Source of the DNA: Dethiobacter alkaliphilus AHT 1
Lineage (GTDB): Bacteria; Bacillota; Dethiobacteria; Dethiobacterales; Dethiobacteraceae
DNA: 64,000 nucleotides
Assembly (NCBI RefSeq): GCF_000174415.1
Contig: NZ_ACJM01000005.1
Coordinates: forward strand, 124,001 to 188,000
Direction of reading: 5' to 3'
Shown: one piece after another, positions 1-64,000 of the stretch
How positions within the stretch are numbered: position 1 is the first letter of the stretch
How the letters are laid out: every line of letters starts with the position of its first letter
The notes under the pieces: generated by a model
What the model was told of the DNA's origin: nothing
What the model saw: only the letters and a program-made list of their open reading frames with translations
Databases searched by the model: none
Program-made: the position numbers and the translations under genes

Positions 1-1
1 C

Positions 2-577
2 CAGCGAAATTCTTTATCAGGTTTGGAATTTGCCAGTGGAATCCCCGGCACAGTGGGCGGGGCAGTTTTTATGAATGCCGGCGCATACGGCGGAGAGGTT
101 AAGGATGTGCTGGAAGAAGTACTGGTTTTAACTACGGATGGCCATTTGGTAGTTAAAAGTGTAGATGAGCTGGGACTGGGTTACAGGACCAGTGTTATGC
201 AAAGGAACGGAGATATTGTTTTAAAAGCGAAATTTAAGCTGCAAAAAGGAAATCAAGAAGTTATACAAAATGAGATTAACGAGCTGAAGCGTAAAAGGGA
301 GGAGAGCCAACCTCTGGAACTGCCCAGCGCAGGGAGCACATTTAAAAGGCCAACGGGCTATTTTGCCGGGAAGTTAATTCAGGATGCAGGTTTGAAGGGA
401 TATCGGATTGGCGGAGCGCAGGTTTCTTTGAAACACGCAGGTTTTGTTGTTAACAGTGGCAACGCTTCCAGCAGTGATATCTATAACCTGATAAGGCATA
501 TCCAAGCTGAGGTCAAGAAGCAGTTTGGTGTCACATTGGAAACAGAGGTAAAATTGATTGGAGAATTTAATCATTGA
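2..577 (+). CDS. murB: UDP-N-acetylenolpyruvoylglucosamine reductase MurB (5' truncated)
   Basis: This is the C-terminal part of MurB, the cytoplasmic FAD enzyme that reduces UDP-GlcNAc-enolpyruvate to UDP-MurNAc with NADPH in peptidoglycan synthesis. The frame is open from base 2, so the gene starts outside the window. Visible are the flavin-binding stretch [20 protein letters not shown], the AGSTFKRP segment with the serine proton donor, and the C-terminal [11 protein letters not shown] with the conserved glutamate. The spacing fits the shorter type IIb enzymes of Gram-positive bacteria. A perfect 14-bp hairpin follows the stop by 3 bases. Confidence 0.95.
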
Positions 578-580
578 GAT

Positions 581-611
581 AATAAAGCCAAGTCTGTGAC
601 TTGGCTTTATT
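581..611 (+). terminator. Intrinsic terminator after murB
   Basis: Perfect 14-bp inverted repeat AATAAAGCCAAGTC / GACTTGGCTTTATT with a TGT loop, starting three bases after the stop. The T-rich 3' arm supplies the U-tract, so it could work in both directions. The GCCAAGTC arm recurs in the hairpin at 5541-5572. Confidence 0.8.
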
Positions 612-727
612 AAAATATATGGATTTATCCTCAATGCCCAGGAGGCAGGGATTATCGGGCTAACTATAATAAATTGGCGTCTAACAGCATAGGGGTTAAC
701 AATGCTTATATGAAAGGAACAGGTAGT

Positions 728-1111
728 ATGAGACGGAGATCTGTTATCTTATATAACATTGTGATTTTATTTTTCCTGTACTTTTTAATTGCCTGTCTTT
801 TCTCCGTTGTTTATATCATGCTGGAAATCCTGCAATGGGGATATGTGATTGATCATTATTCCACTTCTTTTCACCAGGCACAGCCCCTGGATCTCATCAC
901 CCGCTCCTTATATTTCAGCGTTATTACTATGTTGGCCGTTGGGTACGGGGATGTGACGCCCTTTGGGCTTTCAAAAGGTGTGGCAATGATTCAGGCGTTT
1001 GTTGGTTATATTCTGCCATACGCCATGATTTTAAATTATCTCATCTTTAATCCTGGCAACATCAAGGCTTCTAAAAGAAAGTATCGCCGGGAAAACCGTC
1101 CTTTTAAGTGA
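728..1111 (+). CDS. Two-TM potassium-channel-like protein
   Basis: A 127-residue membrane protein of the bacterial ion-channel (Ion_trans_2) type. It shows TM1 (about residues 8-32), a pore helix with the K+ selectivity filter VGYGD (residues 71-75, within TMLAVGYGDVTP), TM2 (about 84-104), and a basic tail with no RCK/TrkA-N regulatory domain. Four subunits would be needed for a pore. The upstream frame is open to a TTG at 674, but the ATG at 728 has AAAGGA at 713-718 as ribosome site; ATG 710 is the alternative. Physiological role (K+ leak or membrane-potential control) is inferred from the filter only. Confidence 0.8.
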   Translation: MRRRSVILYNIVILFFLYFLIACLFSVVYIMLEILQWGYVIDHYSTSFHQAQPLDLITRSLYFSVITMLAVGYGDVTPFGLSKGVAMIQAFVGYILPYAMILNYLIFNPGNIKASKRKYRRENRPFK

Positions 1112-1167
1112 AGTTACAGCATACAATTAATGAAATGATTTTCAATTTTGAAAAAAGGTGCTGTTAA

Positions 1168-2085
1168 ATGATAATCAGTACGTTTTTTTCAACGAAAAAA
1201 ATAGTGTTAATTAGGAAAAGTACATTTAAATTGCTGTGTACTGCCCTTCTTCTAACAGCGCTATTTTGGCTGTTTAACTTTTATAAAACAACCGCAGCTA
1301 CATATGTGAGAATGGAAGGACTTAGGGAAATTCGGGTTTTTTCCACCGAATTTCCTTATTTCTCGTATTCTGTGGACGATTCGGCTTTTTCTGTTTTAAC
1401 TGAAAAGAAGCTGTTATACAAAACCACTTCACCCTTAACCGGGATGTCTGATTATGACCAGTATTCATTTGCATTCTTATATGATGAAGAGGAGCAGATT
1501 GTTTTTTATTACAGTCCTACCCTAAATAAGGTATATAACAAGGAGCATCTGCTTGAGCCTTCCCATGACTTAAAAGAAGTACTGCTGGACCTGGCAGCGT
1601 TATATGAGCAGGAAGTAAAAATAAAGTACGGTGCCCTGCTGGTGTGGGAGGAAGTGGACAAAGTATTTCCCATGTTTGCCGTTGCCAAAATAACCGACAT
1701 CTATACCGGTGCCACTTTTTACGTTCAGCGCAGGGAAGGTTGCAGCCATGTGGATGCCCAGCCGCTGACCGCAGAAGATACGGCCATCATGAAACAAATA
1801 TTTGACGGACGGTGGACTTGGGATCGTAAAGGAATTGTTGTTGAAGTTGGCGGTCACCGGATTGCCGCATCAATGAACGGCATGCCGCACGGGGCCGGTA
1901 AGATAGATGATAATAACTTCCCCGGCCACTTCTGTATTCATTTCTTAGGTAGTTCAATCCACTCCGGGAACATGGATATCCGCCATCACCGGGAAATCCT
2001 AAAAGCCGCCGGCAAGCTCCCCCTGGGTGATTCCGACTCTTTACCCAACACTACAAATTTAAATGAAGAAGACTGCATCCATTAA
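1168..2085 (+). CDS. Membrane-anchored protein of unknown function
   Basis: 305 residues with one N-terminal hydrophobic segment (about 22-40) after a Lys/Arg-rich start, so probably a signal anchor with the rest outside the membrane. The C-terminal about 130 residues (YVQRREG, DTAIMKQIF, GHRIAASMNGMPHGAG, PGHFCIHFLGS) look like a conserved module that I associate with peptidoglycan-binding or LysM-containing proteins of Firmicutes, with His, Asp and Cys residues that could form a site. No enzymatic motif is certain. GGTG precedes the ATG. Function unknown; a role at the cell wall is inference. Confidence 0.7.
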   Translation: MIISTFFSTKKIVLIRKSTFKLLCTALLLTALFWLFNFYKTTAATYVRMEGLREIRVFSTEFPYFSYSVDDSAFSVLTEKKLLYKTTSPLTGMSDYDQYSFAFLYDEEEQIVFYYSPTLNKVYNKEHLLEPSHDLKEVLLDLAALYEQEVKIKYGALLVWEEVDKVFPMFAVAKITDIYTGATFYVQRREGCSHVDAQPLTAEDTAIMKQIFDGRWTWDRKGIVVEVGGHRIAASMNGMPHGAGKIDDNNFPGHFCIHFLGSSIHSGNMDIRHHREILKAAGKLPLGDSDSLPNTTNLNEEDCIH

Positions 2086-2193
2086 TGCGGGAATTCCTCA
2101 ATTCCTGGTAACAAAATGCAGGAAAAAGTTGGTTATTAGAGAATTTATGACAATAATAAGTTTTTGGCAAGTCATCTTCAGGGAGGGATTGCT

Positions 2194-2841
2194 GTGCTGA
2201 ACACAATTTTAAAGCCGAATAGTCCCTGTTTTATCGTTGATAAGATGGACAAGCACCTTTGTTTTATTGGGGGAGTTAAGGAGCCGGTCTTTACAATTTA
2301 TCAACATGTAAATGCGCAATATAAGAATCTTGGTCTTAAAAACGGAGACCTTATAACGGTGGAAGTCCCTACCAATGATTGTGTCTATACTTTAAGGTGC
2401 GTTTTAGATTCTGATTACCGTTACCATGTACATCGATACAACCTAATTTACTCAGAAACGGAAGTTAATAAGATACAACGAAGAAAGTTCTTTCGCGTTC
2501 CCTGTAGCATTGAGTGTGGCTTTGCCCTGCTTTCTGACAATGCAGCTACAGTTGAAGAACCCATTATGTATTCTGCCATGATGGTGGATATCAGTGGTGG
2601 CGGTGCACAAATTGAATATGAGCATGACATTCCATTAAACATTGATGTGATTCTCAGGTTTGCTCTGCCCTTACCTTTCGAGGAGGGAAACTATAATTTC
2701 ACAGTGTTCGGGAAAATTAAGAGACACAATAAGCAGAATAATAAGCATTATATAGGTGTAGAATTTATCAGTCTAAATGAGTATGAAAGCAATATTATCA
2801 TGGGCTTTGCTTTTTATAAAAAGCTGCAACAAAATAGGTGA
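2194..2841 (+). CDS. PilZ-domain (YcgR-like) c-di-GMP-binding protein
   Basis: About 215 residues with an N-terminal YcgR-like beta domain followed by a PilZ domain. The c-di-GMP motifs are visible: QRRKFFRVP (the RxxxR element) and VDISGGGAQIE (the D/NxSxxG element). Proteins of this type transmit c-di-GMP levels to motility, surface or secretion machines. The start was set at GTG 2194 because GGGAGGG lies at 2181-2187; the open frame extends upstream to a TTG at 2164 with no ribosome site. There are no flagellar genes nearby, so the partner is unknown. Confidence 0.85.
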   Translation: MLNTILKPNSPCFIVDKMDKHLCFIGGVKEPVFTIYQHVNAQYKNLGLKNGDLITVEVPTNDCVYTLRCVLDSDYRYHVHRYNLIYSETEVNKIQRRKFFRVPCSIECGFALLSDNAATVEEPIMYSAMMVDISGGGAQIEYEHDIPLNIDVILRFALPLPFEEGNYNFTVFGKIKRHNKQNNKHYIGVEFISLNEYESNIIMGFAFYKKLQQNR

Positions 2842-2920
2842 CTTGGAATAAGTTTGGGAAATCTTAATTAATATAATATGAATTTTGCTGAAGCTTTAAG
2901 TGAACAATCTTATATTATGG

Positions 2921-2926
2921 TATAAT
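2921..2926 (+). promoter_or_regulatory. -10 element of rubrerythrin gene
   Basis: A consensus TATAAT sits 36 bases before the rubrerythrin ATG. No good -35 is seen 17 bases upstream (AAGTGA). Short TTATA (2910-2914) and TATAA (2921-2925) arms surround it, which could be part of an operator. Confidence 0.5.
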
Positions 2927-2961
2927 TTTCTCAGCTTAACTATAACAGAAGGAGTGGTTAG

Positions 2962-3459
2962 ATGAAAACTTTAGAAAACCTGATGAATGCCTTTGCCGGA
3001 GAATCCCAGGCTAACCGGAAGTATTTAGCTTTTGCCATTAAAGCGGAGAAAGAGGGCTACAACAATATTGGCAGGATTTTCAGAGCAATTGCAGAGGCAG
3101 AAACCATCCATGCTCTTAAGCATCTGGAAGTGGCAGGTAAGGTAGGCAGCACTCTGGAGAACCTGGAAGAGGCAGTGCAGGGAGAGCACTACGAGTATAG
3201 CACAATGTACCCGGAATTTATTGAGACTGCCAAAGAAGAAAACCAGCAGAAGGCACTGAAATCTTTTGAATATGCAAACGAGGCGGAAAAGGTGCATGGG
3301 AAAACATTCAGCAACTTAAAAGCTGAAGTTTCCGAAGGCAAGGATATCGCTGAGCAGGAAGTTTCTCTTTGCCCCATATGCGGTTGGGTTGGTATGGGGA
3401 CTCCCCCTGAGCGCTGCCCCATCTGTAACACACCTGCAAAAATGTTTAAAGAATTTTAA
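2962..3459 (+). CDS. rbr: Rubrerythrin
   Basis: 165 residues, the usual length. The N-terminal ferritin-like four-helix domain carries the diiron ligands (ENLMNAFAGESQANRKY and the AEAETIHALKHLE helix). The C-terminal rubredoxin-like domain binds one iron by Cys137, Cys140 (CPICGW) and Cys152, Cys155 (CPICNTP). Rubrerythrins reduce hydrogen peroxide to water in the cytoplasm of anaerobes with electrons from rubredoxin. AGAAGGAG precedes the ATG. The gene stands alone between a TATAAT promoter and a convergent terminator. The superoxide reductase at 20.8 kb would be its natural partner. Confidence 0.97.
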   Translation: MKTLENLMNAFAGESQANRKYLAFAIKAEKEGYNNIGRIFRAIAEAETIHALKHLEVAGKVGSTLENLEEAVQGEHYEYSTMYPEFIETAKEENQQKALKSFEYANEAEKVHGKTFSNLKAEVSEGKDIAEQEVSLCPICGWVGMGTPPERCPICNTPAKMFKEF

Positions 3460-3470
3460 GATATTAGATA

Positions 3471-3508
3471 AAAAACAGGGCAGAACATTAAGTTCGGCCC
3501 TGTTTTTT
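3471..3508. terminator. Bidirectional terminator after rubrerythrin
   Basis: AAAAACAGGGC (3471-3481) pairs with GCCCTGTTTTT (3497-3507). It lies between the convergent rubrerythrin gene and the minus-strand flavin protein, with A- and T-tracts on both flanks. Confidence 0.8.
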
Positions 3509-3510
3509 GG

Positions 3511-3930
3511 TTAACTCCAGGTACGCACGTTATCATTAATATCTGAGAGGGAAATTCCCTGAATGCCAATTATAATAATTGCAATGTTGTCGCCTTCTAT
3601 AAATGCAGACATGTCCGGGTGATTCATGAGATGTATTTTGCGGTATATCCTGCTTTGTTCCGGTCCTGCCATTTCAGCGGTGCCATAGATGGTACAACTA
3701 AAAGGTTCCTTATCTTTAAAACTGTACACCAAAAGCGAGACCTCAGGGTTTTTTTGTATATAATTAATTTTTGTTGTGTCTTCCCTGCTGCTTAAAATAA
3801 TCACTTGTTCCTCTGGCAGAAAGGTGAAGTTCATTAGGGAAAGATGTGGCTTGTTCTGAAAACAAGTGGCCAGGGAACAGAACTTCTCATTGTGTAAGAG
3901 CGATAAAACTTTCTTGGGCAGCCTCATCAT
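3511..3930 (-). CDS. Pyridoxamine 5'-phosphate oxidase-like FMN-binding split-barrel protein
   Basis: About 139 residues matching the PNPOx-like split-barrel pattern: LHNEKFCSLATCFQNKPHLSLMNF, then VIILSSREDTTKINYIQKNP and VSLLVYS, typical of small flavin or F420-dependent oxidoreductases and haem-binding relatives. The reaction cannot be told from sequence. ATG 3930 (minus strand) was chosen because GGAG lies five bases upstream; a GTG five codons further out is possible. Downstream it converges on the rubrerythrin terminator. Confidence 0.75.
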   Translation of the reverse strand: MMRLPKKVLSLLHNEKFCSLATCFQNKPHLSLMNFTFLPEEQVIILSSREDTTKINYIQKNPEVSLLVYSFKDKEPFSCTIYGTAEMAGPEQSRIYRKIHLMNHPDMSAFIEGDNIAIIIIGIQGISLSDINDNVRTWS

Positions 3931-3961
3931 TACATCTCCGATCACTATGTATTTTGTGAAA

Positions 3962-4699
3962 CTACAGTGCTTCTAAAAATAAAACTACGTTTTCCACTAT
4001 CTTTTGTTGCTGTTCTTCCCTTGTGATATCTGCTTCCCGGTCTCCTCTTTGAAACCCATAGTCGCCAAAGTAGGAATGGTTTCCTCCTGTTATGGAAACA
4101 AAGGACGTATCCTTTGGCAGGTATGGCTTTGTATTTTCGAATCTCCGCTGATTAATAATGCCATCATTTGTGGCATAAATGCTCATAACCTTGATTCCTG
4201 ATGCAGACAGATCTACGTCCGGATATGAAGCCCATAAAATCAGGCCGTCCAATAAAGTGTTGTTTTCCCGGGCATATCTGGCGGCCATGGCCCCACCAAG
4301 AGAATGCCCGGCAATAACCCACTTTTGGATGTGAGAATTGCTGTCTATTATTCCATCTGCATGTCGTTGATCAAGAACAGCCAGGCTCAAAGGCATCCTG
4401 GCAATTACCGTGTAATAGCCGTGTTTGCTAATTTCCAATGCTAGCCGGGAATAAGCACGAAAATCGACATTACCCCCGGGATAAATTATTAATCCTATTT
4501 CCGACTCCTGATGTGGCGGCCAAAATTCAAGTGCTTTATCGGTTTCTTCTGCCAGATAATGAGCATCTATCAGAGCCAGGACTTCAGTAGTTGCTCGATA
4601 ATGGGTAAAATACAGAAAGCTTAACGCTCCTGCAAGTACAAGAAAAATTACTCCCGCTGTCAGCTTTAATATTTTAAACTTTTTCATCGGGGCACTCAC
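3962..4699 (-). CDS. Membrane-anchored alpha/beta hydrolase
   Basis: 245 residues. One N-terminal hydrophobic helix (about 12-33) anchors the protein; the rest is an alpha/beta-hydrolase fold of the PF12695 kind. Visible are the oxyanion segment IIYPGGNVD, the nucleophile elbow GHSLGG, a likely acid in ATNDG, and the C-terminal catalytic His in GGNHSYFGDYG. Substrate unknown (ester or lipid likely). Start is GTG 4699; an ATG four codons in is possible. It lies ten bases after the fusion gene upstream and is probably co-transcribed with it. Confidence 0.85.
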   Translation of the reverse strand: MSAPMKKFKILKLTAGVIFLVLAGALSFLYFTHYRATTEVLALIDAHYLAEETDKALEFWPPHQESEIGLIIYPGGNVDFRAYSRLALEISKHGYYTVIARMPLSLAVLDQRHADGIIDSNSHIQKWVIAGHSLGGAMAARYARENNTLLDGLILWASYPDVDLSASGIKVMSIYATNDGIINQRRFENTKPYLPKDTSFVSITGGNHSYFGDYGFQRGDREADITREEQQQKIVENVVLFLEAL

Positions 4700-4709
4700 T
4701 CTTTCTCAA

Positions 4710-5429
4710 TTATTCTTGCAATCTGAGATCAGCAAAGACTGTGGAATGTAACAGATATAAACGCTGATACTTTTCTGCCAGTTCGAAGAGATAAAGAATC
4801 TGTTCTGCGGCTCCTTTAGCCGCCAGACTTAAATATATTCCTCTCTCCACTTCGGCAGCTTCTTTTTTAAAGTAACCCCATAAATGGTCGGTAACATTCC
4901 GCAAACCCCCTGGTGTGGGGGGATAATTCATGAGAGTAGAAATTCTGTCTATTAATTCAGTTTCTTTGATTATCGGTAGGTCTTTCTTGGTTATTAATCT
5001 GCCTTGAATTTCTTTATAGAATTGATATCCTCTGGCCATGATTGAATATTTATGGTGAGCCCAGAATTGAGAACCGTTTTGCGGCAGGGGAATACGGCCT
5101 TGCTGACTATTATTTGCATACTTATTCTGCAAGAGTTGAAATTGCTCTGCAGGAGAATCAAGGTAAACCAGCGCTTGTTTACCTTTATCCACTTCAGTTA
5201 CAGCGGCCGGGCTGGCGTGTTTGAATTTGCGCAGCCTCATTTCTTTTACCGTTAGATCATGCCGGGCTACCAAGGGCACGAGATTTTCTTTCCATCGTTT
5301 TGTCTCCGGGTGTGCGGCATACCCGCGCTTCTTATTTACAATAATATTGATTATTGCGTGAATTTCTGCATGCTGACCCAACAGGCTCTGCCTGGAAAGA
5401 TACCCGGGATGTATATCCCATACTCTCAT
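4710..5429 (-). CDS. Pyrimidine-dimer glycosylase (Pyr_excise)-DUF1722 fusion
   Basis: About 239 residues with two parts. The N-terminal part (MRVWDIHPGYLSRQSLLGQH, then AIINII, HPETKRW) matches the Pyr_excise family related to T4 endonuclease V, in which the N-terminal amine is the nucleophile. The C-terminal part (AHHKYSIMA, LIDRISTLMNYPPT, RNVTDHLWGYFKK, YLLHS) matches DUF1722 of the YbgA type, often linked to photolyase-related genes. A DNA-repair role against UV lesions is inferred. The start is ATG 5429, which makes Arg2 the mature end; a GTG three codons upstream is the alternative and would move the catalytic terminus. Confidence 0.75.
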   Translation of the reverse strand: MRVWDIHPGYLSRQSLLGQHAEIHAIINIIVNKKRGYAAHPETKRWKENLVPLVARHDLTVKEMRLRKFKHASPAAVTEVDKGKQALVYLDSPAEQFQLLQNKYANNSQQGRIPLPQNGSQFWAHHKYSIMARGYQFYKEIQGRLITKKDLPIIKETELIDRISTLMNYPPTPGGLRNVTDHLWGYFKKEAAEVERGIYLSLAAKGAAEQILYLFELAEKYQRLYLLHSTVFADLRLQE

Positions 5430-5540
5430 ACGTAACACCCGTTCCTAAGATAAAATGTTTGCTTCTATTCTTGTTATATATTACCTGGCATGAAGAATGG
5501 TTAACAGAGTCTTAAAGCAAAACCATACGGCGCTTTAAAG

Positions 5541-5572
5541 AATACAGCCAAGTCACGGGACTTGGCTGTATT
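5541..5572 (-). terminator. Terminator after porB
   Basis: Perfect 14-bp stem AATACAGCCAAGTC / GACTTGGCTGTATT with a four-base loop, 22 bases beyond the porB stop. The arms are nearly the same as in the murB terminator at 581-611. Confidence 0.8.
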
Positions 5573-5593
5573 CATGGAATATAGAGTTTATAA

Positions 5594-6523
5594 TTATTCT
5601 GCGCACTGCTGCTGTAGTCTTTCCCACTGTTCATCAACAAATTCCTGTAGGAGGTCAAGCACACCCTCGTTGCCCGGTTTAAACAGATGGGCAAAGCGAC
5701 CTTGCGGTTTCATGTAATCCCGTAGGGGTGTTTTCTCTTTGATTTTTGCAGTAAGTCGCCAGGTGCCGTTTTCAACTTCATAGAGCGGCCAGATGCAGCT
5801 TTGTGTGGCTAGCTTGCTCATCTCTATTGTTTGTTCCATGGGGTAGCGCCAGCCGCGGTGGCAAGGCGCCAGAATGTTTAGTACTGCCGGCCCGTCTGCC
5901 TGGAACGCTTTTCTTGCTTTGGTTATTGTATCACGCCAGTTATGAACGGCGGCCTGTGCTACGTAGGGAATGTTGTGCGCCGCGGCTATGGCTGTGAGAT
6001 CTTTGCGGTTTTGCCCTTTGCCTGCGCTGCTGTCCCCATGGGGCGAAGTGGTGGTCCAGGCACCAAATTGTGTGGCGCCGGAGCGTTGAATGCCGGTGTT
6101 CATGTACGCTTCATTGTTGTAGCACACATATACTGCCCGGTGACCACGCTCAAGCAGGCCGGAAAAGGCCTGAAAGCCGATATCGTAGGTGCCGCCGTCC
6201 CCGCCAAAGACGATAAAACGAAAATCTTCGCTGATTTTACCTTTCTTTTTCAGTGCCCGGTAAGCCGTCTCCACGCCGCTAATGGTGGCGGCGGCGTTTT
6301 CAAATGCAGAATGTATAAAGGAAATCCTCCAGGCATTATAAGGATAAATAGTGGTGGAAACCTCAAGGCATCCTGTCGGGCTGCATGTCACTGCATGTAC
6401 ATTCTCCGGTAAGGCATGCAGCACCTGGCGCACTGCGACGGAGGCACCGCATCCTGCACAGAGGCGATGGCCGCCGGTTAGCAATTCTTTTTGCCGGACC
6501 AGTTCTTTTAATTTTATGGCCAC
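5594..6523 (-). CDS. porB: 2-oxoacid (pyruvate):ferredoxin oxidoreductase, beta subunit
   Basis: 309 residues. The TPP-binding beta subunit of a four-subunit 2-oxoacid:ferredoxin oxidoreductase, which converts pyruvate and CoA to acetyl-CoA, CO2 and reduced ferredoxin. It shows CAGCGA near the N-terminus (proximal [4Fe-4S] ligands with later Cys), the TPP/Mg motif GGDGGTYDIGFQAFSG with NNEAYMNTG, and the CHRGW segment typical of the Por type. Last gene of a minus-strand gamma-delta-alpha-beta operon. GTG start with AGGAGGG seven bases upstream. Pyruvate is the likeliest substrate; another 2-oxoacid cannot be excluded. Confidence 0.93.
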   Translation of the reverse strand: MAIKLKELVRQKELLTGGHRLCAGCGASVAVRQVLHALPENVHAVTCSPTGCLEVSTTIYPYNAWRISFIHSAFENAAATISGVETAYRALKKKGKISEDFRFIVFGGDGGTYDIGFQAFSGLLERGHRAVYVCYNNEAYMNTGIQRSGATQFGAWTTTSPHGDSSAGKGQNRKDLTAIAAAHNIPYVAQAAVHNWRDTITKARKAFQADGPAVLNILAPCHRGWRYPMEQTIEMSKLATQSCIWPLYEVENGTWRLTAKIKEKTPLRDYMKPQGRFAHLFKPGNEGVLDLLQEFVDEQWERLQQQCAE

Positions 6524-6535
6524 TGGATAACCCTC

Positions 6536-7720
6536 CTAATCCCGTAATCCCAGATAGACGATACGCTTTTTCTGCTCCGCTGAGCCAGCGTCTTTGAACA
6601 TTTCAATAGCCTGATTGACCAAACTCATAGGTAAATCACGGCCGCCCAACCCGTAGATAAAGTTCATCAACTGCGGGCGTTTTTCTGCTTCATAGAATGC
6701 TGAGCGTGTTTCAACAAAGATAGGTCCACCCAGGTCTCCGGCAAAGGTATCCGAGCGGTCAAAAACCGCCACAGCCTTGGCATGGGAGAGAGCCTCCACC
6801 AATTCCTGCTGGGGGAAAGGCCTGAACATCCGCAGTTTCAAAAGGCCCACACGTAAACCTTTTTCGCGGAATATGTCCACTGCGGTACGGATTGTGCCGG
6901 CGGCTGAACCAGCTGCTACAATGACGAATTCAGCATCTTCCATTCTGTAGGACGCAAAGTAATCATACCGGCGTCCCGAAATTTCAGCGTACTCTTTGCC
7001 AACTTCCCGGATAACCGCGGGAGCTTTTAACATTCCTTCCGCCTGGGCACGTTTAAACTCAAAGAAATAACCGCCCAATCCGTCAAAGGCACCCCAGCAG
7101 GACGGATTAGCCGCATCGAGCAGTGAATTTCGCGGTGTATACTGGCCTACAAAGGCTTTAGCCACATCATCATCAATCAGGTCAAAGCGGTCTATGGAAT
7201 GACTGATAATAAAGCCGTCCAACAGCACCATTACCGGAGTGAGGACATCGGGATGCTCCGCAATGCGAATTGCCTGCAGAACGTTATCGTATGTTTCCTG
7301 CGCATTCTCCGAAAACAGCTGAATCCAGCCGGAATCCCGGGCCCCCATGCTATCGCTATGGTCGCAGTGAATATTAATGGGCGCAGATAAGGAACGGTTT
7401 ACATTGGCCATTACCACAGGAAGCCGCATTCCAGAGGCAATGTAGAGCATTTCCCACATTAGCGCCAGCCCCTGAGAAGATGTGGCCGTCATTACACGGG
7501 CACCTCCTGCGGCAGCACCGATGGCGGCACTCATGGCACTATGTTCGCTTTCTGCGTTAATCATTTCTGAATCAACAATACCGTCGGCAACCATCTGAGC
7601 GTATTTTTCCACCACTGCTGTCTGCGGTGTAATGGGATACGCCGGCACCACATCGGGGTTAATCTGGCGCATGGCCTCAGCCACTGCGTCAGTTCCCACC
7701 ATGGCTACAGTTTTTGCCAT
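6536..7720 (-). CDS. porA: 2-oxoacid (pyruvate):ferredoxin oxidoreductase, alpha subunit
   Basis: About 394 residues. The alpha subunit contributes the pyrimidine side of the TPP site and the substrate pocket: AYPITPQT near residue 30, INAESEHSAMSAAIGAAAGGARVMTATSSQG, then the C-terminal domain with VIVAAGSAAGT and FRPFPQQEL. The start at ATG 7720 has GGGAGG nine bases upstream; an ATG three codons earlier overlaps that site. It lies 23 bases after porD and 12 bases before porB. Confidence 0.93.
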   Translation of the reverse strand: MAKTVAMVGTDAVAEAMRQINPDVVPAYPITPQTAVVEKYAQMVADGIVDSEMINAESEHSAMSAAIGAAAGGARVMTATSSQGLALMWEMLYIASGMRLPVVMANVNRSLSAPINIHCDHSDSMGARDSGWIQLFSENAQETYDNVLQAIRIAEHPDVLTPVMVLLDGFIISHSIDRFDLIDDDVAKAFVGQYTPRNSLLDAANPSCWGAFDGLGGYFFEFKRAQAEGMLKAPAVIREVGKEYAEISGRRYDYFASYRMEDAEFVIVAAGSAAGTIRTAVDIFREKGLRVGLLKLRMFRPFPQQELVEALSHAKAVAVFDRSDTFAGDLGGPIFVETRSAFYEAEKRPQLMNFIYGLGGRDLPMSLVNQAIEMFKDAGSAEQKKRIVYLGLRD

Positions 7721-7743
7721 TTCATTCATCCTCCCTTCAGCGG

Positions 7744-8097
7744 CTAAGCGCCATCCTTATTATCCGCCGCGCATGTTTCCAGCCCTTTGGCCTCTGCTTC
7801 ATTGATCATTGTTATTGCCTCTTTGGGGCACTCATGTGCGCAGATACCACAACCTTTACAGTGCTGCAGCTTAAAGCCCGTCATTTTATCTTCCTGCACC
7901 ATCACTGAACTGTCAGGGCAGTAAATAAAGCAGAAAAAGCAGTCAATGCATTTTTCCCTGTCCAAAACCGGCCTGAGAGAGCGCCAGCCACCGGTTTCAT
8001 AATGGTCTGCTGTAGCGGCCTCAGGTATTACAGCCCCCAGCGGATGCTCCCGCCAGGTCCATTGCCGTATTTTGGAATAATCCCAGTTCTTACTCAA
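7744..8097 (-). CDS. porD: 2-oxoacid (pyruvate):ferredoxin oxidoreductase, delta (ferredoxin) subunit
   Basis: About 117 residues with two [4Fe-4S] motifs, CIDCFFCFIYCP and CKGCGICAHECP, that carry electrons from the TPP site to external ferredoxin. The N-terminal extension (REHPLGAVIP, ETGGWRSLRPVLD) is typical of PorD. Start TTG 8097 is preceded by GAGGAGG with nine-base spacing and overlaps the porC stop by eight bases, a sign of translational coupling. Confidence 0.92.
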   Translation of the reverse strand: MSKNWDYSKIRQWTWREHPLGAVIPEAATADHYETGGWRSLRPVLDREKCIDCFFCFIYCPDSSVMVQEDKMTGFKLQHCKGCGICAHECPKEAITMINEAEAKGLETCAADNKDGA

Positions 8098-8668
8098 CTG
8101 TTTGCACCTCCTCAAAGGCCTTCTGCAAAGCAGTCACGTTGCCTTTGACCACTTTAGCCGAAAACTTATGCCCAAAAGAGTCCTCAATAAAAGAGAGAGC
8201 TTCTTTTTCCGACAGCAGCCCGGTCAACTTCAGCAGTGCCCCAAGCATGGGAACATTGGGCATGGCCCTGCCCAACGCATCCATGGAGATACGGGTGGCA
8301 TCCACGGTAGACACTTTATAATCATGTAAATTATACTTTTCTGTCACCGTTGCCGGGCATTCCCCGGTGTTAATGGCAATTTGGCTGCCCTTTGGCAGTC
8401 CTGCAGTAAAATCAACCACATCGCACAGAGATGGATCCACAACAATGACAATTTCCGGTGACGCCACACCGCAATACATATGGATAGGCTCCTTACTTAA
8501 GCGATTAAAGCACTGAATTGGTGCTCCCATCCGTTCCGGGCCGTACTCAGGGAATGCCTGAAAGTACAGGTCTTTGCTCAGAGCCATTTCCGCCAGCATT
8601 TTGGCGGCGGTAACTGCCCCCTGCCCTCCCCGGGCATGCCAGCGGATCTCAGTCACTTTACTGCCCAT
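8090..8668 (-). CDS. porC: 2-oxoacid (pyruvate):ferredoxin oxidoreductase, gamma subunit
   Basis: 192 residues, first gene of the por operon. The gamma subunit holds ARGGQGAVTAAKMLAEMA near the N-terminus, then FPEYGPERMGAPIQCFNR, both diagnostic of the POR_gamma domain that binds CoA and stabilises the complex. AAGGAGGAAG precedes the ATG. The whole unit (porCDAB) is about 3.1 kb on the minus strand and ends at the hairpin 5541-5572. Confidence 0.93.
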   Translation of the reverse strand: MGSKVTEIRWHARGGQGAVTAAKMLAEMALSKDLYFQAFPEYGPERMGAPIQCFNRLSKEPIHMYCGVASPEIVIVVDPSLCDVVDFTAGLPKGSQIAINTGECPATVTEKYNLHDYKVSTVDATRISMDALGRAMPNVPMLGALLKLTGLLSEKEALSFIEDSFGHKFSAKVVKGNVTALQKAFEEVQTVE

Positions 8669-8947
8669 GTCGTCTTCCTCCTTTTTTAATCTACAAGGCC
8701 CATAGAGTTAGGACAAGCCCGGGCCTGTGAAGATACTGGTATAGTTTGTCTGTAAAATTCTATGCAAAGCAGGGACAGGGTTTGCCCGGAAACTACGTAA
8801 ATATTAGAAAATTTTCAAATGATTAAAAACATTAAACCTGACCCCAAGATTTTTTTTACCAATAAAAGTTACTATTGCGAAAATATCAATATAATGCTAT
8901 ATTTAATGTACAAATAATGAGACGTATTTTGATAAAGGGGAGTCCTT
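8669..8947. other. 279-bp divergent intergenic region with REP-like remnants
   Basis: Separates porC (minus) from the antitoxin gene (plus). It holds the near-palindrome ACAAGCCCGGGCCTGT (about 8711-8726), a fragment AGCAGGGACAGGGTTTGCCC whose GGGACAGG core matches the REP-like units at 57361-57426, and ACCTGACCCCAAGATTTTTT (about 8836-8855), another sequence of the kind left by REP-like elements. No coding frame was recognised. Confidence 0.5.
8890..8912 (+). promoter_or_regulatory. Antitoxin promoter with TGTACA operator core
   Basis: TATAAT at 8890-8895 is followed by TGTACA at 8907-8912 inside an AT-rich stretch. TGTACA is the core of known YefM operators, so autoregulation by the antitoxin at 8948 is likely. 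The -35 is poor. Confidence 0.55.
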
Positions 8948-9220
8948 ATGCCTAAGATTAGACCGATTTCCGATTTGAGAAACAGTGCAAATGAAATTTC
9001 TGCGTACTGTCGTAGTGAATGTGAGCCTGTTTTTATTACAAAGAATGGTGTTGGAGATATGGTTGTGATGAGTATCGAAGTCTTCGAACAGCAGCAGGCT
9101 TTAATAAAGATGTACGAACAATTATTGGCGACGGAAACGGAAATTAAGAGCATTGAGGATTTCAGAAGCCTGGCAAAAAAGCTTAAGGCAGGGGTACAGG
9201 AAAAGGTCCAGTTGAAATAA
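8948..9220 (+). CDS. Phd/YefM-family antitoxin (no toxin partner seen)
   Basis: 90 residues. The N-terminal MPKIRPISDLRNSANEISAY and VFITKNGVGDMVVMSIEVFE match the Phd/YefM DNA-binding antitoxin fold; the C-terminal helix would wrap the toxin. AAGGGGAG precedes the ATG. Normally a RelE- or Doc-type toxin gene follows within a few bases; here the next gene, 65 bases on, is a glycoside hydrolase, so this looks like an orphan or solitary antitoxin. Confidence 0.85.
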   Translation: MPKIRPISDLRNSANEISAYCRSECEPVFITKNGVGDMVVMSIEVFEQQQALIKMYEQLLATETEIKSIEDFRSLAKKLKAGVQEKVQLK

Positions 9221-9285
9221 GGTTAAAGTTTTGAATACTTATTTTAGTTTCTTTGTCTTATATTTCCAGAGAGGAGCCAGGAGAA

Positions 9286-11664
9286 ATGGACCGCTTTTTT
9301 TTATTGATTTTTTTCTTTGTAACGTTTAGGTATTTCTATTTTAAAAGATTAAAAAAGCCCTTAAATCAGGAGACTCCCCAAGCTGTTTTTTCAGGCGCTC
9401 CTCATTATATTGCCGGAAGAACCAATGGCTCGCCTTTAAGTGAGTTGGGAAGCCATTGTGGTTATAAAGCGATAATTGAGGAGAACAAAGCTGCCTACAG
9501 TGCCATGTTTACCACCATTACTTCCTGTGCCGCCGGTCGTTTGCAGGAATTTGCCGTTTCTTTAAAGGCAGAAAACGGGAAGACCTATTTTTCTCCTGCG
9601 GCACAAAGAAATATCCACTTTAACCCCTACTCCATTGAAGAAGAAGCTGAGGACCGGGGCTGGAAGCTGTTGTCCAAAATGTTTTTCTTAAAAACCAATC
9701 TAGCCGTGCTGCAGTTAAGAATTCAGTCAGGCAGCAATGAGGGCACGGTACAGCCGGAGTTTCACCTTCTTGCTCCCCGCGGCAAAAATAAAGAAAACCC
9801 TTATCCCCGCCTGTCCGGTGGGCGTCGCTGCCGGCCGCAGGAGGAAGGCATGCTGCTTACAACCCGAACTCGTTTGCCCGGGCAGGTTCTCCATACCTTT
9901 TTTCTGCCTTCTGATGGTGAGAGCAAAAATAAATGTACGCTGACAGGGCAAGGGGTAAAACTGTTACCCGGCGAAGAGCTTACCTGGTCGGTAATCGTAT
10001 CCTTTTCTGCAGACTGTCAACAAAAGGCGGTGGAGAAGGCCCATCAAGCCCGGGAAAAGTTGACTCTTTTAACCCAAAAAGCTAAGCGGCGCTGGGATCG
10101 TTTTGAAAAGCGACTCCCTTCCCCACATACCGCTGTGGAAGGGGAAAAAGAAGTTTTTGGGCTTTCGGCCTGGGCTCTAAACAATAACCTTTATGCTTCC
10201 CGCAATGGTTTGAGCCGTTGGGCATCACTGCCCTGCAAAGTGTATTTCCCCTTTATCTGGGGCTGGGACACACCGCAGCAGGCCATAGGCATCAGCGAAT
10301 GGAGCCCTTTTAAGGCCTCTCACAGCCTGCTTAATCAGCTGGAAGCAAATAGTTTGCACAAGAAAGAGAGCCTCAGGGGGCAGGTGCCCAGTAAGCTCTC
10401 AGATTCGTTGTGCGGTGTCTTAAGTTTTTATTCTCAGTCTCCCTTGCAATCCTGGTCTGCGGTGACCGTTGCACAGCGCATGCAGAATGAAAAGCAGTCC
10501 GGGCTGTTTCTGAGAAAAATAATGCCTTTGTTAAAGTCCAATCTGAATTGGTGGGAAAATAACAGGCAGCACTCCACAGGCTTGTTTTATTATCTTAACG
10601 GCATGGAGTCGGGGTTAGACGATAGCCCCCGTTTTTATCCCCGCCGTTTCTTGCCCAGCTTTATTGCCGGACTGCTTCCCTGCAATATCCGGGCAGTTGA
10701 TCTTAACTGCTGGCTTTTCCAGTCGTATATGAATTCCGCTTATATCAGCCAGGTAGCAGGCCAGGCAAGTTGGGCAAGTCAGTTGTATTCCCGCGGCGTG
10801 GAACTGGCAGAGAAAATTGACCGCGACTTATGGTGTGAAGAGGAGCAGGCCTGGCTGGATAGACATCCCGACGGGAGGTTTCTCAGGGAGCTGACACCGG
10901 TTGCCTGGTGGCCCGCTTTTGTCGGAGCAACCAATAATCTGGGCCGCATTAAATCAGTTATTGAAAACCATTTGCTTGATGAAGAGAAGTTTTGGGGAAA
11001 GCACGGTATTCCCAGCGTTTCTTTTTCCTCTCCCAGCTACAATCATGAAGAAGACGGTTATTACTGGAGGGGGCAGATCTGGTTAATTAACACGTATTCC
11101 GCCCTTGAGGTTCTTTTCCGTTACGGATATACAAAAGAAGCCGAAAAGCTGCGAAGCCGTATCCTGAAAACCTTATCCGGAGCAGGTGGAATTTTTGAAA
11201 CTTATAACGCCCTGACCGGAGAGAGGGGCTGGAGTTCGCGGGGTCCGGGAGACCCTGCCGCCTTTCAGTTTGGAATGTCCAGTGCCTGGGCCATGCAGAT
11301 TCTGATGTCCCGTTATCAGCAGTTTAGCTACCTTTTTGAAGACACAACGCAAATTACAGGCTATATCAGAAGTGCCGATACCTTTGGTGATTATCAGAGT
11401 ACATCTCCGCCAAGTGCTGCTCCACTGAATAACAACGCGGTGTTTTATGTGGAAACTCCCGGCCATGAACTGCCGCATATGAGTTTACAGAGTGCCGACG
11501 GCAAACCGCTTATTCAGTCTTCTCTGGTGGATGTACAATTTACAGATCCGCACAATAACCTTCTTACAGAACAAATAGATCTGTACTGGCAGGGCGAGCG
11601 GTTCCGCCTGCCCATTGGCCGGAGCCATCGCTTAAGCTTATCAGCTGCTGTTGCAAACTATTAA
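9286..11664 (+). CDS. Large (alpha/alpha)6-barrel glycoside hydrolase, GH63/trehalase-like
   Basis: 792 residues. An N-terminal hydrophobic segment after MDRFF suggests a membrane anchor. The middle and C-terminal parts carry the barrel motifs of the GH63 (mannosyl-oligosaccharide glucosidase/mannosylglycerate hydrolase) type: PFIWGWDTPQQAIGI, FYYLNGMESGLDDSPR (probable acid Asp), LTPVAWWPAFVG, YWRGQIWLINTYSALE and FETYNALTG. It probably cleaves an alpha-linked glucose or mannose conjugate; the substrate is not known. ATG 9286 was chosen with GAGGAG at 9271-9276; the frame is open further up. It stands alone and ends at a strong hairpin. Confidence 0.8.
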   Translation: MDRFFLLIFFFVTFRYFYFKRLKKPLNQETPQAVFSGAPHYIAGRTNGSPLSELGSHCGYKAIIEENKAAYSAMFTTITSCAAGRLQEFAVSLKAENGKTYFSPAAQRNIHFNPYSIEEEAEDRGWKLLSKMFFLKTNLAVLQLRIQSGSNEGTVQPEFHLLAPRGKNKENPYPRLSGGRRCRPQEEGMLLTTRTRLPGQVLHTFFLPSDGESKNKCTLTGQGVKLLPGEELTWSVIVSFSADCQQKAVEKAHQAREKLTLLTQKAKRRWDRFEKRLPSPHTAVEGEKEVFGLSAWALNNNLYASRNGLSRWASLPCKVYFPFIWGWDTPQQAIGISEWSPFKASHSLLNQLEANSLHKKESLRGQVPSKLSDSLCGVLSFYSQSPLQSWSAVTVAQRMQNEKQSGLFLRKIMPLLKSNLNWWENNRQHSTGLFYYLNGMESGLDDSPRFYPRRFLPSFIAGLLPCNIRAVDLNCWLFQSYMNSAYISQVAGQASWASQLYSRGVELAEKIDRDLWCEEEQAWLDRHPDGRFLRELTPVAWWPAFVGATNNLGRIKSVIENHLLDEEKFWGKHGIPSVSFSSPSYNHEEDGYYWRGQIWLINTYSALEVLFRYGYTKEAEKLRSRILKTLSGAGGIFETYNALTGERGWSSRGPGDPAAFQFGMSSAWAMQILMSRYQQFSYLFEDTTQITGYIRSADTFGDYQSTSPPSAAPLNNNAVFYVETPGHELPHMSLQSADGKPLIQSSLVDVQFTDPHNNLLTEQIDLYWQGERFRLPIGRSHRLSLSAAVANY

Positions 11665-11676
11665 CAGGCAAAGTAA

Positions 11677-11702
11677 AACCCCGACCAAACTTGGTCGGGG
11701 TT
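11677..11702. terminator. Bidirectional terminator between hydrolase and dacF-like gene
   Basis: Perfect 12-bp stem AACCCCGACCAA / TTGGTCGGGGTT with a two-base loop; T-rich downstream on the plus strand (TTGCTTTTTA). The convergent gene ends at 11708. Confidence 0.85.
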
Positions 11703-11707
11703 GCTTT

Positions 11708-12988
11708 TTAGTATCTGAACCTGTTTACAAATTGCTGATGTTTTAATCTTCTTTTTCTCCATCTTTGGATTATGGTCAGGGGCAAAAAGGCAGCGGGGAA
11801 AATAGCTCCCACTAAAAAATAGTTGGTGGTATTTTCGGCAGCTACAATATATTCTTCCTCTTCTTCCAGTTGGAAAGCCAGGGTAATCTCACCTAAGCTT
11901 TCATGGATGGGGTTGCCGGTTTCCCGCAAATTCAGGGAATAGCCCACCTCCACAAGTTCATTGTCATGGTTATCCTTAATTTGATGGCTAATAATTATGT
12001 CGTCAACAGACAGGCTTTTGTGTAAGAGCCTGTCCATTTTTTGATCAGCTTCGATATTTAAGATTTCCGCTTCTTCAAAAGAGACGCTTGGCATAATTAA
12101 TGCCGTTAGCTCCTCCATACTAAAAGATACTTCAGAGAATTGGTTGAAACCATAGTCTAAGAGCTTTATTGTGTCGTCATATCTGCTCCTTCGATCCTGG
12201 CTATTTAATACTACTGCAATAAGCTCCCTGTTTTCCTGTCTGGCTGCTGTAACCAGGGTATGGCCGGCTAAAGTGGTCCATCCCGTTTTGCTGGCCAGAA
12301 TTTCGGCATCCTCATATCGGCCGGATAACAGGGAATTTCTGTTTCTAAAGTGCCTGCTTTCCGGTTGTTTATTGGTGGGGGGCATTTCATAATTTCTTGC
12401 ACTAAAAATCTCCCTGAAGGCAGGGTTCTTCACCGCTTGTTTCAAAATTAGCGCCATGTCATAAGCGGTGGTATAGTGGTCTGAGTCCGGCAGCCCATGT
12501 GCGTTGGTGAAATTTGTGTTCTTAGCGCCGTATTCTGCTGCCCTTTTATTCATCAGTTGGGCAAAGCTTTCAACATCTCCGGAAATGTGCTCGGCAATAC
12601 CATTTGCCGCATCATTACCCGATTCGATTGCCAGGGCATATAGTGCCTGTTCCAGCGTCAGCTCTTCATCCACGTCAAGGGCGACATGAGAAGTGTTTCT
12701 ACCAATGGAAAAAACCGCTTCACGACTCATGGTGATGGTGTCGTCCAGGTTGCCTTCTTCCAGGGCGATTATTCCGGTCATTATTTTGGTAATGGAAGCG
12801 GGGTAGAGGACCTGATGCATGTTTTTCTCAAACAGAACCTGTCCTGTTTGGGCATCAATTAAAACAGCAGCTTGAGAATTCAGCTCAGGGAAAGCGGTTG
12901 TTTCTGCCCAGGTGGCAACTGGGTTTATTAAAAGATAAATCAGCGATACTACTAAAAGAATAACGCTGTAGGCTGGTTTTTTGTTCAT
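11708..12988 (-). CDS. D-alanyl-D-alanine carboxypeptidase (DacF/PBP5-like, peptidase S11)
   Basis: About 426 residues with a signal peptide (first about 28). The serine active-site motifs are in order: SITK (SxxK), SGN, and KTG (SKTGWT). These enzymes trim the terminal D-Ala from peptidoglycan stem peptides outside the membrane. A C-terminal hydrophobic helix (NYFLVGAIFPAAFLPLTI) followed by basic residues anchors it, as in DacF. GGGAG lies eight bases before ATG 12988. DacF acts in spore cortex formation in Bacillus; the same role here is inference. Confidence 0.92.
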   Translation of the reverse strand: MNKKPAYSVILLVVSLIYLLINPVATWAETTAFPELNSQAAVLIDAQTGQVLFEKNMHQVLYPASITKIMTGIIALEEGNLDDTITMSREAVFSIGRNTSHVALDVDEELTLEQALYALAIESGNDAANGIAEHISGDVESFAQLMNKRAAEYGAKNTNFTNAHGLPDSDHYTTAYDMALILKQAVKNPAFREIFSARNYEMPPTNKQPESRHFRNRNSLLSGRYEDAEILASKTGWTTLAGHTLVTAARQENRELIAVVLNSQDRRSRYDDTIKLLDYGFNQFSEVSFSMEELTALIMPSVSFEEAEILNIEADQKMDRLLHKSLSVDDIIISHQIKDNHDNELVEVGYSLNLRETGNPIHESLGEITLAFQLEEEEEYIVAAENTTNYFLVGAIFPAAFLPLTIIQRWRKRRLKHQQFVNRFRY

Positions 12989-13164
12989 AATATAGGCTCC
13001 CATTTGTTATACGTAATAATGGCAATAAAAAATAGCGGCAGAAAACTACCCTCATAACATTTCTGCAAAAAGCAGTGAATTCCTACAGAAAATAAGTGGT
13101 AAACAATACCAATAGGGAACTATTTTTCCTGGTTATGCATAATAATAACCGGGGGGGTATATGA

Positions 13165-13470
13165 ATGGAATCCATTGGACTTTTTCTTATCATCGCAGTG
13201 CTTGCCGGATCAGTGTGGGAATGCCTAAAGGGAGTCTTGCCTTGGAATGTACCGGACCATGTGGACAGACTGGCGGTTATTATCATAGCAGTGTTTATAA
13301 CAGTGGCAGCGGGAACTAAGGGAGCAGAAACCGATTTGTTTAAAGAATATGGATTACCCATGCCGTACTACACCGGCTATATGTTTACCGGTGTTATTTG
13401 CTCCAAAGGCGCTAACTATTTGCATGATCTTGTGACAAACAGGTTTCGGGGGAGAGTTATTGATGGCTAA
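13165..13470 (+). CDS. Small membrane protein, unknown
   Basis: 101 residues with a hydrophobic N-terminal helix (IGLFLIIAVLAGSVWECL) and a second segment (LAVIIIAVFITVAAG), then a soluble tail ending CSKGANYLHDLVTNRF. The arrangement resembles phage holin-like or small phage-type membrane proteins, but nothing else in the neighbourhood is phage-like. A G-rich stretch (GGGGGGG) precedes the ATG. Function unknown. Confidence 0.65.
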   Translation: MESIGLFLIIAVLAGSVWECLKGVLPWNVPDHVDRLAVIIIAVFITVAAGTKGAETDLFKEYGLPMPYYTGYMFTGVICSKGANYLHDLVTNRFRGRVIDG

Positions 13471-13503
13471 CAGTCAAGCCTTAGGGCTTGGCTGTTTGTT
13501 TTA
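13469..13503 (+). terminator. Terminator overlapping the stop of the small membrane protein gene
   Basis: AACAGTCAAGCC (13469-13480) pairs with GGCTTGGCTGTT (13485-13496), one G-T pair, followed by TGTTTT. The stem begins inside the TAA stop. Confidence 0.8.
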
Positions 13504-13573
13504 AAAGAGCCAGTTTCTCAAATAAATGTTATAATGTAAAATAAGTCATAAAAACTCTGCGAGGTGCAGGTCT

Positions 13574-15376
13574 TTGATTTTATTAACAGCAGAAAAAATC
13601 AGTAAAAGCTATACCGAAAGAAAGCTCCTTGACGAGGTAAGCTTATCAATAAATAAAGGAGATAAAGTGGGTGTGATCGGTATCAACGGTACCGGCAAAT
13701 CCACTCTTTTGAAGATTATTGCAGAACTTGAGACGGCAGACAGTGGAAGCATTAGCAAATCTGCCGAAGTGAAGATAGGTTATTTACCCCAAAACCCCCA
13801 CTACGACGAAACACTCACAGTTTTGGAGCAGGTTTTTGAAGGGGCTACCGCTGAGGCCAAAGAACTAAAAGAATATGAAGCTAAAGCCATTTTAACCAGG
13901 CTGGGCCTTGTGGATTTTTCCGCCGATGTAAGCAGGCTGTCGGGAGGAGAAAAGAAAAAGGTGGCCATGGCCAGTGCTTTGATTAACCCCAGCGAAATCC
14001 TTATTCTCGATGAGCCCACCAACCACTTGGATAATGACATGGTCTTATGGCTGGAAAATTATCTGCAAAAGTATACAGGCGCTATCTTAATGGTTACCCA
14101 TGACCGTTATTTTCTTGACAGGGTGACTAACAGGATTGTGGAAATCAGCAAGGGAAATCTCTACAATTACCAGGCAAACTATTCACAATATCTGGAGCAA
14201 AAAGCCCAGCGGGAGGAAATGGAACTCAGTACCGAACGGAAGAAGCAAAGCCTCTACAAAAAAGAGCTGGCCTGGATCAGGCAGGGTCCCCGGGGCCGTG
14301 GTACTAAGAGTAAAGAACGAATAGAGAGGTTTGAAAAGTTAGCTGACAGGGAAAAGCCTCAGGCCGCTGATAAACTAAACCTTAGTTCAATGAGCACACG
14401 CCTTGGTAAAAAGACGGTGGAAATCAACAATATTTCCAAAAGCTTCGGTGATAAACAATTGATCCGGGATTTTGACCATATTATCCTGCGGGATGCCAGA
14501 ATAGGTATCATCGGCAAAAATGGGTGCGGTAAGTCCACGCTACTGAAGATTATTGCCGGTGAGATTACCCCTGACCAGGGTGAGGTAGTAATTGGAGATA
14601 CGGTAAAAATAGGTTATTTTTCGCAGGAATGCGAGGAAATGGATACTTCTTTAAGGGTTATCGATTACATCCGCGGCATCGCCGAAAACATTAAGACTCC
14701 GGAGGGCACTCTCACAGCAGCGCAGATGCTGGAAAAGTTTCTTTTTCCCGGAGAGTTGCAGTGGAATCGTATCGAAAAGCTTTCCGGCGGGGAGAAGAGG
14801 CGATTGTTTTTGCTGAGGGTGCTGATGGATGCCCCTAACATTTTACTTTTGGACGAGCCCTCCAATAATCTTGATATTGAAACACTGGTTATTCTGGAGG
14901 ATTATCTGGAAAACTTTAACGGGGCAGTGGTGGTTGTCTCCCATGACCGCTATTTCCTGGATAAAGTTGTGGACCAGATTTTTGAGTTTCAGGGAGACGG
15001 AAAAATAAAGCAGTATGTGGGCAATTACACCGATTATCTGGAGTACTCCACAGCACAGGCCAGGCAGGATAAGCCGGCAAAGAGCCAACGCAAGGAAAAC
15101 GGGAAGGCTCATGTGTCTCCAGCGAAAACCTCCCCCAGGAAACTCAAATTTTCCTATAAAGAAAAACTGGAATTTGAAGAGATAGATGATGTTATTGTGG
15201 GTCTGGAAGAACAACTTCAAAAACTGGAAGAGGATATACAGCGGGAAGCCAGCAATTATACCAAGCTAAACGAATTGCTGCAGCAAAAAGAAGAACTTGA
15301 AAAAGAGCTGGCCCAAAAGATGGAGCGCTGGGTCTATCTCAATGAACTGGCAGAAAAAATAGCAGAGTCTAAGTGA
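13574..15376 (+). CDS. ABC-F family ATPase (ribosome-associated type)
   Basis: 600 residues with two ABC domains and no membrane part. Domain 1 has Walker A GINGTGKST, signature LSGGEKKK and Walker B ILILDEPTN; domain 2 has GKNGCGKST, LSGGEKRR and ILLLDEPSN. The linker (about 200-290) is basic, with RGTKSKERIERFE, and the C-terminal end (about 525-600) is a coiled coil, as in Uup/YdiF-type ABC-F proteins. These act on ribosomes, in translation rescue or antibiotic protection. TTG start with GAGGTG upstream; TATAAT at 13530-13535 is the likely -10. Confidence 0.92.
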   Translation: MILLTAEKISKSYTERKLLDEVSLSINKGDKVGVIGINGTGKSTLLKIIAELETADSGSISKSAEVKIGYLPQNPHYDETLTVLEQVFEGATAEAKELKEYEAKAILTRLGLVDFSADVSRLSGGEKKKVAMASALINPSEILILDEPTNHLDNDMVLWLENYLQKYTGAILMVTHDRYFLDRVTNRIVEISKGNLYNYQANYSQYLEQKAQREEMELSTERKKQSLYKKELAWIRQGPRGRGTKSKERIERFEKLADREKPQAADKLNLSSMSTRLGKKTVEINNISKSFGDKQLIRDFDHIILRDARIGIIGKNGCGKSTLLKIIAGEITPDQGEVVIGDTVKIGYFSQECEEMDTSLRVIDYIRGIAENIKTPEGTLTAAQMLEKFLFPGELQWNRIEKLSGGEKRRLFLLRVLMDAPNILLLDEPSNNLDIETLVILEDYLENFNGAVVVVSHDRYFLDKVVDQIFEFQGDGKIKQYVGNYTDYLEYSTAQARQDKPAKSQRKENGKAHVSPAKTSPRKLKFSYKEKLEFEEIDDVIVGLEEQLQKLEEDIQREASNYTKLNELLQQKEELEKELAQKMERWVYLNELAEKIAESK

Positions 15377-15392
15377 CTCTGCTATTTTTTTT
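15361..15392. terminator. Bidirectional terminator between ABC-F gene and pntB
   Basis: AGCAGAGTC / GACTCTGCT stem (15361-15369, 15375-15383) overlaps the ABC-F stop and is followed by ATTTTTTTT. A-rich sequence on the other side lets it serve the converging pntB as well. Confidence 0.85.
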
Positions 15393-15411
15393 ATCCCGGC
15401 AAGTGAAAAAG

Positions 15412-17355
15412 TTATGTGGGAATGTCGGATCTGCCCCCCTGCAGGGCATTGATAAGGTTTTCAAGGGTGGTGGAGGCGTTGCCAAGGAGGATGGAAACAT
15501 GGGGCATGGTGTAGAGCGTATTTTCCACGCCGGAGTAGCCGGGTTTTGTGTCCAGGTTGCAGATAATTACCTGCTGGGCTTGGTCCACGTTTAGAACCGG
15601 CATGCCATAGATTGGTGTGCCTTCTGCGGTGTTGGCGGCGGGGTTAATTACATCGGAGGCACCCACCACCAGCACCGCATCGGTATCCTTAAAGCCGGGG
15701 TTTATTTCTTTCAGTTCATAAAGCTTTTCGTAGGGTACATCGGCTTCGGCCAAAAGAACATTCATGTGTCCCGGCATACGTCCGGCCACCGGGTGAATGG
15801 CAAACTTTATGTCCACGCCTCTTTGTTCCAACAAATCCATAACTTTCTTTACATGCATCTGGGCTTGGGCCACAGCCATACCATAGCCGGGGACAATGAT
15901 AACGGATCGGGCTTCTTTTAGAACGCCGGCAGAAGTTTGTACCTGAGCATTTGTAATGCCGTTTTCTAAACAGGAAGGATCACTTATCTCTGAGGCCAGC
16001 TTAGCCAGGGTAGCGGCGGCATTGCCGGGGAGGAGGGAGACATGGGACATGGAGTAGAGGGTGTTTTCCACGCCGGAGTACCCAGGTTTTGTGTCCAGAT
16101 TGCAGATAATTACATGACCGGCTTCGGCAACGTTTAGAACCGGCATACCATAGATTGGTGTGCCTTCTGCGGTGTTGGCAGCGGGGTTAATTACATCGGA
16201 GGCGCCCACTACCAGCACCACATCGGTGTCTTTAAAGCAGGGGTTTATCTCCTTCATTTCATAAAGCTTTTCGTAGGGCACATCGGCTTCGGCCAAAAGA
16301 ACATTCATGTGTCCCGGCATACGCCCCGCCACCGGGTGAATGGCAAACTTTACGTCCACGCCTTTTTCTTCCAATAAGTCTGCGATCTTTTTTACCTGCA
16401 TCTGGGCCTGAGCCACAGCCATGCCGTAGCCCGGAACAATAATTACGCTGTTGGCATTCCTGATAAGTTCAGCCGGTGATTGTCCCTGGCCCGGTGTGCT
16501 TCTGTGCTCCACAGTGGGAGTTATGGTTTGTGAATCGGTACAGACAATTGTGTTTCCCTGCAGAATACTGATAAGAGAGCGGTTCATGGCAGAGCACATG
16601 ATCTTTGTGAGAATCAGCCCGGAAGCTCCGATGATTGCCCCCACAGCCACCAGCAGTGGCTCAGAAATTGTAAAACCGCTAATAGCTGCTGCCAGGCCGG
16701 AACAGGCATTTAACAGGGAAATGGTCACGGGCATATCGGCACCGCCAACTCTGATGGCAAAGAGGATGCCTAAAACCAAAGACAGGGTTATTACCAACGA
16801 CGACGTCAGTACCACTGTTTCCGGGACAAGGTTTGTGGCGGCTACAAAGGCCAAAACCCCTGCGGTTAAAAGCAGTATCAGTGAAATAAATTTTGCCTGC
16901 GGTATTACAACGGGTTTTTGTGGGAGACGCAGGTCTAATTTGGCTGCCGCAATAAGGCTGCCGCTGAGCGTTATACCGCCCACCAGAAATGCCAGTTGGC
17001 TGGAAGTTCGTGTAAAAATATCCATTTGACCGGACCGTTCAATAATTTCAATTAGTGCCACAAGGGCCGATGCTCCGCCACCACAGCCGTTTAGCAAAGC
17101 CACCATTTGCGGCATTTTAATCATAGAAACTCTTATTGCCAACAGGTACCCAATTGATCCGCCGGTGGCAATTGCCGCCCATAGCAAAAGAGAGCTAAGA
17201 ATTTGGTTACTATAAAGAACAAAGAATATTGCCATTAACAGACTGGCTGCAGCCAGACGGTTTCCCTGTCTGGCTGTTTTGGGAGAACCCATTAACCTGA
17301 TTCCCAGCAGGATTAGGGCGGACAGACCAACAGAAACAAGATATGTTCCACTCAT
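15412..17355 (-). CDS. pntB: NAD(P) transhydrogenase beta subunit with duplicated NADP-binding domain III
   Basis: 647 residues; a usual PntB has about 460. Residues 1-262 form the membrane domain II (LLNGCGGGASALVALIE and SLLNACSGLAAAISGF are typical). Then come two complete copies of NADP(H)-binding domain III: residues about 300-456 and 481-638, offset 181 residues. Each has VPGYGMAVAQAQ, IHPVAGRMPGHMNVLLAEA, VLVVGASDVINPAA, GMPVLNV and KPGYSGVENTLY. The two coding stretches are also close at DNA level, with a 44-base identical run. Last gene of pntAA-pntAB-pntB, which couples hydride transfer from NADH to NADP+ with proton entry. GAGGT precedes the ATG. Confidence 0.93.
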   Translation of the reverse strand: MSGTYLVSVGLSALILLGIRLMGSPKTARQGNRLAAASLLMAIFFVLYSNQILSSLLLWAAIATGGSIGYLLAIRVSMIKMPQMVALLNGCGGGASALVALIEIIERSGQMDIFTRTSSQLAFLVGGITLSGSLIAAAKLDLRLPQKPVVIPQAKFISLILLLTAGVLAFVAATNLVPETVVLTSSLVITLSLVLGILFAIRVGGADMPVTISLLNACSGLAAAISGFTISEPLLVAVGAIIGASGLILTKIMCSAMNRSLISILQGNTIVCTDSQTITPTVEHRSTPGQGQSPAELIRNANSVIIVPGYGMAVAQAQMQVKKIADLLEEKGVDVKFAIHPVAGRMPGHMNVLLAEADVPYEKLYEMKEINPCFKDTDVVLVVGASDVINPAANTAEGTPIYGMPVLNVAEAGHVIICNLDTKPGYSGVENTLYSMSHVSLLPGNAAATLAKLASEISDPSCLENGITNAQVQTSAGVLKEARSVIIVPGYGMAVAQAQMHVKKVMDLLEQRGVDIKFAIHPVAGRMPGHMNVLLAEADVPYEKLYELKEINPGFKDTDAVLVVGASDVINPAANTAEGTPIYGMPVLNVDQAQQVIICNLDTKPGYSGVENTLYTMPHVSILLGNASTTLENLINALQGGRSDIPT

Positions 17356-17365
17356 GGCATCTACC

Positions 17366-17641
17366 TCAACTATTCCTAAACATTTTTAGCATCCTGTCTG
17401 TCACAACAAAGCCGCCAACAAGATTAATGGTGGCCAGGGCAATGGCTATGAACCCAAAAACCTTGCTGCCAAGTGAGAGCGCAAATGCCGTTGAGACCAG
17501 TGAGCCGAGAATTGTTACTCCGGAAATAGCATTGGTGCCGGACATTAAAGGTGTATGCAGCAGTTGCGGCACACTGCTGATTACTTTATAACCAAGCAGT
17601 GCCGCCACAATAAAGATAAGTAGTAAAGATAAGAAATTCAT
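17366..17641 (-). CDS. pntAB: NAD(P) transhydrogenase small membrane subunit PntAB
   Basis: 91 residues with three hydrophobic segments (about 3-23, 33-56, 61-82) and the family features SSVPQLLHTPLMSGTNAISG and FVVTDRML. It is the N-terminal membrane part that is fused to domain I in Escherichia coli PntA but separate here, as in the three-subunit enzymes. AAGGAG precedes the ATG; ten bases separate it from pntB. Confidence 0.95.
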   Translation of the reverse strand: MNFLSLLLIFIVAALLGYKVISSVPQLLHTPLMSGTNAISGVTILGSLVSTAFALSLGSKVFGFIAIALATINLVGGFVVTDRMLKMFRNS

Positions 17642-17656
17642 AACTTAGCTCCTTTC

Positions 17657-18841
17657 TTAATCAAGGCCCATAGCTTCCCTTGCTCCGGCATGAAGTATTT
17701 CCCCATCTTTTGTAACAATGGATGAAGAAATAATCTCATCCTCTAAATTTATCTGCAGTTTGCCGTCCTTGAGCAGATTGGATACGAAATTATAGATATT
17801 CCTGGCAAACATCCAGGTTGATGTGGTGGGAACCATGCCGGGGATATTTTTTGTGCCGTCGATGGTTACATCATAGCGCCTCACTATTTCTCCACCCACA
17901 GTTAAGTCACAGTTTCCTCCCTGATCGATGGAGATGTCAATAATTACAGAGCCGGGCTTCATTTGTTTTACCATCTCTTCAGTAATTAAGATGGGGGCAA
18001 CTTTACCGGGCACCAAGGCGGAGCCTATAACTATATCGGCGTTTACCACCGTCTCCCGGATAATAGCCCGCTCTTTAAGCAGCCATTCCTCGGGCAGGTT
18101 TTTGGCATAGCCCCCCTGGCCTGTGGTAAGTTCATGGGGAATCCCCGTTTCTATTACTTTTACCCCCAGGCTTTTGGCATGCTCCAGGGCATCAGGGCGA
18201 ATATCTGTGGCATACACAACTGCTCCCAGCCGTTTAGCGGTAGCTGCTGCCTGCAGTCCTGCCACGCCTGCGCCGATGATCAATGCGGTGGCAGGTTTTA
18301 TCATTCCTACAGCAGTGCCGGTCATGGGGACGAATTTTGTCAGCGTGTTGGCGGCAAATAAAACACTTTTGTACCCTGCCACAGTACTCATAGACGTAAG
18401 CGCGTCCATTTCCTGAGCCCGTGAGATTCTCGGGATACTGTCCAGCGTTAAACTTAAAATGCCTTTTTCCGCCAGTGTCTTAACCAGGTTATGATTCGCC
18501 GGGGCAGCAGGGTGTAAGAATGTCACTAAGGCTTGACCGGCATGCATCATGTCTGCCTCGTGCATTTTTTGTATTTCATTAAAGGCCGGTTCTTTAACTT
18601 TGAGGATAATATCTGCATTTCCAAAAACCTGCATTGGCTCCCTGCAGATTTCTGCACCAACTTTTACATACTCCTCATCCCTGATAAAAGAGCCCTCACC
18701 TGCACCTTGTTCTACTAACACTTTTGCCCCACCGGCGATAAACTGTTCAATGGTGTCCGGATTTGCTGAGACACGTCTTTCGCCACTCATTATTTCTTTG
18801 GGAATTCCAAAGACCAGTCCGGAAAACTGCAGATTAGCCAT
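17657..18841 (-). CDS. pntAA: NAD(P) transhydrogenase soluble NAD-binding subunit PntAA
   Basis: 394 residues, the usual length of separate domain I. Related to alanine dehydrogenase: GIPKEIMSGERRVSANPD at the N-terminus, the Rossmann fingerprint IIGAGVAGLQAAATAKRLGA, and the downstream KVAPILITEEMVKQMKPGSV. It binds NAD(H) and passes hydride to domain III. First gene of the pnt operon (minus strand), GAGGTAAC before the ATG. Confidence 0.95.
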   Translation of the reverse strand: MANLQFSGLVFGIPKEIMSGERRVSANPDTIEQFIAGGAKVLVEQGAGEGSFIRDEEYVKVGAEICREPMQVFGNADIILKVKEPAFNEIQKMHEADMMHAGQALVTFLHPAAPANHNLVKTLAEKGILSLTLDSIPRISRAQEMDALTSMSTVAGYKSVLFAANTLTKFVPMTGTAVGMIKPATALIIGAGVAGLQAAATAKRLGAVVYATDIRPDALEHAKSLGVKVIETGIPHELTTGQGGYAKNLPEEWLLKERAIIRETVVNADIVIGSALVPGKVAPILITEEMVKQMKPGSVIIDISIDQGGNCDLTVGGEIVRRYDVTIDGTKNIPGMVPTTSTWMFARNIYNFVSNLLKDGKLQINLEDEIISSSIVTKDGEILHAGAREAMGLD

Positions 18842-18934
18842 GTTATTGTTACCTCCTCAGGATAACCTTTTGTCCCTGTTAAAACATTCACTATCTAAAT
18901 CATAACACAGTTGTGAAGGGGTTGTTAGCCCTGT

Positions 18935-18973
18935 ACAGCAAAAAGAAACTGAGTTTCAGTTTCTTTTTGCTGT
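18935..18973 (-). terminator. Terminator overlapping the 3' end of the YheC/D-like gene
   Basis: Perfect 17-bp stem, ACAGCAAAAAGAAACTG (18935-18951) with CAGTTTCTTTTTGCTGT (18957-18973), loop AGTTT. It includes the last codons of the minus-strand gene and has its T-tract inside the stem. Confidence 0.75.
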
Positions 18974-20074
18974 ATCTGTCAAATAAATATATTTTGCGTA
19001 TTGCAATGGGTTGAGAAAAGCCTTAATAATTGTGTCTTTGTCAGCGGCATTGGATAAAGACACTTTGCCTGATTTAGCGTTGCACTCTATGAACCATAAT
19101 TTGCCGCGGGTATCGAGGCCAAGGTCGATACCCAGCTCACCAAATGTGCCGTAACGGTCCTCCACGCATTTGTAAACGGCTTTTAAAAACTGTTCGACCT
19201 GCTTTTTAAAGACAGCAACACTTCCTGCTTCAAGGTTGAGGGTTTCTCTGCAGAATTGCTCAAAAGGATAGCTGGTGCCCCTTGTTGTTACCGGCGCTCC
19301 CTTTCTGCCAACCCTGAAGGGAATGGCCGTAAGTTCCAGATCCCCGCAGCCGTTTCTTTGGACCTCTCCACGCAAATCAATCAAGCTTTCATCTATACAT
19401 AATAAATCGATGGCCTCTTGGATAATCAAATCCTTGTTTAAGAAAAACGATTCTATTTTTTTACCTACGGCGTCCAAGCTTTGTATCGTTTTTGTAACTA
19501 CCTGGTTGCGATAAAAATTGTATTCATATTTTCCGTCGGGGAGCTTTCTGACCGACATTATATCCCTGCCGCCATATCCACTACGTGCTTTGATATAGAC
19601 TTTATTGCTTGCCAGCAGCATTTCTTTCAGGTCGAATTTATTGAGATAGCGCCTGGTATACGGCAGGTGCCGACGCAATAGAGGTTCCGTAGTTAGTAAC
19701 TCATATAGTTCCCACTTATCAAAGTCATGGCGGGGATTGATTTTTTTGATGCCCAGTGCATCAAACTTTTTTCTCACATAATTTAAATGTTTTTTTCGGA
19801 CCCGCGTAGTCATATTAAAGCGATCCATAAACACATCAGGAAATGGGAACTTTCTCAAAACCCAATTTGTACCATCATGAAAAATGCCGGTGATTAGGTA
19901 GTTTTCAAAATCCACACCGCCATAAGAAAAAAAGTATAGTGTTGTTTGTGCTATTTCGTTGGCTTTAGCCAGTTCCCTTATTGCTAAATACTTCTTATCT
20001 TGCTGCTTAACTAAATTATTAAAAACCTTATTGCTAACATACACTGCAACTACAGGTTTTCTAAGATTCTCCAT
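18956..20074 (-). CDS. YheC/YheD-family ATP-grasp protein
   Basis: About 372 residues. The ATP-grasp domain shows VYIKARSGYGGRDIMSVRK (nucleotide-binding Lys and glycine-rich loop), LIIQEAID, DLRGEVQRNG, and GELGIDLGLDTRGKLWFIECNAKSG (metal-binding Glu and Asn). YheC/YheD proteins are spore-coat-associated in Bacillus; the ligase reaction is not known. ATG 20074 was chosen because GAGGAG lies six bases upstream; the frame extends four codons further. Monocistronic by context. Confidence 0.88.
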   Translation of the reverse strand: MENLRKPVVAVYVSNKVFNNLVKQQDKKYLAIRELAKANEIAQTTLYFFSYGGVDFENYLITGIFHDGTNWVLRKFPFPDVFMDRFNMTTRVRKKHLNYVRKKFDALGIKKINPRHDFDKWELYELLTTEPLLRRHLPYTRRYLNKFDLKEMLLASNKVYIKARSGYGGRDIMSVRKLPDGKYEYNFYRNQVVTKTIQSLDAVGKKIESFFLNKDLIIQEAIDLLCIDESLIDLRGEVQRNGCGDLELTAIPFRVGRKGAPVTTRGTSYPFEQFCRETLNLEAGSVAVFKKQVEQFLKAVYKCVEDRYGTFGELGIDLGLDTRGKLWFIECNAKSGKVSLSNAADKDTIIKAFLNPLQYAKYIYLTDTAKRN

Positions 20075-20331
20075 ATCTCTCCTCATTATTGTAGCTATAA
20101 GTTGAAAGCAAATACGCTATATCATATGTGGTGTGTTTTTGCTGTGTTACTGCTGCATATCCACCTGGGGTTGGCGGTGCTTGTTTTTTTGCAGAAACTT
20201 AACCTGATTTCAAGGGAAGAACGACAATTAGCACTAGCGGATGGCTTTTGTTCAGAAGTTGTTTCATTTCTGTTCAGAATGCCTTATTATAATGTTATTA
20301 TAAATATAACTAAACCGAAGGGATTGTTTTG
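20075..20331. other. 257-bp divergent intergenic region
   Basis: Lies between the YheC/D-like gene (minus) and a small membrane protein gene (plus). An open frame starting TTG at 20102 crosses it but has no ribosome site and contains the direct-repeat promoter (20249-20293), so it is not taken as a gene. Confidence 0.6.
20249..20293 (+). promoter_or_regulatory. Direct-repeat promoter, copy A (11-bp TGTTCAG repeats)
   Basis: Three tandem 11-bp units start at 20249, 20260 and 20271: TGTTCAGAAGT, TGTTTCATTTC, TGTTCAGAATG. A consensus -10, TATAAT, follows at 20288-20293, 17 bases after the start of the third unit, so the repeats cover the -35 region. This is how OmpR-family response regulators bind. 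The same layout occurs at 45343-45375 and 53291-53323. Confidence 0.65.
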
Positions 20332-20724
20332 ATGAGAGTAAAACTAGATGTAAAGAGCGCCTTAATCCTGATATGTGTTGTTTATACCCTGCTTACCATT
20401 ACCAGTTCCGGGTTTGCCATGCTGGCAGGCAGAACCACAGATACCCATGCGCACCTATTAATGCGTTTTGTGGTTACTGCCATTGGTATCGGCAGCATCC
20501 TGATTTTTAACCTGTTTCCCAAATGGTCTCTACCGGCCATTTATGCTTTTCATTATGGGGTGACCATGGGCGTTATTTTATTACTGATGTGGATAAGCGG
20601 TTTCTTTATTGAATTACATCCCGATGCTTATCGCGATATCTTTTTTAACTTTACGCCCATTTATATATTGATTAGTGCCGGTCTTATACTCTTCGGGCGG
20701 ATGCGGAGACCCCAAAAGGTTTAA
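20332..20724 (+). CDS. Four-TM membrane protein, unknown (possibly DUF6608)
   Basis: 130 residues with four hydrophobic segments (about 11-32, 42-62, 68-92, 102-124) and a short conserved-looking stretch RTTDTHAHLLMRF in the first loop. It may belong to the DUF6608 family, recalled but not checked. GAAGGGA lies nine bases before ATG 20332. It sits directly behind the direct-repeat promoter at 20249, so regulation by a two-component system is likely. No function can be assigned. Confidence 0.7.
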   Translation: MRVKLDVKSALILICVVYTLLTITSSGFAMLAGRTTDTHAHLLMRFVVTAIGIGSILIFNLFPKWSLPAIYAFHYGVTMGVILLLMWISGFFIELHPDAYRDIFFNFTPIYILISAGLILFGRMRRPQKV

Positions 20725-20809
20725 CAGAGCACTCTTGTTAACTGGTGCGCTGCTACCCTATCTGACTTCTAAGGATTTGTTAATTTATCGCTCTGCTATG
20801 AGTATTAGA

Positions 20810-20824
20810 ATATAATTATTAGCG
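20810..20824 (+). promoter_or_regulatory. -10 element with PerR-box-like sequence before superoxide reductase
   Basis: ATATAATTATTAGCG matches 11 of 15 positions of the Bacillus PerR box TTATAATNATTATAA and contains the TATAAT -10 (20811-20816). Peroxide control of the gene behind it would make sense, but AT-rich sequence makes chance matches easy. Confidence 0.4.
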
Positions 20825-20836
20825 GAGGTGATTTTA

Positions 20837-21211
20837 ATGACGGAATTAATGCAGGTTTTTAAATGTAATGTCTGCGGGAATATTACTGAAGTGGTGCATG
20901 CCGCAGAGGGTGAATTGGTTTGCTGCAACGAACCCATGGAGCTCATGCACGAAAATACCGTGGATGCTTCCAAGGAAAAGCATGTACCGGTAGTGGAAAA
21001 AACAGAAGACGGCTATAAAGTGACAATCGGTAGCGTTCCCCACCCAATGGAAAGTGAGCATTATATTGAATGGATTGAGGTTATCGCAGACGGAACACTG
21101 TTGCGTAAATGGCTTAAGCCCGGAGATGCGCCGGAAGCATACTTTGTGACTGATGCCAAAGACGTGACGGTGAGGGAGTACTGCAACATCCATGGTTTAT
21201 GGAAAAGTTAA
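20837..21211 (+). CDS. dfx: Desulfoferrodoxin (superoxide reductase)
   Basis: 124 residues. Both iron centres are complete and fall at the standard numbering: centre I ligands Cys10, Cys13, Cys29, Cys30; centre II ligands His49, His69, His75, Cys116 and His119, with Glu47-Lys48 (EKHVP) at the active site. It reduces superoxide to hydrogen peroxide in the cytoplasm without making oxygen, and so complements rubrerythrin. GGAGGTGA lies just before ATG 20837, which is preferred to the GTG three codons upstream. Confidence 0.96.
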
Positions 21212-21328
21212 AACTGTCATTTCTATAACCTTGCCGGCCCTTGGTCTTAAAATAGACCAGGGGTTAATTTTTTTGTTGTTCTGAAAACAAGGCTATAGTA
21301 GAATTATGAAAGAATGGAGTGGTGATGA

Positions 21329-22054
21329 ATGTGGCATATAACTGAGCCTGCATATAGAGAAACATTAAAATGTCTAAAAGACGAACCGGTTAAAAACCTT
21401 AATATTATTAATTTCATGGAAAACTACCGTATCGCCGGTATTTTAAAAGCCGGGGAATCGGTGGCGGTGCGTGGCTGCAGTGATAATAACTGGCTTTATT
21501 TCAGCAGCTCAGATATGGCAGAACTAACATCGCTAACGGAGCAAATCAGCAGTACAGATAAAAACTTTGCTTGCCTGGAAAGCTGGATGCTGCCGTTATT
21601 TACAGAGCACAGGAAGGTTGCCTGGAAGATGTCCACTACCCAGTTTTTGCTTCGGGAAGATGTGGAGCTTTCCGCAGAATCTTCTGCCGTCGCTCTTTCC
21701 CCGGAGGATGCTCCCTACATCTATCAGCACTTACCCTATAAGGACATAACGTCAGTTAAATATATTGAAGAAAGAATAACACAGGGCGAAAGCGCCGGCA
21801 TCTATGAACAGGGCAGGTTAGTGGCCTGGGCTGCCACCCATGATGACGGAGCCATGGGCCTTCTGCATGTACTGCCCCAATACCGCAACAGAGGCTACGC
21901 CACAGAGGTAATGATCGGATTAATTGGGAAAATACGCAGCGCAGGAAAAATACCATTTGGCCAGATAGAAGGATGGAATGTAAAATCCCTAAACCTGACG
22001 GCAAAACTGGGGTTTGTTCCCCATAGAGATGTGCATTGGCTAATGACCAAATGA
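21329..22054 (+). CDS. GNAT-family N-acetyltransferase
   Basis: 241 residues. The C-terminal half has the GNAT fold: GIYEQGRLVAWAATH, then the acetyl-CoA motif LLHVLPQYRNRGYATEVM (Q/RxxGxG/A), and the end WNVKSLNLTAKLGF. The N-terminal half is a divergent GNAT-like domain with no clear CoA motif, as in glycine N-acyltransferase-like proteins. Substrate unknown. GGAGTGGTG precedes the ATG, and a strong hairpin follows. Confidence 0.85.
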   Translation: MWHITEPAYRETLKCLKDEPVKNLNIINFMENYRIAGILKAGESVAVRGCSDNNWLYFSSSDMAELTSLTEQISSTDKNFACLESWMLPLFTEHRKVAWKMSTTQFLLREDVELSAESSAVALSPEDAPYIYQHLPYKDITSVKYIEERITQGESAGIYEQGRLVAWAATHDDGAMGLLHVLPQYRNRGYATEVMIGLIGKIRSAGKIPFGQIEGWNVKSLNLTAKLGFVPHRDVHWLMTK

Positions 22055-22088
22055 TAACAGGCGTTCAAATATTCTGGTTAGTTCTGTT

Positions 22089-22115
22089 AGCAGGCCTCAG
22101 GGCCTGCTTTTTTTT
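22089..22115 (+). terminator. Terminator after GNAT gene
   Basis: AGCAGGCC / GGCCTGCT stem (22089-22096, 22101-22108) with TCAG loop followed by eight T. Confidence 0.9.
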
Positions 22116-22283
22116 ACTGAGGAAATCGCAGTTTGCGAAGCTGCTAAATTAGTATGAGATATTAAGGAAGCTTAATCACCATTGTTTATGTCATAGGAAG
22201 GAATAATTAACAATAAATTGAATTATGAAGAAAAGATATAAACATAAATTTCCATTAAGCTGTTGAGCCGGGGGGCGAGATGA

Positions 22284-23774
22284 TTGAATTTTTTTAAACG
22301 TGCACTTACAAGTATCACAAGAAGAAAGCTGAAATCCCTGATTTTTGCTTTAATTGTTCTTATTCTGGGTAATATCATGCTTTCATCATTGTTGATTGTG
22401 CAGTCTGTGGACGGTACCAAAGATGCAATACTGAGGGAATTGCCACCGGTTGTGTCTTTGGATATAAATCATGAAAGGTTAAGGGAGATATTTGAGAGCC
22501 AAAGTGACCCCGGGGGTATTGAAATAGACTTTATCACCTTTGATGATTTGGAACGAATCGAGGCGGCAAGCGGTACATATATAAAATCCTTTGATTATTC
22601 CTCCATGGCAAGCTTTAGCACTAAATCACTGGAGCCTTATAGCGGAGAAAATGATGATTACATGTTTTTCGGGGGTGACACCCCCTACTTTGAAGTGATG
22701 GGAGTAGCAAACCCTAACTTTACATTATTGGAAATCGGCGATGCCAAGATAGCTGAAGGTCGGACTTTTACTCAGGAAGAAATAGATAAGGGAAGCCCCG
22801 TTTTAATTATGACTCAGCAACTGGCGAAAGCAAATGATTACGTGGTGGGGGAAACCATATCAATTGATAACCTGGTAGTGGATTATACAGAAAGCGGCGA
22901 AGAGGTTGTCATAGAGACAATGTCAACGGACTTTCAGTTAGTGGGTCTCATTGAGTATACAGAACTGCCCCAGACAGGCAATCAAGGGGATATGATGCGG
23001 GATGATTGGGAAGCGACAATGCGTAATAACAGACTTATCACCAGCAATAATTTTGTGGCTGCCCATAATCAGGAAATGATGGAGACCATGCGTCCAATCA
23101 TAGAAGAACGGTCGGGGCAAAGGATGGACTCACTTTATGAATACAACCCTTTAAGCGGGGTGCAATTTACCTATATCCTAAACTCGTCGGAAGAAGTAGA
23201 CCGGTTTGTGGGGGCTGCTGCGTCAGCACTTGACAATGATTTTTATCGCTTTGCAACTCAGGAAGACAGTTTTAAAAATGTTGCCCAACCTCTGGAATCA
23301 ATGAAAGGCATCTTAACCTACGCTTTTTATATTACCTTGGGCTCTGCCGTGGTTGTCCTTGCGCTGGTGCTGTTTGCTTTTATGCGTGACCGACAAAAAG
23401 AGATAGGTATTTATCTGGCTTTAGGCGAGAAACGGTCCAGGATAACATCACAGATGGTGGTGGAAAGTGTGGCGGTGGGCTTGGTAGGAGCAACTCTTGC
23501 CTTAATTAGTGGTGTCTTTGTAGCTTCGTTTATCTCCGATATGCTGCTAAGTACACCCCAGGTGGATCCCAATGAGGTAATGATGTTTGGGTCACGTATG
23601 GGAAACTACCTGACAACCATAGATTATGACAGTGTTTTGCAGAACTACCGTGTAGCTTTGACACCTGTCTCAATTATCTCGTTTTACGCTGCTGTTACAA
23701 CTACCATTGTTTTGGCCCAGCTTATCGCTTCAATTTACATTCTCAGATTTGATCCCAAGAAGATCATGCTGTAG
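22284..23774 (+). CDS. ABC transporter permease, FtsX/MacB-like
   Basis: 496 residues: TM1 (about 18-38), a long extracytoplasmic domain (about 40-345), then three TM segments (about 350-372, 395-425, 465-490). This is the MacB/FtsX topology, in which the permease often transmits motion rather than forming a channel. The cytoplasmic loop DRQKEIGIYLALGEKRSRI is the ATPase-coupling region. TTG start after GGGGGGCGAG. First gene of a three-gene operon with an ATPase and a PASTA protein. Confidence 0.87.
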   Translation: MNFFKRALTSITRRKLKSLIFALIVLILGNIMLSSLLIVQSVDGTKDAILRELPPVVSLDINHERLREIFESQSDPGGIEIDFITFDDLERIEAASGTYIKSFDYSSMASFSTKSLEPYSGENDDYMFFGGDTPYFEVMGVANPNFTLLEIGDAKIAEGRTFTQEEIDKGSPVLIMTQQLAKANDYVVGETISIDNLVVDYTESGEEVVIETMSTDFQLVGLIEYTELPQTGNQGDMMRDDWEATMRNNRLITSNNFVAAHNQEMMETMRPIIEERSGQRMDSLYEYNPLSGVQFTYILNSSEEVDRFVGAAASALDNDFYRFATQEDSFKNVAQPLESMKGILTYAFYITLGSAVVVLALVLFAFMRDRQKEIGIYLALGEKRSRITSQMVVESVAVGLVGATLALISGVFVASFISDMLLSTPQVDPNEVMMFGSRMGNYLTTIDYDSVLQNYRVALTPVSIISFYAAVTTTIVLAQLIASIYILRFDPKKIML

Positions 23775-23784
23775 GGGGGATGAA

Positions 23785-24459
23785 ATGTCTATTTTGACGG
23801 TACGAAACTTAAGTCACTACTATCCTGATGGTGATTACCGTAGATATGTGTTAAAAGATATAAACTTCGACTTTGAAAAGGGAAAGTTCTATACAATTCT
23901 TGGTCAGTCGGGTTCAGGAAAGACTACTTTCCTCTCCTTGCTTGCGGCCATGGATTCAGTCCAGGAAGGAGCTATTGAGTATGAAGGTAAGTCTTTTAAC
24001 AAGTATGATTTGAACACAATCAGAAGGAATCTGATTGGTATGGTGTTTCAGGGCTATAATCTTATCCCTTATATGACTGCTGTGGAAAATGTGATGGTTG
24101 CCATGACAATCACTGAGAATGAGATTCCCGACGACAAACAAGACATTGCCTATAATTTGCTGGATTATCTGGGTATTACCAAAACCAAGGCAGACCGGCT
24201 GGTTACAAAGCTGTCCGGTGGAGAACAACAGCGTGTTGCCATTGCCAGGGCACTGGCCACCAATGTGGAAGTGATTCTGGCCGATGAGCCCACCGGCAAT
24301 GTGGATGAGGATACCGAAACGGAAATAATATCTATCTTTAAGAAATTGGCTCATGATCATAACAAATGTGTAATCGTAGTTACTCATTCACCGCTGATTG
24401 CCGCAGAAGCTGACGTAGTATTAACTCTCAGGAAAGGAAATTTTATTTTAGATGAGTGA
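23785..24459 (+). CDS. ABC transporter ATPase, MacB/LolD type
   Basis: 224 residues with Walker [11 protein letters not shown]-loop FQGYNLIP, signature LSGGEQQR, Walker [10 protein letters not shown], and the switch His in VTHSP. ATG 23785 follows GGGGGGATG eight bases after the permease stop; the frame is open upstream through the permease end, which is overlap only. Its last codons overlap the PASTA gene start (24452), so the three genes are translationally coupled. Confidence 0.9.
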
Positions 24460-25975
24460 TTTTCTTAACGGCTTTAGTAAAGATAACTATAAAAACGGCA
24501 AGCGGATTGTTGAGGACAGGCACCCTGAGCAAGGGGCAGGTGAGGGCAAAACGGAGTACCAACAAAGCAGTGCAAAAGCAGCTATTCCTGATAATGCCAG
24601 AGAAGAGATATATGAAAAAGATCCAAACAGTGACAAAAGAAATCGCCAAAAGCGGTTGTTAATTATCTCCGGCATAGTAACAGGATGTTTAATTATCGGT
24701 TTGTTTATTTATAATTCAAGGCTGGTGAGGTTGCCGGATTTCGTAGGTGATTATGCTGAAAAGGCACATGTCTGGGCCTTGCAAAATAATATTTTTATTG
24801 AACTGGAAGAAGAGTACAACATGGATTACGACCGTGGTGTGGTAATTTCTCAAACACCCAGTGTTCAGGAAACAATCTTTAAAGGCGGTTCAGTAACCAT
24901 GACTGTTTCCAAAGGCACTAACCCCCAGGAGCGTATCCCGTTACCTGATTTTTCCGAGATGAGTGCCTTTGAAATTGAACAATGGATTGCAGATAACAGG
25001 GCGGACAATGTTATCATTAACAGGGAATATGATGATACGATACCGCAAAACAGGTTTATTAAAAAAGAGTTTCGAAACCCGGATATTACCGCAGAAAACT
25101 ATAAACGCGAAGACAGAATGACCATAATTGTTTCCAGGGGACCGGAGGAGTTTGAACAAAATATTGAAGTGCCAGATTTCTCAGGCAAAGCAGAACCGGA
25201 AGTCCTGGAGTGGACAAACCAGACAGGCATCAAGCTAAATATTGAACATGATTATTCCGATACAGTACCGGAAAACCAAATCATTAAGCAAAGCATTTTA
25301 CCGGAAAGCAAAATTGCCAAAAATGAAGAGCTTACTATAACGTTGTCTCAGGGCAGGGCAATTTACGCCCCTTCTTTCTCCGGCCTTTCCAAAGAAGAAG
25401 CGGCGGTTAAAGCTTCGACTGCTAATGTAGTAGCTTCAATAATTGAGCATTATGATGATAAAATCCCGGCGGGCCGGCTTATAAGTCAATCGGTAAAACC
25501 GGGGACCCTGCTAAATGAGGGTGAATCCACAATTATCCTCTATTATTCTTTGGGGTCACCTTATATACCTAGCTTCAGCGGTCATAATGAAAATGATGTT
25601 GCACAAATGTTTACAGAAATGAATAGTAAAAAGGCAAAAGTTTCATATAAGGTAGATTACGTGTATGACGGCATGACACCAAAAGGTACTGTGATAATTA
25701 ACTCCAATGCTAATTCCACTGTGCCCACAGGTTCTTCCGTGACCCTCACCGTCAGTAAGGGTGGCAGGGTAATTGTCGGTGATTACGTTAAAAAGGATTT
25801 CCGATCGGAAGAAATGGGGGCAGAGATAACAAAGCTGGAAGAACAGGGCTTAAAAGTTATCTATGAATATGTGGAATCCTCCAGGGAAAGCGGAACTATC
25901 GTCAAACAATCCATTAAATCCGGTACGCAGGTTAATACAGCGGACCATATTCTTATCCTGGAGGTTGCCAATTAA
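24452..25975 (+). CDS. Membrane protein with six PASTA-like repeats
   Basis: 507 residues: a charged cytoplasmic N-terminus (1-67), one TM helix (about 68-87), then about six PASTA-like repeats outside the cell (roughly 92-155, 162-229, 238-302, 305-367, 370-436, 442-506). Most show the PASTA ending, for example GGSVTMTVSKG and GSSVTLTVSKGG, and the VISQTPS or IVKQSIKSGT pattern. There is no kinase or penicillin-binding domain, where PASTA repeats usually occur. PASTA domains bind muropeptides or beta-lactams, so it may sense the cell wall for the ABC pair. Overlaps the ATPase gene by eight bases. Confidence 0.85.
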   Translation: MSDFLNGFSKDNYKNGKRIVEDRHPEQGAGEGKTEYQQSSAKAAIPDNAREEIYEKDPNSDKRNRQKRLLIISGIVTGCLIIGLFIYNSRLVRLPDFVGDYAEKAHVWALQNNIFIELEEEYNMDYDRGVVISQTPSVQETIFKGGSVTMTVSKGTNPQERIPLPDFSEMSAFEIEQWIADNRADNVIINREYDDTIPQNRFIKKEFRNPDITAENYKREDRMTIIVSRGPEEFEQNIEVPDFSGKAEPEVLEWTNQTGIKLNIEHDYSDTVPENQIIKQSILPESKIAKNEELTITLSQGRAIYAPSFSGLSKEEAAVKASTANVVASIIEHYDDKIPAGRLISQSVKPGTLLNEGESTIILYYSLGSPYIPSFSGHNENDVAQMFTEMNSKKAKVSYKVDYVYDGMTPKGTVIINSNANSTVPTGSSVTLTVSKGGRVIVGDYVKKDFRSEEMGAEITKLEEQGLKVIYEYVESSRESGTIVKQSIKSGTQVNTADHILILEVAN

Positions 25976-26018
25976 AAGTAAAATAACAACCGTTTAGGTT
26001 AATTGTATAGCAGTGATT

Positions 26019-26050
26019 GAGAGGATGGCCAGTTCATCCTCTCTTTCTTT
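26019..26050 (+). terminator. Terminator after ABC-PASTA operon
   Basis: GAGAGGATG / CATCCTCTC stem (26019-26027, 26035-26043), seven-base loop, then TTTCTTT. Confidence 0.85.
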
Positions 26051-26163
26051 AGGGCGGGGAAAACCTACATGGTCATCAGGAAAAAATGCAGTTGTAAAGG
26101 ACTATGGTAATAAATGTTGAATTTCAACATGTACATAATATTCCAACCGGGAGGCGTACATAA

Positions 26164-26979
26164 ATGATAAAACGCATGAACGTGGGAGATATTTTAGACC
26201 ATACTTTCTCAATCTACAGAAATGACTTCAAATCATATTGGACCCTGGTGGCCCTGGGGATTGTCCCTGCCGCCCTGCTCAACATCCTGTCCCTGCTTTT
26301 ATTTCCCGTGGCAGCGATTGACCCCTTAGACGGAGTTGGGGTTATGATTAATTCCGGCTTTTTTGCCGGCAGTATTATCTTTGCCATTGTGGGGGGGATT
26401 TTGCAGGCCATCGCCTATGGCGGCCTGATAAAAAAATCAGCGGAACAAATAGCGGGAGGGGATATTGAAGCCAACGACGCTTTTAAGTTTGGCGTACGGA
26501 AAATCGTACCTGCCTTAGTGGGGGGCCTGCTTGTGGCCGTTGCCGTTTTTCTTGGATTTCTGGCACTGATCATTCCGGGAATTTATCTAATAGTCAGCTT
26601 TGCCATGTATTTTCACACCATAATCATTGAAGATGAGGGGCCGTTAGGGGGAATAAGGAGAAGCAGGCGCCTCATCAAAGGGTACTGGTGGCGCTCTCTG
26701 GGCGTTTTTATTCTAATTGGAATTTTAACCGGCATTATTGCCTCCATCGTTGCCATCCCGTTTGGTTTACTGTCAGGATTCTTTTTTGTTGGTAATCCCA
26801 CTACATATGCAATTGTAAATACCTTGGTAAACATCCCCGTCCACATCTTGATCACCCCGCTGACGGCCATTGCATATACGCTCTACTATTATGATTTGCG
26901 GGTGCGTCAGGAAAATCTTGATCTGGACATGGCAATTGACGGAATTACTACTTCCAATGAAACTACGGGGGGAGCATGA
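26164..26979 (+). CDS. Multi-pass membrane protein, glycerophosphodiesterase-membrane-domain-like
   Basis: 271 residues with about six hydrophobic segments. The N-terminal MNVGDILDHTFSIYRNDFKSYW and the internal IIPGIYLIVSFAMYFHTIIIEDEGPLGGIRRSRRLIKG are typical of the membrane domain family found beside MoxR/DUF58 operons and in glycerophosphoryl diester phosphodiesterases. No catalytic domain is present. First gene of the seven-gene operon 26164-32781; its stop overlaps the next start (ATGA). Confidence 0.75.
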   Translation: MIKRMNVGDILDHTFSIYRNDFKSYWTLVALGIVPAALLNILSLLLFPVAAIDPLDGVGVMINSGFFAGSIIFAIVGGILQAIAYGGLIKKSAEQIAGGDIEANDAFKFGVRKIVPALVGGLLVAVAVFLGFLALIIPGIYLIVSFAMYFHTIIIEDEGPLGGIRRSRRLIKGYWWRSLGVFILIGILTGIIASIVAIPFGLLSGFFFVGNPTTYAIVNTLVNIPVHILITPLTAIAYTLYYYDLRVRQENLDLDMAIDGITTSNETTGGA

Positions 26980-27617
26980 TACAGCTTTACAGCTTCAGCT
27001 TGGTCGCCAATGCACAAATTAATAACGACGATGCCCGTCAGCTACTGGAGAAAATCTTAAACACTGCAGAGTTTGCACATGCCCGTGAGGGCATTAGCAT
27101 CAGTGAATATCTTAGCCATCTGCTGTTACGTGTCCTGTCATACATAAACCTGGATCGCGTAAACGATGTCTTGATTATTGCCATCGTTGTCGCAGGTATT
27201 TTGCTGACGTTTTGGCTTGTTCGGCTTACAGCACCTTTCTTGAAAGGTATGAGCTCTAATGTAGAAAGTATCGCTGTTACCGAGGCTGCCACTGTACGCC
27301 CTTCACCGCCCAGCCTGCTGCAGGAAGCAGAGAAAAAAGCATCTGCCGGCCATTTTAGATTGGCGCTTCGCGACCTGTATCTTTCTCTCCTGTTTGAAAT
27401 GGACAACCGACGAGTGATCTCTTACCGACCGGCAAAGACAAACCATGAGTATCTGGCTGAAATCAGAAGCAATGCAGCTACGTTGGAAGCACGCTTTAAA
27501 TCCATGGTCAATCTGTTTGACTATAAATGGTATGGATTAGAGCACTGTAACATGGAAGATTTCCAAAAGGGACGGGACCTTTATTTTTCCCTTATCCGGG
27601 AGGCTTCCCATGACTAA
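26976..27617 (+). CDS. DUF4129-type membrane protein
   Basis: 213 residues: a helical N-terminal region, one TM helix (about 62-84), then a cytoplasmic domain with KASAGHFRLALRDLYLSLLFEMDNRRVISYRPAKTNHEYL and FDYKWYG, the pattern of the DUF4129 domain. In such operons it is thought to work with MoxR and DUF58 proteins. It overlaps both neighbours by four and eight bases, so translation is coupled. Confidence 0.8.
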   Translation: MIQLYSFSLVANAQINNDDARQLLEKILNTAEFAHAREGISISEYLSHLLLRVLSYINLDRVNDVLIIAIVVAGILLTFWLVRLTAPFLKGMSSNVESIAVTEAATVRPSPPSLLQEAEKKASAGHFRLALRDLYLSLLFEMDNRRVISYRPAKTNHEYLAEIRSNAATLEARFKSMVNLFDYKWYGLEHCNMEDFQKGRDLYFSLIREASHD

Positions 27618-28770
27618 AAAGAAAATAATAGTTTTGTTTGTCGTTGCCCTTTTGGTAATTAGTTTGCTGATTTTCAGGACAGCCGGACCATATCAGCCTT
27701 ATTCTTCATACAGTCCCATGGCCGACGGAACCAAAGCGATATATTTATTGCTGGAAGAGGTGGGCATTAGCTCTGCTCAGCTTTTAGATGCAGTCCCCTC
27801 TGATCCCGGTTTAATGATTCTTATTGAGCCAGGAGATACACTGCTGGTAAACCATTGGCATGATTTGGCAGAGTGGGTGAGTCAGGGTAATACAATATTT
27901 ATTGCAGCACAGCATGCGTCACCCCTTTATGAGCAGCTGGAGTTAGACACAGAGCTGGTTTTTCATGAACCGGAGACACACCGGATTTCCACAGAACAGG
28001 ACATAAAACACCATTTGCTGCAAGACGTTGAGACCCTCACGCTTAACTGGGGTACAAGGTTAGTGCAGCACGATAAAATGGGTTTTGCCTACGGCGATCA
28101 GCGAGGAATTTTCCTGGCTGAAAAAACCCTCGGTGAGGGACAGATAATCATCTTAACCCAATCATACCTACTGACCAATAGATTTATCAGTCAAGCAGAT
28201 AATCTGATTTTGTTTTTGAATGTGGTCCGCAATTACGGTCAGGAAGGTGTCTGGTTTAACGAACTGGCGCATGGTTTTTCCTGGACTGACGAACCAACAA
28301 CAGCATTTATCTGGCCTCTGCGATTTGCTGCCGCACAGCTGGCGCTTGGCATCGCATTGCTCTTTTTCTTCTGGGGTAAGCGCTTTGGACGCCCGATTCC
28401 CCTGACGGCAGATCATTTGCCGGAGGCAGGAGAATATATAACGTCTCTGGCTAACATATATCGCCAGGGTAAAGCACAGAAACTGGCACTTGAGAGCTTT
28501 CACCAAGCTTTTCTCGACAACCTGGCAAAATATCTAGGTGCCGGTGCCAACATCCCCGCACACAAACTGGTGCAGATTTTTTCTAAAAGGCCTTGGGTTA
28601 ATGTTGCTGAGCTGGAAGAACTGCTGACCCAGTGTGAAACATTAAAGGCAAAAACAGACATAACGGAACAAGAACTTTTTACACTGGCCCGCAACATCGA
28701 TATGTGGCAGGAAAATAATCTATTGCGCCGTCCTGAAAGGAGAAATATGAATGGAAGACAAAGCGATTAA
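27610..28770 (+). CDS. DUF4350-type membrane protein
   Basis: 386 residues: TM at 6-22, an extracytoplasmic GATase-like DUF4350 domain (SYSPMADGTKAIYLLLEE, DTLLVNHWHDLAEWVSQGNTIFIA, GQIIILTQSYLLTN), a second TM (about 238-257), and a cytoplasmic helical tail. Typical partner of DUF4129, MoxR and DUF58 proteins. Its 3' end overlaps the moxR-like start by 20 bases. Confidence 0.8.
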   Translation: MTKKKIIVLFVVALLVISLLIFRTAGPYQPYSSYSPMADGTKAIYLLLEEVGISSAQLLDAVPSDPGLMILIEPGDTLLVNHWHDLAEWVSQGNTIFIAAQHASPLYEQLELDTELVFHEPETHRISTEQDIKHHLLQDVETLTLNWGTRLVQHDKMGFAYGDQRGIFLAEKTLGEGQIIILTQSYLLTNRFISQADNLILFLNVVRNYGQEGVWFNELAHGFSWTDEPTTAFIWPLRFAAAQLALGIALLFFFWGKRFGRPIPLTADHLPEAGEYITSLANIYRQGKAQKLALESFHQAFLDNLAKYLGAGANIPAHKLVQIFSKRPWVNVAELEELLTQCETLKAKTDITEQELFTLARNIDMWQENNLLRRPERRNMNGRQSD

Positions 28771-29698
28771 TACTCAGGCAGAAGACCTTTTTTCTGCTAT
28801 GGGCAACATCATTTCGGGGCAAAGGAACGTTATGGAGGACGTTCTGGTGGCCGTTATTGCTCAGGGACATGTTCTGCTGGAAGGCCCTCCCGGCGTAGGA
28901 AAAACCACCATTGTAAATACTCTGGCTTCATTGGTAAACTGCAGTTTCAGACGCATCCAGTTCACTCCGGATCTAATGCCTTCTGATGTTATCGGCAACA
29001 ACGTCTTTAATTTCCAAACCAGCCGGTTTGTGTTAAAAAAAGGCCCGGTTTTCACCCACTTCTTATTGGCTGATGAAATAAACCGCACACCGCCTAAAAC
29101 CCAGGCTGCACTGCTGGAAGCCATGGAAGAAAGACAGGTTACGCTGGATGGTGAAACTATTGCTTTAGAAGAACCTTTCATCGTGGTAGCCACCGAAAAC
29201 CCCATTGAACATGAGGGGACTTATCCGCTGCCGGAAGCACAATTGGACCGCTTTATGATGAAAGTGCTGGTATCATACCCTGAGGCAAGTGAAGAAAAAC
29301 AAATGCTGGAGCGTCTACAAAACGGAAAAGCTCCGGTGTTAAATGAGCTTCGCCCCGTGCTGGAACAAAAAGACCTGATTGCTTTAAGCCGGAAAACAGA
29401 CGAAATAACGGTGGAAGAATCAGTGATGGAATATATTTTAAGCATTGTCAGAGCAACCCGAAATGACCATAACCTGTTTTTGGGAGGAAGTCCACGGGCT
29501 TCCCTTGCACTGCTCAGATGTGGCAAAGCGCTGGCAGCTTTAAACGGGCGAACATTTGTCACTCCGGATGATATCAAAAGAGTTTGTTTTCCTGTTTTGC
29601 GGCACAGAATTATCCTCAAACCTGAAGCAGAGATTGAAGGCTTAACCCAGGACGATGTTATTCAGCTCATTTTAAACGGTGTGGAGGTTCCCAGATAA
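28751..29698 (+). CDS. MoxR-family AAA+ ATPase
   Basis: 315 residues with Walker A EGPPGVGKTT, Walker B LLADEINRTPPKTQAALLEAMEE, the sensor VATENPIEHEGTYPLPEAQLDRF and the C-terminal lid LFLGGSPRASLALL, all diagnostic of MoxR. MoxR ATPases act as chaperones for assembly of metal enzymes or membrane complexes, often with VWA proteins; here the DUF58 partner follows directly. AAGGAG before the start at 28751. Confidence 0.93.
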   Translation: MEDKAINTQAEDLFSAMGNIISGQRNVMEDVLVAVIAQGHVLLEGPPGVGKTTIVNTLASLVNCSFRRIQFTPDLMPSDVIGNNVFNFQTSRFVLKKGPVFTHFLLADEINRTPPKTQAALLEAMEERQVTLDGETIALEEPFIVVATENPIEHEGTYPLPEAQLDRFMMKVLVSYPEASEEKQMLERLQNGKAPVLNELRPVLEQKDLIALSRKTDEITVEESVMEYILSIVRATRNDHNLFLGGSPRASLALLRCGKALAALNGRTFVTPDDIKRVCFPVLRHRIILKPEAEIEGLTQDDVIQLILNGVEVPR

Positions 29699-29724
29699 TC
29701 AAAAAGGCCAAACGGAGGTTACAT

Positions 29725-31053
29725 ATGGTTTCTTCGCCCAGACTGATCGCCATTGTCTTCAGTGGTGCTGCAGCCTTGTTTTTCCTCATCCTTGCTGCAT
29801 CAATAAGCACAACCCAGGCAATGGCCTTATTTATCCTCTATAATGCAGTCACCGGCGTGCTGCTGCTTGCCGACCGGCGCCTAACACCAACGCCCGGGAT
29901 GCTGCAAATTGACCGCACTTTTGAACATCGTTTCTCCCTTGGCGCTGATAATCCGGTGACTATTACCGCAGCTAACAGAAGCTCCGCCGACCTTACTTTA
30001 ACCATCAAAGATGAGCCGCCGTTTAGCTTCCAGGCCAGCGCAAAAACTATCACAGGCAAACTTCCGGCTTCATCCCAGGCTACATTTAGATATACACTGA
30101 ACCCTCCCAAGCGGGGCGACTATCTGTTTGGCAGCATTAATTTACGCTATCCAAGCAGGCTGGGATTATTTATTTGGCAAAGCAGCTTGCCTTTAGAGAA
30201 TAACATGATTCGTGTTTATCCCAATATCCGGGAAATCAGAAAATATCAGATTCTGACCCAGCGAAGCCATCTGGTGGAGGCGGGACTAAAACGCTCACGT
30301 GCCACAGGGTTGGGGACCGATTTTGAAAGCCTGCGCGACTATCAGATTGATGATACGTACCGACGCATTAACTGGGGAGCTACAGCAAGGCGAGGCCGCC
30401 TTACCGTCAATCAGTACACAGTGGATCGCAGTCAAAATATTTTGCTTGTTCTGGATGCAGGACGTCTGATGAGTGGCACAATCACCACTCTATCTAAACT
30501 GGATCATGCCGTAAATACCAGCCTTCTATTGGGGTATGTGGGCGTAACCCATGATGACAATGTGGGGATGATTTCATTTGCAGATGAGGTGAAAACATAC
30601 CTGCCGCCCCGTAAAGGACAACCTCAACTGCAAAAAATTTTGGCAGGACTGTACAACTTGCAGCCTCAAATAGTGGAAAGTGACTACCAGGCGGTCTGCA
30701 GGTATATCGGCTTCAGAAACAGAAAGCGCAGCTTAATCTGTTTCTTTACCGACCTGATTGATGATGAATCATCACGTCGCCTGATTACACATCTGTCTTC
30801 ATTGACCGGCAAACACTTGGTACTCTGCATTACCATGCTGGATCAGCAGATAGTAAAGCAGGCCGAAAAAACACCTGAGGATTCATTGGAGCTATATCAA
30901 AAAGCTGTGGCTCAGACAGTACTGCGCAACCGTCGGGAAGCGATTTCCATTTTAAAAAGCAACGGTGTGGTGGTAGTAGACGTGCCCCCCGACGAACTTT
31001 CAGTTGCCACCATAAATAAATACCTGGAACTTAAATCGCAATCAAGATTGTAG
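29725..31053 (+). CDS. DUF58 (VWA-like) protein
   Basis: 442 residues with two N-terminal TM segments, an extracytoplasmic beta-rich region, and the DUF58 hallmark GTDFESLRDYQIDD followed by RRINWGATARRG and the VWA-like LLVLDAGRLMSG (MIDAS-like Asp). DUF58 proteins pair with MoxR ATPases. ATG with GGAGG upstream, 26 bases after moxR. Confidence 0.9.
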   Translation: MVSSPRLIAIVFSGAAALFFLILAASISTTQAMALFILYNAVTGVLLLADRRLTPTPGMLQIDRTFEHRFSLGADNPVTITAANRSSADLTLTIKDEPPFSFQASAKTITGKLPASSQATFRYTLNPPKRGDYLFGSINLRYPSRLGLFIWQSSLPLENNMIRVYPNIREIRKYQILTQRSHLVEAGLKRSRATGLGTDFESLRDYQIDDTYRRINWGATARRGRLTVNQYTVDRSQNILLVLDAGRLMSGTITTLSKLDHAVNTSLLLGYVGVTHDDNVGMISFADEVKTYLPPRKGQPQLQKILAGLYNLQPQIVESDYQAVCRYIGFRNRKRSLICFFTDLIDDESSRRLITHLSSLTGKHLVLCITMLDQQIVKQAEKTPEDSLELYQKAVAQTVLRNRREAISILKSNGVVVVDVPPDELSVATINKYLELKSQSRL

Positions 31054-31064
31054 GAGGTACAGTA

Positions 31065-32069
31065 GTGAATTCCGAAGTTTTTCTGGCTTCCAACCGCAAA
31101 ACGTGGGAACGGCTTAATCTCATTCTCGATAAGATAGCACAAAACGGTCCGGCCGCTCTTTCACAGGAGGACATAAAAGCGCTGGGGCCGCTTTTTCGCC
31201 GTGTTACTGCTCACCTTGCCTACGCCAATACCCATTTCCCCGGCCACGAGATGAATGAGTATCTAAACAAATTGGTGGTAAAAGCTCATGCACATATTTA
31301 TAAAAAAGAAACCATGGGTATGTACCGACTGATGAGATTTTTTTCCACTGAGTTCCCCTCACTTGTGGCCATTCATTGGCAAATGATTACGGCAGCAGGC
31401 ATCATCCTAATCTTTGGGCTGCTCTCAGGCTACCTGTTAAATTATTACCAGCCGTCTTTAAATTCACTTATTGTTCCGGAGCAGATGCAAACCTTAATCG
31501 GCGAAGACCTGGCACGCGGCAATGTGGGCGCCGACTGGCCGGTAGCAGAGAGGCCCGCAATTTCATCGATGATAATGGTTAACAACATTCAAGTCGGTTT
31601 CTTATCTTTTGCCCTGGGGTTTACCTGGGGCCTGGGGACGGTTTATGTTATGCTCTACAATGGGTTACTGGTCGGCGTCCTCGGCGCCATCTTCACCTCT
31701 GCAGGTTTTGGACTTGAATTTTGGACTTTGATTTTACCGCATGGGGCACTTGAATTGGCTGCCATCTTTATTTGTGGAGGAGCAGGTCTCGTTTTGGCCA
31801 AAGCGCTGGTCAAACCGGGTGATTACCTTCGCAAAGACGCTTTGCTCATTCAAGGGAAAATAGCCATGAAGCTTGTTTTAGGTACAATTCCCATGTTTGT
31901 CATTGCGGCACTAATCGAGGGCTTTATCACTCCCAGCAACCTCCCGGGCGCTGCCAAGCTTCTGGTGGCGGTATTATCAATGCTGCTCTTCTTTCTTTAC
32001 CTCTACACAGGAATTCGCAAAAACAGAAACATTATAAAACAGGAGGCAACAAGTGCAACAAGAATATAA
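31065..32069 (+). CDS. SpoIIM-family membrane protein
   Basis: 334 residues: a cytoplasmic N-terminal part (about 1-100) and about six TM segments. Family features include MVNNIQVGFLSFALGFTWGLGTVYVMLYNGLLVG and LPHGALELAAIFICGGAGLVLA. SpoIIM itself acts in spore engulfment, but family members in MoxR/RDD operons are also found in non-sporulating organisms, so the operon role is more likely than sporulation. GTG start with GGAGGT upstream. Confidence 0.88.
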   Translation: MNSEVFLASNRKTWERLNLILDKIAQNGPAALSQEDIKALGPLFRRVTAHLAYANTHFPGHEMNEYLNKLVVKAHAHIYKKETMGMYRLMRFFSTEFPSLVAIHWQMITAAGIILIFGLLSGYLLNYYQPSLNSLIVPEQMQTLIGEDLARGNVGADWPVAERPAISSMIMVNNIQVGFLSFALGFTWGLGTVYVMLYNGLLVGVLGAIFTSAGFGLEFWTLILPHGALELAAIFICGGAGLVLAKALVKPGDYLRKDALLIQGKIAMKLVLGTIPMFVIAALIEGFITPSNLPGAAKLLVAVLSMLLFFLYLYTGIRKNRNIIKQEATSATRI

Positions 32070-32781
32070 ATGGCTTAGCCCTGAAAAAGTTTACCTGAAT
32101 TTAGAATTAGCCGGTCTTGGCTCCCGGTTTGCTGCCCGTTTTATCGACGGTGTTATTCAGGTTATCCTAATTATTTTTGTGGGGGTTATAAGCTTCTATG
32201 CCCCTTGGGATACCACTCTGAATATTGCTCTGCTGTTTATTTTAGTATTTGCCGTAATGACCGGATACTTTATCTTTTTTGAAACTTTTTGGAACGGTCA
32301 GACCCCTGGCAAACGAATAATTCGCATTCGTGTGGTGCAATCAGACGGTTCGGCAGTAACCTTTGTCAAAGTTCTCATCCGTAATATTATCCGTATCATC
32401 GATCAGCTCCCGTTCTCATATGCCATTGGCATGATTTCCGTATTCGTTACCAAGAGCAGTCAAAGGCTAGGCGATATGGCAGCCGGAACGATTGTGGTTA
32501 AAGAAAACATAGAAGAAGTACCTAAGCCCCTTGAACTACATGTTGAGGAAATGCCCTGGACCGGAGCAGCACGGCTAAATATTCACAAAATAAGCGAAAA
32601 TGAATTTGCAGTCTTGAAAAAATACCTGCTGCGCCGCAGCTCACTTAGCACCATTGAAAAACAGGAATGGGACCATAAACTCACCCTGTTTTTCCGTGAA
32701 CAACTGGGATTATCATCACTCGATACAGGACCTCCACTACAGTTTCTGCAGCAGGTTGCAGCCCTTTACCAAAACCAATGA
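32053..32781 (+). CDS. RDD-family membrane protein
   Basis: 242 residues. The RDD signature is visible: GSRFAARFIDGVIQVILI, then FETFWNGQTPGKRIIRIRVVQSDG, and LPFSYAIGMISVFVTKSSQRLGDMAAGTIVV, with four hydrophobic segments, and a cytoplasmic C-terminal tail of about 85 residues. Last gene of the operon; it overlaps the SpoIIM-family gene by 17 bases and has AGGAGG before its GTG. Function unknown; an ion-transport role for RDD proteins has been proposed. Confidence 0.9.
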   Translation: MQQEYKWLSPEKVYLNLELAGLGSRFAARFIDGVIQVILIIFVGVISFYAPWDTTLNIALLFILVFAVMTGYFIFFETFWNGQTPGKRIIRIRVVQSDGSAVTFVKVLIRNIIRIIDQLPFSYAIGMISVFVTKSSQRLGDMAAGTIVVKENIEEVPKPLELHVEEMPWTGAARLNIHKISENEFAVLKKYLLRRSSLSTIEKQEWDHKLTLFFREQLGLSSLDTGPPLQFLQQVAALYQNQ

Positions 32782-32909
32782 TTTGATCTGACGCAACTTA
32801 AACCTCAAGCTCTAACTGTCAAAAAGAACTATCAGTGTTTTTTCGGATAGCTTCCGTGATGTAAAAGCCTATGTTGATGCCCCGTGTCACTAGGGGGAGC
32901 AATAGAGGC

Positions 32910-32953
32910 ATAAAACAAGCGACACGGGTTGGAGCCCGTGTCGCTTGTTTTAT
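32910..32953. terminator. Bidirectional terminator between RDD gene and thioesterase gene
   Basis: Perfect 19-bp stem (32910-32928 with 32935-32953), core AAGCGACACGGG / CCCGTGTCGCTT, six-base loop, A-tract on one side and T-tract on the other. Confidence 0.85.
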
Positions 32954-32977
32954 GGGAACCGAATAAGCGTGCCGTTC

Positions 32978-33406
32978 TTACATTGTTACTTTCTGATTCT
33001 CAGAGAACTGCCGGGCCAGGTTCACAAAGGTGGGTGGCAGTGAGGTCCGTATGCCGGTGGCATGGTTAACAAAGAAGATAATCTGATGGCCTTCTGCCAG
33101 CAACCGTCCGTTTTTGTTGACGTAACGGAAGATGAGGCGGGCCCGGCCCTGTTCTTCAGAATAATCTCCGATGCTTACCCTGACTTCCACACTTTCGTTG
33201 AGGAAGACCGGATATAGGTAGCGGATTGAGACCTCACCGGTCAAAAAGGCGGGCCACTCAATTTGGTTTAAGTCCCCGTTTTCCACAATCATCCGTTCCC
33301 GGGCAATACAGGCCCAGTCCAGGTATCTGGCATCATAGGCAATTCCCAGTACCGTGGCATCCTGTGGCGTCACAACATGATGATAAGCATAGTAATTACC
33401 AGCCAT
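32978..33406 (-). CDS. Hotdog-fold acyl-CoA thioesterase (4HBT-like)
   Basis: 142 residues with the hotdog pattern: HHVVTPQDATVLGIAYDARYLDWACIARERMI (helix with conserved Asp), VSIRYLYPVFLNESVEVRVSIGDYS and GRLLAEGHQIIFFVNHATG. Such enzymes hydrolyse acyl-CoA thioesters; substrate unknown. ATG 33406 has GGAGGTG six bases upstream; the frame is open 24 codons further without a ribosome site. Confidence 0.82.
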   Translation of the reverse strand: MAGNYYAYHHVVTPQDATVLGIAYDARYLDWACIARERMIVENGDLNQIEWPAFLTGEVSIRYLYPVFLNESVEVRVSIGDYSEEQGRARLIFRYVNKNGRLLAEGHQIIFFVNHATGIRTSLPPTFVNLARQFSENQKVTM

Positions 33407-33532
33407 AATACACCTCCATAAAAGTTGTGTGAAAATTCTGTATATTTGAATCATACCATTTTTTCCCCCATATTGCAAAGCTAAATTCCATTTTATTCAA
33501 TGCAGGCTAATTCAGGTATTTCAAGAGTTTCA

Positions 33533-34282
33533 TTACCAGTCAATTTTCTTAGGGAGTTCCAACTGGAGTTCAAAGCTTTCCCTGGGGTATCCTTGTTCTC
33601 TGGCCGCGCTTTCCAGTTCATCTTCCAGATCTATGTAGTCTTTATCGCGTTGAGCAATCCGTTTTGCCATAATGGAAATGTTTTTAAGGCGTTTTTCCGG
33701 GGACATTTTGACAAAGCGGTAGTTAAGAAGGTCTATATATTGAGTGAGATAGTCCCGAAAAGTAAGATATTCGGAATTCATAATGTTTAGCATGCGGGAA
33801 AATGTGGGGGCAGTAACGGTTTCACTGAGGCAGTGCATAATTGCCGCCTGAAATTGACGTACTGTAACAAGGGGAAGATTCCAGATCGTTTTGCTGTCTG
33901 TGAATCTGATGTGATGTTTTTTGGCCAAACTTTCAGCGTGGAGGTCCAATAGTTCGTTGAGAACCATAATGATAAACAATGTTTCCGGCCAAAACATTTT
34001 GATTTTCATATAGACATTCTTGTCGGAGCAGATAACAGACTGAAATCGTTTCACGTCCTCATTAATGCCATTGTCCACAAAAAGAATTTCCCGGTCCCCC
34101 ATAAAAGCATGGCGCAGATCGTAGCAGAGGCCCAGCACACGGAGGCGGGACTGTTCAAGGGCCGGGTGCTCTTCCTCATTGCCTACCACTGTATGCAGTG
34201 ATCCATATAAATTGTTAAAATCATTATAGTCGCCACAGATGGCAACGCCGGTGTTGTTTGTAGTATTTTGAGCATAAATCAT
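33533..34282 (-). CDS. DUF6904-like protein
   Basis: 249 residues. The N-terminal MIYAQNTTNNTGVAICGDYN with LYGSLHTVVGNEEEHP and RVLGLCYDLRHAFMGDRE looks like the family now called DUF6904 (recalled, not searched). No signal peptide or TM. The C-terminus is charged and helical. No function is known to me. Single gene, upstream AGGAG-like GAGGAG. Confidence 0.65.
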   Translation of the reverse strand: MIYAQNTTNNTGVAICGDYNDFNNLYGSLHTVVGNEEEHPALEQSRLRVLGLCYDLRHAFMGDREILFVDNGINEDVKRFQSVICSDKNVYMKIKMFWPETLFIIMVLNELLDLHAESLAKKHHIRFTDSKTIWNLPLVTVRQFQAAIMHCLSETVTAPTFSRMLNIMNSEYLTFRDYLTQYIDLLNYRFVKMSPEKRLKNISIMAKRIAQRDKDYIDLEDELESAAREQGYPRESFELQLELPKKIDW

Positions 34283-34461
34283 TTTAGTTTGTGCTCCTCA
34301 TTTTAGGCTAATTATACTCCTTGCCGCTGGTAAACGGCAAGTTTTAGGTGCTATTGTTCAGTTTCTCTTAATTATTAATATTTCTTTTATTGCTATGTAA
34401 AATGTTTGTTTGTAAGTTGTTGTGGCTGCATAATTGTGGTAGAAAAAATGACTATGTTTCT

Positions 34462-34490
34462 TTGCCGCCATTCTAAAAAAACGATATAAT
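34462..34490 (+). promoter_or_regulatory. Promoter of VOC-family gene
   Basis: TTGCCG (34462-34467), 17-base spacer, TATAAT (34485-34490), 36 bases before the ATG. Confidence 0.6.
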
Positions 34491-34525
34491 TAGCATAAAT
34501 ACAGGCAGAGCTTAGGAGGGACGTA

Positions 34526-34888
34526 ATGAAATTTGTATGGTGTACAATTACGGTGAAGAATATGGAAGAATCGTTAAAGTTCTATCAGGAAATTGTAGGT
34601 CTTTCTGTGAATAAAAGATTTACAGCAGGGCCGGAGATGGAATTAGTGTTTTTGGGAGATGGTGAAACACAGGTAGAGCTGATTTGCAATCCTAGCCAAA
34701 AAGCACCGCGGCAGGTTGAGGGAATCTCCATTGGGTTTGAGGTGAAGTCCGTAGATGAAATGATTCAGTACATAAAAGAAAAAGGGTTGGAAGTAGACAG
34801 TGGCCCTTTCCAGCCCAATCCACACGTGAGGTTCTTCTTTGTTAAAGATCCTAACGGTGTGAGTGTTCAGTTTGTAGAGAACGTGTAG
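34526..34888 (+). CDS. VOC-superfamily (glyoxalase/bleomycin-resistance-like) protein
   Basis: 120 residues forming one vicinal-oxygen-chelate unit: WCTITVKNMEESLKFYQEIVGL at the start, LGDGETQVELIC with the first metal-ligand Glu, and DPNGVSVQFVENV with the closing Glu/Gln pattern. Dimers of such proteins are lyases, isomerases or dioxygenases; the reaction is not known. GGAGGGA precedes the ATG. Confidence 0.87.
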   Translation: MKFVWCTITVKNMEESLKFYQEIVGLSVNKRFTAGPEMELVFLGDGETQVELICNPSQKAPRQVEGISIGFEVKSVDEMIQYIKEKGLEVDSGPFQPNPHVRFFFVKDPNGVSVQFVENV

Positions 34889-34945
34889 ACAGCCTTTTCT
34901 CTCTGATTTCATTGCTAATATAGGAATATTTATCAATAGCATGGG

Positions 34946-34974
34946 TTGACAGGAAGAGAATCTGCAGTTATTAT
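34946..34974 (+). promoter_or_regulatory. Strong sigma-A promoter of the HesB-like selenoprotein gene
   Basis: Perfect TTGACA (34946-34951), 17-base spacer, TATTAT (34969-34974, five of six). It is one of the best matches in the window. Transcription would start about 34981, at the palindrome. Confidence 0.85.
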
Positions 34975-34980
34975 GTTTAT

Positions 34981-34997
34981 ATACCCTATTAGGGTAT
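34981..34997 (+). promoter_or_regulatory. Perfect 17-bp palindrome, CsoR/CstR-type operator candidate
   Basis: ATACCCTA-T-TAGGGTAT is a perfect inverted repeat placed at the predicted transcription start, where a bound repressor would block initiation. Operators of the CsoR/CstR/RcnR (DUF156) family are palindromes of the ATACCC...GGGTAT kind. CsoR senses Cu(I) and CstR senses persulfide, and either would fit an Fe-S-related gene. No such regulator gene is in the window. Confidence 0.6.
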
Positions 34998-35031
34998 TGT
35001 GAGATAAGGCTCAAGATAGGTGGTGAGCAAG

Positions 35032-35331
35032 ATGATAAAGGTAACGGAAAAAGCCGTAGAAAAGCTTGAGGAGATTCTGGCAGAAGAAGATAACCGCGAA
35101 AACAAGGCTCTGAGAGTCTCTTTTGGTGGCTTTGGTTGAGGCGGTCCCAAGCTAAAAGTAGCTCTGGATGAGCTGCACGAAGAAGATGACGTAGTTGTGG
35201 AATCAAAAGGTGTGAAGGTAGTTTATGATGAAACAATAGAAAACTTCATTGCCAATTCTGTCATTGATTATTCCACTAATATGTTCTACCGTGGTTTTTA
35301 TGTTAGAGGAGCGGGAATGTCTACCTGTTAA
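35032..35331 (+). CDS. HesB-like selenoprotein (in-frame UGA = selenocysteine)
   Basis: 99 residues if TGA at 35137-35139 is read as selenocysteine (residue 36); otherwise the frame stops after 35. The sequence on both sides is one protein: VTEKAVEKLEEIL, then VSFGGFG-U-GGPKLKVALDE, VVVESKGVKVVYDE, ending GAGMSTC. This is the HesB-like (seleno)protein family (TIGR01911), related to IscA-type Fe-S assembly proteins, where Sec replaces the conserved Cys. The hairpin at 35158-35176 fits a bacterial SECIS. AGGTGGTGA lies five bases before the ATG. It has its own promoter and ends at a hairpin terminator. Role in Fe-S or sulfur chemistry is inferred. Confidence 0.9.
35158..35176 (+). promoter_or_regulatory. 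Bacterial SECIS-like hairpin
   Basis: GTAGCTC (35158-35164) pairs with GAGCTGC (35170-35176) around loop TGGAT. The apical loop starts 25 bases after the TGA and has G in its second position, within the published limits for bacterial SECIS elements. Needed for SelB to insert selenocysteine. Confidence 0.65.
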
Positions 35332-35352
35332 TAGAATAGGCTGCAGTAAAGT

Positions 35353-35380
35353 AAAAGCTACCGCAAATGCGGTAGCTTTT
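35353..35380. terminator. Bidirectional terminator after the selenoprotein gene
   Basis: AAAAGCTACCGCA (35353-35365) pairs with TGCGGTAGCTTTT (35368-35380). It also lies just beyond the stop of the converging lipoprotein gene. Confidence 0.85.
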
Positions 35381-35394
35381 GTAGTAGCGGTGGT

Positions 35395-35910
35395 TTACCA
35401 GGAAAAAGTCCGTTTGGGAACATTGCGGAGGCCTTTTATCAATAACTCCATATTCTCAGTGTCTTCAATGCGGCTTTTTTCAAACTTAAGCAGCATTCTG
35501 GGATGATGACTGTCTCTGCTTATAACAGTAATGTTTCGAGGGGATATTTCTCCGTTGTCGGTACTGAGCACAACGTTATCTTCGTATGAAAAATCCATTA
35601 AGTCGCCGGAGTGTGTTGATAACCACAAATCGAAAATAATATTTTCTTCAAGCTCGTTTTCGGTAACCAGTTCCTCCTCCACGGCGAGTTCATAAAGTTC
35701 AGGGGCAATCCACAATGCCTGTGCCGTTACGCCTTCCTGGGAATCCGTGCTGGAATACTGCTCAATGATGTCCTCCTGCCCGGCATCTTCCTCATAGTTA
35801 TAATCTGCCGCATTATTATCGGCTTCGCCGGGATCGTTGCTGCAACCGGCAAGCAAGAGTCCCGCTGCAAATAAAATGGTCAGGGTTAAGAAATAGATTT
35901 TTTTATTCAT
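35395..35910 (-). CDS. Small lipoprotein, unknown
   Basis: 171 residues with a lipoprotein signal (lipobox LLAGC, Cys about 23). The mature part starts with an acidic, Asn-rich linker and then a domain with LWLSTHSGDLMDFSYEDNVVLSTDNG and ISRDSHHPRMLLKFEKS, which looks like a beta-sandwich. No known family was recognised. It follows the YVTN-repeat lipoprotein gene by 18 bases, so the two are probably co-transcribed and act on the outer face of the membrane. Confidence 0.75.
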   Translation of the reverse strand: MNKKIYFLTLTILFAAGLLLAGCSNDPGEADNNAADYNYEEDAGQEDIIEQYSSTDSQEGVTAQALWIAPELYELAVEEELVTENELEENIIFDLWLSTHSGDLMDFSYEDNVVLSTDNGEISPRNITVISRDSHHPRMLLKFEKSRIEDTENMELLIKGLRNVPKRTFSW

Positions 35911-35928
35911 TCAAGCTCCTTTCAGGTA

Positions 35929-36924
35929 TTAGTTACCTCTAACTATACTAATCTCGTGGGGAGATTGCCCCAACGGGATTTCAGCCAGTTTTTCATAAGT
36001 TGCCGAATCCAGAACAGTAAGTGAGTTGCTACTTGTATCAGTAATATAGACTTCATTGCCGGCGGGATGAAACTTTATATGATTGGGCCTGCCAAAGGTA
36101 ACTGTATCAACAATGCTATACTCATTTTCAACGTCAAAGATGATAATCTCTCCGGTTTTGCTGGCAGCAACCCACACAAATTGACCGTCGGGAGAAACAT
36201 CTACGGCGTGGGTTTCTTCTCCGGCCGGTAAGGAATAGAGGACTTGCCCGTCAGTTGTATCCAGAACCGTTAACATATTGCCCTCATAATTTGCTACATA
36301 CAGCAAATCGCCCTGGGGTGAAGTTCTGGCTTCCTGGGCACCTTCTGCCCCTGTCTGCCAGACAGTTTCAGTAACTAAGTTAACCATATCCACTACAACA
36401 ACGGCACTCTGTTCAGGATCCGCCACATATGCCCGTTTCCCGTCCGGACTGAAAGTAATGTGAGTAGGGCCCACCAGGTCATCCTGAATCACAGTTACTA
36501 CTTCCTGAAGCTCCACATTAATTACCACCAGCGACGGCCCGGAGTTTCTGCCGGCGGCAACCAAAACATAATTTCCGTCCGGACTCATGTCTATCCCGTG
36601 AACCCGCTCCCCCACAGAAATTGTGTTTTTAATTTGATCGGTTGCAGTATCCACTACATAAATATTGCCGCCATCCAAATCACCTGTAAACAGAAGACTG
36701 TTATCCGGCGTGACTCCCAGACCATGAGAGACAGATTCGCCAACATTTATGGTGGCAGTTGTTTGGCGGGTTAGTGAATCAAGCACTGAAACTGTTCCTT
36801 CACCGGCATTGGGGACATAAAGTTTATATGCTTCTTCAGTCTGACTTACCCCGGCGCACCCGGTAACAGTCAGGATTATCCCCATTATCAATACTACAAT
36901 AATAAGGATGACTCGGTTTTTCAT
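35929..36924 (-). CDS. YVTN-type beta-propeller lipoprotein
   Basis: 331 residues with a lipobox (VTGC, Cys about 23) and about seven repeats of the YVTN kind, each with LYVPNAGEGTVSVLD-, PDGNYVLVAA- or PDGQFVWVAAS-like strands (YVADPEQSAVVVVD, YVANYEGNMLTVLD, YITDTSSNSLTVLD). The fold should be a seven-bladed propeller anchored outside the membrane. Such proteins bind surfaces or partner proteins, and some support metal or nitrogen-oxide enzymes; the partner here may be the lipoprotein encoded downstream. Confidence 0.88.
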   Translation of the reverse strand: MKNRVILIIVVLIMGIILTVTGCAGVSQTEEAYKLYVPNAGEGTVSVLDSLTRQTTATINVGESVSHGLGVTPDNSLLFTGDLDGGNIYVVDTATDQIKNTISVGERVHGIDMSPDGNYVLVAAGRNSGPSLVVINVELQEVVTVIQDDLVGPTHITFSPDGKRAYVADPEQSAVVVVDMVNLVTETVWQTGAEGAQEARTSPQGDLLYVANYEGNMLTVLDTTDGQVLYSLPAGEETHAVDVSPDGQFVWVAASKTGEIIIFDVENEYSIVDTVTFGRPNHIKFHPAGNEVYITDTSSNSLTVLDSATYEKLAEIPLGQSPHEISIVRGN

Positions 36925-36976
36925 GCCATCACTCCAATTTTTTCAGCTAAATAGTAGTTAAAGGGTCCTTCTCTTT

Positions 36977-37006
36977 AACATTGTAAGAAGTAAATTTTAC
37001 AATGTT
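36977..37006. repeat. 10-bp inverted repeat, possible operator or weak terminator
   Basis: AACATTGTAA (36977-36986) and TTACAATGTT (36997-37006) between the lipoprotein operon and the APC permease gene. There is no T-run behind it on the minus strand, so an operator for the lipoprotein promoter is as likely as a terminator for the permease. Confidence 0.45.
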
Positions 37007-37034
37007 GTGATAAGCGAGTGAAGATGGTGTGGAT

Positions 37035-38348
37035 TTAAGAGGGACGGGCCTCTTCCGACAAATAGTGCTTTAAGAAATATTCTTCCCCCAGAAAAATTAA
37101 GCTGATTGATATAGCGGCAACAATCAAAATTAACATGTCGGTAGTAGCTTTTAGCCAGATAAATGCACTTAAAGCAATTATGTCCAGTATAAGGGCGACA
37201 ATTACGACAGAGGGTTTTGCATCAATTTTTTCTCTGATTCTTCGCAGAACACCCCACTGAAAAATTATATCCATCACCAGGTAATATATTGCTCCAAGCG
37301 ATGCTATTCGGCTCAAATCAAAGAAGATAGTCAGAGCTATGCCGATAACAAGAAGATAAACCAGCATATGCCTTTGCACGGTCCCCTTCATGCCAAAATG
37401 GCTGTGAGGGATTAATTTCATTTCCGACAACATGGCGGTCATCCGTGATACTGCAAAAACACTGCCGATGCATACGGTGACAGTAGCCAGTATGGCTATC
37501 CCCACTGTAAACCACAGGCCGTATGTTCCCAGGGTGGGGCGTGCAGCTTCGGCAAGGGAATAATCCCTGGCCGCCACGATTTCCGGTATGGAAAGGCTGC
37601 TTGCTACCGCCACAGCCATGAACAAATAGAGTACTGACAAAATAGCGATAGAAAGGGTAATGGCTCGTCCTATGTTTTTATGGGGGTTAATAATTTCTGA
37701 TCCGCTGTTTGTGATGGTGGTGAAACCTTTAAAACTAAGAAGGCTCAGAGCCAAAGAGGCTAAAAAACCCAGTGCCGGCTGGTCAGGTACAGGTCCCATT
37801 ACACCTTCCAGGGAAAGGCCGGTTGCCGTTAAAGCGGCATAAGAAAAGACAGCGATTCCAACAATTTTTATCAGCGAAACTATGGAAGTAAAGGTCTGGA
37901 TAAATTCATTGCGGGAAATATTGACCAAAAAGGTGAAAACAAGGAGCCCCACTCCAAGGGCGGGAACAAGCCAACTTTCCGGCCCTATATTAAAAAGCTG
38001 CAGCGTATAAGTACCAAAGGTTCTGGCCACCAGGCTCTGGGCAATCACCATTGAAAAGGCCATTAACAGCGCTGAAGATGCGGTAATAGTTCCTTTGTCA
38101 TAGACCTTCACAAAAAACATGCCTATGCCACCGGCTGATGGGTAAGTATTGGCCATCTTTACATAGGCATGAGCGCTGCAGGCGGCAATGATTGCTCCAC
38201 CGATGTAGGAGAGTGGAAACAGCGCTCCCGCCAGTTCAGCCACCTGACCCAATACAGCAAAGATTGCAGCACCAAACATTACACCGGTTCCCATGCCTAC
38301 TGCACCCCATAAGGTAATGGTGTTTTCTTTATATTTTTTCTGTTCCAT
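37035..38348 (-). CDS. APC-family amino acid/polyamine permease
   Basis: 437 residues with about twelve TM segments. The first TM carries GAVGMGTGVMFGAAIFAVLG, the unwound glycine-rich segment of APC transporters, and SLLSFKGFTTITNSGSEIINPHKNIGRAI is the conserved TM6/loop region. Substrate unknown. GGGAGGG precedes the ATG. Flanked by non-related genes, so probably single. Confidence 0.87.
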   Translation of the reverse strand: MEQKKYKENTITLWGAVGMGTGVMFGAAIFAVLGQVAELAGALFPLSYIGGAIIAACSAHAYVKMANTYPSAGGIGMFFVKVYDKGTITASSALLMAFSMVIAQSLVARTFGTYTLQLFNIGPESWLVPALGVGLLVFTFLVNISRNEFIQTFTSIVSLIKIVGIAVFSYAALTATGLSLEGVMGPVPDQPALGFLASLALSLLSFKGFTTITNSGSEIINPHKNIGRAITLSIAILSVLYLFMAVAVASSLSIPEIVAARDYSLAEAARPTLGTYGLWFTVGIAILATVTVCIGSVFAVSRMTAMLSEMKLIPHSHFGMKGTVQRHMLVYLLVIGIALTIFFDLSRIASLGAIYYLVMDIIFQWGVLRRIREKIDAKPSVVIVALILDIIALSAFIWLKATTDMLILIVAAISISLIFLGEEYFLKHYLSEEARPS

Positions 38349-38477
38349 TGTTTTCCCTCCCCGGAACCTTTTCTCCTATCGGTATACTTATAGTTTAAAG
38401 GAAAATAAGGAGCGGGTTATTAATATGCAGTTAATATCAAAGATTAAACGGTCCTGGTAATTTCTGCAGCAAAATAA

Positions 38478-38505
38478 AGAGGAAACCGTTTTGGCGGTTT
38501 CCTCT
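38478..38505 (-). terminator. Terminator after the Cys-rich protein gene
   Basis: AGAGGAAACCG (38478-38488) pairs with CGGTTTCCTCT (38495-38505); on the minus strand it is followed by TTATTTT. Confidence 0.85.
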
Positions 38506-38513
38506 GTGCGTTA

Positions 38514-38864
38514 CTACATATTAACCATATTTCTGCATTCCTGTGCGCATTGACGGCAAATATCTGCGCATTGCTTACAATGATTATCCTGGAACATGTC
38601 ACACTCGGTAGCACATGCTTCACAGATTTCTGCACAAAGGCCACAAATCTGCTTGGCAAAAGCACTGCCTCGGGCCATAAACTGTGCAGCAAGTGAGCAA
38701 ATATCTGCACAGTCACGTAATGTCTGAATGCATTTCATGCGGGCCTGTGCATCAGGTTCTTTCAGGCATGATGTCAGGCATTCCTCACATACTTGCATGC
38801 AGCGGTTGCAAAGATCAATACACTTTTGCATCTTTTTTACATCTGTTTCTATAACAGCGGGCAT
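38514..38864 (-). CDS. Four-helix copper-storage-like protein (Csp/DUF326), 19 cysteines
   Basis: 116 residues with 19 Cys arranged along helices in CxxxC and CxxC spacing (KCIDLCNRCMQVCEECLTSC, CGLCAEICEACATEC, CKQCADICRQCAQEC). This is the pattern of Csp copper-storage proteins, which bind many Cu(I) ions inside a four-helix bundle. No signal peptide, so cytosolic. ATG 38864 has GGAGGTGT before it; the frame is open 18 codons further without a ribosome site. It lies divergent to a haem-sensing histidine kinase, across a region with two inverted repeats. Confidence 0.87.
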   Translation of the reverse strand: MPAVIETDVKKMQKCIDLCNRCMQVCEECLTSCLKEPDAQARMKCIQTLRDCADICSLAAQFMARGSAFAKQICGLCAEICEACATECDMFQDNHCKQCADICRQCAQECRNMVNM

Positions 38865-38889
38865 ATTGGACACCTCCTTTGGAGTGTTT

Positions 38890-38914
38890 GCAGTTATTGT
38901 CTGCAAATAACTGC
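38890..38914 (-). promoter_or_regulatory. 9-bp inverted repeat upstream of the Cys-rich protein gene
   Basis: GCAGTTATT (38890-38898) and AATAACTGC (38906-38914) lie 26-50 bases upstream of the ATG. Candidate operator or 5' leader hairpin. Confidence 0.4.
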
Positions 38915-38975
38915 CCATTATGCGGTGGATTTTGTCCGATTGCCGGGGCAGAAATTATAGATAAAAGTGTGTATT

Positions 38976-38997
38976 TTCACCTGCTCTAACAGGTGAA
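38976..38997 (+). promoter_or_regulatory. 8-bp inverted repeat upstream of the histidine kinase
   Basis: TTCACCTG (38976-38983) and CAGGTGAA (38990-38997) around CTCTAA, 52 bases before the kinase ATG in the divergent region. No T-run follows; candidate operator. Confidence 0.4.
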
Positions 38998-39048
38998 TGA
39001 AGAACTTTGTCGAATAAATATAAGTGAAAATTTTCTTAGGGAGCAGCC

Positions 39049-40689
39049 ATGAAAAATAAAAAGCTGATTCATATCTACATGTTCTATATTATCCTGGCGA
39101 TGTCTGCCCTGATGCTTATTAATCTGGGCTGGAGTATTCGTACGAAGCGTGCCGTGGCCACGGAAAACATGTTGGGCCAGGCCAGGCTGATTACGGATCA
39201 GTTTATATCTGTCCGCACTTTTATGGCGGCCAAGCAGGACATTATCAATTATGATTCAGAGGGCAGTTTTGAATTTAAGTACCTAAACCCGGCTGCGGTG
39301 GGCCGGGGAGTTGGTGAGATTTTTAATGAAAAGTCTGAGTATGCCTTTAAGCAGACCCGGCTTGAGCCTCGTAATGCGGCTAATACGCCGGATTCATTTG
39401 AGATAGAACAGATTAAAAAACTACAGGAGGAGCCGGGGCAGGAATATCTCTGGGCCGAAGATGAGTTGGACGGTACCAGGGTGTTTCGCTATCTGGTGCC
39501 GCTGTACGCGGAAAAAGAATGCCTGGACTGCCACGGTACGCCGGCGGGCGAGCCGGACATATCCGGACACTTGAGGGAAGGTTTGGAGGAAGGTGACTTT
39601 GCCGGTGCACTTTCGGTGGTTATAAACGCCCAGCCTTATTACGAGGAGCTGTACAGGAGCATTGGTCAGCAGGTTATTTTTGTTCTGGCCCTGCTGGTTG
39701 TAATTATCGGCATTTTGTACGTTTTGCAGCGGAAGCTGGTTACTGCGCCGCTGGAAGGTTTGGCTGCCATGACGGTGAGTTTGGGGCAGGGTGATTTTAG
39801 CTCCACAGATTCTCCCGTAAACGGACAGGGGGAAATTCGGATACTAGAAGAGCGTTTCCGCACCATGTCCAGAGAGCTGGCAGGTATATATCAGGGGTTG
39901 GAACAGAAAGTAAAAGAGCGTACCGTTGAGCTGGAAGAGGAAAAGGAAAAGCTGGCTCGGATAAACCATGATCTGGAGAAGATGAACCGGCTGCAAAGTG
40001 AATTTTTGGCCAGTGTAAGCCATGAACTGCGCACCCCGCTTTCCTGCATACTGGCCTTTATCGAACTTTTGGAAGCGCCGGCCTTTGCCCATCAGCGCCA
40101 GCAGAATCTGGCTGATTTAAAATCCAGTTCCGAAAAGCTTCTGAACATGGTTAACAATCTGCTGGATACGGCCAAGCTGGAGGCGGGAGCCATCGAGCCT
40201 GACATTCAGGAGCACAGAGCGGATGAAATCGTCCAGGGGACCATAAAGGCTTTCATGCCCTTGGCCCGTGAAAAGAGCCTGACGGTTACCTCAGATATTG
40301 AGCCCGGCTTGCCCAGGGTAAAATGCGATGTGGAAAGAGTGAGGCAGGTATTGGTGAATCTGTTGGGCAATGCGGTGAAGTTTACGGATCCGGGAGGCAG
40401 GATAACAGTTCGTGTAAACAGTGAGGGTAAAACACAGCAGTATGTGGTCTTTAGAGTGGAAGATACTGGGGCAGGAATAAGTCGGGAGGAAAAAGAAGTG
40501 ATTTTTCAGCGATTCCGCCAGGGAGCCGTGCCGGTTAACAAGAAGCAGGCCGGTTCAGGCCTGGGGCTGTACCTGTCCAAAGGGTTAATTGAGATGCAGG
40601 GCGGAGAAATTGGCTTGGAAAGTGAACCGGGGCAGGGAACCGCCTTTTGGTTCCGACTGCCGGCGGCAGGAGGGGAAAGCCTTGACTGA
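39049..40689 (+). CDS. Sensor histidine kinase with haem-binding Tll0287-like (DUF3365) domain
   Basis: 546 residues: TM1 (about 7-28), an extracytoplasmic DUF3365/Tll0287-like domain with the haem c motif CLDCH (158-162), TM2 (about 207-226), HAMP, a coiled coil (285-315), HisKA with phosphoacceptor His325 in SHELRTPLSC, and HATPase with the N, G1 and G2 boxes (LLGNAVKFTDPGG, VEDTGAGIS, GSGLGLYLSKG). The haem suggests sensing of redox state or gases such as O2 or NO outside the membrane. GGGAG upstream. Its stop overlaps the response regulator start. Confidence 0.93.
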   Translation: MKNKKLIHIYMFYIILAMSALMLINLGWSIRTKRAVATENMLGQARLITDQFISVRTFMAAKQDIINYDSEGSFEFKYLNPAAVGRGVGEIFNEKSEYAFKQTRLEPRNAANTPDSFEIEQIKKLQEEPGQEYLWAEDELDGTRVFRYLVPLYAEKECLDCHGTPAGEPDISGHLREGLEEGDFAGALSVVINAQPYYEELYRSIGQQVIFVLALLVVIIGILYVLQRKLVTAPLEGLAAMTVSLGQGDFSSTDSPVNGQGEIRILEERFRTMSRELAGIYQGLEQKVKERTVELEEEKEKLARINHDLEKMNRLQSEFLASVSHELRTPLSCILAFIELLEAPAFAHQRQQNLADLKSSSEKLLNMVNNLLDTAKLEAGAIEPDIQEHRADEIVQGTIKAFMPLAREKSLTVTSDIEPGLPRVKCDVERVRQVLVNLLGNAVKFTDPGGRITVRVNSEGKTQQYVVFRVEDTGAGISREEKEVIFQRFRQGAVPVNKKQAGSGLGLYLSKGLIEMQGGEIGLESEPGQGTAFWFRLPAAGGESLD

Positions 40690-41374
40690 GAAAATACTGG
40701 TTGTGGATGATGAGGAGAAAATCCGACGTATTCTACGACAGGTCCTGGAAAATGAGGGTTTTACGGTATTGGAGGCAGAAAACGGCAGCGAAGCTCTCAG
40801 TGTCTTTTTAAATAAGAATCCAGTGTTGGTGATTCTTGACGTAATGATGCCGGAAATGGATGGTATTGAGTTTTTAAAAAAAATCCGGCCTCAATTTGAT
40901 ACCCCGGTTATCATTCTCTCTGCCAAAGATGCATTGGTAGATAAAGCTGTTGGTTTTACTCTGGATATAGATGATTACGTGTCCAAGCCTTTTAGCGCTC
41001 TGGAAATGGCCATGCGGGTTAAAGCGGTGTTAAAGCGCTATCGCAAAGTAGAAAAAAGCAGTGCTGCACAAGATATAGTAAAAATCGGCGAGCTGGAAAT
41101 TAACTTTGATTCGTACCAGCTATTTGCCGGGGGCGAGGAAATAGATCTCACCCCGAGAGAATTTAAGCTGCTGGGTATTCTCATGCGCAATGCCGGCATG
41201 GTACTTAGCCGGGAGCAATTATTGGAGCTTGCCGATGACCGGGAGTATTTCGGCGATTTAAACGTTATTAATGTCTTTGTGCGCAGGCTGCGGCAAAAAA
41301 TAGAAAAGGACCCGGCTAACCCCAAATATTTGCAGACGGTCTGGGGTGTGGGGTATAAATTCAGTAAAATTTAA
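40682..41374 (+). CDS. OmpR/PhoB-family response regulator
   Basis: 230 residues. The receiver domain has the acidic pair DD (9-10), phosphoacceptor Asp53 (LVILDVMMPEMDG), Ser in IILSAKD and Lys in YVSKPFS. The C-terminal winged helix has LTPREFKLLGILMRNAG and INVFVRRLRQKIE with VWGVGYKF. TTG start with AGGAGGGG upstream, eight-base overlap with the kinase, so one operon. Regulators of this family bind 11-bp direct repeats, like those at 20249, 45343 and 53291; whether this one does is unknown. Confidence 0.93.
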   Translation: MTEKILVVDDEEKIRRILRQVLENEGFTVLEAENGSEALSVFLNKNPVLVILDVMMPEMDGIEFLKKIRPQFDTPVIILSAKDALVDKAVGFTLDIDDYVSKPFSALEMAMRVKAVLKRYRKVEKSSAAQDIVKIGELEINFDSYQLFAGGEEIDLTPREFKLLGILMRNAGMVLSREQLLELADDREYFGDLNVINVFVRRLRQKIEKDPANPKYLQTVWGVGYKFSKI

Positions 41375-41399
41375 TTGGGATTATGCAGGGGGTGTTTGC

Positions 41400-41810
41400 T
41401 TGAGTGACAATAACATGGAACAAACCATTAAGGATATTAAAGCAAAGTTTAATAAGGATTACTTCCCCTTTAATCTGGGGATAGAAATTGTGGAGCTGGC
41501 TGCGGGTTTCGCACAGGTAAAGTTTACCGTAACAAAAGAGATGCAAAACCTCCATGGCATGGCCCACGGAGGGGCCATCTTTACCTTAGCCGATACCGCC
41601 CTGGGCCTTGCTGCCAATACAAGGGGTAAAGCGGTGGGGCTGCAGGTCAGCATAAATTATATCCGCCCGGCAAAACCGCAAACCGTATTAATTGCCACCG
41701 CAGAAGAAGAACAATTAACCAGAAGCACCGGTATTTATAATGTTACCGTAGCAACAGAAGCAGGAAAAAAAGTAGCTTTGTTCAGGGGCGTTGTTTTCAG
41801 AAGTAATTAA
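41400..41810 (+). CDS. PaaI-like hotdog thioesterase
   Basis: 136 residues. The PaaI family pattern is visible: FNLGIEIVELAAGFAQVKFTV, NLHGMAHGGAIFTLADTALG (HGG with catalytic Asp) and GLQVSINYIRPAKP. These hydrolyse aryl- or acyl-CoA esters in the cytoplasm. TTG 41400 follows AGGGGGTG; ATG 41415 is the alternative. It lies 25 bases after the response regulator and may be co-transcribed with it. Confidence 0.88.
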   Translation: MSDNNMEQTIKDIKAKFNKDYFPFNLGIEIVELAAGFAQVKFTVTKEMQNLHGMAHGGAIFTLADTALGLAANTRGKAVGLQVSINYIRPAKPQTVLIATAEEEQLTRSTGIYNVTVATEAGKKVALFRGVVFRSN

Positions 41811-41820
41811 GTGTCGGCAC

Positions 41821-41848
41821 AAAACCCAAGCCAATGGCTTGGGTTTTT
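41821..41848. terminator. Bidirectional terminator between thioesterase and Crp/Fnr gene
   Basis: AAAACCCAAGCC (41821-41832) pairs with GGCTTGGGTTTT (41836-41847), loop AAT. Confidence 0.85.
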
Positions 41849-41850
41849 CA

Positions 41851-42522
41851 TTAGAAACACCGGTCTTTAAGAATGTAGTAGCGCCCTTTTTTTAATACAT
41901 AGTTCCGTTCAGAAAGAGTTTTTAAGGCTCTGGCCACCATGACCCGGGACGCACCTACAAAGTCGGCTATTTCCTGCTGGGTTAAAGATACAGGGATACG
42001 GGTGCCGTCGGAGCAGTTTTCACCATGCTCATTAGCCAGTCGGATAAACAGATTCAATACTTTTTCCTGTGTGGATCCCGCCCTGATTTCCACAGCCTGC
42101 TCCCAGGAGTTATATAACCGGCTGCCCAGGCTGTAAATGACCTGCAGCGCCAAGTCCGGGTTGTTCTGAATCACTTCTTCCATCCGTTCCCGGCTTAAAG
42201 CGCAAACCCTGGCATCTTCCAGGGCAACTGCTGAGACCGGGTGGATGCCCTCTCTGAACAAGGCTGCCTCAGCCAACACTTCACCGCAGCCTGCCAGATG
42301 TAAAATTACTTCCCGCCCTTCCTCGGTGATGCGGACTAGCTTAAAACTACCTTCTTTAATTAGATAGAGGGTGTCGGAAGGGTCGCCCTGATGAAATAAA
42401 GTTTCGCCCCGCCGGATATGTCTTTTAATGGCTGCATGGCGGCACACTGTGCTAAAAGCCGACCGCTCCAGGTTATCAAACAGCGGCAGGTCGTGCAGGC
42501 AGAAACGTTTGTCTGTTTCCAT
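41851..42522 (-). CDS. Crp/Fnr-family transcriptional regulator
   Basis: 223 residues with an N-terminal cNMP-binding-type beta barrel (GETLFHQGDPSDTLYLIKEG, GEVLAEAALFREG), a long dimer helix, and a C-terminal HTH with LTQQEIADFVGASRVMVARALKTL. Only scattered Cys are present (two near the N-terminus), not the Fnr four-Cys cluster pattern, so the effector is unclear. Divergent to the iron-sulfur flavoprotein gene, with two similar palindromic 16-mers in between. Confidence 0.9.
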   Translation of the reverse strand: METDKRFCLHDLPLFDNLERSAFSTVCRHAAIKRHIRRGETLFHQGDPSDTLYLIKEGSFKLVRITEEGREVILHLAGCGEVLAEAALFREGIHPVSAVALEDARVCALSRERMEEVIQNNPDLALQVIYSLGSRLYNSWEQAVEIRAGSTQEKVLNLFIRLANEHGENCSDGTRIPVSLTQQEIADFVGASRVMVARALKTLSERNYVLKKGRYYILKDRCF

Positions 42523-42579
42523 GCCGGCCCTCCTCTCAGATCAGTTCACTTAGATTGTACCATAGGACCTAATAACTTC

Positions 42580-42622
42580 TGTAAATTATTTTACTTTTTA
42601 GTTTTTTGTATACTATTTTACA
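42580..42622. promoter_or_regulatory. Two 16-bp Crp/Fnr-type operator candidates
   Basis: TGTAAATTATTTTACT (42580-42595) and TGTATACTATTTTACA (42607-42622) agree at 13 of 16 positions and have TGTA...TACA-like dyad ends. They lie 27 bases apart between the divergent regulator and flavoprotein genes. Confidence 0.45.
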
Positions 42623-42686
42623 GCTTTCTTATCCGTGGCCGATTACAATTAAAGAAACGGTTAGAAAAACCCAAGGAGGAGTTAAG

Positions 42687-43310
42687 ATGAAAATAGTTGC
42701 CATCAGTGGCAGTCCGGTTAAAGGCGGAAATCTGGATAAAACAGTCCAGGCGGTGGCGGAAGCCAGCGGCTTGGATTATGAAATGCTTAATCTGTCTAAG
42801 TACAGGGTAAACCCTTGCCTGGGGTGTCTGAAATGTGTGGAAACAAATCACTGTATCCAAAAAGATGATTACAGTGATATTTTAGAAGCGAAAATTAAAA
42901 ACGCTGATGCAGTTATCATTGCCGGCTACCCTACGTTCGCATCCACCGATGCCCGGACCAAAACATTCTGTGAAAGAACATATTCACTGCGTCACAGAAA
43001 GGTACTTTTGAAAGGTAAACCGGCCATTGTGGTTGCCGGTGGCTATAAAGCTAACCAGGCAGTGGAAGAATGGCTAAAGCTGTTTTGCAAGGCCCAGGGC
43101 ATGGAGGTGGTAGGCTCCATGCAAACATGCGGCCACCCCACCTGTCTTGCCTGTGGCTATGGTGAAGAGTGCGAGATCTCCAATGTAAAGCTGCTTTACG
43201 GAGAAGGAGCAAAGATTGAACCCCACATGTTTAAGAACTTTGATAATGATCCAGAGCTTGTGGCAAAGTCCAAGCAGCTGGGAGAGGCGCTACGGGACAG
43301 ATTGAAATAA
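42687..43310 (+). CDS. Iron-sulfur flavoprotein / NADPH-dependent FMN reductase family
   Basis: 207 residues with a flavodoxin-like fold. The FMN phosphate loop is AISGSPVKGGNLDKT; the compact cysteine motif CLGCLKCVETNHC that follows is the [4Fe-4S] ligand set of iron-sulfur flavoproteins. A further Cys group (TCGHPTCLACGYGEEC) lies near the C-terminus. These proteins move electrons in anaerobes, some reducing O2 or peroxide. AAGGAGGAG precedes ATG 42687. Control by the adjacent Crp/Fnr protein is likely. Confidence 0.88.
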   Translation: MKIVAISGSPVKGGNLDKTVQAVAEASGLDYEMLNLSKYRVNPCLGCLKCVETNHCIQKDDYSDILEAKIKNADAVIIAGYPTFASTDARTKTFCERTYSLRHRKVLLKGKPAIVVAGGYKANQAVEEWLKLFCKAQGMEVVGSMQTCGHPTCLACGYGEECEISNVKLLYGEGAKIEPHMFKNFDNDPELVAKSKQLGEALRDRLK

Positions 43311-43318
43311 ATTGAACA

Positions 43319-43355
43319 GATCAGGGCGGTATTCTTAGCGAATACCGCCCTGATT
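43319..43355. terminator. Bidirectional terminator between flavoprotein and cytochrome genes
   Basis: ATCAGGGCGGTATTC / GAATACCGCCCTGAT, a perfect 15-bp stem (43320-43334, 43340-43354), loop TTAGC, T-rich on the plus side. Confidence 0.9.
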
Positions 43356-43356
43356 A

Positions 43357-44145
43357 TTATTCCTTGGTATGGTCATCATGGCAGGATGTGCAGCTCATTT
43401 TACCCTGCTGATTATCGAAAACGCTGTCCTTGCCGGTGTGGCAATCCATGCAATGGGAGTATTCATCGGATACAGTGAATGCGGGGGCAAAATTGTTCTC
43501 CAGCGCATCATTTAACAACTGAGCGGCATAGGCGGCGGTGTCCCCAGACAGTTTTGCGCAGCGGTCAGCTTTCTCATCAGAATTAACGGTGGCGCCGGCG
43601 GCATTAGCCCAGGTGCTTACAGAGATGTGGCACAGCGGGGATTTGGCAACGGTTGTAATCTGATCCGGAATATTGCAGTATGATTCATGCTTATCTGTGG
43701 GAAACGGAAATTCGGTGTACCAGCCCACTAATTCATTGCCCAGTTCAGGATGGTTTTCTCTGGCGAGATTAATAACAGCCAAAGAGCCGTTTAGTGCTCC
43801 ACACAGTGTCCCCCAGCTGTATGCACCCCCGGCACCATAGCGGAACATGTCCTGGGGGATGGTGTCCCAGGGAGAGCCGTTATCCTCCCGCAGTGTTTCC
43901 AGAAGTGCAGTGGCTGCGGCGTAGCAGCAGCCACCTTCAAAATATCCTTCATAACCTCTTTTTCGAACCTTCTCCACATCAAGTTTTTTGTAAGTCCAGG
44001 GCAGGGCCTGTGCCGAAGCAACATTTCCGTTACCTGTCACAGTATCTGCACAGCCAACCACTCCCATGGCCATTACTCCTGTGGCCAGTGCACCGGCCCC
44101 CATTAAAAACTTCCTCCGTGAAACTGATGTCCCTTTCTGACTCAT
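43357..44145 (-). CDS. Tat-exported split-Soret-like cytochrome c / C_GCAxxG_C_C family
   Basis: 262 residues. A twin-arginine signal (SRRKFLMG, then a hydrophobic Ala/Gly run) ends at GVVGCAD, which also resembles a lipobox. The mature part has GGCCYAAATALLE, GAYSWGTLCGALNGSLAVI and LCHISVSTWA, as in split-Soret cytochromes, followed by two CxxCH haem motifs, CMDCH and CTSCH, at the C-terminus. It probably carries electrons outside the membrane. GAGGAGG precedes the ATG. Its divergent neighbours are tatC and tatA, which export such proteins. Confidence 0.87.
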   Translation of the reverse strand: MSQKGTSVSRRKFLMGAGALATGVMAMGVVGCADTVTGNGNVASAQALPWTYKKLDVEKVRKRGYEGYFEGGCCYAAATALLETLREDNGSPWDTIPQDMFRYGAGGAYSWGTLCGALNGSLAVINLARENHPELGNELVGWYTEFPFPTDKHESYCNIPDQITTVAKSPLCHISVSTWANAAGATVNSDEKADRCAKLSGDTAAYAAQLLNDALENNFAPAFTVSDEYSHCMDCHTGKDSVFDNQQGKMSCTSCHDDHTKE

Positions 44146-44354
44146 AACAACGCCTCCTCAAGTTAGTAGGTTAGTATTAGCGAACGTTGTTGGAAACAAC
44201 TTCCGCGCGCAAAGGTGGTGCGCCCTTGTTAATTTCGACACTAGAATGCAAATTCCTACTATACTAAACAAAAAAAATATGATAAATTGTATATACGAGG
44301 TTGTTTAGCAAGTGTGTGGCATGTATTTCGCAGATAATGAGGAGATGATTTGTT

Positions 44355-45083
44355 TTGGCAGGGTCTGCGTGCGCAAGGGGTCCATCATGGATTGAGCATT
44401 TGGAAGAGCTTAGGAGGAGACTTATTATATGTGTAATGTTTATTTCCGTTGCTGCTGTGGTCTCCTATCTGTATATCGATTTTATCCGTGATTTGTTTTC
44501 CCATCCCGTAGATAAGCTATTTTATTTAACATTAACGGAAGCTTTTCTGACAAACATTCGGTTGGCCCTGATTTCTGCAGTTTTTCTCAGCCTTCCGGTA
44601 ATTTTTTATCAGGTATGGTGTTTTGTTCTTCCTGCTCTGTATCAGAACGAACGACGCCTGACCTTGCTGATTTCTGCTTTGTCGCTGTTCTTCTTTATGT
44701 TGGGAGCGCTATTTGCCTTCCTGGTGGTAATGCCTTTTACCATTCGGTTTTTCCTGGGATTCTCTTCCGACCAACTGGAGCCCATGCTCTCTTTCAGCAG
44801 TTATATTTCCTACACTTTAGGGCTGGTAATCGGGTTTGGGTTGGTATTTGAGATGCCGGTGGCTGTTATGATACTGACCAGGCTGGGAGTAATTTCTGCA
44901 GGTTTTCTGGCAGCAAACCGCATGTATGCTGCGGCTGTTATTTTTGTTGCGGCGGCGATTTTTACGCCACCGGATGTTATTTCCCAACTTATGATGGCAA
45001 TTCCCATGCTGGGCTTATATGAGGTTTCCATTCTTTTTGCCCGGGTTGTGTCCAGAAACAAAAAACCGCTTTCCGTTAAATAA
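44355..45083 (+). CDS. tatC: Sec-independent translocase TatC
   Basis: 242 residues with six TM segments. The N-terminal WIEHLEELRRRLI is the TatC signature, binding the twin-arginine signal; FYQVWCFVLPALYQNERR follows TM2. TTG start with GAGGAG upstream. It lies 21 bases before tatA and divergent from a Tat-substrate cytochrome. Confidence 0.95.
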   Translation: MAGSACARGPSWIEHLEELRRRLIICVMFISVAAVVSYLYIDFIRDLFSHPVDKLFYLTLTEAFLTNIRLALISAVFLSLPVIFYQVWCFVLPALYQNERRLTLLISALSLFFFMLGALFAFLVVMPFTIRFFLGFSSDQLEPMLSFSSYISYTLGLVIGFGLVFEMPVAVMILTRLGVISAGFLAANRMYAAAVIFVAAAIFTPPDVISQLMMAIPMLGLYEVSILFARVVSRNKKPLSVK

Positions 45084-45104
45084 AGCGGTTCAGGAGGTGA
45101 GGAA

Positions 45105-45284
45105 GTGTTAGGTAAAATCGGTTTATCAGAGCTTTTGCTGGCCGGTGGGTTGATATTATTGATTTTCGGCCCCAAAAAACTCCCGGAGATTGGCCGCTCC
45201 TTCGGTAAAGGGTTGCGGGAATTTAAGCAGGCAACCAAAGAATTAACGGATTCAGTCCAGCTTGATGAAGAGACAAATGAATAG
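45105..45284 (+). CDS. tatA: Sec-independent translocase TatA
   Basis: 59 residues, too short for many gene callers. GTG start after AGGAGGTGAGGAA. It has a TM helix (GLSELLLAGGLILLIFG), the hinge FGPKKLPEIGRSFGKGLREF and an acidic tail, all diagnostic of TatA/E. With TatC this makes a minimal two-component Tat system of the Gram-positive kind. Confidence 0.95.
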   Translation: MLGKIGLSELLLAGGLILLIFGPKKLPEIGRSFGKGLREFKQATKELTDSVQLDEETNE

Positions 45285-45295
45285 ACCCCCTATTT

Positions 45296-45331
45296 AAAAG
45301 CACTCAGACTATAATGGTTTGAGTGCTTTTT
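45296..45331 (+). terminator. Terminator after tatA
   Basis: AAAAGCACTCA (45296-45306) pairs with TGAGTGCTTTT (45320-45330). Confidence 0.85.
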
Positions 45332-45342
45332 GCTTCCTGCTT

Positions 45343-45390
45343 TGTTCAGAAACTGTTTGTTTTTTGTTTAGAACGACCTGTTAATCTAAT
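45343..45390 (+). promoter_or_regulatory. Direct-repeat promoter, copy C (11-bp TGTTCAG repeats)
   Basis: Units start at 45343, 45354 and 45365: TGTTCAGAAAC, TGTTTGTTTTT, TGTTTAGAACG. The first unit is almost the same as at 20249. A -10 candidate TCTAAT is at 45385-45390. Confidence 0.6.
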
Positions 45391-45432
45391 AATAGGGCAC
45401 AGATTAAGTGCGTTGAGAGGGGGAATGTTAAA

Positions 45433-45609
45433 ATGACAAAGATTCTGGCTGTAGTAACATTTGTGCTGCTGATAATCACGTTCGGATGTGGTATGATGAT
45501 CCGTTATGGAGGGGAGGCCTTTAAGGATGCGGTGGGCGGCCATATGGTGTTGGGTATTATAACTTTAATCAGTATGGCAGGACTATTAGTTACTGTGTTT
45601 AGGCAATAA
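45433..45609 (+). CDS. Small two-TM membrane protein, unknown
   Basis: 58 residues, two hydrophobic segments (about 3-23 and 38-56) joined by RYGGEAFKDAVGGH. GGGGG before ATG 45433. It is behind direct-repeat promoter C, so it is likely regulated by a two-component system. Small size and lack of a known family leave function open; a small regulatory membrane peptide is possible. Confidence 0.65.
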   Translation: MTKILAVVTFVLLIITFGCGMMIRYGGEAFKDAVGGHMVLGIITLISMAGLLVTVFRQ

Positions 45610-45694
45610 TCTCTGTAGCGTTCTTCTTGAGCCATTGAAGGTGTCGTGCTATAGTTATGGCAACAGTCTGCAGTCTTGTAAGGAGGCTTTGCCA

Positions 45695-46477
45695 TTGAAG
45701 ATATGCACTTTTAACGTTAATTCCGTAAGAGCCAGGGAAGAGTTGTTGCTGAAATGGCTGGAAAAACGGGGCACGGATATAGATGTTTTGTGCCTGCAGG
45801 AGATTAAGGTTACTGATGATAAGTTTCCACGGCAAGCTTTTGAGAGTCTGGGGTACCAGTGTACGGTTTTTGGCCAGCAGAGATATAACGGCGTAGCGGT
45901 ATGCAGCAAAGAAGGTGCACAGCAAGTTGTGACCGGTTTTGGTGATGAAAACTGGGACCAACAAAAGAGGATTATGCATTGTCGGATCGGGGAGGTGACG
46001 GTGGTTAATGTTTATGCGCCCCACGGTGACCTGCGTGGCAGTGAAAAGTATATATATAAGCAGAAATGGTACCGGTATTTTTTAGAGTATCTGCAGAGGA
46101 ACTTTTCGCCCTCTGATCCTCTGGTGGTGGTGGGTGATTTAAATGTGGCCCTGGAGGATTTGGATGTACATGACCCTAAATTGTTAGAGGATACGGTCTG
46201 TACCATGCCGGAGGAGCGCCGCTGGTTGCAGGACGTCTTGGACTGGGGCCTGGTTGATTCATTTCGGCACCTGAATCCCGATGCACAGTCCTTTACCTGG
46301 TGGGATTATGTAGGCGGCGCAATCTGGCAGGATAAGGGAATGAGGATTGATTATATCCTCTGCAGCAAACCTCTGGCAGAAAAAATGGCGGAAGTGGAGG
46401 TGGATTTGTGGCCCCGCCGGCGGCGAACGCCCAAACCCTCTGATCACGCCCCGGTTATTCTGTCGCTAAATCTTTAG
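45695..46477 (+). CDS. xth: Exodeoxyribonuclease III (AP endonuclease family)
   Basis: 260 residues of the endonuclease/exonuclease/phosphatase fold: ICTFNVNSVRAR, VLCLQEIKVTD (metal Glu), NVYAPHGD, VVVGDLNVALEDLD (Asp/Asn pair), FTWWDY, and the closing PSDHAPVILSL with catalytic His. It repairs apurinic sites and 3' blocks. TTG 45695 was chosen with AAGGAGG eight bases upstream; the frame is open 20 codons further without a ribosome site. Confidence 0.93.
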   Translation: MKICTFNVNSVRAREELLLKWLEKRGTDIDVLCLQEIKVTDDKFPRQAFESLGYQCTVFGQQRYNGVAVCSKEGAQQVVTGFGDENWDQQKRIMHCRIGEVTVVNVYAPHGDLRGSEKYIYKQKWYRYFLEYLQRNFSPSDPLVVVGDLNVALEDLDVHDPKLLEDTVCTMPEERRWLQDVLDWGLVDSFRHLNPDAQSFTWWDYVGGAIWQDKGMRIDYILCSKPLAEKMAEVEVDLWPRRRRTPKPSDHAPVILSLNL

Positions 46478-46481
46478 ATAA

Positions 46482-46512
46482 AAAATAAACCGGATACTCT
46501 CCGGTTTATTTT
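46482..46512. terminator. Bidirectional terminator between xth and the disulfide oxidoreductase gene
   Basis: AAAATAAACCGGA (46482-46494) pairs with TCCGGTTTATTTT (46500-46512), loop TACTC. Confidence 0.85.
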
Positions 46513-46533
46513 GATCCTGTAACAGAGGTTCAT

Positions 46534-47895
46534 TTAAGTGGACAATCCTGCGGAGTTAATCGCTTCGGAGAGGGTGGGATGGATGTGTATCATCTCTTGT
46601 AAGTCTGTCACAGTAGCGTTGAAACGCATGGCCATAACCAGCTCATGGATTATTTCGGCGGCTTCCGGGCCTATGATATGGGCGCCGATAATCTTACCGT
46701 TGTTTTGGTCGGTAATTAGCTTCACCAGGCCTTCAAGGCGGCCGGTGGCCCGGGCACGGCCCACATGTTTAAAGGGATACTGCTGAACTTTAACGTCTAT
46801 GCCTTGGTCTTTGGCCTGCTTTTCCCCAAGGCCTACACCGGCTATTTCCGGGTCGGTAAACACGGCATAGGGAATCAGGCGGTCCGTGTTGTCAATACTT
46901 TTTCCCTGAAGCAGGCTTTTTGCCAAAAGCATTCCGTCATGCCATGCTTTATGGGTAAACATGGCGCCGCCCACCACATCGCCTGCGGCCCAGATGCCGG
47001 GCACATTGGTGGCAAAAGAACTATCGATCTTAATGAAGCCTTTTTTATCCGTTTCCACGCCGGCTTTGTCCAGCTCCAGGTGGTCTGTATTGGGTTTTCT
47101 GCCGGTTGCCACCAGAACATCGTCCGCTGTAAGGGTCTGTTTTTTCCCTTCACGCTCCACCGAGAGGGCTATCCGCCCGTTCTGACGGCGGATGCCGAGA
47201 ATATCGGTGCCTGTAAGAATTTCCACACCTTCATTCTTCAGTATTGTTTGCAGGGCTGAAGCAATTTCGTCCTCCAGTTTTTTACCCACCTGTTTGCTGC
47301 GCTGCACAATGGTTACCTGCACGCCAAAGCGGGCAAACATCTGGGCAAACTCCACCGCAATCATGCCTCCGCCAAGAATAAGCAGGCTCCCCGGCAAACT
47401 TTCCATTTCCATGGCAGTGGTTGAAGTAAGGTAACCCGCTTCCTCAAGCCCTGGGATAGGCGCAATGGCCGGACCGGCTCCGGTGGCGATGAGAATTTTG
47501 TCTGCCTCCAGTTCTCTTTCACCCACGGCAACAGTCTGAGGGCCGCTAAATTTAGCCGGCTCTTCATAGAGAGTAATATTATCGTTTTTTTCTACGGACC
47601 TGTAGCTACCTTGTCGCATTTCCTGCACCACATTGTTTTTGCGCTCTACAACTTTTTTCCACTCAGCCTGGGGGGCGGGGGTGCGTATGCCGTATTCTCC
47701 TGCCGTGCGGACCAGATGCATCAACTTTGCGGAGTAAATCAAGGCCTTGGAAGGGGTGCACCCGATGTTAATGCAGCTGCCACCCAGGTAGCGGGACTCT
47801 GCCGCCGCCACCTGCCATCCCTTTGCTGCGGCTGAACGAGCCAGAGTCATGCCGGCGGTTCCACCGCCAAGAACGATGAGGTCGTATTTTTTCAT
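46534..47895 (-). CDS. FAD-dependent pyridine nucleotide-disulfide oxidoreductase (Lpd/MerA-like)
   Basis: 453 residues. FAD loop VLGGGTAGMTLARSAAAKG, redox pair GGSCINIGCTPSK, NAD(P) fold LILGGGMIAVEFAQMFARFG, FAD-binding GIWAAGDVVGGAMFTHKA, and the C-terminal dimerisation motif HIHPTLSEAI with catalytic His. It looks like dihydrolipoamide dehydrogenase or a MerA-core relative; no 2-oxoacid dehydrogenase genes are nearby, so the substrate is open. It follows the ABC importer operon by 12 bases and is probably co-transcribed. Confidence 0.9.
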   Translation of the reverse strand: MKKYDLIVLGGGTAGMTLARSAAAKGWQVAAAESRYLGGSCINIGCTPSKALIYSAKLMHLVRTAGEYGIRTPAPQAEWKKVVERKNNVVQEMRQGSYRSVEKNDNITLYEEPAKFSGPQTVAVGERELEADKILIATGAGPAIAPIPGLEEAGYLTSTTAMEMESLPGSLLILGGGMIAVEFAQMFARFGVQVTIVQRSKQVGKKLEDEIASALQTILKNEGVEILTGTDILGIRRQNGRIALSVEREGKKQTLTADDVLVATGRKPNTDHLELDKAGVETDKKGFIKIDSSFATNVPGIWAAGDVVGGAMFTHKAWHDGMLLAKSLLQGKSIDNTDRLIPYAVFTDPEIAGVGLGEKQAKDQGIDVKVQQYPFKHVGRARATGRLEGLVKLITDQNNGKIIGAHIIGPEAAEIIHELVMAMRFNATVTDLQEMIHIHPTLSEAINSAGLST

Positions 47896-47907
47896 AATTA
47901 GCCTCCT

Positions 47908-48891
47908 TTAGCTCCCGATTGTATGTTTCAGGGGGTTGTCCCCTTGATCCGTACTTATGGTAGCCGCAATATTCCTGATCATTTTCTGGCTGACTTGGCC
48001 TAAGGTGTTACCTTGCCCATCTAAAACATCAATTTCCGGTATGTTTTTCTGAAACATCAGCTGTAGCGCATCTGCCAGCGAGGTTCCTGAGGGCAGGGAA
48101 GCTTTGGCACTTAGCCGTTTTTCCCTGGTTATAATTTCGTCCACCGTAATAAAAGTCAGTAGCCTGAAAAAATCGCTGCCGCCGATGAACTGGGTAACAA
48201 AGGGTTCTTTGGGGCGAATAAAAAAATCAGCAGGCTTTCCGGCCTGTATCAGTTGGCCGTGGCGCATCAGCACAATTTTATCTCCCATTTTCATCGCTTC
48301 CTGGATATCGTGGGTAACAAAAATCACAGTCTTTTTTAATTCATTTTGGAGACTCAATAGCTCATCCTGCAGCTGCAGGCGGGTTATCTGGTCCAGGGCA
48401 CCAAAGGGCTCGTCCATGAGGATAATGGACGGATTTCCGGCCAGAGCACGGGCAAAACCCACACGTTGTGCCTGGCCTCCCGACAATTGGGCAGGGTAGC
48501 GGCGCAGGTATGAAGGATCCATGCCCACCAGTGATATTAGCTCAGCGGCCCGTTCCCGCTGCTTTTTTTTGCCGGTTCCCATGATGCGTAAAACATAAGA
48601 AATGTTTTGTTCTACAGTCAGATGGGGGAAGAGCCCCACCTGCTGGATAACATAGCCGATTTGGCGCCGCAGTTCAATGGGGTTCCAACGGTTGATTTCT
48701 TTTCCCTCGATGAAGATTTGGCCGGACGTTTTTTCGGTTAAACGGTTAATCAGGCGAAGCAGAGTGGTTTTGCCGCAGCCGGAAGGGCCAATCAGGGTAA
48801 TGATTTCCCCGTCGGCCACTTCCAGTGAGACGTTATCAACGGCCTGCACATTATTGGGGTATTGTTTACTGATGCTATCCAAGCGGAGCAT
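47908..48891 (-). CDS. Glycine betaine/carnitine-type ABC transporter ATPase (OpuBA/OpuCA-like)
   Basis: 327 residues. ABC domain with Walker A GPSGCGKTT, Q-loop VIQQVGLFPHLT, signature LSGGQAQR, Walker B IILMDEPFGALD. A C-terminal CBS-like extension (about 250-320) matches osmoprotectant importers. Third gene of permease-binding protein-ATPase on the minus strand; AAGGAG upstream. Confidence 0.92.
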   Translation of the reverse strand: MLRLDSISKQYPNNVQAVDNVSLEVADGEIITLIGPSGCGKTTLLRLINRLTEKTSGQIFIEGKEINRWNPIELRRQIGYVIQQVGLFPHLTVEQNISYVLRIMGTGKKKQRERAAELISLVGMDPSYLRRYPAQLSGGQAQRVGFARALAGNPSIILMDEPFGALDQITRLQLQDELLSLQNELKKTVIFVTHDIQEAMKMGDKIVLMRHGQLIQAGKPADFFIRPKEPFVTQFIGGSDFFRLLTFITVDEIITREKRLSAKASLPSGTSLADALQLMFQKNIPEIDVLDGQGNTLGQVSQKMIRNIAATISTDQGDNPLKHTIGS

Positions 48892-48905
48892 TAAATATCT
48901 CCTTC

Positions 48906-49835
48906 CTATAGCAGTCCTTTGCTCTCCAGGAATTCGCGGGCCACATCGGCGGCATCCCGGTTAAGTTCATCAACCTGATAATTCATCTCCGTCATCTCAC
49001 CGTCGGAAATTTGCCCCTCCAGCACTCCCAGCGCGTCGGCTATTTCCGGGTATTTCTCCAGAGTATCAGTACGTACCATGGTGGCGGCATAATAGGTGGG
49101 GAAAAAGCCCTGGTCGTCTTCAAGAACCACCAGGTCAAAAAGACTAATCTGGCCGTCGGTGGAAAAGGCATTGATTACATCCACTTCTCCCGCACCGATG
49201 GACTGGTATTTCAGGCCGATATCCATTTCTCTGGTTTCTTTGAAATTCAGGTTGTATGTTTCCGCCAGAGCGTCGAAGCCGTCATCACGCTCATAGAAGT
49301 CAAACTCGGCGCCGAAAATTAAGTTCTCCGCTACTTTGCCCAGGTCGGAAAATGTTTGCAGGTCGTATTCCTCCGCCAATTCAGCGGGTATGGCCAGGGT
49401 GAAGGTGTTGTTAAATCCGTAGGGCTCAAGCCAGGTGATATTAAATTCATCCTGATATTCATCACGCACTGCCTCAAACATTTCCCTTGAATCTCCAATC
49501 AGGTCACGCTGCAGCACAAACATCCAGCCGGTTCCGGTATATTCGGGATAAATATCAATTTCTCCGCTGACCATGGCCGGGTGCAGGTTGGATGTGCCAC
49601 CGGCGATGCCGAAATTGCGTGTTACCGGGATATCTGTGTTTTCTTCCAGTAAAATGGCCAGCATTTCTCCGAGGATGTACTGTTCTGCGTGGGGCTTGCT
49701 GGCGATGACCACCGGTTCATTGGCAGCCGCCTCTTCATTTCCGTTACCACCGTTATTATTGCAGCCTGTCAGGGAAAAAGTGAGCAGCAGTGCCAGTAAA
49801 ACAATACAAATAACCTTACTCTTTGTGTGGTTCAT
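48906..49835 (-). CDS. Osmoprotectant-type substrate-binding lipoprotein (OpuCC-like)
   Basis: 309 residues with lipobox LTGC (Cys about 25) and an Asn/Gly linker. The binding domain has VVIASKPHAEQYILGEMLAILLE, GIAGGTSNLHPAMVSGEIDIYPEYTGTGW, typical of glycine betaine/carnitine/choline-binding proteins. The ligand needs aromatic cage residues that cannot be confirmed from sequence alone. GGAGG before the ATG; overlaps the permease stop by four bases. Confidence 0.92.
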   Translation of the reverse strand: MNHTKSKVICIVLLALLLTFSLTGCNNNGGNGNEEAAANEPVVIASKPHAEQYILGEMLAILLEENTDIPVTRNFGIAGGTSNLHPAMVSGEIDIYPEYTGTGWMFVLQRDLIGDSREMFEAVRDEYQDEFNITWLEPYGFNNTFTLAIPAELAEEYDLQTFSDLGKVAENLIFGAEFDFYERDDGFDALAETYNLNFKETREMDIGLKYQSIGAGEVDVINAFSTDGQISLFDLVVLEDDQGFFPTYYAATMVRTDTLEKYPEIADALGVLEGQISDGEMTEMNYQVDELNRDAADVAREFLESKGLL

Positions 49836-50566
49836 TTAGTAGCCTCCTTAATGTGCTTTTTATAAACTTCTGCCCGTTGGGGCGCAGTTTCGTGCTTTGT
49901 ATCCGCCGGCCTTTTTTGTTTACCGGAACTTTCACGCTTAAGCAGGGACTTTTCCAGCAGGCCAAGTAAGCTGTCGGCTGTAATTGCCAAAAAAGCCACG
50001 GGTATGGCTCCGGCCAGGATCAGTTCCGGATGATAGGTGGTAATCCCGCGCAGAATAATGGTACCCAGCCCTCCGGCGCCGATAAAGGCGGCGATGGTGG
50101 CAATGGAAATGGTCATTACTGTTACGGTGCGAAAGCCGGCCACAATGGTGGGCAGCGCCAGGGGGATCTCTACATCCCGTAAGAGCTGCAGGTTGGTGGC
50201 GCCCATACCGCGGGCCGCATCAATTACCGACTTGTCCACCTCGGTGATGCCCACAAAGGTGTTTCTCACCAGCGGCAGCAGGCCGTAAATTACCAGCGCA
50301 ACCAGTGCAGGCCGTTCACCGATACCCAATACAGGGATGACAAAGCCGAAAAAGGCCAGGACCGGAATGGTGTACAAAAAACCGGTGATGCCTATAATCA
50401 CCGGAGCCAGCTTGCGCACGCGAGTAATGATTATTCCCAGGGGGATCCCCAGAAGCAATATAAATCCCAAAGCAGTGGCAGAGAGCTTAAGGTGCTGCAG
50501 CATTGCTCCTAAAATTAAATCCTGGCGGGACATCGTTAATGCAAAAAGATTAGTCCAAAAAGTCAT
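49832..50566 (-). CDS. Osmoprotectant-type ABC transporter permease (OpuCB-like)
   Basis: 244 residues, six TM segments, with the EAA-like loop VGITEVDKSVIDAARGMGATNLQLLRDVEIPLALPTIVAG and AFIGAGGLGTIILRG. First gene of the operon. A near-perfect 9-bp inverted repeat lies 38 bases upstream. The basic C-terminal tail of about 30 residues is longer than usual. Confidence 0.92.
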   Translation of the reverse strand: MTFWTNLFALTMSRQDLILGAMLQHLKLSATALGFILLLGIPLGIIITRVRKLAPVIIGITGFLYTIPVLAFFGFVIPVLGIGERPALVALVIYGLLPLVRNTFVGITEVDKSVIDAARGMGATNLQLLRDVEIPLALPTIVAGFRTVTVMTISIATIAAFIGAGGLGTIILRGITTYHPELILAGAIPVAFLAITADSLLGLLEKSLLKRESSGKQKRPADTKHETAPQRAEVYKKHIKEATK

Positions 50567-50603
50567 CTTAAAACCGCCTTTTCTCTTCCGGGTTCATTGA
50601 TGG

Positions 50604-50623
50604 GAAATTTTCTTGAAAATTTC
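50604..50623 (-). promoter_or_regulatory. 9-bp inverted repeat upstream of osmoprotectant importer operon
   Basis: GAAATTTTC-TT-GAAAATTTC, perfect arms, 38 bases before the permease start. Candidate operator for an osmotic or substrate-sensing regulator. Confidence 0.45.
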
Positions 50624-50757
50624 TCCAAATCCTTTTATTTACCGGGCAATATCATTAAATTGTAATGTTTAAGAGTGAAAGCCAAAGATTATTAATAATT
50701 CGGGTTTTGTAGACGAAAACTAATATTGTACTTAAAGCTACGGAGAGGATTTTCCTA

Positions 50758-51117
50758 ATGACCAAAAACCTGGATGCCATAAAAAAACAGGAAAGAGACC
50801 TGCGCGAAAAGCTGTTTGCCAAGACGGGAGAATTACTTGACCAGATACTGAAATATGTACCTACAAGGACCGTTTTGCTTGTTAACAGCATGCCGGTAAA
50901 AGTTATTGCCGGAGCCGACGGAAGAAAATCGTTGCTCATTAACAACCGCCCTTTGTCCACAGCCGACGATTGCGAATGGGTTATAGAAAACTACAGTGTT
51001 TTAACCCAGGCCGTCAATGAGCATATGGATCCTGAGGCGGAAGAAATTATTAAAGTTATTGAAAAGACTGAAGACCTGATAAAAAAAGTGGATAACTTAA
51101 CGCAGGACATCCCCTGA
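50758..51117 (+). CDS. Conserved-looking coiled-coil protein, unknown
   Basis: 119 residues, no signal or TM. A charged N-terminal helix (IKKQERDLREKLFAKTGELLDQIL), a short beta-rich centre (RTVLLVNSMPVKVIAGADG), and a helical C-terminus (EAEEIIKVIEKTEDLIKKVDNL). GGAGAGG ten bases before the ATG. It is followed after 45 bases by the TtcA-like gene. Not recognised; possible adaptor or dimeric protein. Confidence 0.6.
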   Translation: MTKNLDAIKKQERDLREKLFAKTGELLDQILKYVPTRTVLLVNSMPVKVIAGADGRKSLLINNRPLSTADDCEWVIENYSVLTQAVNEHMDPEAEEIIKVIEKTEDLIKKVDNLTQDIP

Positions 51118-51162
51118 TTTTTACCGAAATGAAGATGGATAACCTAACCAGGGGTGTTGACT

Positions 51163-52031
51163 ATGAGTGACGACTTGGCCGGCAGCGGCTGTGAACAATT
51201 GATTCCTACAGAAGAGCGCAAACCCTTAGAGGAAATAGAAAAGAGCCTTAAGAAAAATTCCGCAAACCTCTCTGGAGTAAATTTACCAAGGCAATCAGAG
51301 AGTACCAGCTGCTGCAACCGGGAGATAAGGTGGCGGTGGCCATTTCCGGTGGCAAGGATAGCCTGTTGATGGCCAAGCTGTTTCAGGAACTGCAACGGCA
51401 AAGACAGGTTGAGCTGGAATTAGAGTTCATTGCTATGGACCCCGGCTATCATCCCAATATTAAAGAGCTCTTGATAGATAACTGCAAACATCTGCAGATA
51501 CCTTTGCATATCTTCGAAGCCGATATCTTTAAAATAGCACAAAAAATAGCAGGTGATTATCCCTGCTATATGTGTGCAAAAATGCGCCGCGGTGCCCTGT
51601 ACACCAAAGCTCAGGAGATGGGCTGCAATAAGCTGGCGCTGGGCCACCATTTTGATGATGTAATTGAAACAACCATGCTAAACCTTCTCTGTGCCGGCAG
51701 CTTTAAAAATATGCTGCCTAAGCTAAAAGCCAAAAACTTTGCGGGCATGGAATTAATCCGGCCTCTTTATCTGATTAAGGAGAAGGACATCAGCCGCTTT
51801 ACCGGTTATTGCGGTATCTGGCCCCTTAACTGTGCCTGTATGGTGGCGGCCAAAAAAATAGGCAATAAGCGCTACGAGATAAAGGCTCTTATTGAAGATC
51901 TCAGGGAGAACTTTCAGGAAGTGGAGAAGTCCATTTTCCGTGCCGGACATAATGTTTACCTGGATTCCATACTGGGCTGGAAAAAAGACGGAGAACATCA
52001 CAGTTATCTGGACCACTACGACGATGAATAA
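51163..52031 (+). CDS. TtcA-like PP-loop tRNA-thiolation-type ATPase, frameshifted
   Basis: The gene reads MSDDLAGSGCEQLIPTEERK and on to KSLKK from ATG 51163 (AGGGGTG upstream), then must shift by -1 at an A5 run (51253-51257) to continue FRKPLWSKFTKAIREY and the PP-loop VAISGGKDSLLM. Later motifs include CYMCAKMRRGALY and ALGHHFDDVIETTMLNLL, the pair of Cys-rich and ATP-binding elements of the TtcA/TilS-like group that thiolates tRNA or related substrates. Each half alone lacks essential parts, so either the sequence has a missing A or the gene is broken or slips. Confidence 0.82.
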
Positions 52032-52072
52032 GAAATCAATATCCAAGCCGTTCTGAAGTGCGGATTATATGG

Positions 52073-52078
52073 TATAAT
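52073..52078 (+). promoter_or_regulatory. -10 element of DUF3810-like gene
   Basis: Consensus TATAAT 36 bases before the ATG at 52115, with a poor -35 (TTCTGA at 52051). Confidence 0.5.
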
Positions 52079-52114
52079 CATCTTGCCGGGATTAACAGAC
52101 AGGGGAGATGAGCC

Positions 52115-53230
52115 ATGAGGTCCAGGCACTTACACAGAGCGGTTTTTGTATTTCTGACATTGGGAATAATTTTTTCTTTATCAGCACCGCGGTTTTCCCG
52201 TTTGATTGAGAGCCGGTATTCCTCAGGGATTTATTATTGGACCATCAGGCCATATAGCCTGCTAACGGGTATTTTTCCGTTTTCCTTAGCTGAGCTTATT
52301 GTGGTGTCGCTGGTACTCTATTTTATTTATAAAGCAGTCAGGGCAGTTGTCGCATTAAGGACAAATCCGCGAGACTTTGCCACTACAGTGCCCGGCAAAG
52401 GGAAACGGCTGGTTTTGACTTTGGCTGTGGTTTATCTGGCCTTTAGTTTTATGTGGGGCTTTAATTACAGTCGCCTGACTTTTGCCGAGATCTCCGGGCT
52501 GCCGGTGGAGCCCGCCTCTGTGGAGGAGTTGACGGAGTTGGCAACGCATCTGGTGGAGCGGGCCAATGAGCTGCGGCTGCAGGTAGCCGAGGATGACCGG
52601 GGCGTGATGACGCTAAACGGCGATATCCGGGAGATGTTTGGCCGGGCACACCTGGGTTATGAAAAGGCCGCTGAAATATATCCCCAGTTGGGCGGGCGCT
52701 ACGGCAGGCCTAAAGGAGTAATGCTTTCACGGTACTGGTCCTATACCGGCATTGGCGGTATGTACTTTCCCTTTACCGCCGAGGCCAATGTAAACATCAA
52801 CATGCCCCACTTTCTGATTCCCTTTACCACCACCCATGAGATGGCTCATCAACGGGGCTTTGCCCGGGAAGATGAGGCCAACTATATAGCCTACCTCACC
52901 AGCACGCTTCATCCCGATGTGGATTTTCAGTATTCCGGTACCCTGCAGGCTCTGAATTACACCATGAGCGCACTGCGCAGGTATGATCCGGAGAAATGGT
53001 CCGAAGTCCGAACGACCTACGGTGAAGGGGTTTGGCGTGATCTGGAGGAATGGCAGCGCTACAGGGCCCGCTATGACGGCTCAGTGCGTCAGGTATCCAC
53101 CCGCGTCAACAACACGTATCTGATGGCCAACCGGCAAACAGACGGCGTGCATAGCTACGGCCGGATGGTGGATTTGATGCTGGCAGAATATCGGACCGTC
53201 AAGGATAGTTGGCTAAACGAATACGAGTAA
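52115..53230 (+). CDS. DUF3810-like membrane metallopeptidase candidate
   Basis: 371 residues with three N-terminal TM segments (about 7-24, 54-74, 98-116) and a long extracytoplasmic or cytoplasmic domain. It carries HEMAHQRGFAREDEANYIAYL, an HExxH zinc site followed by a possible third-ligand Glu, the family hallmark of DUF3810. Proteolysis is inferred, with unknown target. GGGGAG precedes the ATG. Confidence 0.82.
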   Translation: MRSRHLHRAVFVFLTLGIIFSLSAPRFSRLIESRYSSGIYYWTIRPYSLLTGIFPFSLAELIVVSLVLYFIYKAVRAVVALRTNPRDFATTVPGKGKRLVLTLAVVYLAFSFMWGFNYSRLTFAEISGLPVEPASVEELTELATHLVERANELRLQVAEDDRGVMTLNGDIREMFGRAHLGYEKAAEIYPQLGGRYGRPKGVMLSRYWSYTGIGGMYFPFTAEANVNINMPHFLIPFTTTHEMAHQRGFAREDEANYIAYLTSTLHPDVDFQYSGTLQALNYTMSALRRYDPEKWSEVRTTYGEGVWRDLEEWQRYRARYDGSVRQVSTRVNNTYLMANRQTDGVHSYGRMVDLMLAEYRTVKDSWLNEYE

Positions 53231-53235
53231 AGATT

Positions 53236-53264
53236 AAAGCTTAGGCTGCGGCCTGGGCTTTTTC
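53236..53264 (+). terminator. Terminator after DUF3810-like gene
   Basis: AAAGCTTAGGC / GCCTGGGCTTT stem (53236-53246, 53251-53261) with two G-T pairs, followed by TTTTTC. Confidence 0.7.
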
Positions 53265-53270
53265 ATTTTA

Positions 53271-53335
53271 TGTTCAGAAGCTGTAAGCTCTGTTCATTCC
53301 TCGTTCAGTAAATGTTCAGATACTTTTTCTAAGAT
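53271..53335 (+). promoter_or_regulatory. Direct-repeat promoter, copy B (11-bp TGTTCAG repeats)
   Basis: Three units start at 53291, 53302 and 53313: TGTTCATTCCT, CGTTCAGTAAA, TGTTCAGATAC. A further TGTTCAGAAGC at 53271 with TGTAAG at 53282 lies just upstream. A -10 candidate TAAGAT is at 53330-53335, 17 bases after the third unit start, as in copy A; TATATA at 53335 is the alternative. Confidence 0.65.
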
Positions 53336-53387
53336 ATATATAGCAGGAGTTATACAGATAATCTCAGAGAGAAGGAAGGTACGTTTC

Positions 53388-55889
53388 GTGAATATCATCT
53401 TACGGTTTGTTCTGCGCAACATTGCAGAAAAGAAACTGAGGACTTTATTAATTATTTCCGCCATCATGATTTCAACGGCACTGTTTTTTGCTTCCACCGC
53501 CATCTCCGGCACCATTGAAAGAATGTTTCTGGAGCAGATGCAAACCAGGGTTGGGGAGTCTGACCTGGTGGTCATGGCGGGAGAAAACCAGGCTTCGCCT
53601 TTTTTCCGCGAAACTCTGCTGCATGACTACCAGGACCGGATGAACTATACGATTGGTACCATAGATACCGGTGGTCTTTACAGAGTATCACACGACCAAC
53701 AGGACCCCTGGTCGCTGCGGGGCATTGAAATGGATGATTTGCAGACCATGACACCGGTATCTTTTTACCAGGAAGCAAACCTTCATCCGTTTCAGGGAAG
53801 AAAAATTATCATTGGCCGGGCCACGGCAAAAGAATATGGCCTGCAGGCCGGAGATTCAATTGAAATTGCAATAAGCGGCACCGCCAGGCAGTTTCGTATT
53901 GCAGCCGTTGCCCATGATACGGGCCCCTTTAAGGATGTGGGGCAGAACCCCTTTGCGGTGGTGCCTAAAGAAACTTTAAGCTCCCTCTTTGACGCCAGAG
54001 GCAGAGTTCATACCCTGTATCTAAGCCTTGATAATTCGGAGCAGATTCATGAAGTAATGTCAGAAATCGAGGCCGACCATCCGCGCTACCGGGTCCGGGA
54101 GGCTTTGCCGCAGGCGGAGGTAGCCGCCATGATTGGTTCCATCGCCACACCGTTTTTATTTTTAACCATGGTGGTGATGGCGGTGAGCGCCTTTATTATC
54201 TACACTTCCTTTAAGCTCATTGCCAAAGAAAGAATGCCGGTGATCGGCACCTTCCGCAGCATCGGAGCAACCAGGAAAATGACCGGTTGGGTAATGCTTT
54301 CGGAAAGCCTGGTGTACGGCCTGCTGGGGGGAGCGCTGGGCTCTATACTGGGGATGGGAATTCTCTACCTCATGTCCATGGTTTTGCAGCCCTCTTGGGC
54401 TGGAGAGCTGCAGGCCACCGTTTCCTTTACTCCCATGCAGATGGTAATCTCCTTTGTGCTGGCGGTGATTCTTTCCTTTGGCAGCTCTATTCTGCCCATC
54501 AGAAAAGCAGCGGGGATCCCCCTAAAGGAATTGATTCTGGACACTGGCGAGCAGACAGTGGAAACCAAAAAGAGCCGTAAATTTATCTATGCATTGTTGA
54601 TGGGAATTGGCACATTGGTACTGCCTCGGGCACTGCCCTATGAAATGGCTCTTTTCTCCAGCGGTGCCGCCATGCTCTTTAGCATCGGAGCCCTAATCCT
54701 CTTGGTTCCCTACCTTACAGCTGGTTTTGTCCGGTTCTTTGAAAAAATATATGGGTATATCTTCGGCAACGAAGGAATCATGGCCGTTAAAAACCTGAGA
54801 CAAAACGGCAGCATCTTAAACAGCATTTCTCTTTTGGCCCTGGGTATTGCAAGCCTTTTGATTGTCAATATGGTAAGCTTCAGCGTGGTGGGGGAAGTGG
54901 CCAATATATTTTCCCGCAACGTGGGCTATCATGTCACCATTCGCGGCAGCCAGATTGATAACCGCATCCTCAATCAGGCTGCGGCGGTGGAAGGCGTCAC
55001 CGATATTTATGCTAACTACTACCATTACGGCATCAATTTAGTGGACCGGGACGGTTGGATTAACTTCCATGTCCCCACCGGCCCCAAATTTTTCGAACAC
55101 ACCACAAACCTGGGTGTGTCCGGTGAAGTGGATGAACTGCTGGCAGATCTGGAAGCGGGACGAAACATTGTGGTAACAACCATCTTCAGGGATACCCACG
55201 GACTGGAGGTTGGCGATACGCTGACCATAGAAATGACATCAGGGTCCCGGGAGTATACGGTAATCGGCTTTATTGAAACATTGATGGAAAACGGAAATTT
55301 CGCTTTAATCGGATCGCGTTATCATAAGTTTGATATGCGGCCCCAGTATTATTCGGCGCTTAGTATGATGGTTTCGGGAACGCAGGATGAGGTAAAGGAA
55401 AGACTGGAAGAAAGGTTTCGCAACTACCCCAATTTAGAAATCCATACCATGGAGGAATGGGAGGAAAGAAACCATGCGGCCAATGCGCAGCTCTTTGACA
55501 TCCTGCAGGGTTTCTCCATTCTGACATTAATAATCGGGATTTTCGGGGTGCTCAATAATCTGGTAATCAGCTTTATTGAACGAAAACGGGCTCTGGCAGT
55601 TTTACGCTCCATCGGCATGAGTAAAAAACAGATTGTTAAGATGATCTTTGTGGAGTCCTTGACCGGAGGAATTATTGGCGGATGCATCGGTGTGCTGGGA
55701 GCGCTGCACATGCTCTCTGTAATGCCCTATATGATGCGGGCCATCGCCGCACCCATCCCCATCACCTACTCTCCCACACTGCTATTAATCGCTTTGCTGT
55801 CCGGAGTGGTGATTATGGTAATCGCCTCTGTCAGTCCCGCTTTAAAATCATCCAGGCTCAATATTGTGGAGTCTTTAAAATATGAATAG
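53388..55889 (+). CDS. ABC transporter permease, two-FtsX-domain type
   Basis: 833 residues, with TM1 near 17-37, a large extracytoplasmic domain, a first FtsX TM bundle (about 250-375), a middle TM pair (about 397-450), a TM near 480, a second extracytoplasmic domain, and a second FtsX bundle (about 700-820). The double motif (PVIGTFRSIGATRKMTG and LAVLRSIGMSKKQIVK) marks ATPase-contact loops. First gene of a permease-ATPase-adaptor operon behind direct-repeat promoter B. Such exporters remove antimicrobial peptides or lipids, or act in envelope stress. GTG start after GAAGG. Confidence 0.9.
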   Translation: MNIILRFVLRNIAEKKLRTLLIISAIMISTALFFASTAISGTIERMFLEQMQTRVGESDLVVMAGENQASPFFRETLLHDYQDRMNYTIGTIDTGGLYRVSHDQQDPWSLRGIEMDDLQTMTPVSFYQEANLHPFQGRKIIIGRATAKEYGLQAGDSIEIAISGTARQFRIAAVAHDTGPFKDVGQNPFAVVPKETLSSLFDARGRVHTLYLSLDNSEQIHEVMSEIEADHPRYRVREALPQAEVAAMIGSIATPFLFLTMVVMAVSAFIIYTSFKLIAKERMPVIGTFRSIGATRKMTGWVMLSESLVYGLLGGALGSILGMGILYLMSMVLQPSWAGELQATVSFTPMQMVISFVLAVILSFGSSILPIRKAAGIPLKELILDTGEQTVETKKSRKFIYALLMGIGTLVLPRALPYEMALFSSGAAMLFSIGALILLVPYLTAGFVRFFEKIYGYIFGNEGIMAVKNLRQNGSILNSISLLALGIASLLIVNMVSFSVVGEVANIFSRNVGYHVTIRGSQIDNRILNQAAAVEGVTDIYANYYHYGINLVDRDGWINFHVPTGPKFFEHTTNLGVSGEVDELLADLEAGRNIVVTTIFRDTHGLEVGDTLTIEMTSGSREYTVIGFIETLMENGNFALIGSRYHKFDMRPQYYSALSMMVSGTQDEVKERLEERFRNYPNLEIHTMEEWEERNHAANAQLFDILQGFSILTLIIGIFGVLNNLVISFIERKRALAVLRSIGMSKKQIVKMIFVESLTGGIIGGCIGVLGALHMLSVMPYMMRAIAAPIPITYSPTLLLIALLSGVVIMVIASVSPALKSSRLNIVESLKYE

Positions 55890-55902
55890 GAGGTCTGCTC
55901 AC

Positions 55903-56579
55903 ATGGAAAAGGCCATTGAAGTTCAAGATCTGTTTAAAACATTTCAGCTGGGTACGGTGGATGTGGAAGTATTAAAAAGATAAATCTGCAGGTGCAAAAG
56001 GGTGAGTTTGTTTCCATTATGGGTCCTTCCGGTTCAGGTAAAAGCACACTGCTGTATCTGCTGGGCGGACTGGATAAACCCACTTCCGGATCCATTAAGG
56101 TAAACGGCAAGGAGCTGGCGGTGATGAATGACCGCCAGGAAAGTGTGATGCGCCGCCGCGACATCGGTTTTGTCTTCCAGTTCTACAATCTGATTCAGAA
56201 TCTGAACGTGGAAGAAAACATTATGGTTCCCATCCTCTTAGACGGCAAAAAGGTTAAAGACTATAAGGAACGGTTGGAGGAAATCCTGCAAATCGTCGGT
56301 TTAGCAGACCGCAGGAACCATACACCCCGGGAGCTCTCCGGCGGCCAGCAGCAGCGGGTGGCCATCGCCCGGGCACTGATTAACGACCCGGATATCATCC
56401 TGGCCGACGAGCCCACCGGGAACTTAGACAGCAAGACCAGTGAGGAAGTTTTGGAACTGTTGCAAAAGATCAGCAAAGTAAAGGGCAAGACTGTGGTACA
56501 GGTAACACACTCCACGGAAGCAGCGGCCTACGGCAATCGGATAATTAATGTTAAAGACGGAAGGGTGACAGTAGCATGA
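55903..56579 (+). CDS. ABC transporter ATPase, LolD/MacB type, frameshifted near the N-terminus
   Basis: ATG 55903 (AGGAGG upstream) reads about 26 codons ([20 protein letters not shown], then VEVLKR) to TAA at 55981. A -1 shift at the A5 run 55974-55978 restores [16 protein letters not shown] and the whole ATPase: Walker [11 protein letters not shown]-loop FQFYNLI, signature LSGGQQQR, Walker [10 protein letters not shown], His in VTHST. The frame from 55992 alone lacks the first strand of the fold. It partners the 833-residue permease and overlaps the adaptor gene by four bases (ATGA). Confidence 0.85.
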
Positions 56580-57358
56580 AAAAATCAATCTTAACTCTGG
56601 TGATTTTAGTGTCGGTGGCCTTATTGGCCGCAGGTTGTACAGGAACCACGGAAGCAGGAACGAACGGGCAGGAAGAAGTTGAAGTGGTGCAGGCGCAAAC
56701 AGTGGAAGCGTTTGGCAATGTAGTGGCATTGGCGGAAAAAAACATCATCGTTGATTTTCCCGCTCTGGTAGAGGAAGTTCATGTCAGAGAAGGCCAGCAG
56801 GTAGAAGAAGAAGAGACGTTAATCACCTTGGACCTGACTGAATACAACGCTCAGATTGAAAACAAGGAGCGGGAGCTGAAAATTGCCCGCCTGGAGTTGG
56901 ACCGTACCAGCGGCACCACCCTGCGTAATATGCAGCGGGAAAGAATTGCCGCCCTGGAGCTGGAACTCTCCCTGCTGGAAGAAAAACTGGCCAAATCCTA
57001 CCTTGATGAAGAAACCCTCATTGCCGATTTTAAGTCCGGCGTCATCTATGACATCGTCCCCCGGCCCGGCGACATGTTAGCTCCCGGCAGCAAAGTGTTC
57101 TCGGTAATGGAACTTGATAACCTCACCGTGGAAGCCAACATCTTTGAAGAATTTATTAAAGATGTGGAAATCGGCGCTCTGGTAACAATTATCCCTCTGG
57201 CCGACAGAACCCAGGAATACCAAGGTGAAGTAACAGCCATCTCCGCCAAAGCAATCAACAAAAACGGCGAAACCGTAGTCCCGGTCCAAATCTCCATCAC
57301 CGACAACGACGGCTTCCTCAAACCAAACTTCAACGTCGACGTCATCATCGAAATGTAA
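56576..57358 (+). CDS. HlyD/MacA-like adaptor lipoprotein
   Basis: 260 residues with lipobox AAGC (Cys about 21). Biotinyl-lipoyl-like halves EEVHVREGQQVEEEETLITLD and VIYDIVPRPGDMLAPGSKVFSVMELDN flank a short coiled-coil hairpin (about 95-148), then a beta-barrel domain. It is the membrane-fusion subunit of a tripartite ABC exporter of the YknXYZ or MacAB kind. ATG overlaps the ATPase stop. Confidence 0.9.
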   Translation: MKKSILTLVILVSVALLAAGCTGTTEAGTNGQEEVEVVQAQTVEAFGNVVALAEKNIIVDFPALVEEVHVREGQQVEEEETLITLDLTEYNAQIENKERELKIARLELDRTSGTTLRNMQRERIAALELELSLLEEKLAKSYLDEETLIADFKSGVIYDIVPRPGDMLAPGSKVFSVMELDNLTVEANIFEEFIKDVEIGALVTIIPLADRTQEYQGEVTAISAKAINKNGETVVPVQISITDNDGFLKPNFNVDVIIEM

Positions 57359-57360
57359 AT

Positions 57361-57426
57361 GAGACAAAGGGGACAGGTGATTTTGTCTCACAAAAAGTGG
57401 ACAGAGGGACAGGTTTATTTGTCCAC
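57361..57426. repeat. Two tandem REP-like hairpin units
   Basis: Unit 1 (57361-57389): arms GAGACAAA / TTTGTCTC. Unit 2 (57397-57426): arms GTGGACA / TGTCCAC. Both enclose the same core, GGGACAGGT, although the arms differ. Such paired hairpins with a conserved core are characteristic of REP-type elements. Confidence 0.65.
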
Positions 57427-57431
57427 AAAAC

Positions 57432-57468
57432 AGGCTTCCCCAGCGAAAAACTTCGGGGGAAGCCTTTC
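57432..57468 (+). terminator. Terminator of the tripartite exporter operon
   Basis: AGGCTTCCCC (57432-57441) pairs with GGGGAAGCCT (57456-57465), with an inner CGAA/TTCG pair, then TTT. Confidence 0.8.
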
Positions 57469-57584
57469 CCATATGTATCGGCTTTGCCAATAAAGTGCCA
57501 AGACATTATAGATAAGAACAATCACTGCATAGCCGCCCTCCGTGTTATAATTTGCTTGGGATTATAAGACAGGAGGGTTTTTGC

Positions 57585-58052
57585 TTGCGAAATGAAGTCA
57601 GTGTAAATAAAGTAAAACAGGATGCAGAAGACATGTTCAGACGGGGTGATTTCTATTGTTCCGAATCCATTATCAAATCTGTTAAAGATAACTTCGCCAT
57701 TGATATGCCCGATGAGATCATTGCCATGGCCTCTGGTTTTCCGGTGGGGATCGGCAAGTCCAAATGTGTCTGCGGAGCCGTTTCCGGCGGTGTGATGGCC
57801 TTGGGCTACTTTTTTGGCCGCACAACCGGAGGCGACCCTAAAGTCCAGAAAACATTGGAGTTGGCCAATGAGCTACAGCAAAGCTTTAAAGATAACCATC
57901 AACATCTTTGCTGCCGCATTCTAACTAAAGGTATGGATATGGCAGCAGGGGAGCATAAAGACCAATGTGTCTCCTTTACCGGCGAGATTGCCGAGAAAGT
58001 GGCGGCCATTGTGGTGCGGGAGCAGGGCCTTGTGAATCTGGATGAACAATAG
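57585..58052 (+). CDS. C_GCAxxG_C_C family protein
   Basis: 155 residues. The family pattern is clear: YCSES early, then KCVCGAVSGGVMALGYFFG (C-x-C-G-A-x2-G variant), CC in HLCCRI and a last Cys in DQCVSF. These proteins are thought to bind a redox cofactor or metal, often beside electron-transfer genes. It has no signal peptide, unlike the related exported cytochrome at 43357. TTG 57585 after AGGAGGG. It precedes the TDT carrier by 11 bases. Confidence 0.85.
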   Translation: MRNEVSVNKVKQDAEDMFRRGDFYCSESIIKSVKDNFAIDMPDEIIAMASGFPVGIGKSKCVCGAVSGGVMALGYFFGRTTGGDPKVQKTLELANELQQSFKDNHQHLCCRILTKGMDMAAGEHKDQCVSFTGEIAEKVAAIVVREQGLVNLDEQ

Positions 58053-58063
58053 GGAGGTAGCTT

Positions 58064-59044
58064 ATGGGTAAAGTTATTCAGAAGATACCAATTCCCATTG
58101 CCGGCTTAATGCTGGGCATGGCTGCTCTGGGAAATTTACTGGGTGCTTACGGAAGTGCGTACAGAAACATTTTCGGCTTATTGGCCGGAGTTATTTTTGT
58201 GTTACTGGTGAGCAAGTTCGTAACTACCCCGCAGTGTCTGCGGGAGGGCTTTGATAATCCGGTGGTGGCCAGTGTCACACCTACATTTTCTATGGGCATT
58301 ATGCTATTATCCACCTATCTGCTGCCCTACACCTATTCAGTGGCCTATGGGGTATGGCTCTTTGGTGTACTGCTGCACATCGGACTCATTGCTTACTTTA
58401 CCAAGAGATACATTGTTGGTTTTAACATAAAAAAAGTTTTTCCCAGCTACTTTATTGTGTATGTGGGCATTGTGGTTGCCAGTGTGACAGCCCCAGCCTA
58501 TAATTTGTTGGCTCTGGGGCAGGCATTGTTCTGGTTTGGCTTTGCTGCTAACTTAGTATTACTGCCAATTGTGTTTTATCGCTTCTTCATTATTAAAGAA
58601 ATCCCGGAAGCAGCCTTGCCTACCACCATCATTTTTGCAGCTCCTACCAGCCTCTGTCTGGCAGGGTATTTAAATTCTTTTCCGGAAAAGAATATGGCGG
58701 TATTGGGATTTTTGGTTTCCCTGTCTTTATTGCTAATCGTATTTGCATTGTCTTATCTGCCTAAATTACTGAAACTTCAGTTCTATCCCAGCTACTCCGC
58801 CTTTACTTTTCCCATTGTTATCAGCGCCATCGGCATGAAAGGTGCAAATGCCGCTTTCATAGCAGGCGGACTGCAGCTACCCCTGCTGGTGCATGTGGCA
58901 ACGTTTCTGGAAGTTATCGCCGTTTTGTTGGTAGTCTATGTCTTTGCGCGTTACATTGGGCATCTGCTACCACTGCGCCAAGTGGCTACCCAACAAGTGC
59001 CAATCCCATCCCCAAAAACAAATAATGGAAGCACTTCAATCTGA
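58064..59044 (+). CDS. TDT-family carrier (tellurite-resistance/dicarboxylate transporter type)
   Basis: 326 residues with ten TM segments (ALGNLLGAYGSAYRNIFGLLAGVI, then FSMGIMLLSTYL, FYPSYSAFTFPIVISAIGMKGANAAF). The pattern matches the TehA/SLAC1-like TDT family of anion or C4-dicarboxylate channels. Substrate unknown. AGGGAGG precedes the ATG. Co-transcribed with the preceding gene; ends at a long hairpin. Confidence 0.85.
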   Translation: MGKVIQKIPIPIAGLMLGMAALGNLLGAYGSAYRNIFGLLAGVIFVLLVSKFVTTPQCLREGFDNPVVASVTPTFSMGIMLLSTYLLPYTYSVAYGVWLFGVLLHIGLIAYFTKRYIVGFNIKKVFPSYFIVYVGIVVASVTAPAYNLLALGQALFWFGFAANLVLLPIVFYRFFIIKEIPEAALPTTIIFAAPTSLCLAGYLNSFPEKNMAVLGFLVSLSLLLIVFALSYLPKLLKLQFYPSYSAFTFPIVISAIGMKGANAAFIAGGLQLPLLVHVATFLEVIAVLLVVYVFARYIGHLLPLRQVATQQVPIPSPKTNNGSTSI

Positions 59045-59060
59045 AGTGCTTCCATTATTT
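59020..59060 (+). terminator. Terminator overlapping the end of the TDT carrier gene
   Basis: Perfect 19-bp stem (59020-59038 with 59042-59060), core GGAAGCACTTCA / TGAAGTGCTTCC, containing the stop codon and running into TTTT. Confidence 0.85.
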
Positions 59061-59167
59061 TGTGGACATAGAAAACCCGCCTGCCTCGCAGATGGTCCAT
59101 CTGACCATTTTTCATTGACAGGGCTTTGGCGAATAAATACAAAAAAAGGTCCGTCCCCGAATTGCAC
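59058..59167. repeat. REP-like intergenic repeat, copy R1
   Basis: Starts TTTTGTGGACATAG and ends in AAAAAAAGGTCCGTCCCCGA with ATTGCAC. A hairpin CAGATGG/CCATCTG sits in the middle. It matches copy R2 at 59953-60039 except for an insertion of about 20 bases. Lies on one side of the toxin-antitoxin pair. Confidence 0.7.
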
Positions 59168-59188
59168 AATATAGGGTCCGTGGTATGT

Positions 59189-59593
59189 TTATTCGGGAGG
59201 GATAAGGGTAACTTGCAAACGTTTGAAGTCTTCATCAAAGGAGCAGACAGGTTCCCCTCTCCGGCGTGCCGCTGCTGCCAGATATGCATCTACAAAGTCT
59301 ATATTTTGCGCAGTCATTTGAGTCAAAGCCTCCAGGAGCAGTTCAGGTTCTTCAGCAAGGATTCCGTCTGCATTGATAAGTGGAATTAATACATCACTGA
59401 CTTCTTGTTTTGAATACCGGTAGAAAGATGTTAAGGTCCATACGGCTTCAGCCATTACCAGTACTGAAAGACATAATGATACTTCCCCCGCTTCTGCACG
59501 CCTAAACAGTGAAAGGGCTTTTCTTGCCATTTCGGGGGGATCTCCGGTAATAAATCTTAACAGGACATTTGTATCTAACCATAGATTATTCAT
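59189..59593 (-). CDS. PIN-domain toxin (VapC-like)
   Basis: 134 residues with the PIN acid set: Asp7 (LDTNVLLRF), Glu about 49 (AEAVWTL), Asp near FVDAYLAAAA and Asp in CSFDEDF. VapC toxins cut tRNA or rRNA. The start overlaps the antitoxin gene by eight bases. Confidence 0.9.
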   Translation of the reverse strand: MNNLWLDTNVLLRFITGDPPEMARKALSLFRRAEAGEVSLCLSVLVMAEAVWTLTSFYRYSKQEVSDVLIPLINADGILAEEPELLLEALTQMTAQNIDFVDAYLAAAARRRGEPVCSFDEDFKRLQVTLIPPE

Positions 59594-59849
59594 CTTCTTT
59601 ATTATCCCTGCTGTAAGAGGTGAGTGTTTCTGTCACTTCACGGCGGGTTTCTTCTTTGTTTTTATAAGGGCGAGTGGCGGGCAGGGTGCCGTATAGATTT
59701 GTTAAATTAATTTTTTTCAGCGGCTTCACCGTTACTTCTTTGCCGCTAATGTCGAAAGTAATATAGTCACCATAACCAACCTCGAGTTTTTCCCGTACCT
59801 CTTTGGGGACGGTTATTTGGCCCTTACCAGTAATCTTGGCCTTAATCAT
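59586..59849 (-). CDS. AbrB/MazE-type antitoxin (VapB-like)
   Basis: 87 residues with the SpoVT/AbrB swapped-hairpin sequence KITGKGQITVPKEVREKLEV and DYITFDI, then a charged C-terminal tail that would neutralise the PIN toxin. AAGGAGTGAT precedes the ATG. It is the first gene of the pair. Confidence 0.92.
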   Translation of the reverse strand: MIKAKITGKGQITVPKEVREKLEVGYGDYITFDISGKEVTVKPLKKINLTNLYGTLPATRPYKNKEETRREVTETLTSYSRDNKEDE

Positions 59850-59860
59850 GGTATCACTCC

Positions 59861-59898
59861 TTACATGTTTATAGTATCATTACATTATTGGCATGTAA
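59861..59898 (-). promoter_or_regulatory. Operator candidate of the toxin-antitoxin pair
   Basis: Arms TTACATG (59861-59867) and CATGTAA (59892-59898) 24 bases apart, immediately upstream of the antitoxin ribosome site. Suits autoregulation by the AbrB-type protein. Confidence 0.5.
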
Positions 59899-59952
59899 AG
59901 AATCTTTGTATAGCTTTCTTGTTTATGTGACCGAAAGGAAATAATGCTGGAA

Positions 59953-60039
59953 TTTTGTGGACATAGCAAACTGCCTGTCCTCGTAGAGGGTTCCTCTGTC
60001 CTGTTAGAGTGCAAAAAAAGGTCCGTCCCCGATTTGCAC
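59953..60039. repeat. REP-like intergenic repeat, copy R2
   Basis: TTTTGTGGACATAG, then a hairpin AGAGG/CCTCT, then arms GTGCAAA (60009-60015) and TTTGCAC (60033-60039) around AAAAGGTCCGTCCCCGA. The reverse strand of the core, GGGGACGG, resembles GGGACAGG in the units at 57361-57426. Confidence 0.7.
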
Positions 60040-60150
60040 CGATTTGCGCGCGATTTCGGAGTGGATGCAGGGAATGGGGGAGGGATAGCGAATAGGAAAG
60101 GACTGGGGCAAAATTTCTGCGTTTTTTACGCTAGAGAGGGGGGACTGCCT

Positions 60151-61569
60151 GTGGGCCTGATTATAGGTATTTATATTTTGGCTATTTTGGTTATAGTGTT
60201 TTACTTGGGCAGAAGGGTGCAGTCTTCCGATGACTTCTTTCTGGCTGGCAGAAAGCTGAATTGGTTGGTGGCGGGGGGAAGCATTGTGGCCACCGCCGTG
60301 GGGGGCGCTGTTGTTATAGGGCATCCGGGCGCTTTCTATACTTACGGTTTGGCCTGGTACTTTGTACCGCTGGGCGGAATGATTGCATCTTTGTTTATGG
60401 CTTTTTTTGTGGTGGAGCGGGTGAGAGCGCTAAATCAGCATACGGTGCCGGATTTGTTGGCACTGCGCTATGATGATAAGGCCAGAACCGCAGCAGCAAT
60501 TCTGATTATTATTGCAGACATTGCCATCATCTGTACCCAGATTATGGCTTTTGCCGGCATCCTGGCCGGTTTTCTTGGTGTTTCGCCCAATGCGGCAGCA
60601 CTGATGGGTGCTGTCCTGTTTGTTGTCACCGCTTTGGGTGGGGGCTTAATGGGCATTGCCTTCACCGATGCCATTCAGGGTTTGCTTATCTCGGTGGGGC
60701 TTGTGGTTATTGCCTTGTTGGTCATCGGCAGTGGTGGCGGGATAACCGCCATTTCTGCGCAGCTCCCCGCAGAATTTTTTCAGCCCTTTGCAGCTATGCC
60801 TGCCCATTTGGTCTTGGGCAATGTGCTGTCTGTGGTGGGAATTACCCTGGCCAGTCAATCCACGGTGTTTCAGCGGATTAATGCCGTAAAATCTCCGCAG
60901 GAGGCCAAAAAAGCGGGATTCTTAACAGCAGCAGGTATGTTTATTTTGACAGGGCTAATAATCCCTGTTATTGGTTATTCTGCCCGGGTGATACTGGGGC
61001 CTGGTGTGGAGCTGGATAATGTGGCGGGGGCGCTTATCAGCGCGGTGCTGCCTGACTGGGCGGGGGCCTTGTTTATAGCGGTTGTTGTGGGTGCTATTTT
61101 AACCACCACCAACTCAATTCTACTCAGTACCAGCATGAATGTAATAAAAGATTTGTATGAAGGGGCATTGCAAAAGAGCGTGACAGACCGGGCGCGCTTA
61201 AACGGAGGCCGGCTTACCGTTGTTATTATCGGCACTGCCGCATTTCTTATGACGCTCACCATGCCCACTATAATTGATGCCATAATTTTTGCCTATACCA
61301 TGACCGCCATTTTAATTGTACCCATCTATATCGGCTTGTTTTGGCGCCGCCCCGGTGCTTCCGGCGGGATGCTCAGTATTTTGCTGGGGGGGATGGCCAC
61401 TTTAATCTGGCAGTTTGTCCTGCGCCAACCCTGGGGCATTCATGCGGTAATACCCGGCCTTGTTTTTGCATTGGTGGGTCTGGCGCTGGGCTGTTTGTCG
61501 GAGCCCCTTTCTGCGGCCCGCTGGCAGATTATTAGCCCCGATAAAAATAAAGCTAATCTTAAAGCGTAA
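60151..61569 (+). CDS. Sodium:solute symporter family (SSS) protein
   Basis: 472 residues with about thirteen TM segments and the SSS pattern: SSDDFFLAGRKLNWLVAGGSIVATAVGG, then GHPGAFYTYGLAW, and ALGGGLMGIAFTDAIQGLL with SQSTVFQRINAVKSPQEAKK. The solute (amino acid, sugar, organic acid) is unknown. GTG 60151 was chosen because GAGGGGGGAC lies eight bases upstream; the longer open frame from 59944 crosses a repeat. The C-terminal tail is short and basic. Confidence 0.85.
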   Translation: MGLIIGIYILAILVIVFYLGRRVQSSDDFFLAGRKLNWLVAGGSIVATAVGGAVVIGHPGAFYTYGLAWYFVPLGGMIASLFMAFFVVERVRALNQHTVPDLLALRYDDKARTAAAILIIIADIAIICTQIMAFAGILAGFLGVSPNAAALMGAVLFVVTALGGGLMGIAFTDAIQGLLISVGLVVIALLVIGSGGGITAISAQLPAEFFQPFAAMPAHLVLGNVLSVVGITLASQSTVFQRINAVKSPQEAKKAGFLTAAGMFILTGLIIPVIGYSARVILGPGVELDNVAGALISAVLPDWAGALFIAVVVGAILTTTNSILLSTSMNVIKDLYEGALQKSVTDRARLNGGRLTVVIIGTAAFLMTLTMPTIIDAIIFAYTMTAILIVPIYIGLFWRRPGASGGMLSILLGGMATLIWQFVLRQPWGIHAVIPGLVFALVGLALGCLSEPLSAARWQIISPDKNKANLKA

Positions 61570-61651
61570 AAGGCAGGACTCCTTTTTTTAGAGAGAGAAT
61601 ATACTAACAAAGATGTTTCTGAACCGTAACAAATTCCGGGAGGGGAAAAAA

Positions 61652-64000
61652 TTGTCTCTTTCAGATCGAATCCTGGCTTCAAAACTCCTTGCGCCGCGCA
61701 CCGGTGTAAGGTTATTAGCGCGTCCCCGACTCCTGGAGAAGTTTACGGATTACCAGTCTCGTAAGCTTACCCTGATTTCAGCGCCGGCGGGTTATGGCAA
61801 AACGGTGCTTATTTCTCAGTTTGCCGGTCAGGTGAAAGCGCAGGTGGTTTGGTATCAGCTGGACCATTTCGACAATGACCTGGCTCTTTTTGTGCAGCAT
61901 TTGTTGGCGGGAATAGAGAAGCATTTGCCCGGCCTGGGTGTGGAGATAATGGATTTGGTGGAGCGCGGCACGGATCTGCAAAAAGAACTGCGCCGTATCA
62001 CCACTGCCCTGGTAAACAGCCTGACTGCCAACCTGGAAGAAGAAATGATTTTAGTCATAGATGATTATCATGCCATTGAGGAAGAAGCTGTGCATGGTTT
62101 TATGGAGCAACTGTTGGAGTACCTGCCGGACAAGGTGCATATGGTTTTGTCCAGCCGCACTTTACCGCCTCTGCATTTGGGCCGTCTGAAAATCGCCGGG
62201 TTAATGGAGGAAATTAACCTGGAGGATTTACGGTTTAGAACCGATGAAATCAGCGGTTTTTTGCTGGCGGAGAATAACGAGCCGGTCTCCGGTGAAACCA
62301 TTTCCTATTTGGATGAGGAAACGGGCGGCTGGGCAGCAGCTCTGCGTCTGGCGGGACTTTCCATAAACAGTGTCAAGGTGCGGCAGAAAGCGTCGGCGCG
62401 GCGGACCAACTCCCATCGCAAAGAAATATACCATTATCTGGCCTCCGAGGTGCTGCAGAACCTGCCCCAGGATTTGGCTGATTTTGTTCAATCCACAGCA
62501 GTCTTAGATTTTATGACTCCCCAAATCTGTGATCTTTTCCTGGACAGAGACGATTCATATGAAGTTCTGGATTCTTTGGAAGAACAGAATCTTTTTGCCG
62601 TGGTAGGCGAAGGAGATGTGTACCGTTACCATCACCTTTTCCGGGATTTTCTGCTGAGCCGGTTGGGTGAAAAGAAGAGTAATCTGCTGCAAAAAGCGGG
62701 GCAGTGTTATTTACAGGCCGGGTATCCGGTTCGGGCTGTGGAGTGTTTTCTGGGTGCCGGTGACTTTGGCCGGGCGGTGCATGCGGTGGAAAATGTGGCC
62801 GGCACCATGCTTTTGCACAGCCGTTGGCAAACGGTGCGGCGCTGGCTGCAGAGTATTCCTGAGGATATAAAACAAGAGCATCCCAAAATGCTGCTCTTTG
62901 AAGGTGTGGTGCTGTTAAACAGCGGCCGGCTTGAACAGGCGGAAGGCTTAATCAGGCAGGCTGCCGAGGCGCTTGCCCAAACCGGGGACCAGGACGGGAT
63001 TTTTCAGACCAAGCTTTACCTGGCACGGATTCTCCGTTCCCGGGGAGATTACGGGCAAAGCATGCAGATGCTGGAGGAGATTTTGCCCCAATTTGCCGGG
63101 CGCCCCGTGGCAGAGTGGTATGATATGACCATGGAGTATTCCCTGGTGCTTGGCATGCGCGGTGAATTGGATAAGGCGGTTCACCTTTTGAATCAGGCTC
63201 TCACCCTGGCGGAACAGGAAGGGGAAGTCCATATTGCAGCCCAGCTGGTGGAAAGGCTGGGTGAAATACATTTTATTAAAGGAGATTACTCCAAGGCGGT
63301 AACCGTTCATCACCGCGCGGCGGAAATGGCTCCTGAGCAGGAGCGTCAGTCATTTCTTTTGCGCGACAGCATTGCCACCATCTATCATGACTGGGGCGAT
63401 TTGGACCAGGCGCTGGAATATGCCCAAAACAGCCTAAAAGCCAAAGAACAGCTGGGGATGACGGAAGCCTTGCCTTATGCCCTGCAGCAGTTGGCCGTGG
63501 TGCAGGCCGCCTTGGGCCAGTTTGATGTAGCGGAAGAAAATTTTATGCGTTCCATAGATTTGGCCGGGCAACTGGGTGGGGAAATATTTTTCCAGGCCCG
63601 CAGCAAAGCGCTTTACGGCCGTTTTCTGGGAAGCCGCGGCAGGTTGGAAGAAGCCCGGCAGCTGGTTGATGAGGCGCTGGAGATGGCCAGAGGCCAGTCC
63701 CAGTTTATCTATGCCGTCTGTCTGCAGGCTGCAGCTCCCGTATTTATCTGGCAGGGGGAACCACAAAAAGGCGCCGCTATGCTGGAGCAGGCGCTGAGTG
63801 TCCTTGAGCAGATTGGTGCCAAGTACTCCATTTGTGTTACCTGTGCATTTTTGGCTCTGGCCAAAAGACAGCTGGGCGAAGACGCGGCGGCGCAAAATTA
63901 TGCGGTTCGCTGCCTGGAGCTGGCGGCTCCGGAAAGCTGCATTCAGCTGTTTGTGGCCAATCCGGAAATGATGCTGCCGGTGGTTCGGGTTGGACTGGAA
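61652..64000 (+). CDS. MalT-like STAND/TPR transcriptional regulator (3' truncated)
   Basis: At least 783 residues; the frame runs past the window end. The NTPase part has Walker A SAPAGYGKTVLI and Walker B MILVIDDYHAIEEE with GGWAAALRLAGLS, as in the MalT/LuxR ATPase group. From about residue 350 onward there are helical TPR-like repeats (GRLEQAEGLIRQAAEAL, GQSMQMLEEILPQ, GDYSKAVTVHHRAAEM). A C-terminal LuxR-type HTH is expected but not in the window. TTG 61652 has GGGAGGGG six bases upstream. These regulators bind a small inducer and ATP to activate transcription. Confidence 0.87.
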   Translation, partial: MSLSDRILASKLLAPRTGVRLLARPRLLEKFTDYQSRKLTLISAPAGYGKTVLISQFAGQVKAQVVWYQLDHFDNDLALFVQHLLAGIEKHLPGLGVEIMDLVERGTDLQKELRRITTALVNSLTANLEEEMILVIDDYHAIEEEAVHGFMEQLLEYLPDKVHMVLSSRTLPPLHLGRLKIAGLMEEINLEDLRFRTDEISGFLLAENNEPVSGETISYLDEETGGWAAALRLAGLSINSVKVRQKASARRTNSHRKEIYHYLASEVLQNLPQDLADFVQSTAVLDFMTPQICDLFLDRDDSYEVLDSLEEQNLFAVVGEGDVYRYHHLFRDFLLSRLGEKKSNLLQKAGQCYLQAGYPVRAVECFLGAGDFGRAVHAVENVAGTMLLHSRWQTVRRWLQSIPEDIKQEHPKMLLFEGVVLLNSGRLEQAEGLIRQAAEALAQTGDQDGIFQTKLYLARILRSRGDYGQSMQMLEEILPQFAGRPVAEWYDMTMEYSLVLGMRGELDKAVHLLNQALTLAEQEGEVHIAAQLVERLGEIHFIKGDYSKAVTVHHRAAEMAPEQERQSFLLRDSIATIYHDWGDLDQALEYAQNSLKAKEQLGMTEALPYALQQLAVVQAALGQFDVAEENFMRSIDLAGQLGGEIFFQARSKALYGRFLGSRGRLEEARQLVDEALEMARGQSQFIYAVCLQAAAPVFIWQGEPQKGAAMLEQALSVLEQIGAKYSICVTCAFLALAKRQLGEDAAAQNYAVRCLELAAPESCIQLFVANPEMMLPVVRVGLE

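Follow-up and report, generated by a model that had tools for sequence, protein, structure and literature searches.

How the mobile domain III (dIII) of a transhydrogenase moves back and forth between the site of hydride transfer and the membrane domain (dII), and why the dimer works asymmetrically, is a central question about these enzymes. A pntB gene of Dethiobacter alkaliphilus AHT 1, located in the 64,000-nucleotide stretch of DNA analysed here (the window), bears on this question: one dIII per protomer is expected of PntAB, while two are encoded in the window and up to four in its relatives. Is the second domain real, how widely do such arrays occur, and what might they do? Natural enzymes with two, three or four dIII per membrane domain make the central question testable by counting copies.

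Architecture of the window PntB and its operon

The pntB gene and its partners were delineated from open reading frames, a genome search and Pfam matches, as follows.

15412..17355, minus strand: PntB (transhydrogenase beta subunit) with two tandem domains III, 647 aa
16552..17355, minus strand: membrane domain dII, residues 1-268
15988..16497, minus strand: domain III copy 1, residues about 287-456
15436..15948, minus strand: domain III copy 2, residues about 470-640
15949..15987, minus strand: minimal inter-dIII linker, about residues 457-469 (about 30 residues if counted to the first strand of copy 2)
16093..16101, minus strand: N-L-D (residues 419-421) of copy 1, at the place of K-R-S (NADP 2'-phosphate)
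15550..15558, minus strand: N-L-D (residues 600-602) of copy 2, at the place of K-R-S
15998..16297, minus strand: part of the repeat most alike, copy 1 (87% to 15455-15754)
15455..15754, minus strand: part of the repeat most alike, copy 2
17366..17641, minus strand: PntA2 (first transmembrane helices of dII), 91 aa; PF12769; nearest solved chain 4o9p_C
17657..18841, minus strand: PntA1 (dI, NAD(H)-binding), 394 aa; PF05222 and PF01262

The tandem dIII described in the first-pass annotation is real. In a whole-genome search, a single open frame of 657 aa matched dII once and dIII twice, with both dIII complete, and no second PntB turned up in the 3.11-Mb genome. Against the Pfam family PNTB (PF02233) the protein gave two stretches totalling 778.6 bits (cut-off 31.7), the first of them a full-length match over residues 8-455; against the NCBIfam equivalog for PntB (NF006974) it scored 536.7 bits, under the curated cut-off of 689. 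The PntA2 and PntA1 genes lie directly upstream, and the operon thus encodes all three domains together, with dI and dII present once each and dIII twice. PntA1 keeps the RAQxMD loop and the NAD-ribose aspartate (IPRISRAQEMDALT and VYATDIR).

The same three domains and gene order are found in PntA1/PntA2/PntB of Thermus thermophilus (PDB 4o9u, 9hjx) and in PntAB of E. coli (9l76), and the three-polypeptide layout is that of Thermus. The window PntB matched the Thermus and E. coli structures at 3e-94 and 4.5e-93 over residues 12-454 and 6-450, respectively. As in these enzymes, the dI RAQxMD loop, the dII Asp (GGADMP) and the linker Arg are kept. Unlike them, the window enzyme has two dIII, N-L-D in place of KRS/KRG, an extra Arg beside the dII Asp, and no His at the PntA2-TM3 and PntB-TM9 channel positions.

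Both dIII copies retain GYGMAVAQAQ, IHPVAGRMPGHMNVLLAE, GASDVINPAA and GYSGVEN, and the Rossmann GxGxx(A/V), RMPGHMNVL and D-V-x-N-P motifs are present. The earlier statement that both copies keep the NADP motifs therefore holds for those of the dinucleotide fold, but not for the KRS motif of dIII loop E, which is missing from both copies and replaced by N-L-D. When aligned, the two copies were 87% identical over 300 bp (15455-15754 vs. 15998-16297, gap-free, at a spacing of 543 bp); over 165 codons their DNA identity was 83%, with dS 0.53, dN 0.112 and dN/dS 0.21. A pairing of one canonical with one degenerate dIII was ruled out, as motifs are kept in both copies and dN/dS is 0.21. An AlphaFold model of the whole chain, built from 4 sequences, was of low confidence (mean pLDDT 55, pTM 0.36), and docking geometry could consequently not be judged from it.

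Distribution of domain III arrays

Relatives were sought in 398 genomes of one phylum and 199 of another, mostly metagenome-assembled genomes (MAGs), and in plasmids. A dIII match was found in 48 of the 398 genomes of the phylum, and PntB arrays with two, three or four dIII occur in many Bacillota families. The tandem dIII is hence no peculiarity of this genome; arrays of two to four copies are widespread within one class of PntB. Four-copy arrays in single open frames are present in G157, G166 and G323, three-copy arrays in G195 and G392, and two-copy arrays in G168, G180, G246, G266, G290 and G316. Members of the same class as the window genome also have tandem dIII (G002, G019, G025), as do G058, G060 and G090, in which the contig ends within the second copy. 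PntB proteins of more than 600 residues are thus found elsewhere, including in single-contig genomes, where G316 encodes two dIII (671 aa) and G323 four (1015 aa). Each array operon that could be read whole has one dI, one PntA2, one dII and two to four dIII, and the dI RAQxMD loop and NAD aspartate are retained wherever matched in relatives.

Every array found belongs to a class in which KRS is replaced by N-x-D. No array was detected in the canonical KRS/KRG class; the 11 such genes examined, from the same phylum and from Planctomycetota, all had a single dIII. A quick tree of dII, which has several long branches, separated N-x-D from KRx genes with an SH-aLRT of 99 (the 11 KRx genes as outgroup). 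Sixty-two N-x-D genes had a readable dII. Arrays are carried by 23 of them, including G105 and G251, whose three copies are interrupted by assembly gaps or broken frames; a single dIII was read in 35, and the remaining 4 are truncated too soon to be assigned. Single-dIII members are thus common (35 of 58 resolved genes), which argues that the array is not required for function. The single-copy count is an upper bound, because several draft contigs end in dIII and the middles of the G105 copies are filled with N. Short-read assemblies break, or may collapse, at repeats, and arrays are therefore probably under-reported.

Several loci required individual reading. In G105 (L075:4737-7581) the near-identical middles of three dIII are runs of N, which can mimic broken genes; the approximately 115 extra nucleotides in the middle of all three copies were considered as inserts or introns, and this was rejected when reading of the DNA revealed the N runs. 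G251 shows a similar pattern within dIII. The dIII of G154, which lie in overlapping frames, were left out, as the whole pnt operon is in many broken frames; the many overlapping pnt frames at this locus (L080:2817-4906) represent a decaying operon or an error-rich assembly.

Outside Bacillota, 94 Planctomycetota genomes had a dIII match, and a tandem was found in one of them, the Phycisphaerae MAG G480. Its N-x-D PntB (L105:1351-3345) has two nearly identical domains III, both N-x-D, and a second PntB in the same MAG is of the KRS type and single. The N-x-D gene could be a transfer or reflect a mis-binned MAG. Single-copy N-x-D PntB genes are also present in Planctomycetota L098, L099 and L100 (G490, G511, G578), and these group with the G480 gene in the dII tree. 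On plasmids, sampled from rhizobia, other Pseudomonadota, Rhodococcus, haloarchaea and others, no tandem was seen: 60 of 60 sampled pntB matches to the two-copy query were one stretch of at most about 0.63 kb, corresponding to one dIII.

A search of the open-access literature found no description of tandem, duplicated or multiple domains III in PntB. Elsewhere PntB was found with one movable nucleotide domain per chain; the repeated dIII of the window and its relatives, all with an altered site for NADP recognition, suggest an undescribed class of enzyme.

A proposed carrier array and the evolution of the dIII copies

In known transhydrogenases dIII lies between dI and dII as a mobile, swivelling domain, and the dimer shows it in two orientations (PMC5742237), which makes the enzyme dependent on a carrier that swings. 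The architecture, distribution, constraint, homogenisation and motif change of the arrays were each established by computation. The simplest reading, and the one that we favour at about even odds, is that in N-x-D PntA1-PntA2-PntB enzymes both dIII are functional and take turns at one dI/dII, the array being selected and homogenised; turn-taking and a flux advantage are what we infer here. As a mobile nucleotide carrier, dIII would swing between dI, for hydride transfer, and dII, where ions are coupled and nucleotide is exchanged. With several dIII strung like beads on flexible linkers, one could be docked for hydride transfer while another is at dII or exchanging nucleotide, and turnover would then be less limited by a single swinging domain. 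Selection would maintain such an array, and recombination between copies would homogenise it. That one chain might serve both functions at once is structurally plausible, and this role remains putative.

Arrays that may work in a like manner, with no homology to dIII, are known. Pyruvate dehydrogenase E2 carries one to three near-identical swinging lipoyl domains ahead of a single core, and its lipoate is covalently attached. In PUFA synthases, tandem, similar and mobile ACPs are set as beads on a string on flexible linkers, and output climbs with the number of carrier domains (PMC5067506, PMC3585217). The ACPs are covalent acyl carriers, whereas dIII holds a tightly bound nucleotide, and PUFA synthase is cytosolic whereas transhydrogenase is an ion-coupled membrane enzyme.

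Two features of the arrays bear on this mechanism. The linkers between copies measure 28-61 residues, with A, E, K, S, P and G abundant, and so are no shorter than dII-dIII linkers, for which 14-19 residues are reported (PMC5742237). With pntA1, pntA2 and dII each present once in the operon, the ratio of dIII to dI and dII must rise, and the change in stoichiometry proposed in the first-pass annotation is borne out.

The annotation had also proposed that the copies are either recent or kept alike, and comparison with G002, the nearest array-bearing relative, agrees with this, as the copies group by species at 51 aligned sites and by position at just one. Synonymous distance was 0.53 between paralogues and 1.7-2.6 between orthologues. 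In G002, synonymous differences by 25-codon block were 0/23, 1/23, 9/24, 7/24 and 0/23, the patchiness that gene conversion tracts would be expected to leave. To judge from these comparisons, the copies within a gene are homogenised by concerted evolution. In a tree of dIII sequences, the copies of one species cluster in most species. Family f62 departs from this: a separate clade is formed by its first copies (G157, G195 and G457, together with G166 of another family) and another by the last copies (G157, G195, G457, G417), and those arrays are therefore older than the species. G246 has two dIII in one PntB (L087:2311-4305) with 64% DNA identity that are not sisters on the tree, and one of them may come from another lineage.

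The main rival to the carrier array is near-neutral drift in copy number, in which unequal recombination expands and contracts the repeats, extras are tolerated, and purifying selection only removes poisoning copies. Homogenisation is what such a process would also produce, and three further observations favour it. Copy number differs among close relatives (two in G000 and G002, one in G010); parsimony on the dII tree requires at least 14 changes between the single and array states, which may be losses from ancestral arrays or repeated gains; and a third dIII in G180 (L081:2694-3164), just past the stop of a two-copy array, is out of frame and shortened. The glycine motif of this third dIII is gone and changes have built up in it; it is a decaying array copy, an example of what becomes of a copy without constraint. 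The intact copies behave otherwise. Most copy pairs had a dN/dS of 0.05-0.21 (0.35 in G316), and in the three- to four-copy arrays of G157, G195 and G166 synonymous sites are near or at saturation (pS 0.54-0.93) while the proteins are conserved (pN 0.07-0.17), from which it follows that every copy has long been constrained. Each copy of these old arrays has, by this measure, long been needed, or at least policed. Two other points weigh against drift: first and last copies remain recognisable across species, and the canonical class was found without arrays although recombination is not barred there. We judge near-neutral drift to be rather unlikely.

Nucleotide recognition and remaining alternatives

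In E. coli PntB, K424-R425-S426 (KRS) recognises the NADP 2'-phosphate, and loops D and E, which include KRS, set the specificity for NADP(H) over NAD(H) (PMC9529548). Among 82 aligned dIII of the array class, Asn stands at the K place in 82 and Asp at the S place in 80, and G-Y-G, HPVAGRM and the D392 equivalent are each present in 82 of 82. Arg adjoins the dII Asp in 61 of 62 N-x-D genes, where 8 of 11 canonical genes have Pro. As the dII Asp pairs with an Arg of the dIII linker (PMC5742237), this class-specific Arg sits near the Asp/Arg pair.

These changes could mean that NAD(H), or some other nucleotide in place of NADP(H), is what N-x-D dIII carries, with multiplication offsetting weaker binding or serving a different reaction. 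The loss of K, R and S from loops that define specificity in E. coli, and the Arg beside the Asp, speak for this reading. dI, however, keeps the NAD-type aspartate, and with NAD bound on either side no net redox reaction would result; furthermore, the 2'-phosphate could be recognised otherwise. We regard a changed nucleotide as unlikely. Since NAD on both sides gives no net reaction, NADP(H) is favoured, and the nucleotide that we infer for N-x-D dIII is probably NADP(H), recognised in another way. Binding of NADP by both copies is nevertheless not assured where KRS is lacking, and another cofactor may take its place. With the textbook recognition motif gone, the cofactor of the class and its role in anaerobic Bacillota are not readable from annotation.

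The composite proposal that the N-x-D class is an ion-coupled transhydrogenase with changed dIII nucleotide specificity, and with up to four dIII forming a carousel of carriers that outnumber coupling sites, is tentative and on balance doubtful. If the carousel reading were true, the assumed rule of one dI-dII-dIII protomer would be broken, by a membrane enzyme with more hydride carriers than coupling sites.

Loss of the channel histidines was considered as a further hallmark of the class and rejected. At the positions of Thermus alpha2 His42 and E. coli beta His91 the window has Ser and Asn, as do nearly all N-x-D members (motif-typed PntB TM9 column, N 54 and H 1). The position of the channel His can shift (PMC5742237), and neither position has a His in canonical G618, G659 and G437 or in the Phycisphaerae gene; its absence is not diagnostic, because some canonical relatives also lack it. 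As the genome is probably that of a haloalkaliphile and both positions are empty, the coupling ion might be Na+ or H+.

A division of labour, with one dIII for docking to dII and the other for hydride transfer at dI, or with one acting as a regulatory nucleotide sensor, would account for the position-specific clades of first and last copies in the f62 arrays (G157, G195) and for the strong divergence of the two G246 copies. Most arrays, including that of the window, are homogenised, and all examined motifs are common to the copies, which argues against specialisation in those arrays; we hold this explanation to be quite improbable.

An assembly artefact is scarcely credible: near-identical tandem repeats are a classic assembly problem, several MAG contigs stop within dIII and one assembly is N-filled there, but 17% of bases differ between the two dIII of the window, too many for one copy assembled twice, two- and four-copy arrays occur in the single-contig genomes G316 and G323, and the draft-genome errors seen would conceal copies rather than create extra ones.

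Two minor observations concern the surroundings of the operon. Directly upstream of it, on the same strand, lies a gene for a YheC/D-like ATP-grasp protein (18956-20086). At its other end, between the convergent pntB and ABC-F genes, a perfect inverted repeat was found by eye at 15353-15392 (ATAGCAGAGTC-ACTTA-GACTCTGCTAT, with A and T runs on its flanks), which looks like a shared bidirectional terminator.

Follow-up and report, generated by a model that had tools for sequence, protein, structure and literature searches.

We predict that a 99-residue HesB-like selenoprotein is encoded at positions 35032-35331 (plus strand) of the window, the 64,000-nucleotide stretch of Dethiobacter alkaliphilus AHT 1 DNA analyzed here, and we consider it nearly certain that the in-frame UGA at codon 36 is read as selenocysteine (Sec). 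This reading is based on a conserved open frame containing UGA 36, a conserved SECIS hairpin, and the presence of SelA, SelB, SelD, and a tRNA-Sec with a UCA anticodon. Sequence comparison gives good support for regarding the gene as a further member of the already known HesB-like selenoprotein family. Its most likely role, proposed with middling confidence, would be to handle iron or Fe-S, as a small protein that employs a selenolate ligand and works beside a single IscU.

Translation of the frame from ATG 35032 to TAA 35331 gives 99 codons followed by TAA, with the TGA at 35137-35139 as the one internal stop. This agrees with the initial annotation, which had reported a single interruption and a 99-residue product with U at position 36 and FGGFG-U-GGPKL at the recoded site. 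With the TGA written as U, the product is MIKVTEKAVEKLEEILAEEDNRENKALRVSFGGFGUGGPKLKVALDELHEEDDVVVESKGVKVVYDETIENFIANSVIDYSTNMFYRGFYVRGAGMSTC. In addition to the translation, the gene is supported by matches to PF01521 and TIGR00049 and by pN/pS. Codon 36 corresponds to the first ligand Cys (Cys35) of IscA, and the sole Cys of the product, Cys99 (35326-35328, plus strand), is a single C-terminal Cys in all seven members from the organism's own family. By inspection, a ribosome-binding-site-like sequence, AGGTGGTGA, lies ahead of the ATG at 35018-35026 (plus strand). A candidate sigma-70 promoter, TTGACA-17-TATTAT (34946-34974, plus strand), ends 58 nt upstream of the ATG and matches the consensus at 11 of 12 positions, a quality for which about 1.3 sites are expected by chance in the region. 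Downstream, a terminator-like 13-bp hairpin (35352-35381, plus strand; -19.9 kcal/mol) starts 21 nt after the TAA; its z score is -4.17, and none of 200 shuffled sequences was equally stable.

The surroundings of the gene offer little guidance. Most of the selenoprotein gene is overlapped by an unrelated 197-amino-acid open frame on the minus strand (34643-35236), a possible source of error for gene callers. At 35395-35910 lies a gene for a small acidic lipoprotein-like protein without a known family, adjoining one for a lipoprotein-like beta-propeller with YVTN repeats (35929-36924, minus strand). Genes next to the window gene do not reappear beside its homologues, and gene context therefore gives no function or pathway. 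An Rfam search of the window returned nothing above threshold, and at the selenoprotein gene the matches did not exceed chance level. A scan of the window for further TGA-interrupted genes yielded nothing convincing, with a filter that hid frames lying under long antisense frames, the selenoprotein gene among them.

The two sides of the TGA had been proposed to form one HesB-like domain, and profile searches bear this out, in that matches to PF01521 (Fe-S_biosyn; 36.9 bits against a cut-off of 26.3, residues 2-85) and TIGR00049 (61.6 bits against 58.8, residues 2-92) each span the UGA. The proposed comparison with TIGR01911 (HesB_rel_seleno) had a mixed outcome. The protein is a HesB-like selenoprotein in the published sense, with the UxGP motif, but it scores 46.5 bits against a curated cut-off of 66.35 and so falls outside the curated set. 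Similarly, NF038090 (IscA_HesB_Se) matches nearly the whole length at 55.9 bits, below its curated cut-off of 85. All ten homologues tested score under the NF038090 cut-off, every other homologue tested falls under those of both TIGR01911 and NF038090, and the TIGR01911 cut-off is passed in none of 398 genomes of the phylum, though most top matches carry one TGA. These cut-offs therefore overlook a large part of the HesB-like selenoprotein family, and the low score of the window protein is no sign that it is something else.

HesB-like selenoproteins were already included in a 2006 survey of bacterial selenoproteins (PMC1794560), and a 2026 review describes them as an experimentally verified family with the motif UxGP (PMC13188914). 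In Methanococcus maripaludis, the HesB-like selenoprotein was identified by mutagenesis and 75Se labelling, and disruption of its gene left nitrogen fixation unimpaired (PMC11097638). The window protein shares with this family the IscA/HesB domain, Sec at the conserved Cys, and a SECIS right after the UGA, and its UGGP fits the family motif. It differs in belonging to a divergent family-level clade (support 100/97), in its one C-terminal Cys, and in its TIGR01911 score.

The UGA is conserved throughout the class. Among 98 class genomes, 67 contained a total of 70 matches, 69 of which have exactly one TGA; the remaining match is a fragment without the codon. At the position of the TGA, the 69 matches covering the codon have TGA in every case and Cys in none, and their translations place it at the same site, in nearly all of them within G-x-G-U-G-G-P. 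This codon also aligns with the GCSG Cys of solved IscA/ErpA-type chains, as expected from the earlier suggestion that the TGA occupies the family's conserved Cys. No full-length homologue ending at residue 35 was found among the 98 class genomes. In the organism's own family, the full gene is present in 7 of 20 genomes, including that of D. alkaliphilus, each time with one TGA, and the alignment of these seven proteins has 36 invariant columns. Within this clade, pN/pS (Nei-Gojobori) is 0.33 before the TGA and 0.38 after it, and this similarity indicates that the region 3' of the UGA is selected as protein.

In a tree of 72 sequences, the seven own-family proteins form a group whose branch is long (0.68 changes per column); the alignment has few columns, and the tree supports this clade but leaves its placement unsettled. 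Seventeen of 18 Cys forms also group together (98/94). One Cys form (L171, G100:C13:22696-22962) is nested among Sec forms (90/88) and lacks the hairpin pairing, an apparent Sec-to-Cys change. In a relative (G002) that shares its genus with two genomes carrying the gene, only the final 41 or so codons are left in frame, on the minus strand (L157, G002:C34:5906-6022), and the first half with the TGA was not found just upstream; this remnant suggests loss of the gene. Several divergent class members (L148, L150, L151, L152, and L153) keep the TGA and have mostly lost the Cys-rich tail, with forms such as SVTUGGP and EKUGIP, and some of them are found in genomes with a second copy.

The initial annotation had also pointed to a hairpin with a G-containing loop beginning 18 bases after the UGA. 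We located it at 35158-35176 (plus strand) as GUAGCUC-UGGAU-GAGCUGC, in which 35158-35164 pairs with 35170-35176 around the loop UGGAU (35165-35169), 25 nt from the UGA. As in bacterial SECIS elements, a G is among the first two bases of its apical loop. Judged by folding energy, the single hairpin is unexceptional (z -0.92), and we therefore relied instead on covariation and on a null of resampled synonymous codons. In the 67 Sec homologues, the proportion of stem cells that pair is 93%, compared to 49% (sd 2%) under synonymous-codon resampling, and none of 2000 resamplings was as high. For the seven own-family genes, pairing is 100% versus 54.5% under the same null, again with 0 of 2000 as high; the window gene alone is modestly above the null, its pairing being reached in 33 of 2000 resamplings.

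Codon choice and compensatory change point in the same direction. All 67 Sec homologues use CTG for the Leu at the inner stem and loop, and 66 of them use GAG for the Glu that follows the loop, a codon accounting for 128 of 515 Glu codons elsewhere in the same genes. In a set of 32 distinct class and phylum sequences, the share of cells that pair is 96%, and five of the seven pairs show changes at both positions; shifting the partner by one to three columns lowers pairing to 22-46%. The 42 Cys homologues, used as a negative control, show 41.5% pairing; all five inner pairs are formed in none of them, compared to 66 of the 67 Sec homologues. Judging from these alignments, the hairpin is kept by compensatory changes, far beyond chance.

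The D. alkaliphilus genome (3.11 Mb, 99.5% complete), of which the window represents part of contig C5, also contains the Sec machinery that the earlier reading of the gene implied, namely selA, selB, selC, and selD. In profile searches, selA (586 bits), selB (389 bits), and selD (385 bits) all exceed their cut-offs, and the three genes adjoin in one direction within 4.3 kb (C1:107068-111301). The tRNA-Sec gene (selC, C1:86930) has a UCA anticodon, an 8-bp acceptor stem, and a long variable arm. Since selA is found in 89 of the 98 class genomes, its co-occurrence with the HesB-like gene is uninformative. The SelD gene (L010 1501-2427; G000:C1:110375-111301) likewise encodes a selenoprotein, its one in-frame TGA lying near the N terminus (GGUAAK). 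A second tRNA-Sec-like gene of 94 nt (L018 1501-1594; G000:C3:124334-124427), with an 8-bp acceptor stem, a long variable arm, and a GCA (Cys) anticodon, scores 58.5 bits, over the tRNA-Sec cut-off, and resembles the selC* tRNA-Cys class, some members of which bear a UCA anticodon elsewhere (PMC7609411). TGA is also used as an ordinary stop: of 46 long open frames retained in the window, 11 end with it.

Structural modeling is consistent with a predicted IscA-type fold. The AlphaFold2 model (mean pLDDT 81, pTM 0.66) matches IscA, HI1723, AQ_1857, and SufA at TM 0.65-0.74, with 1r94, 2apn, 1s98, 1nwb, and 2d2a as its best PDB matches. The C-terminal tail has pLDDT below 50, and thus the distance from Sec to Cys99 is not fixed by the model. 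The likeness to the A-type carriers IscA, SufA, and ErpA extends from this fold to the sequence, as the matches above the TIGR00049 and PF01521 cut-offs show. A-type carriers have three ligand Cys, in GCSG and CxC, whereas the window protein has Sec in place of the first and the single Cys99 in place of the C-terminal CxC. Cys-rich C-terminal tails, for example, CGSCSC, are found in most of the remaining class members.

From the established bacterial pathway, we infer that SelB bound to the hairpin would bring Sec-tRNA to the UGA. With selenium available, the ribosome would then complete the protein, whereas in its absence a 35-residue stub would result. The product would adopt the IscA/SufA beta fold, in which Sec36 would replace the first cluster-ligand Cys and Cys99 alone would be left to serve as a further soft ligand or as a redox partner. 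The genome encodes one IscU; searches of it found no SufB/D and no Fe-S_biosyn protein other than the selenoprotein. Searches of the organism's own family turned up no Cys-type Fe-S_biosyn protein, and the majority of its members lack both forms, which indicates that Fe-S assembly across the family does not depend on the protein. The proposed role in iron or Fe-S handling rests on homology to proteins whose A-type cluster site is completed by the C-terminal CxC that is missing here. A more specific idea, which we consider unlikely, is that the only A-type-fold protein of the cell in this lineage is a selenoprotein bearing one C-terminal Cys and holding iron or a cluster via its selenolate, in the presence of one IscU and no SufB/D. 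If true, this would constitute a selenium-dependent variant of Fe-S cluster assembly.

Two alternatives concern the decoding of the UGA. One is that translation ends at the UGA in what would be a recent pseudogene, or that the TGA is a sequencing error. The codon is, after all, a stop codon in the frame, and the gene can be lost, as in the G002 genome, which retains only the 3' half. However, six further genomes of the family, each sequenced independently, share this TGA, as do homologues throughout the class; selection after it is intact, and the SECIS hairpin covaries. We rule out both pseudogene and sequencing error on the basis of the conserved TGA, downstream frame, and hairpin, and their probability is vanishingly small. 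Alternatively, the UGA might be read as Cys or Trp via a suppressor tRNA or a changed genetic code, a notion to which the second, Sec-like tRNA with a Cys anticodon lends some interest, given the UCA-bearing members of its class elsewhere (PMC7609411). The GCA anticodon of the tRNA in this genome cannot read UGA, though, and the hairpin is gone in Cys homologues. Because TGA often serves as a normal stop in the window, and because the TGA of this gene, its downstream frame, and the hairpin are conserved, we reject a changed code; decoding as Cys or Trp is very improbable.

The main alternative for the biochemical step keeps the selenoprotein reading and differs in the role assigned to the protein. 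The IscA scaffold may support a selenol redox enzyme or a sulfur or selenium carrier, not an Fe-S carrier, with Sec36 and Cys99 forming a selenenylsulfide or holding a persulfide. The presence of only one Cys besides Sec is compatible with this role, most selenoproteins of unassigned function are thought to be redox proteins (PMC13188914), and the flexible Cys-rich tails of class homologues (CGSCSC) could act as resolving thiols. On the other hand, the fold and the position of Sec are those of A-type Fe-S carriers, and the protein has no UxxC or CxxU motif. We regard a redox or carrier role as a tentative possibility of some weight, and iron or Fe-S handling beside IscU as the most likely role.

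The existence of this gene bears on how selenoproteins are annotated. Here, a real gene is cut in two by ordinary rules, and it scores under the curated models meant to catch such genes. With its class-wide TGA, absence of a Cys form, and covariation of the hairpin, the class supplies a clean set of examples from which the annotation of selenoproteins could be improved. Should the Fe-S role be correct, this protein would provide a natural test of why a cluster-assembly protein uses selenium where almost all others use sulfur.
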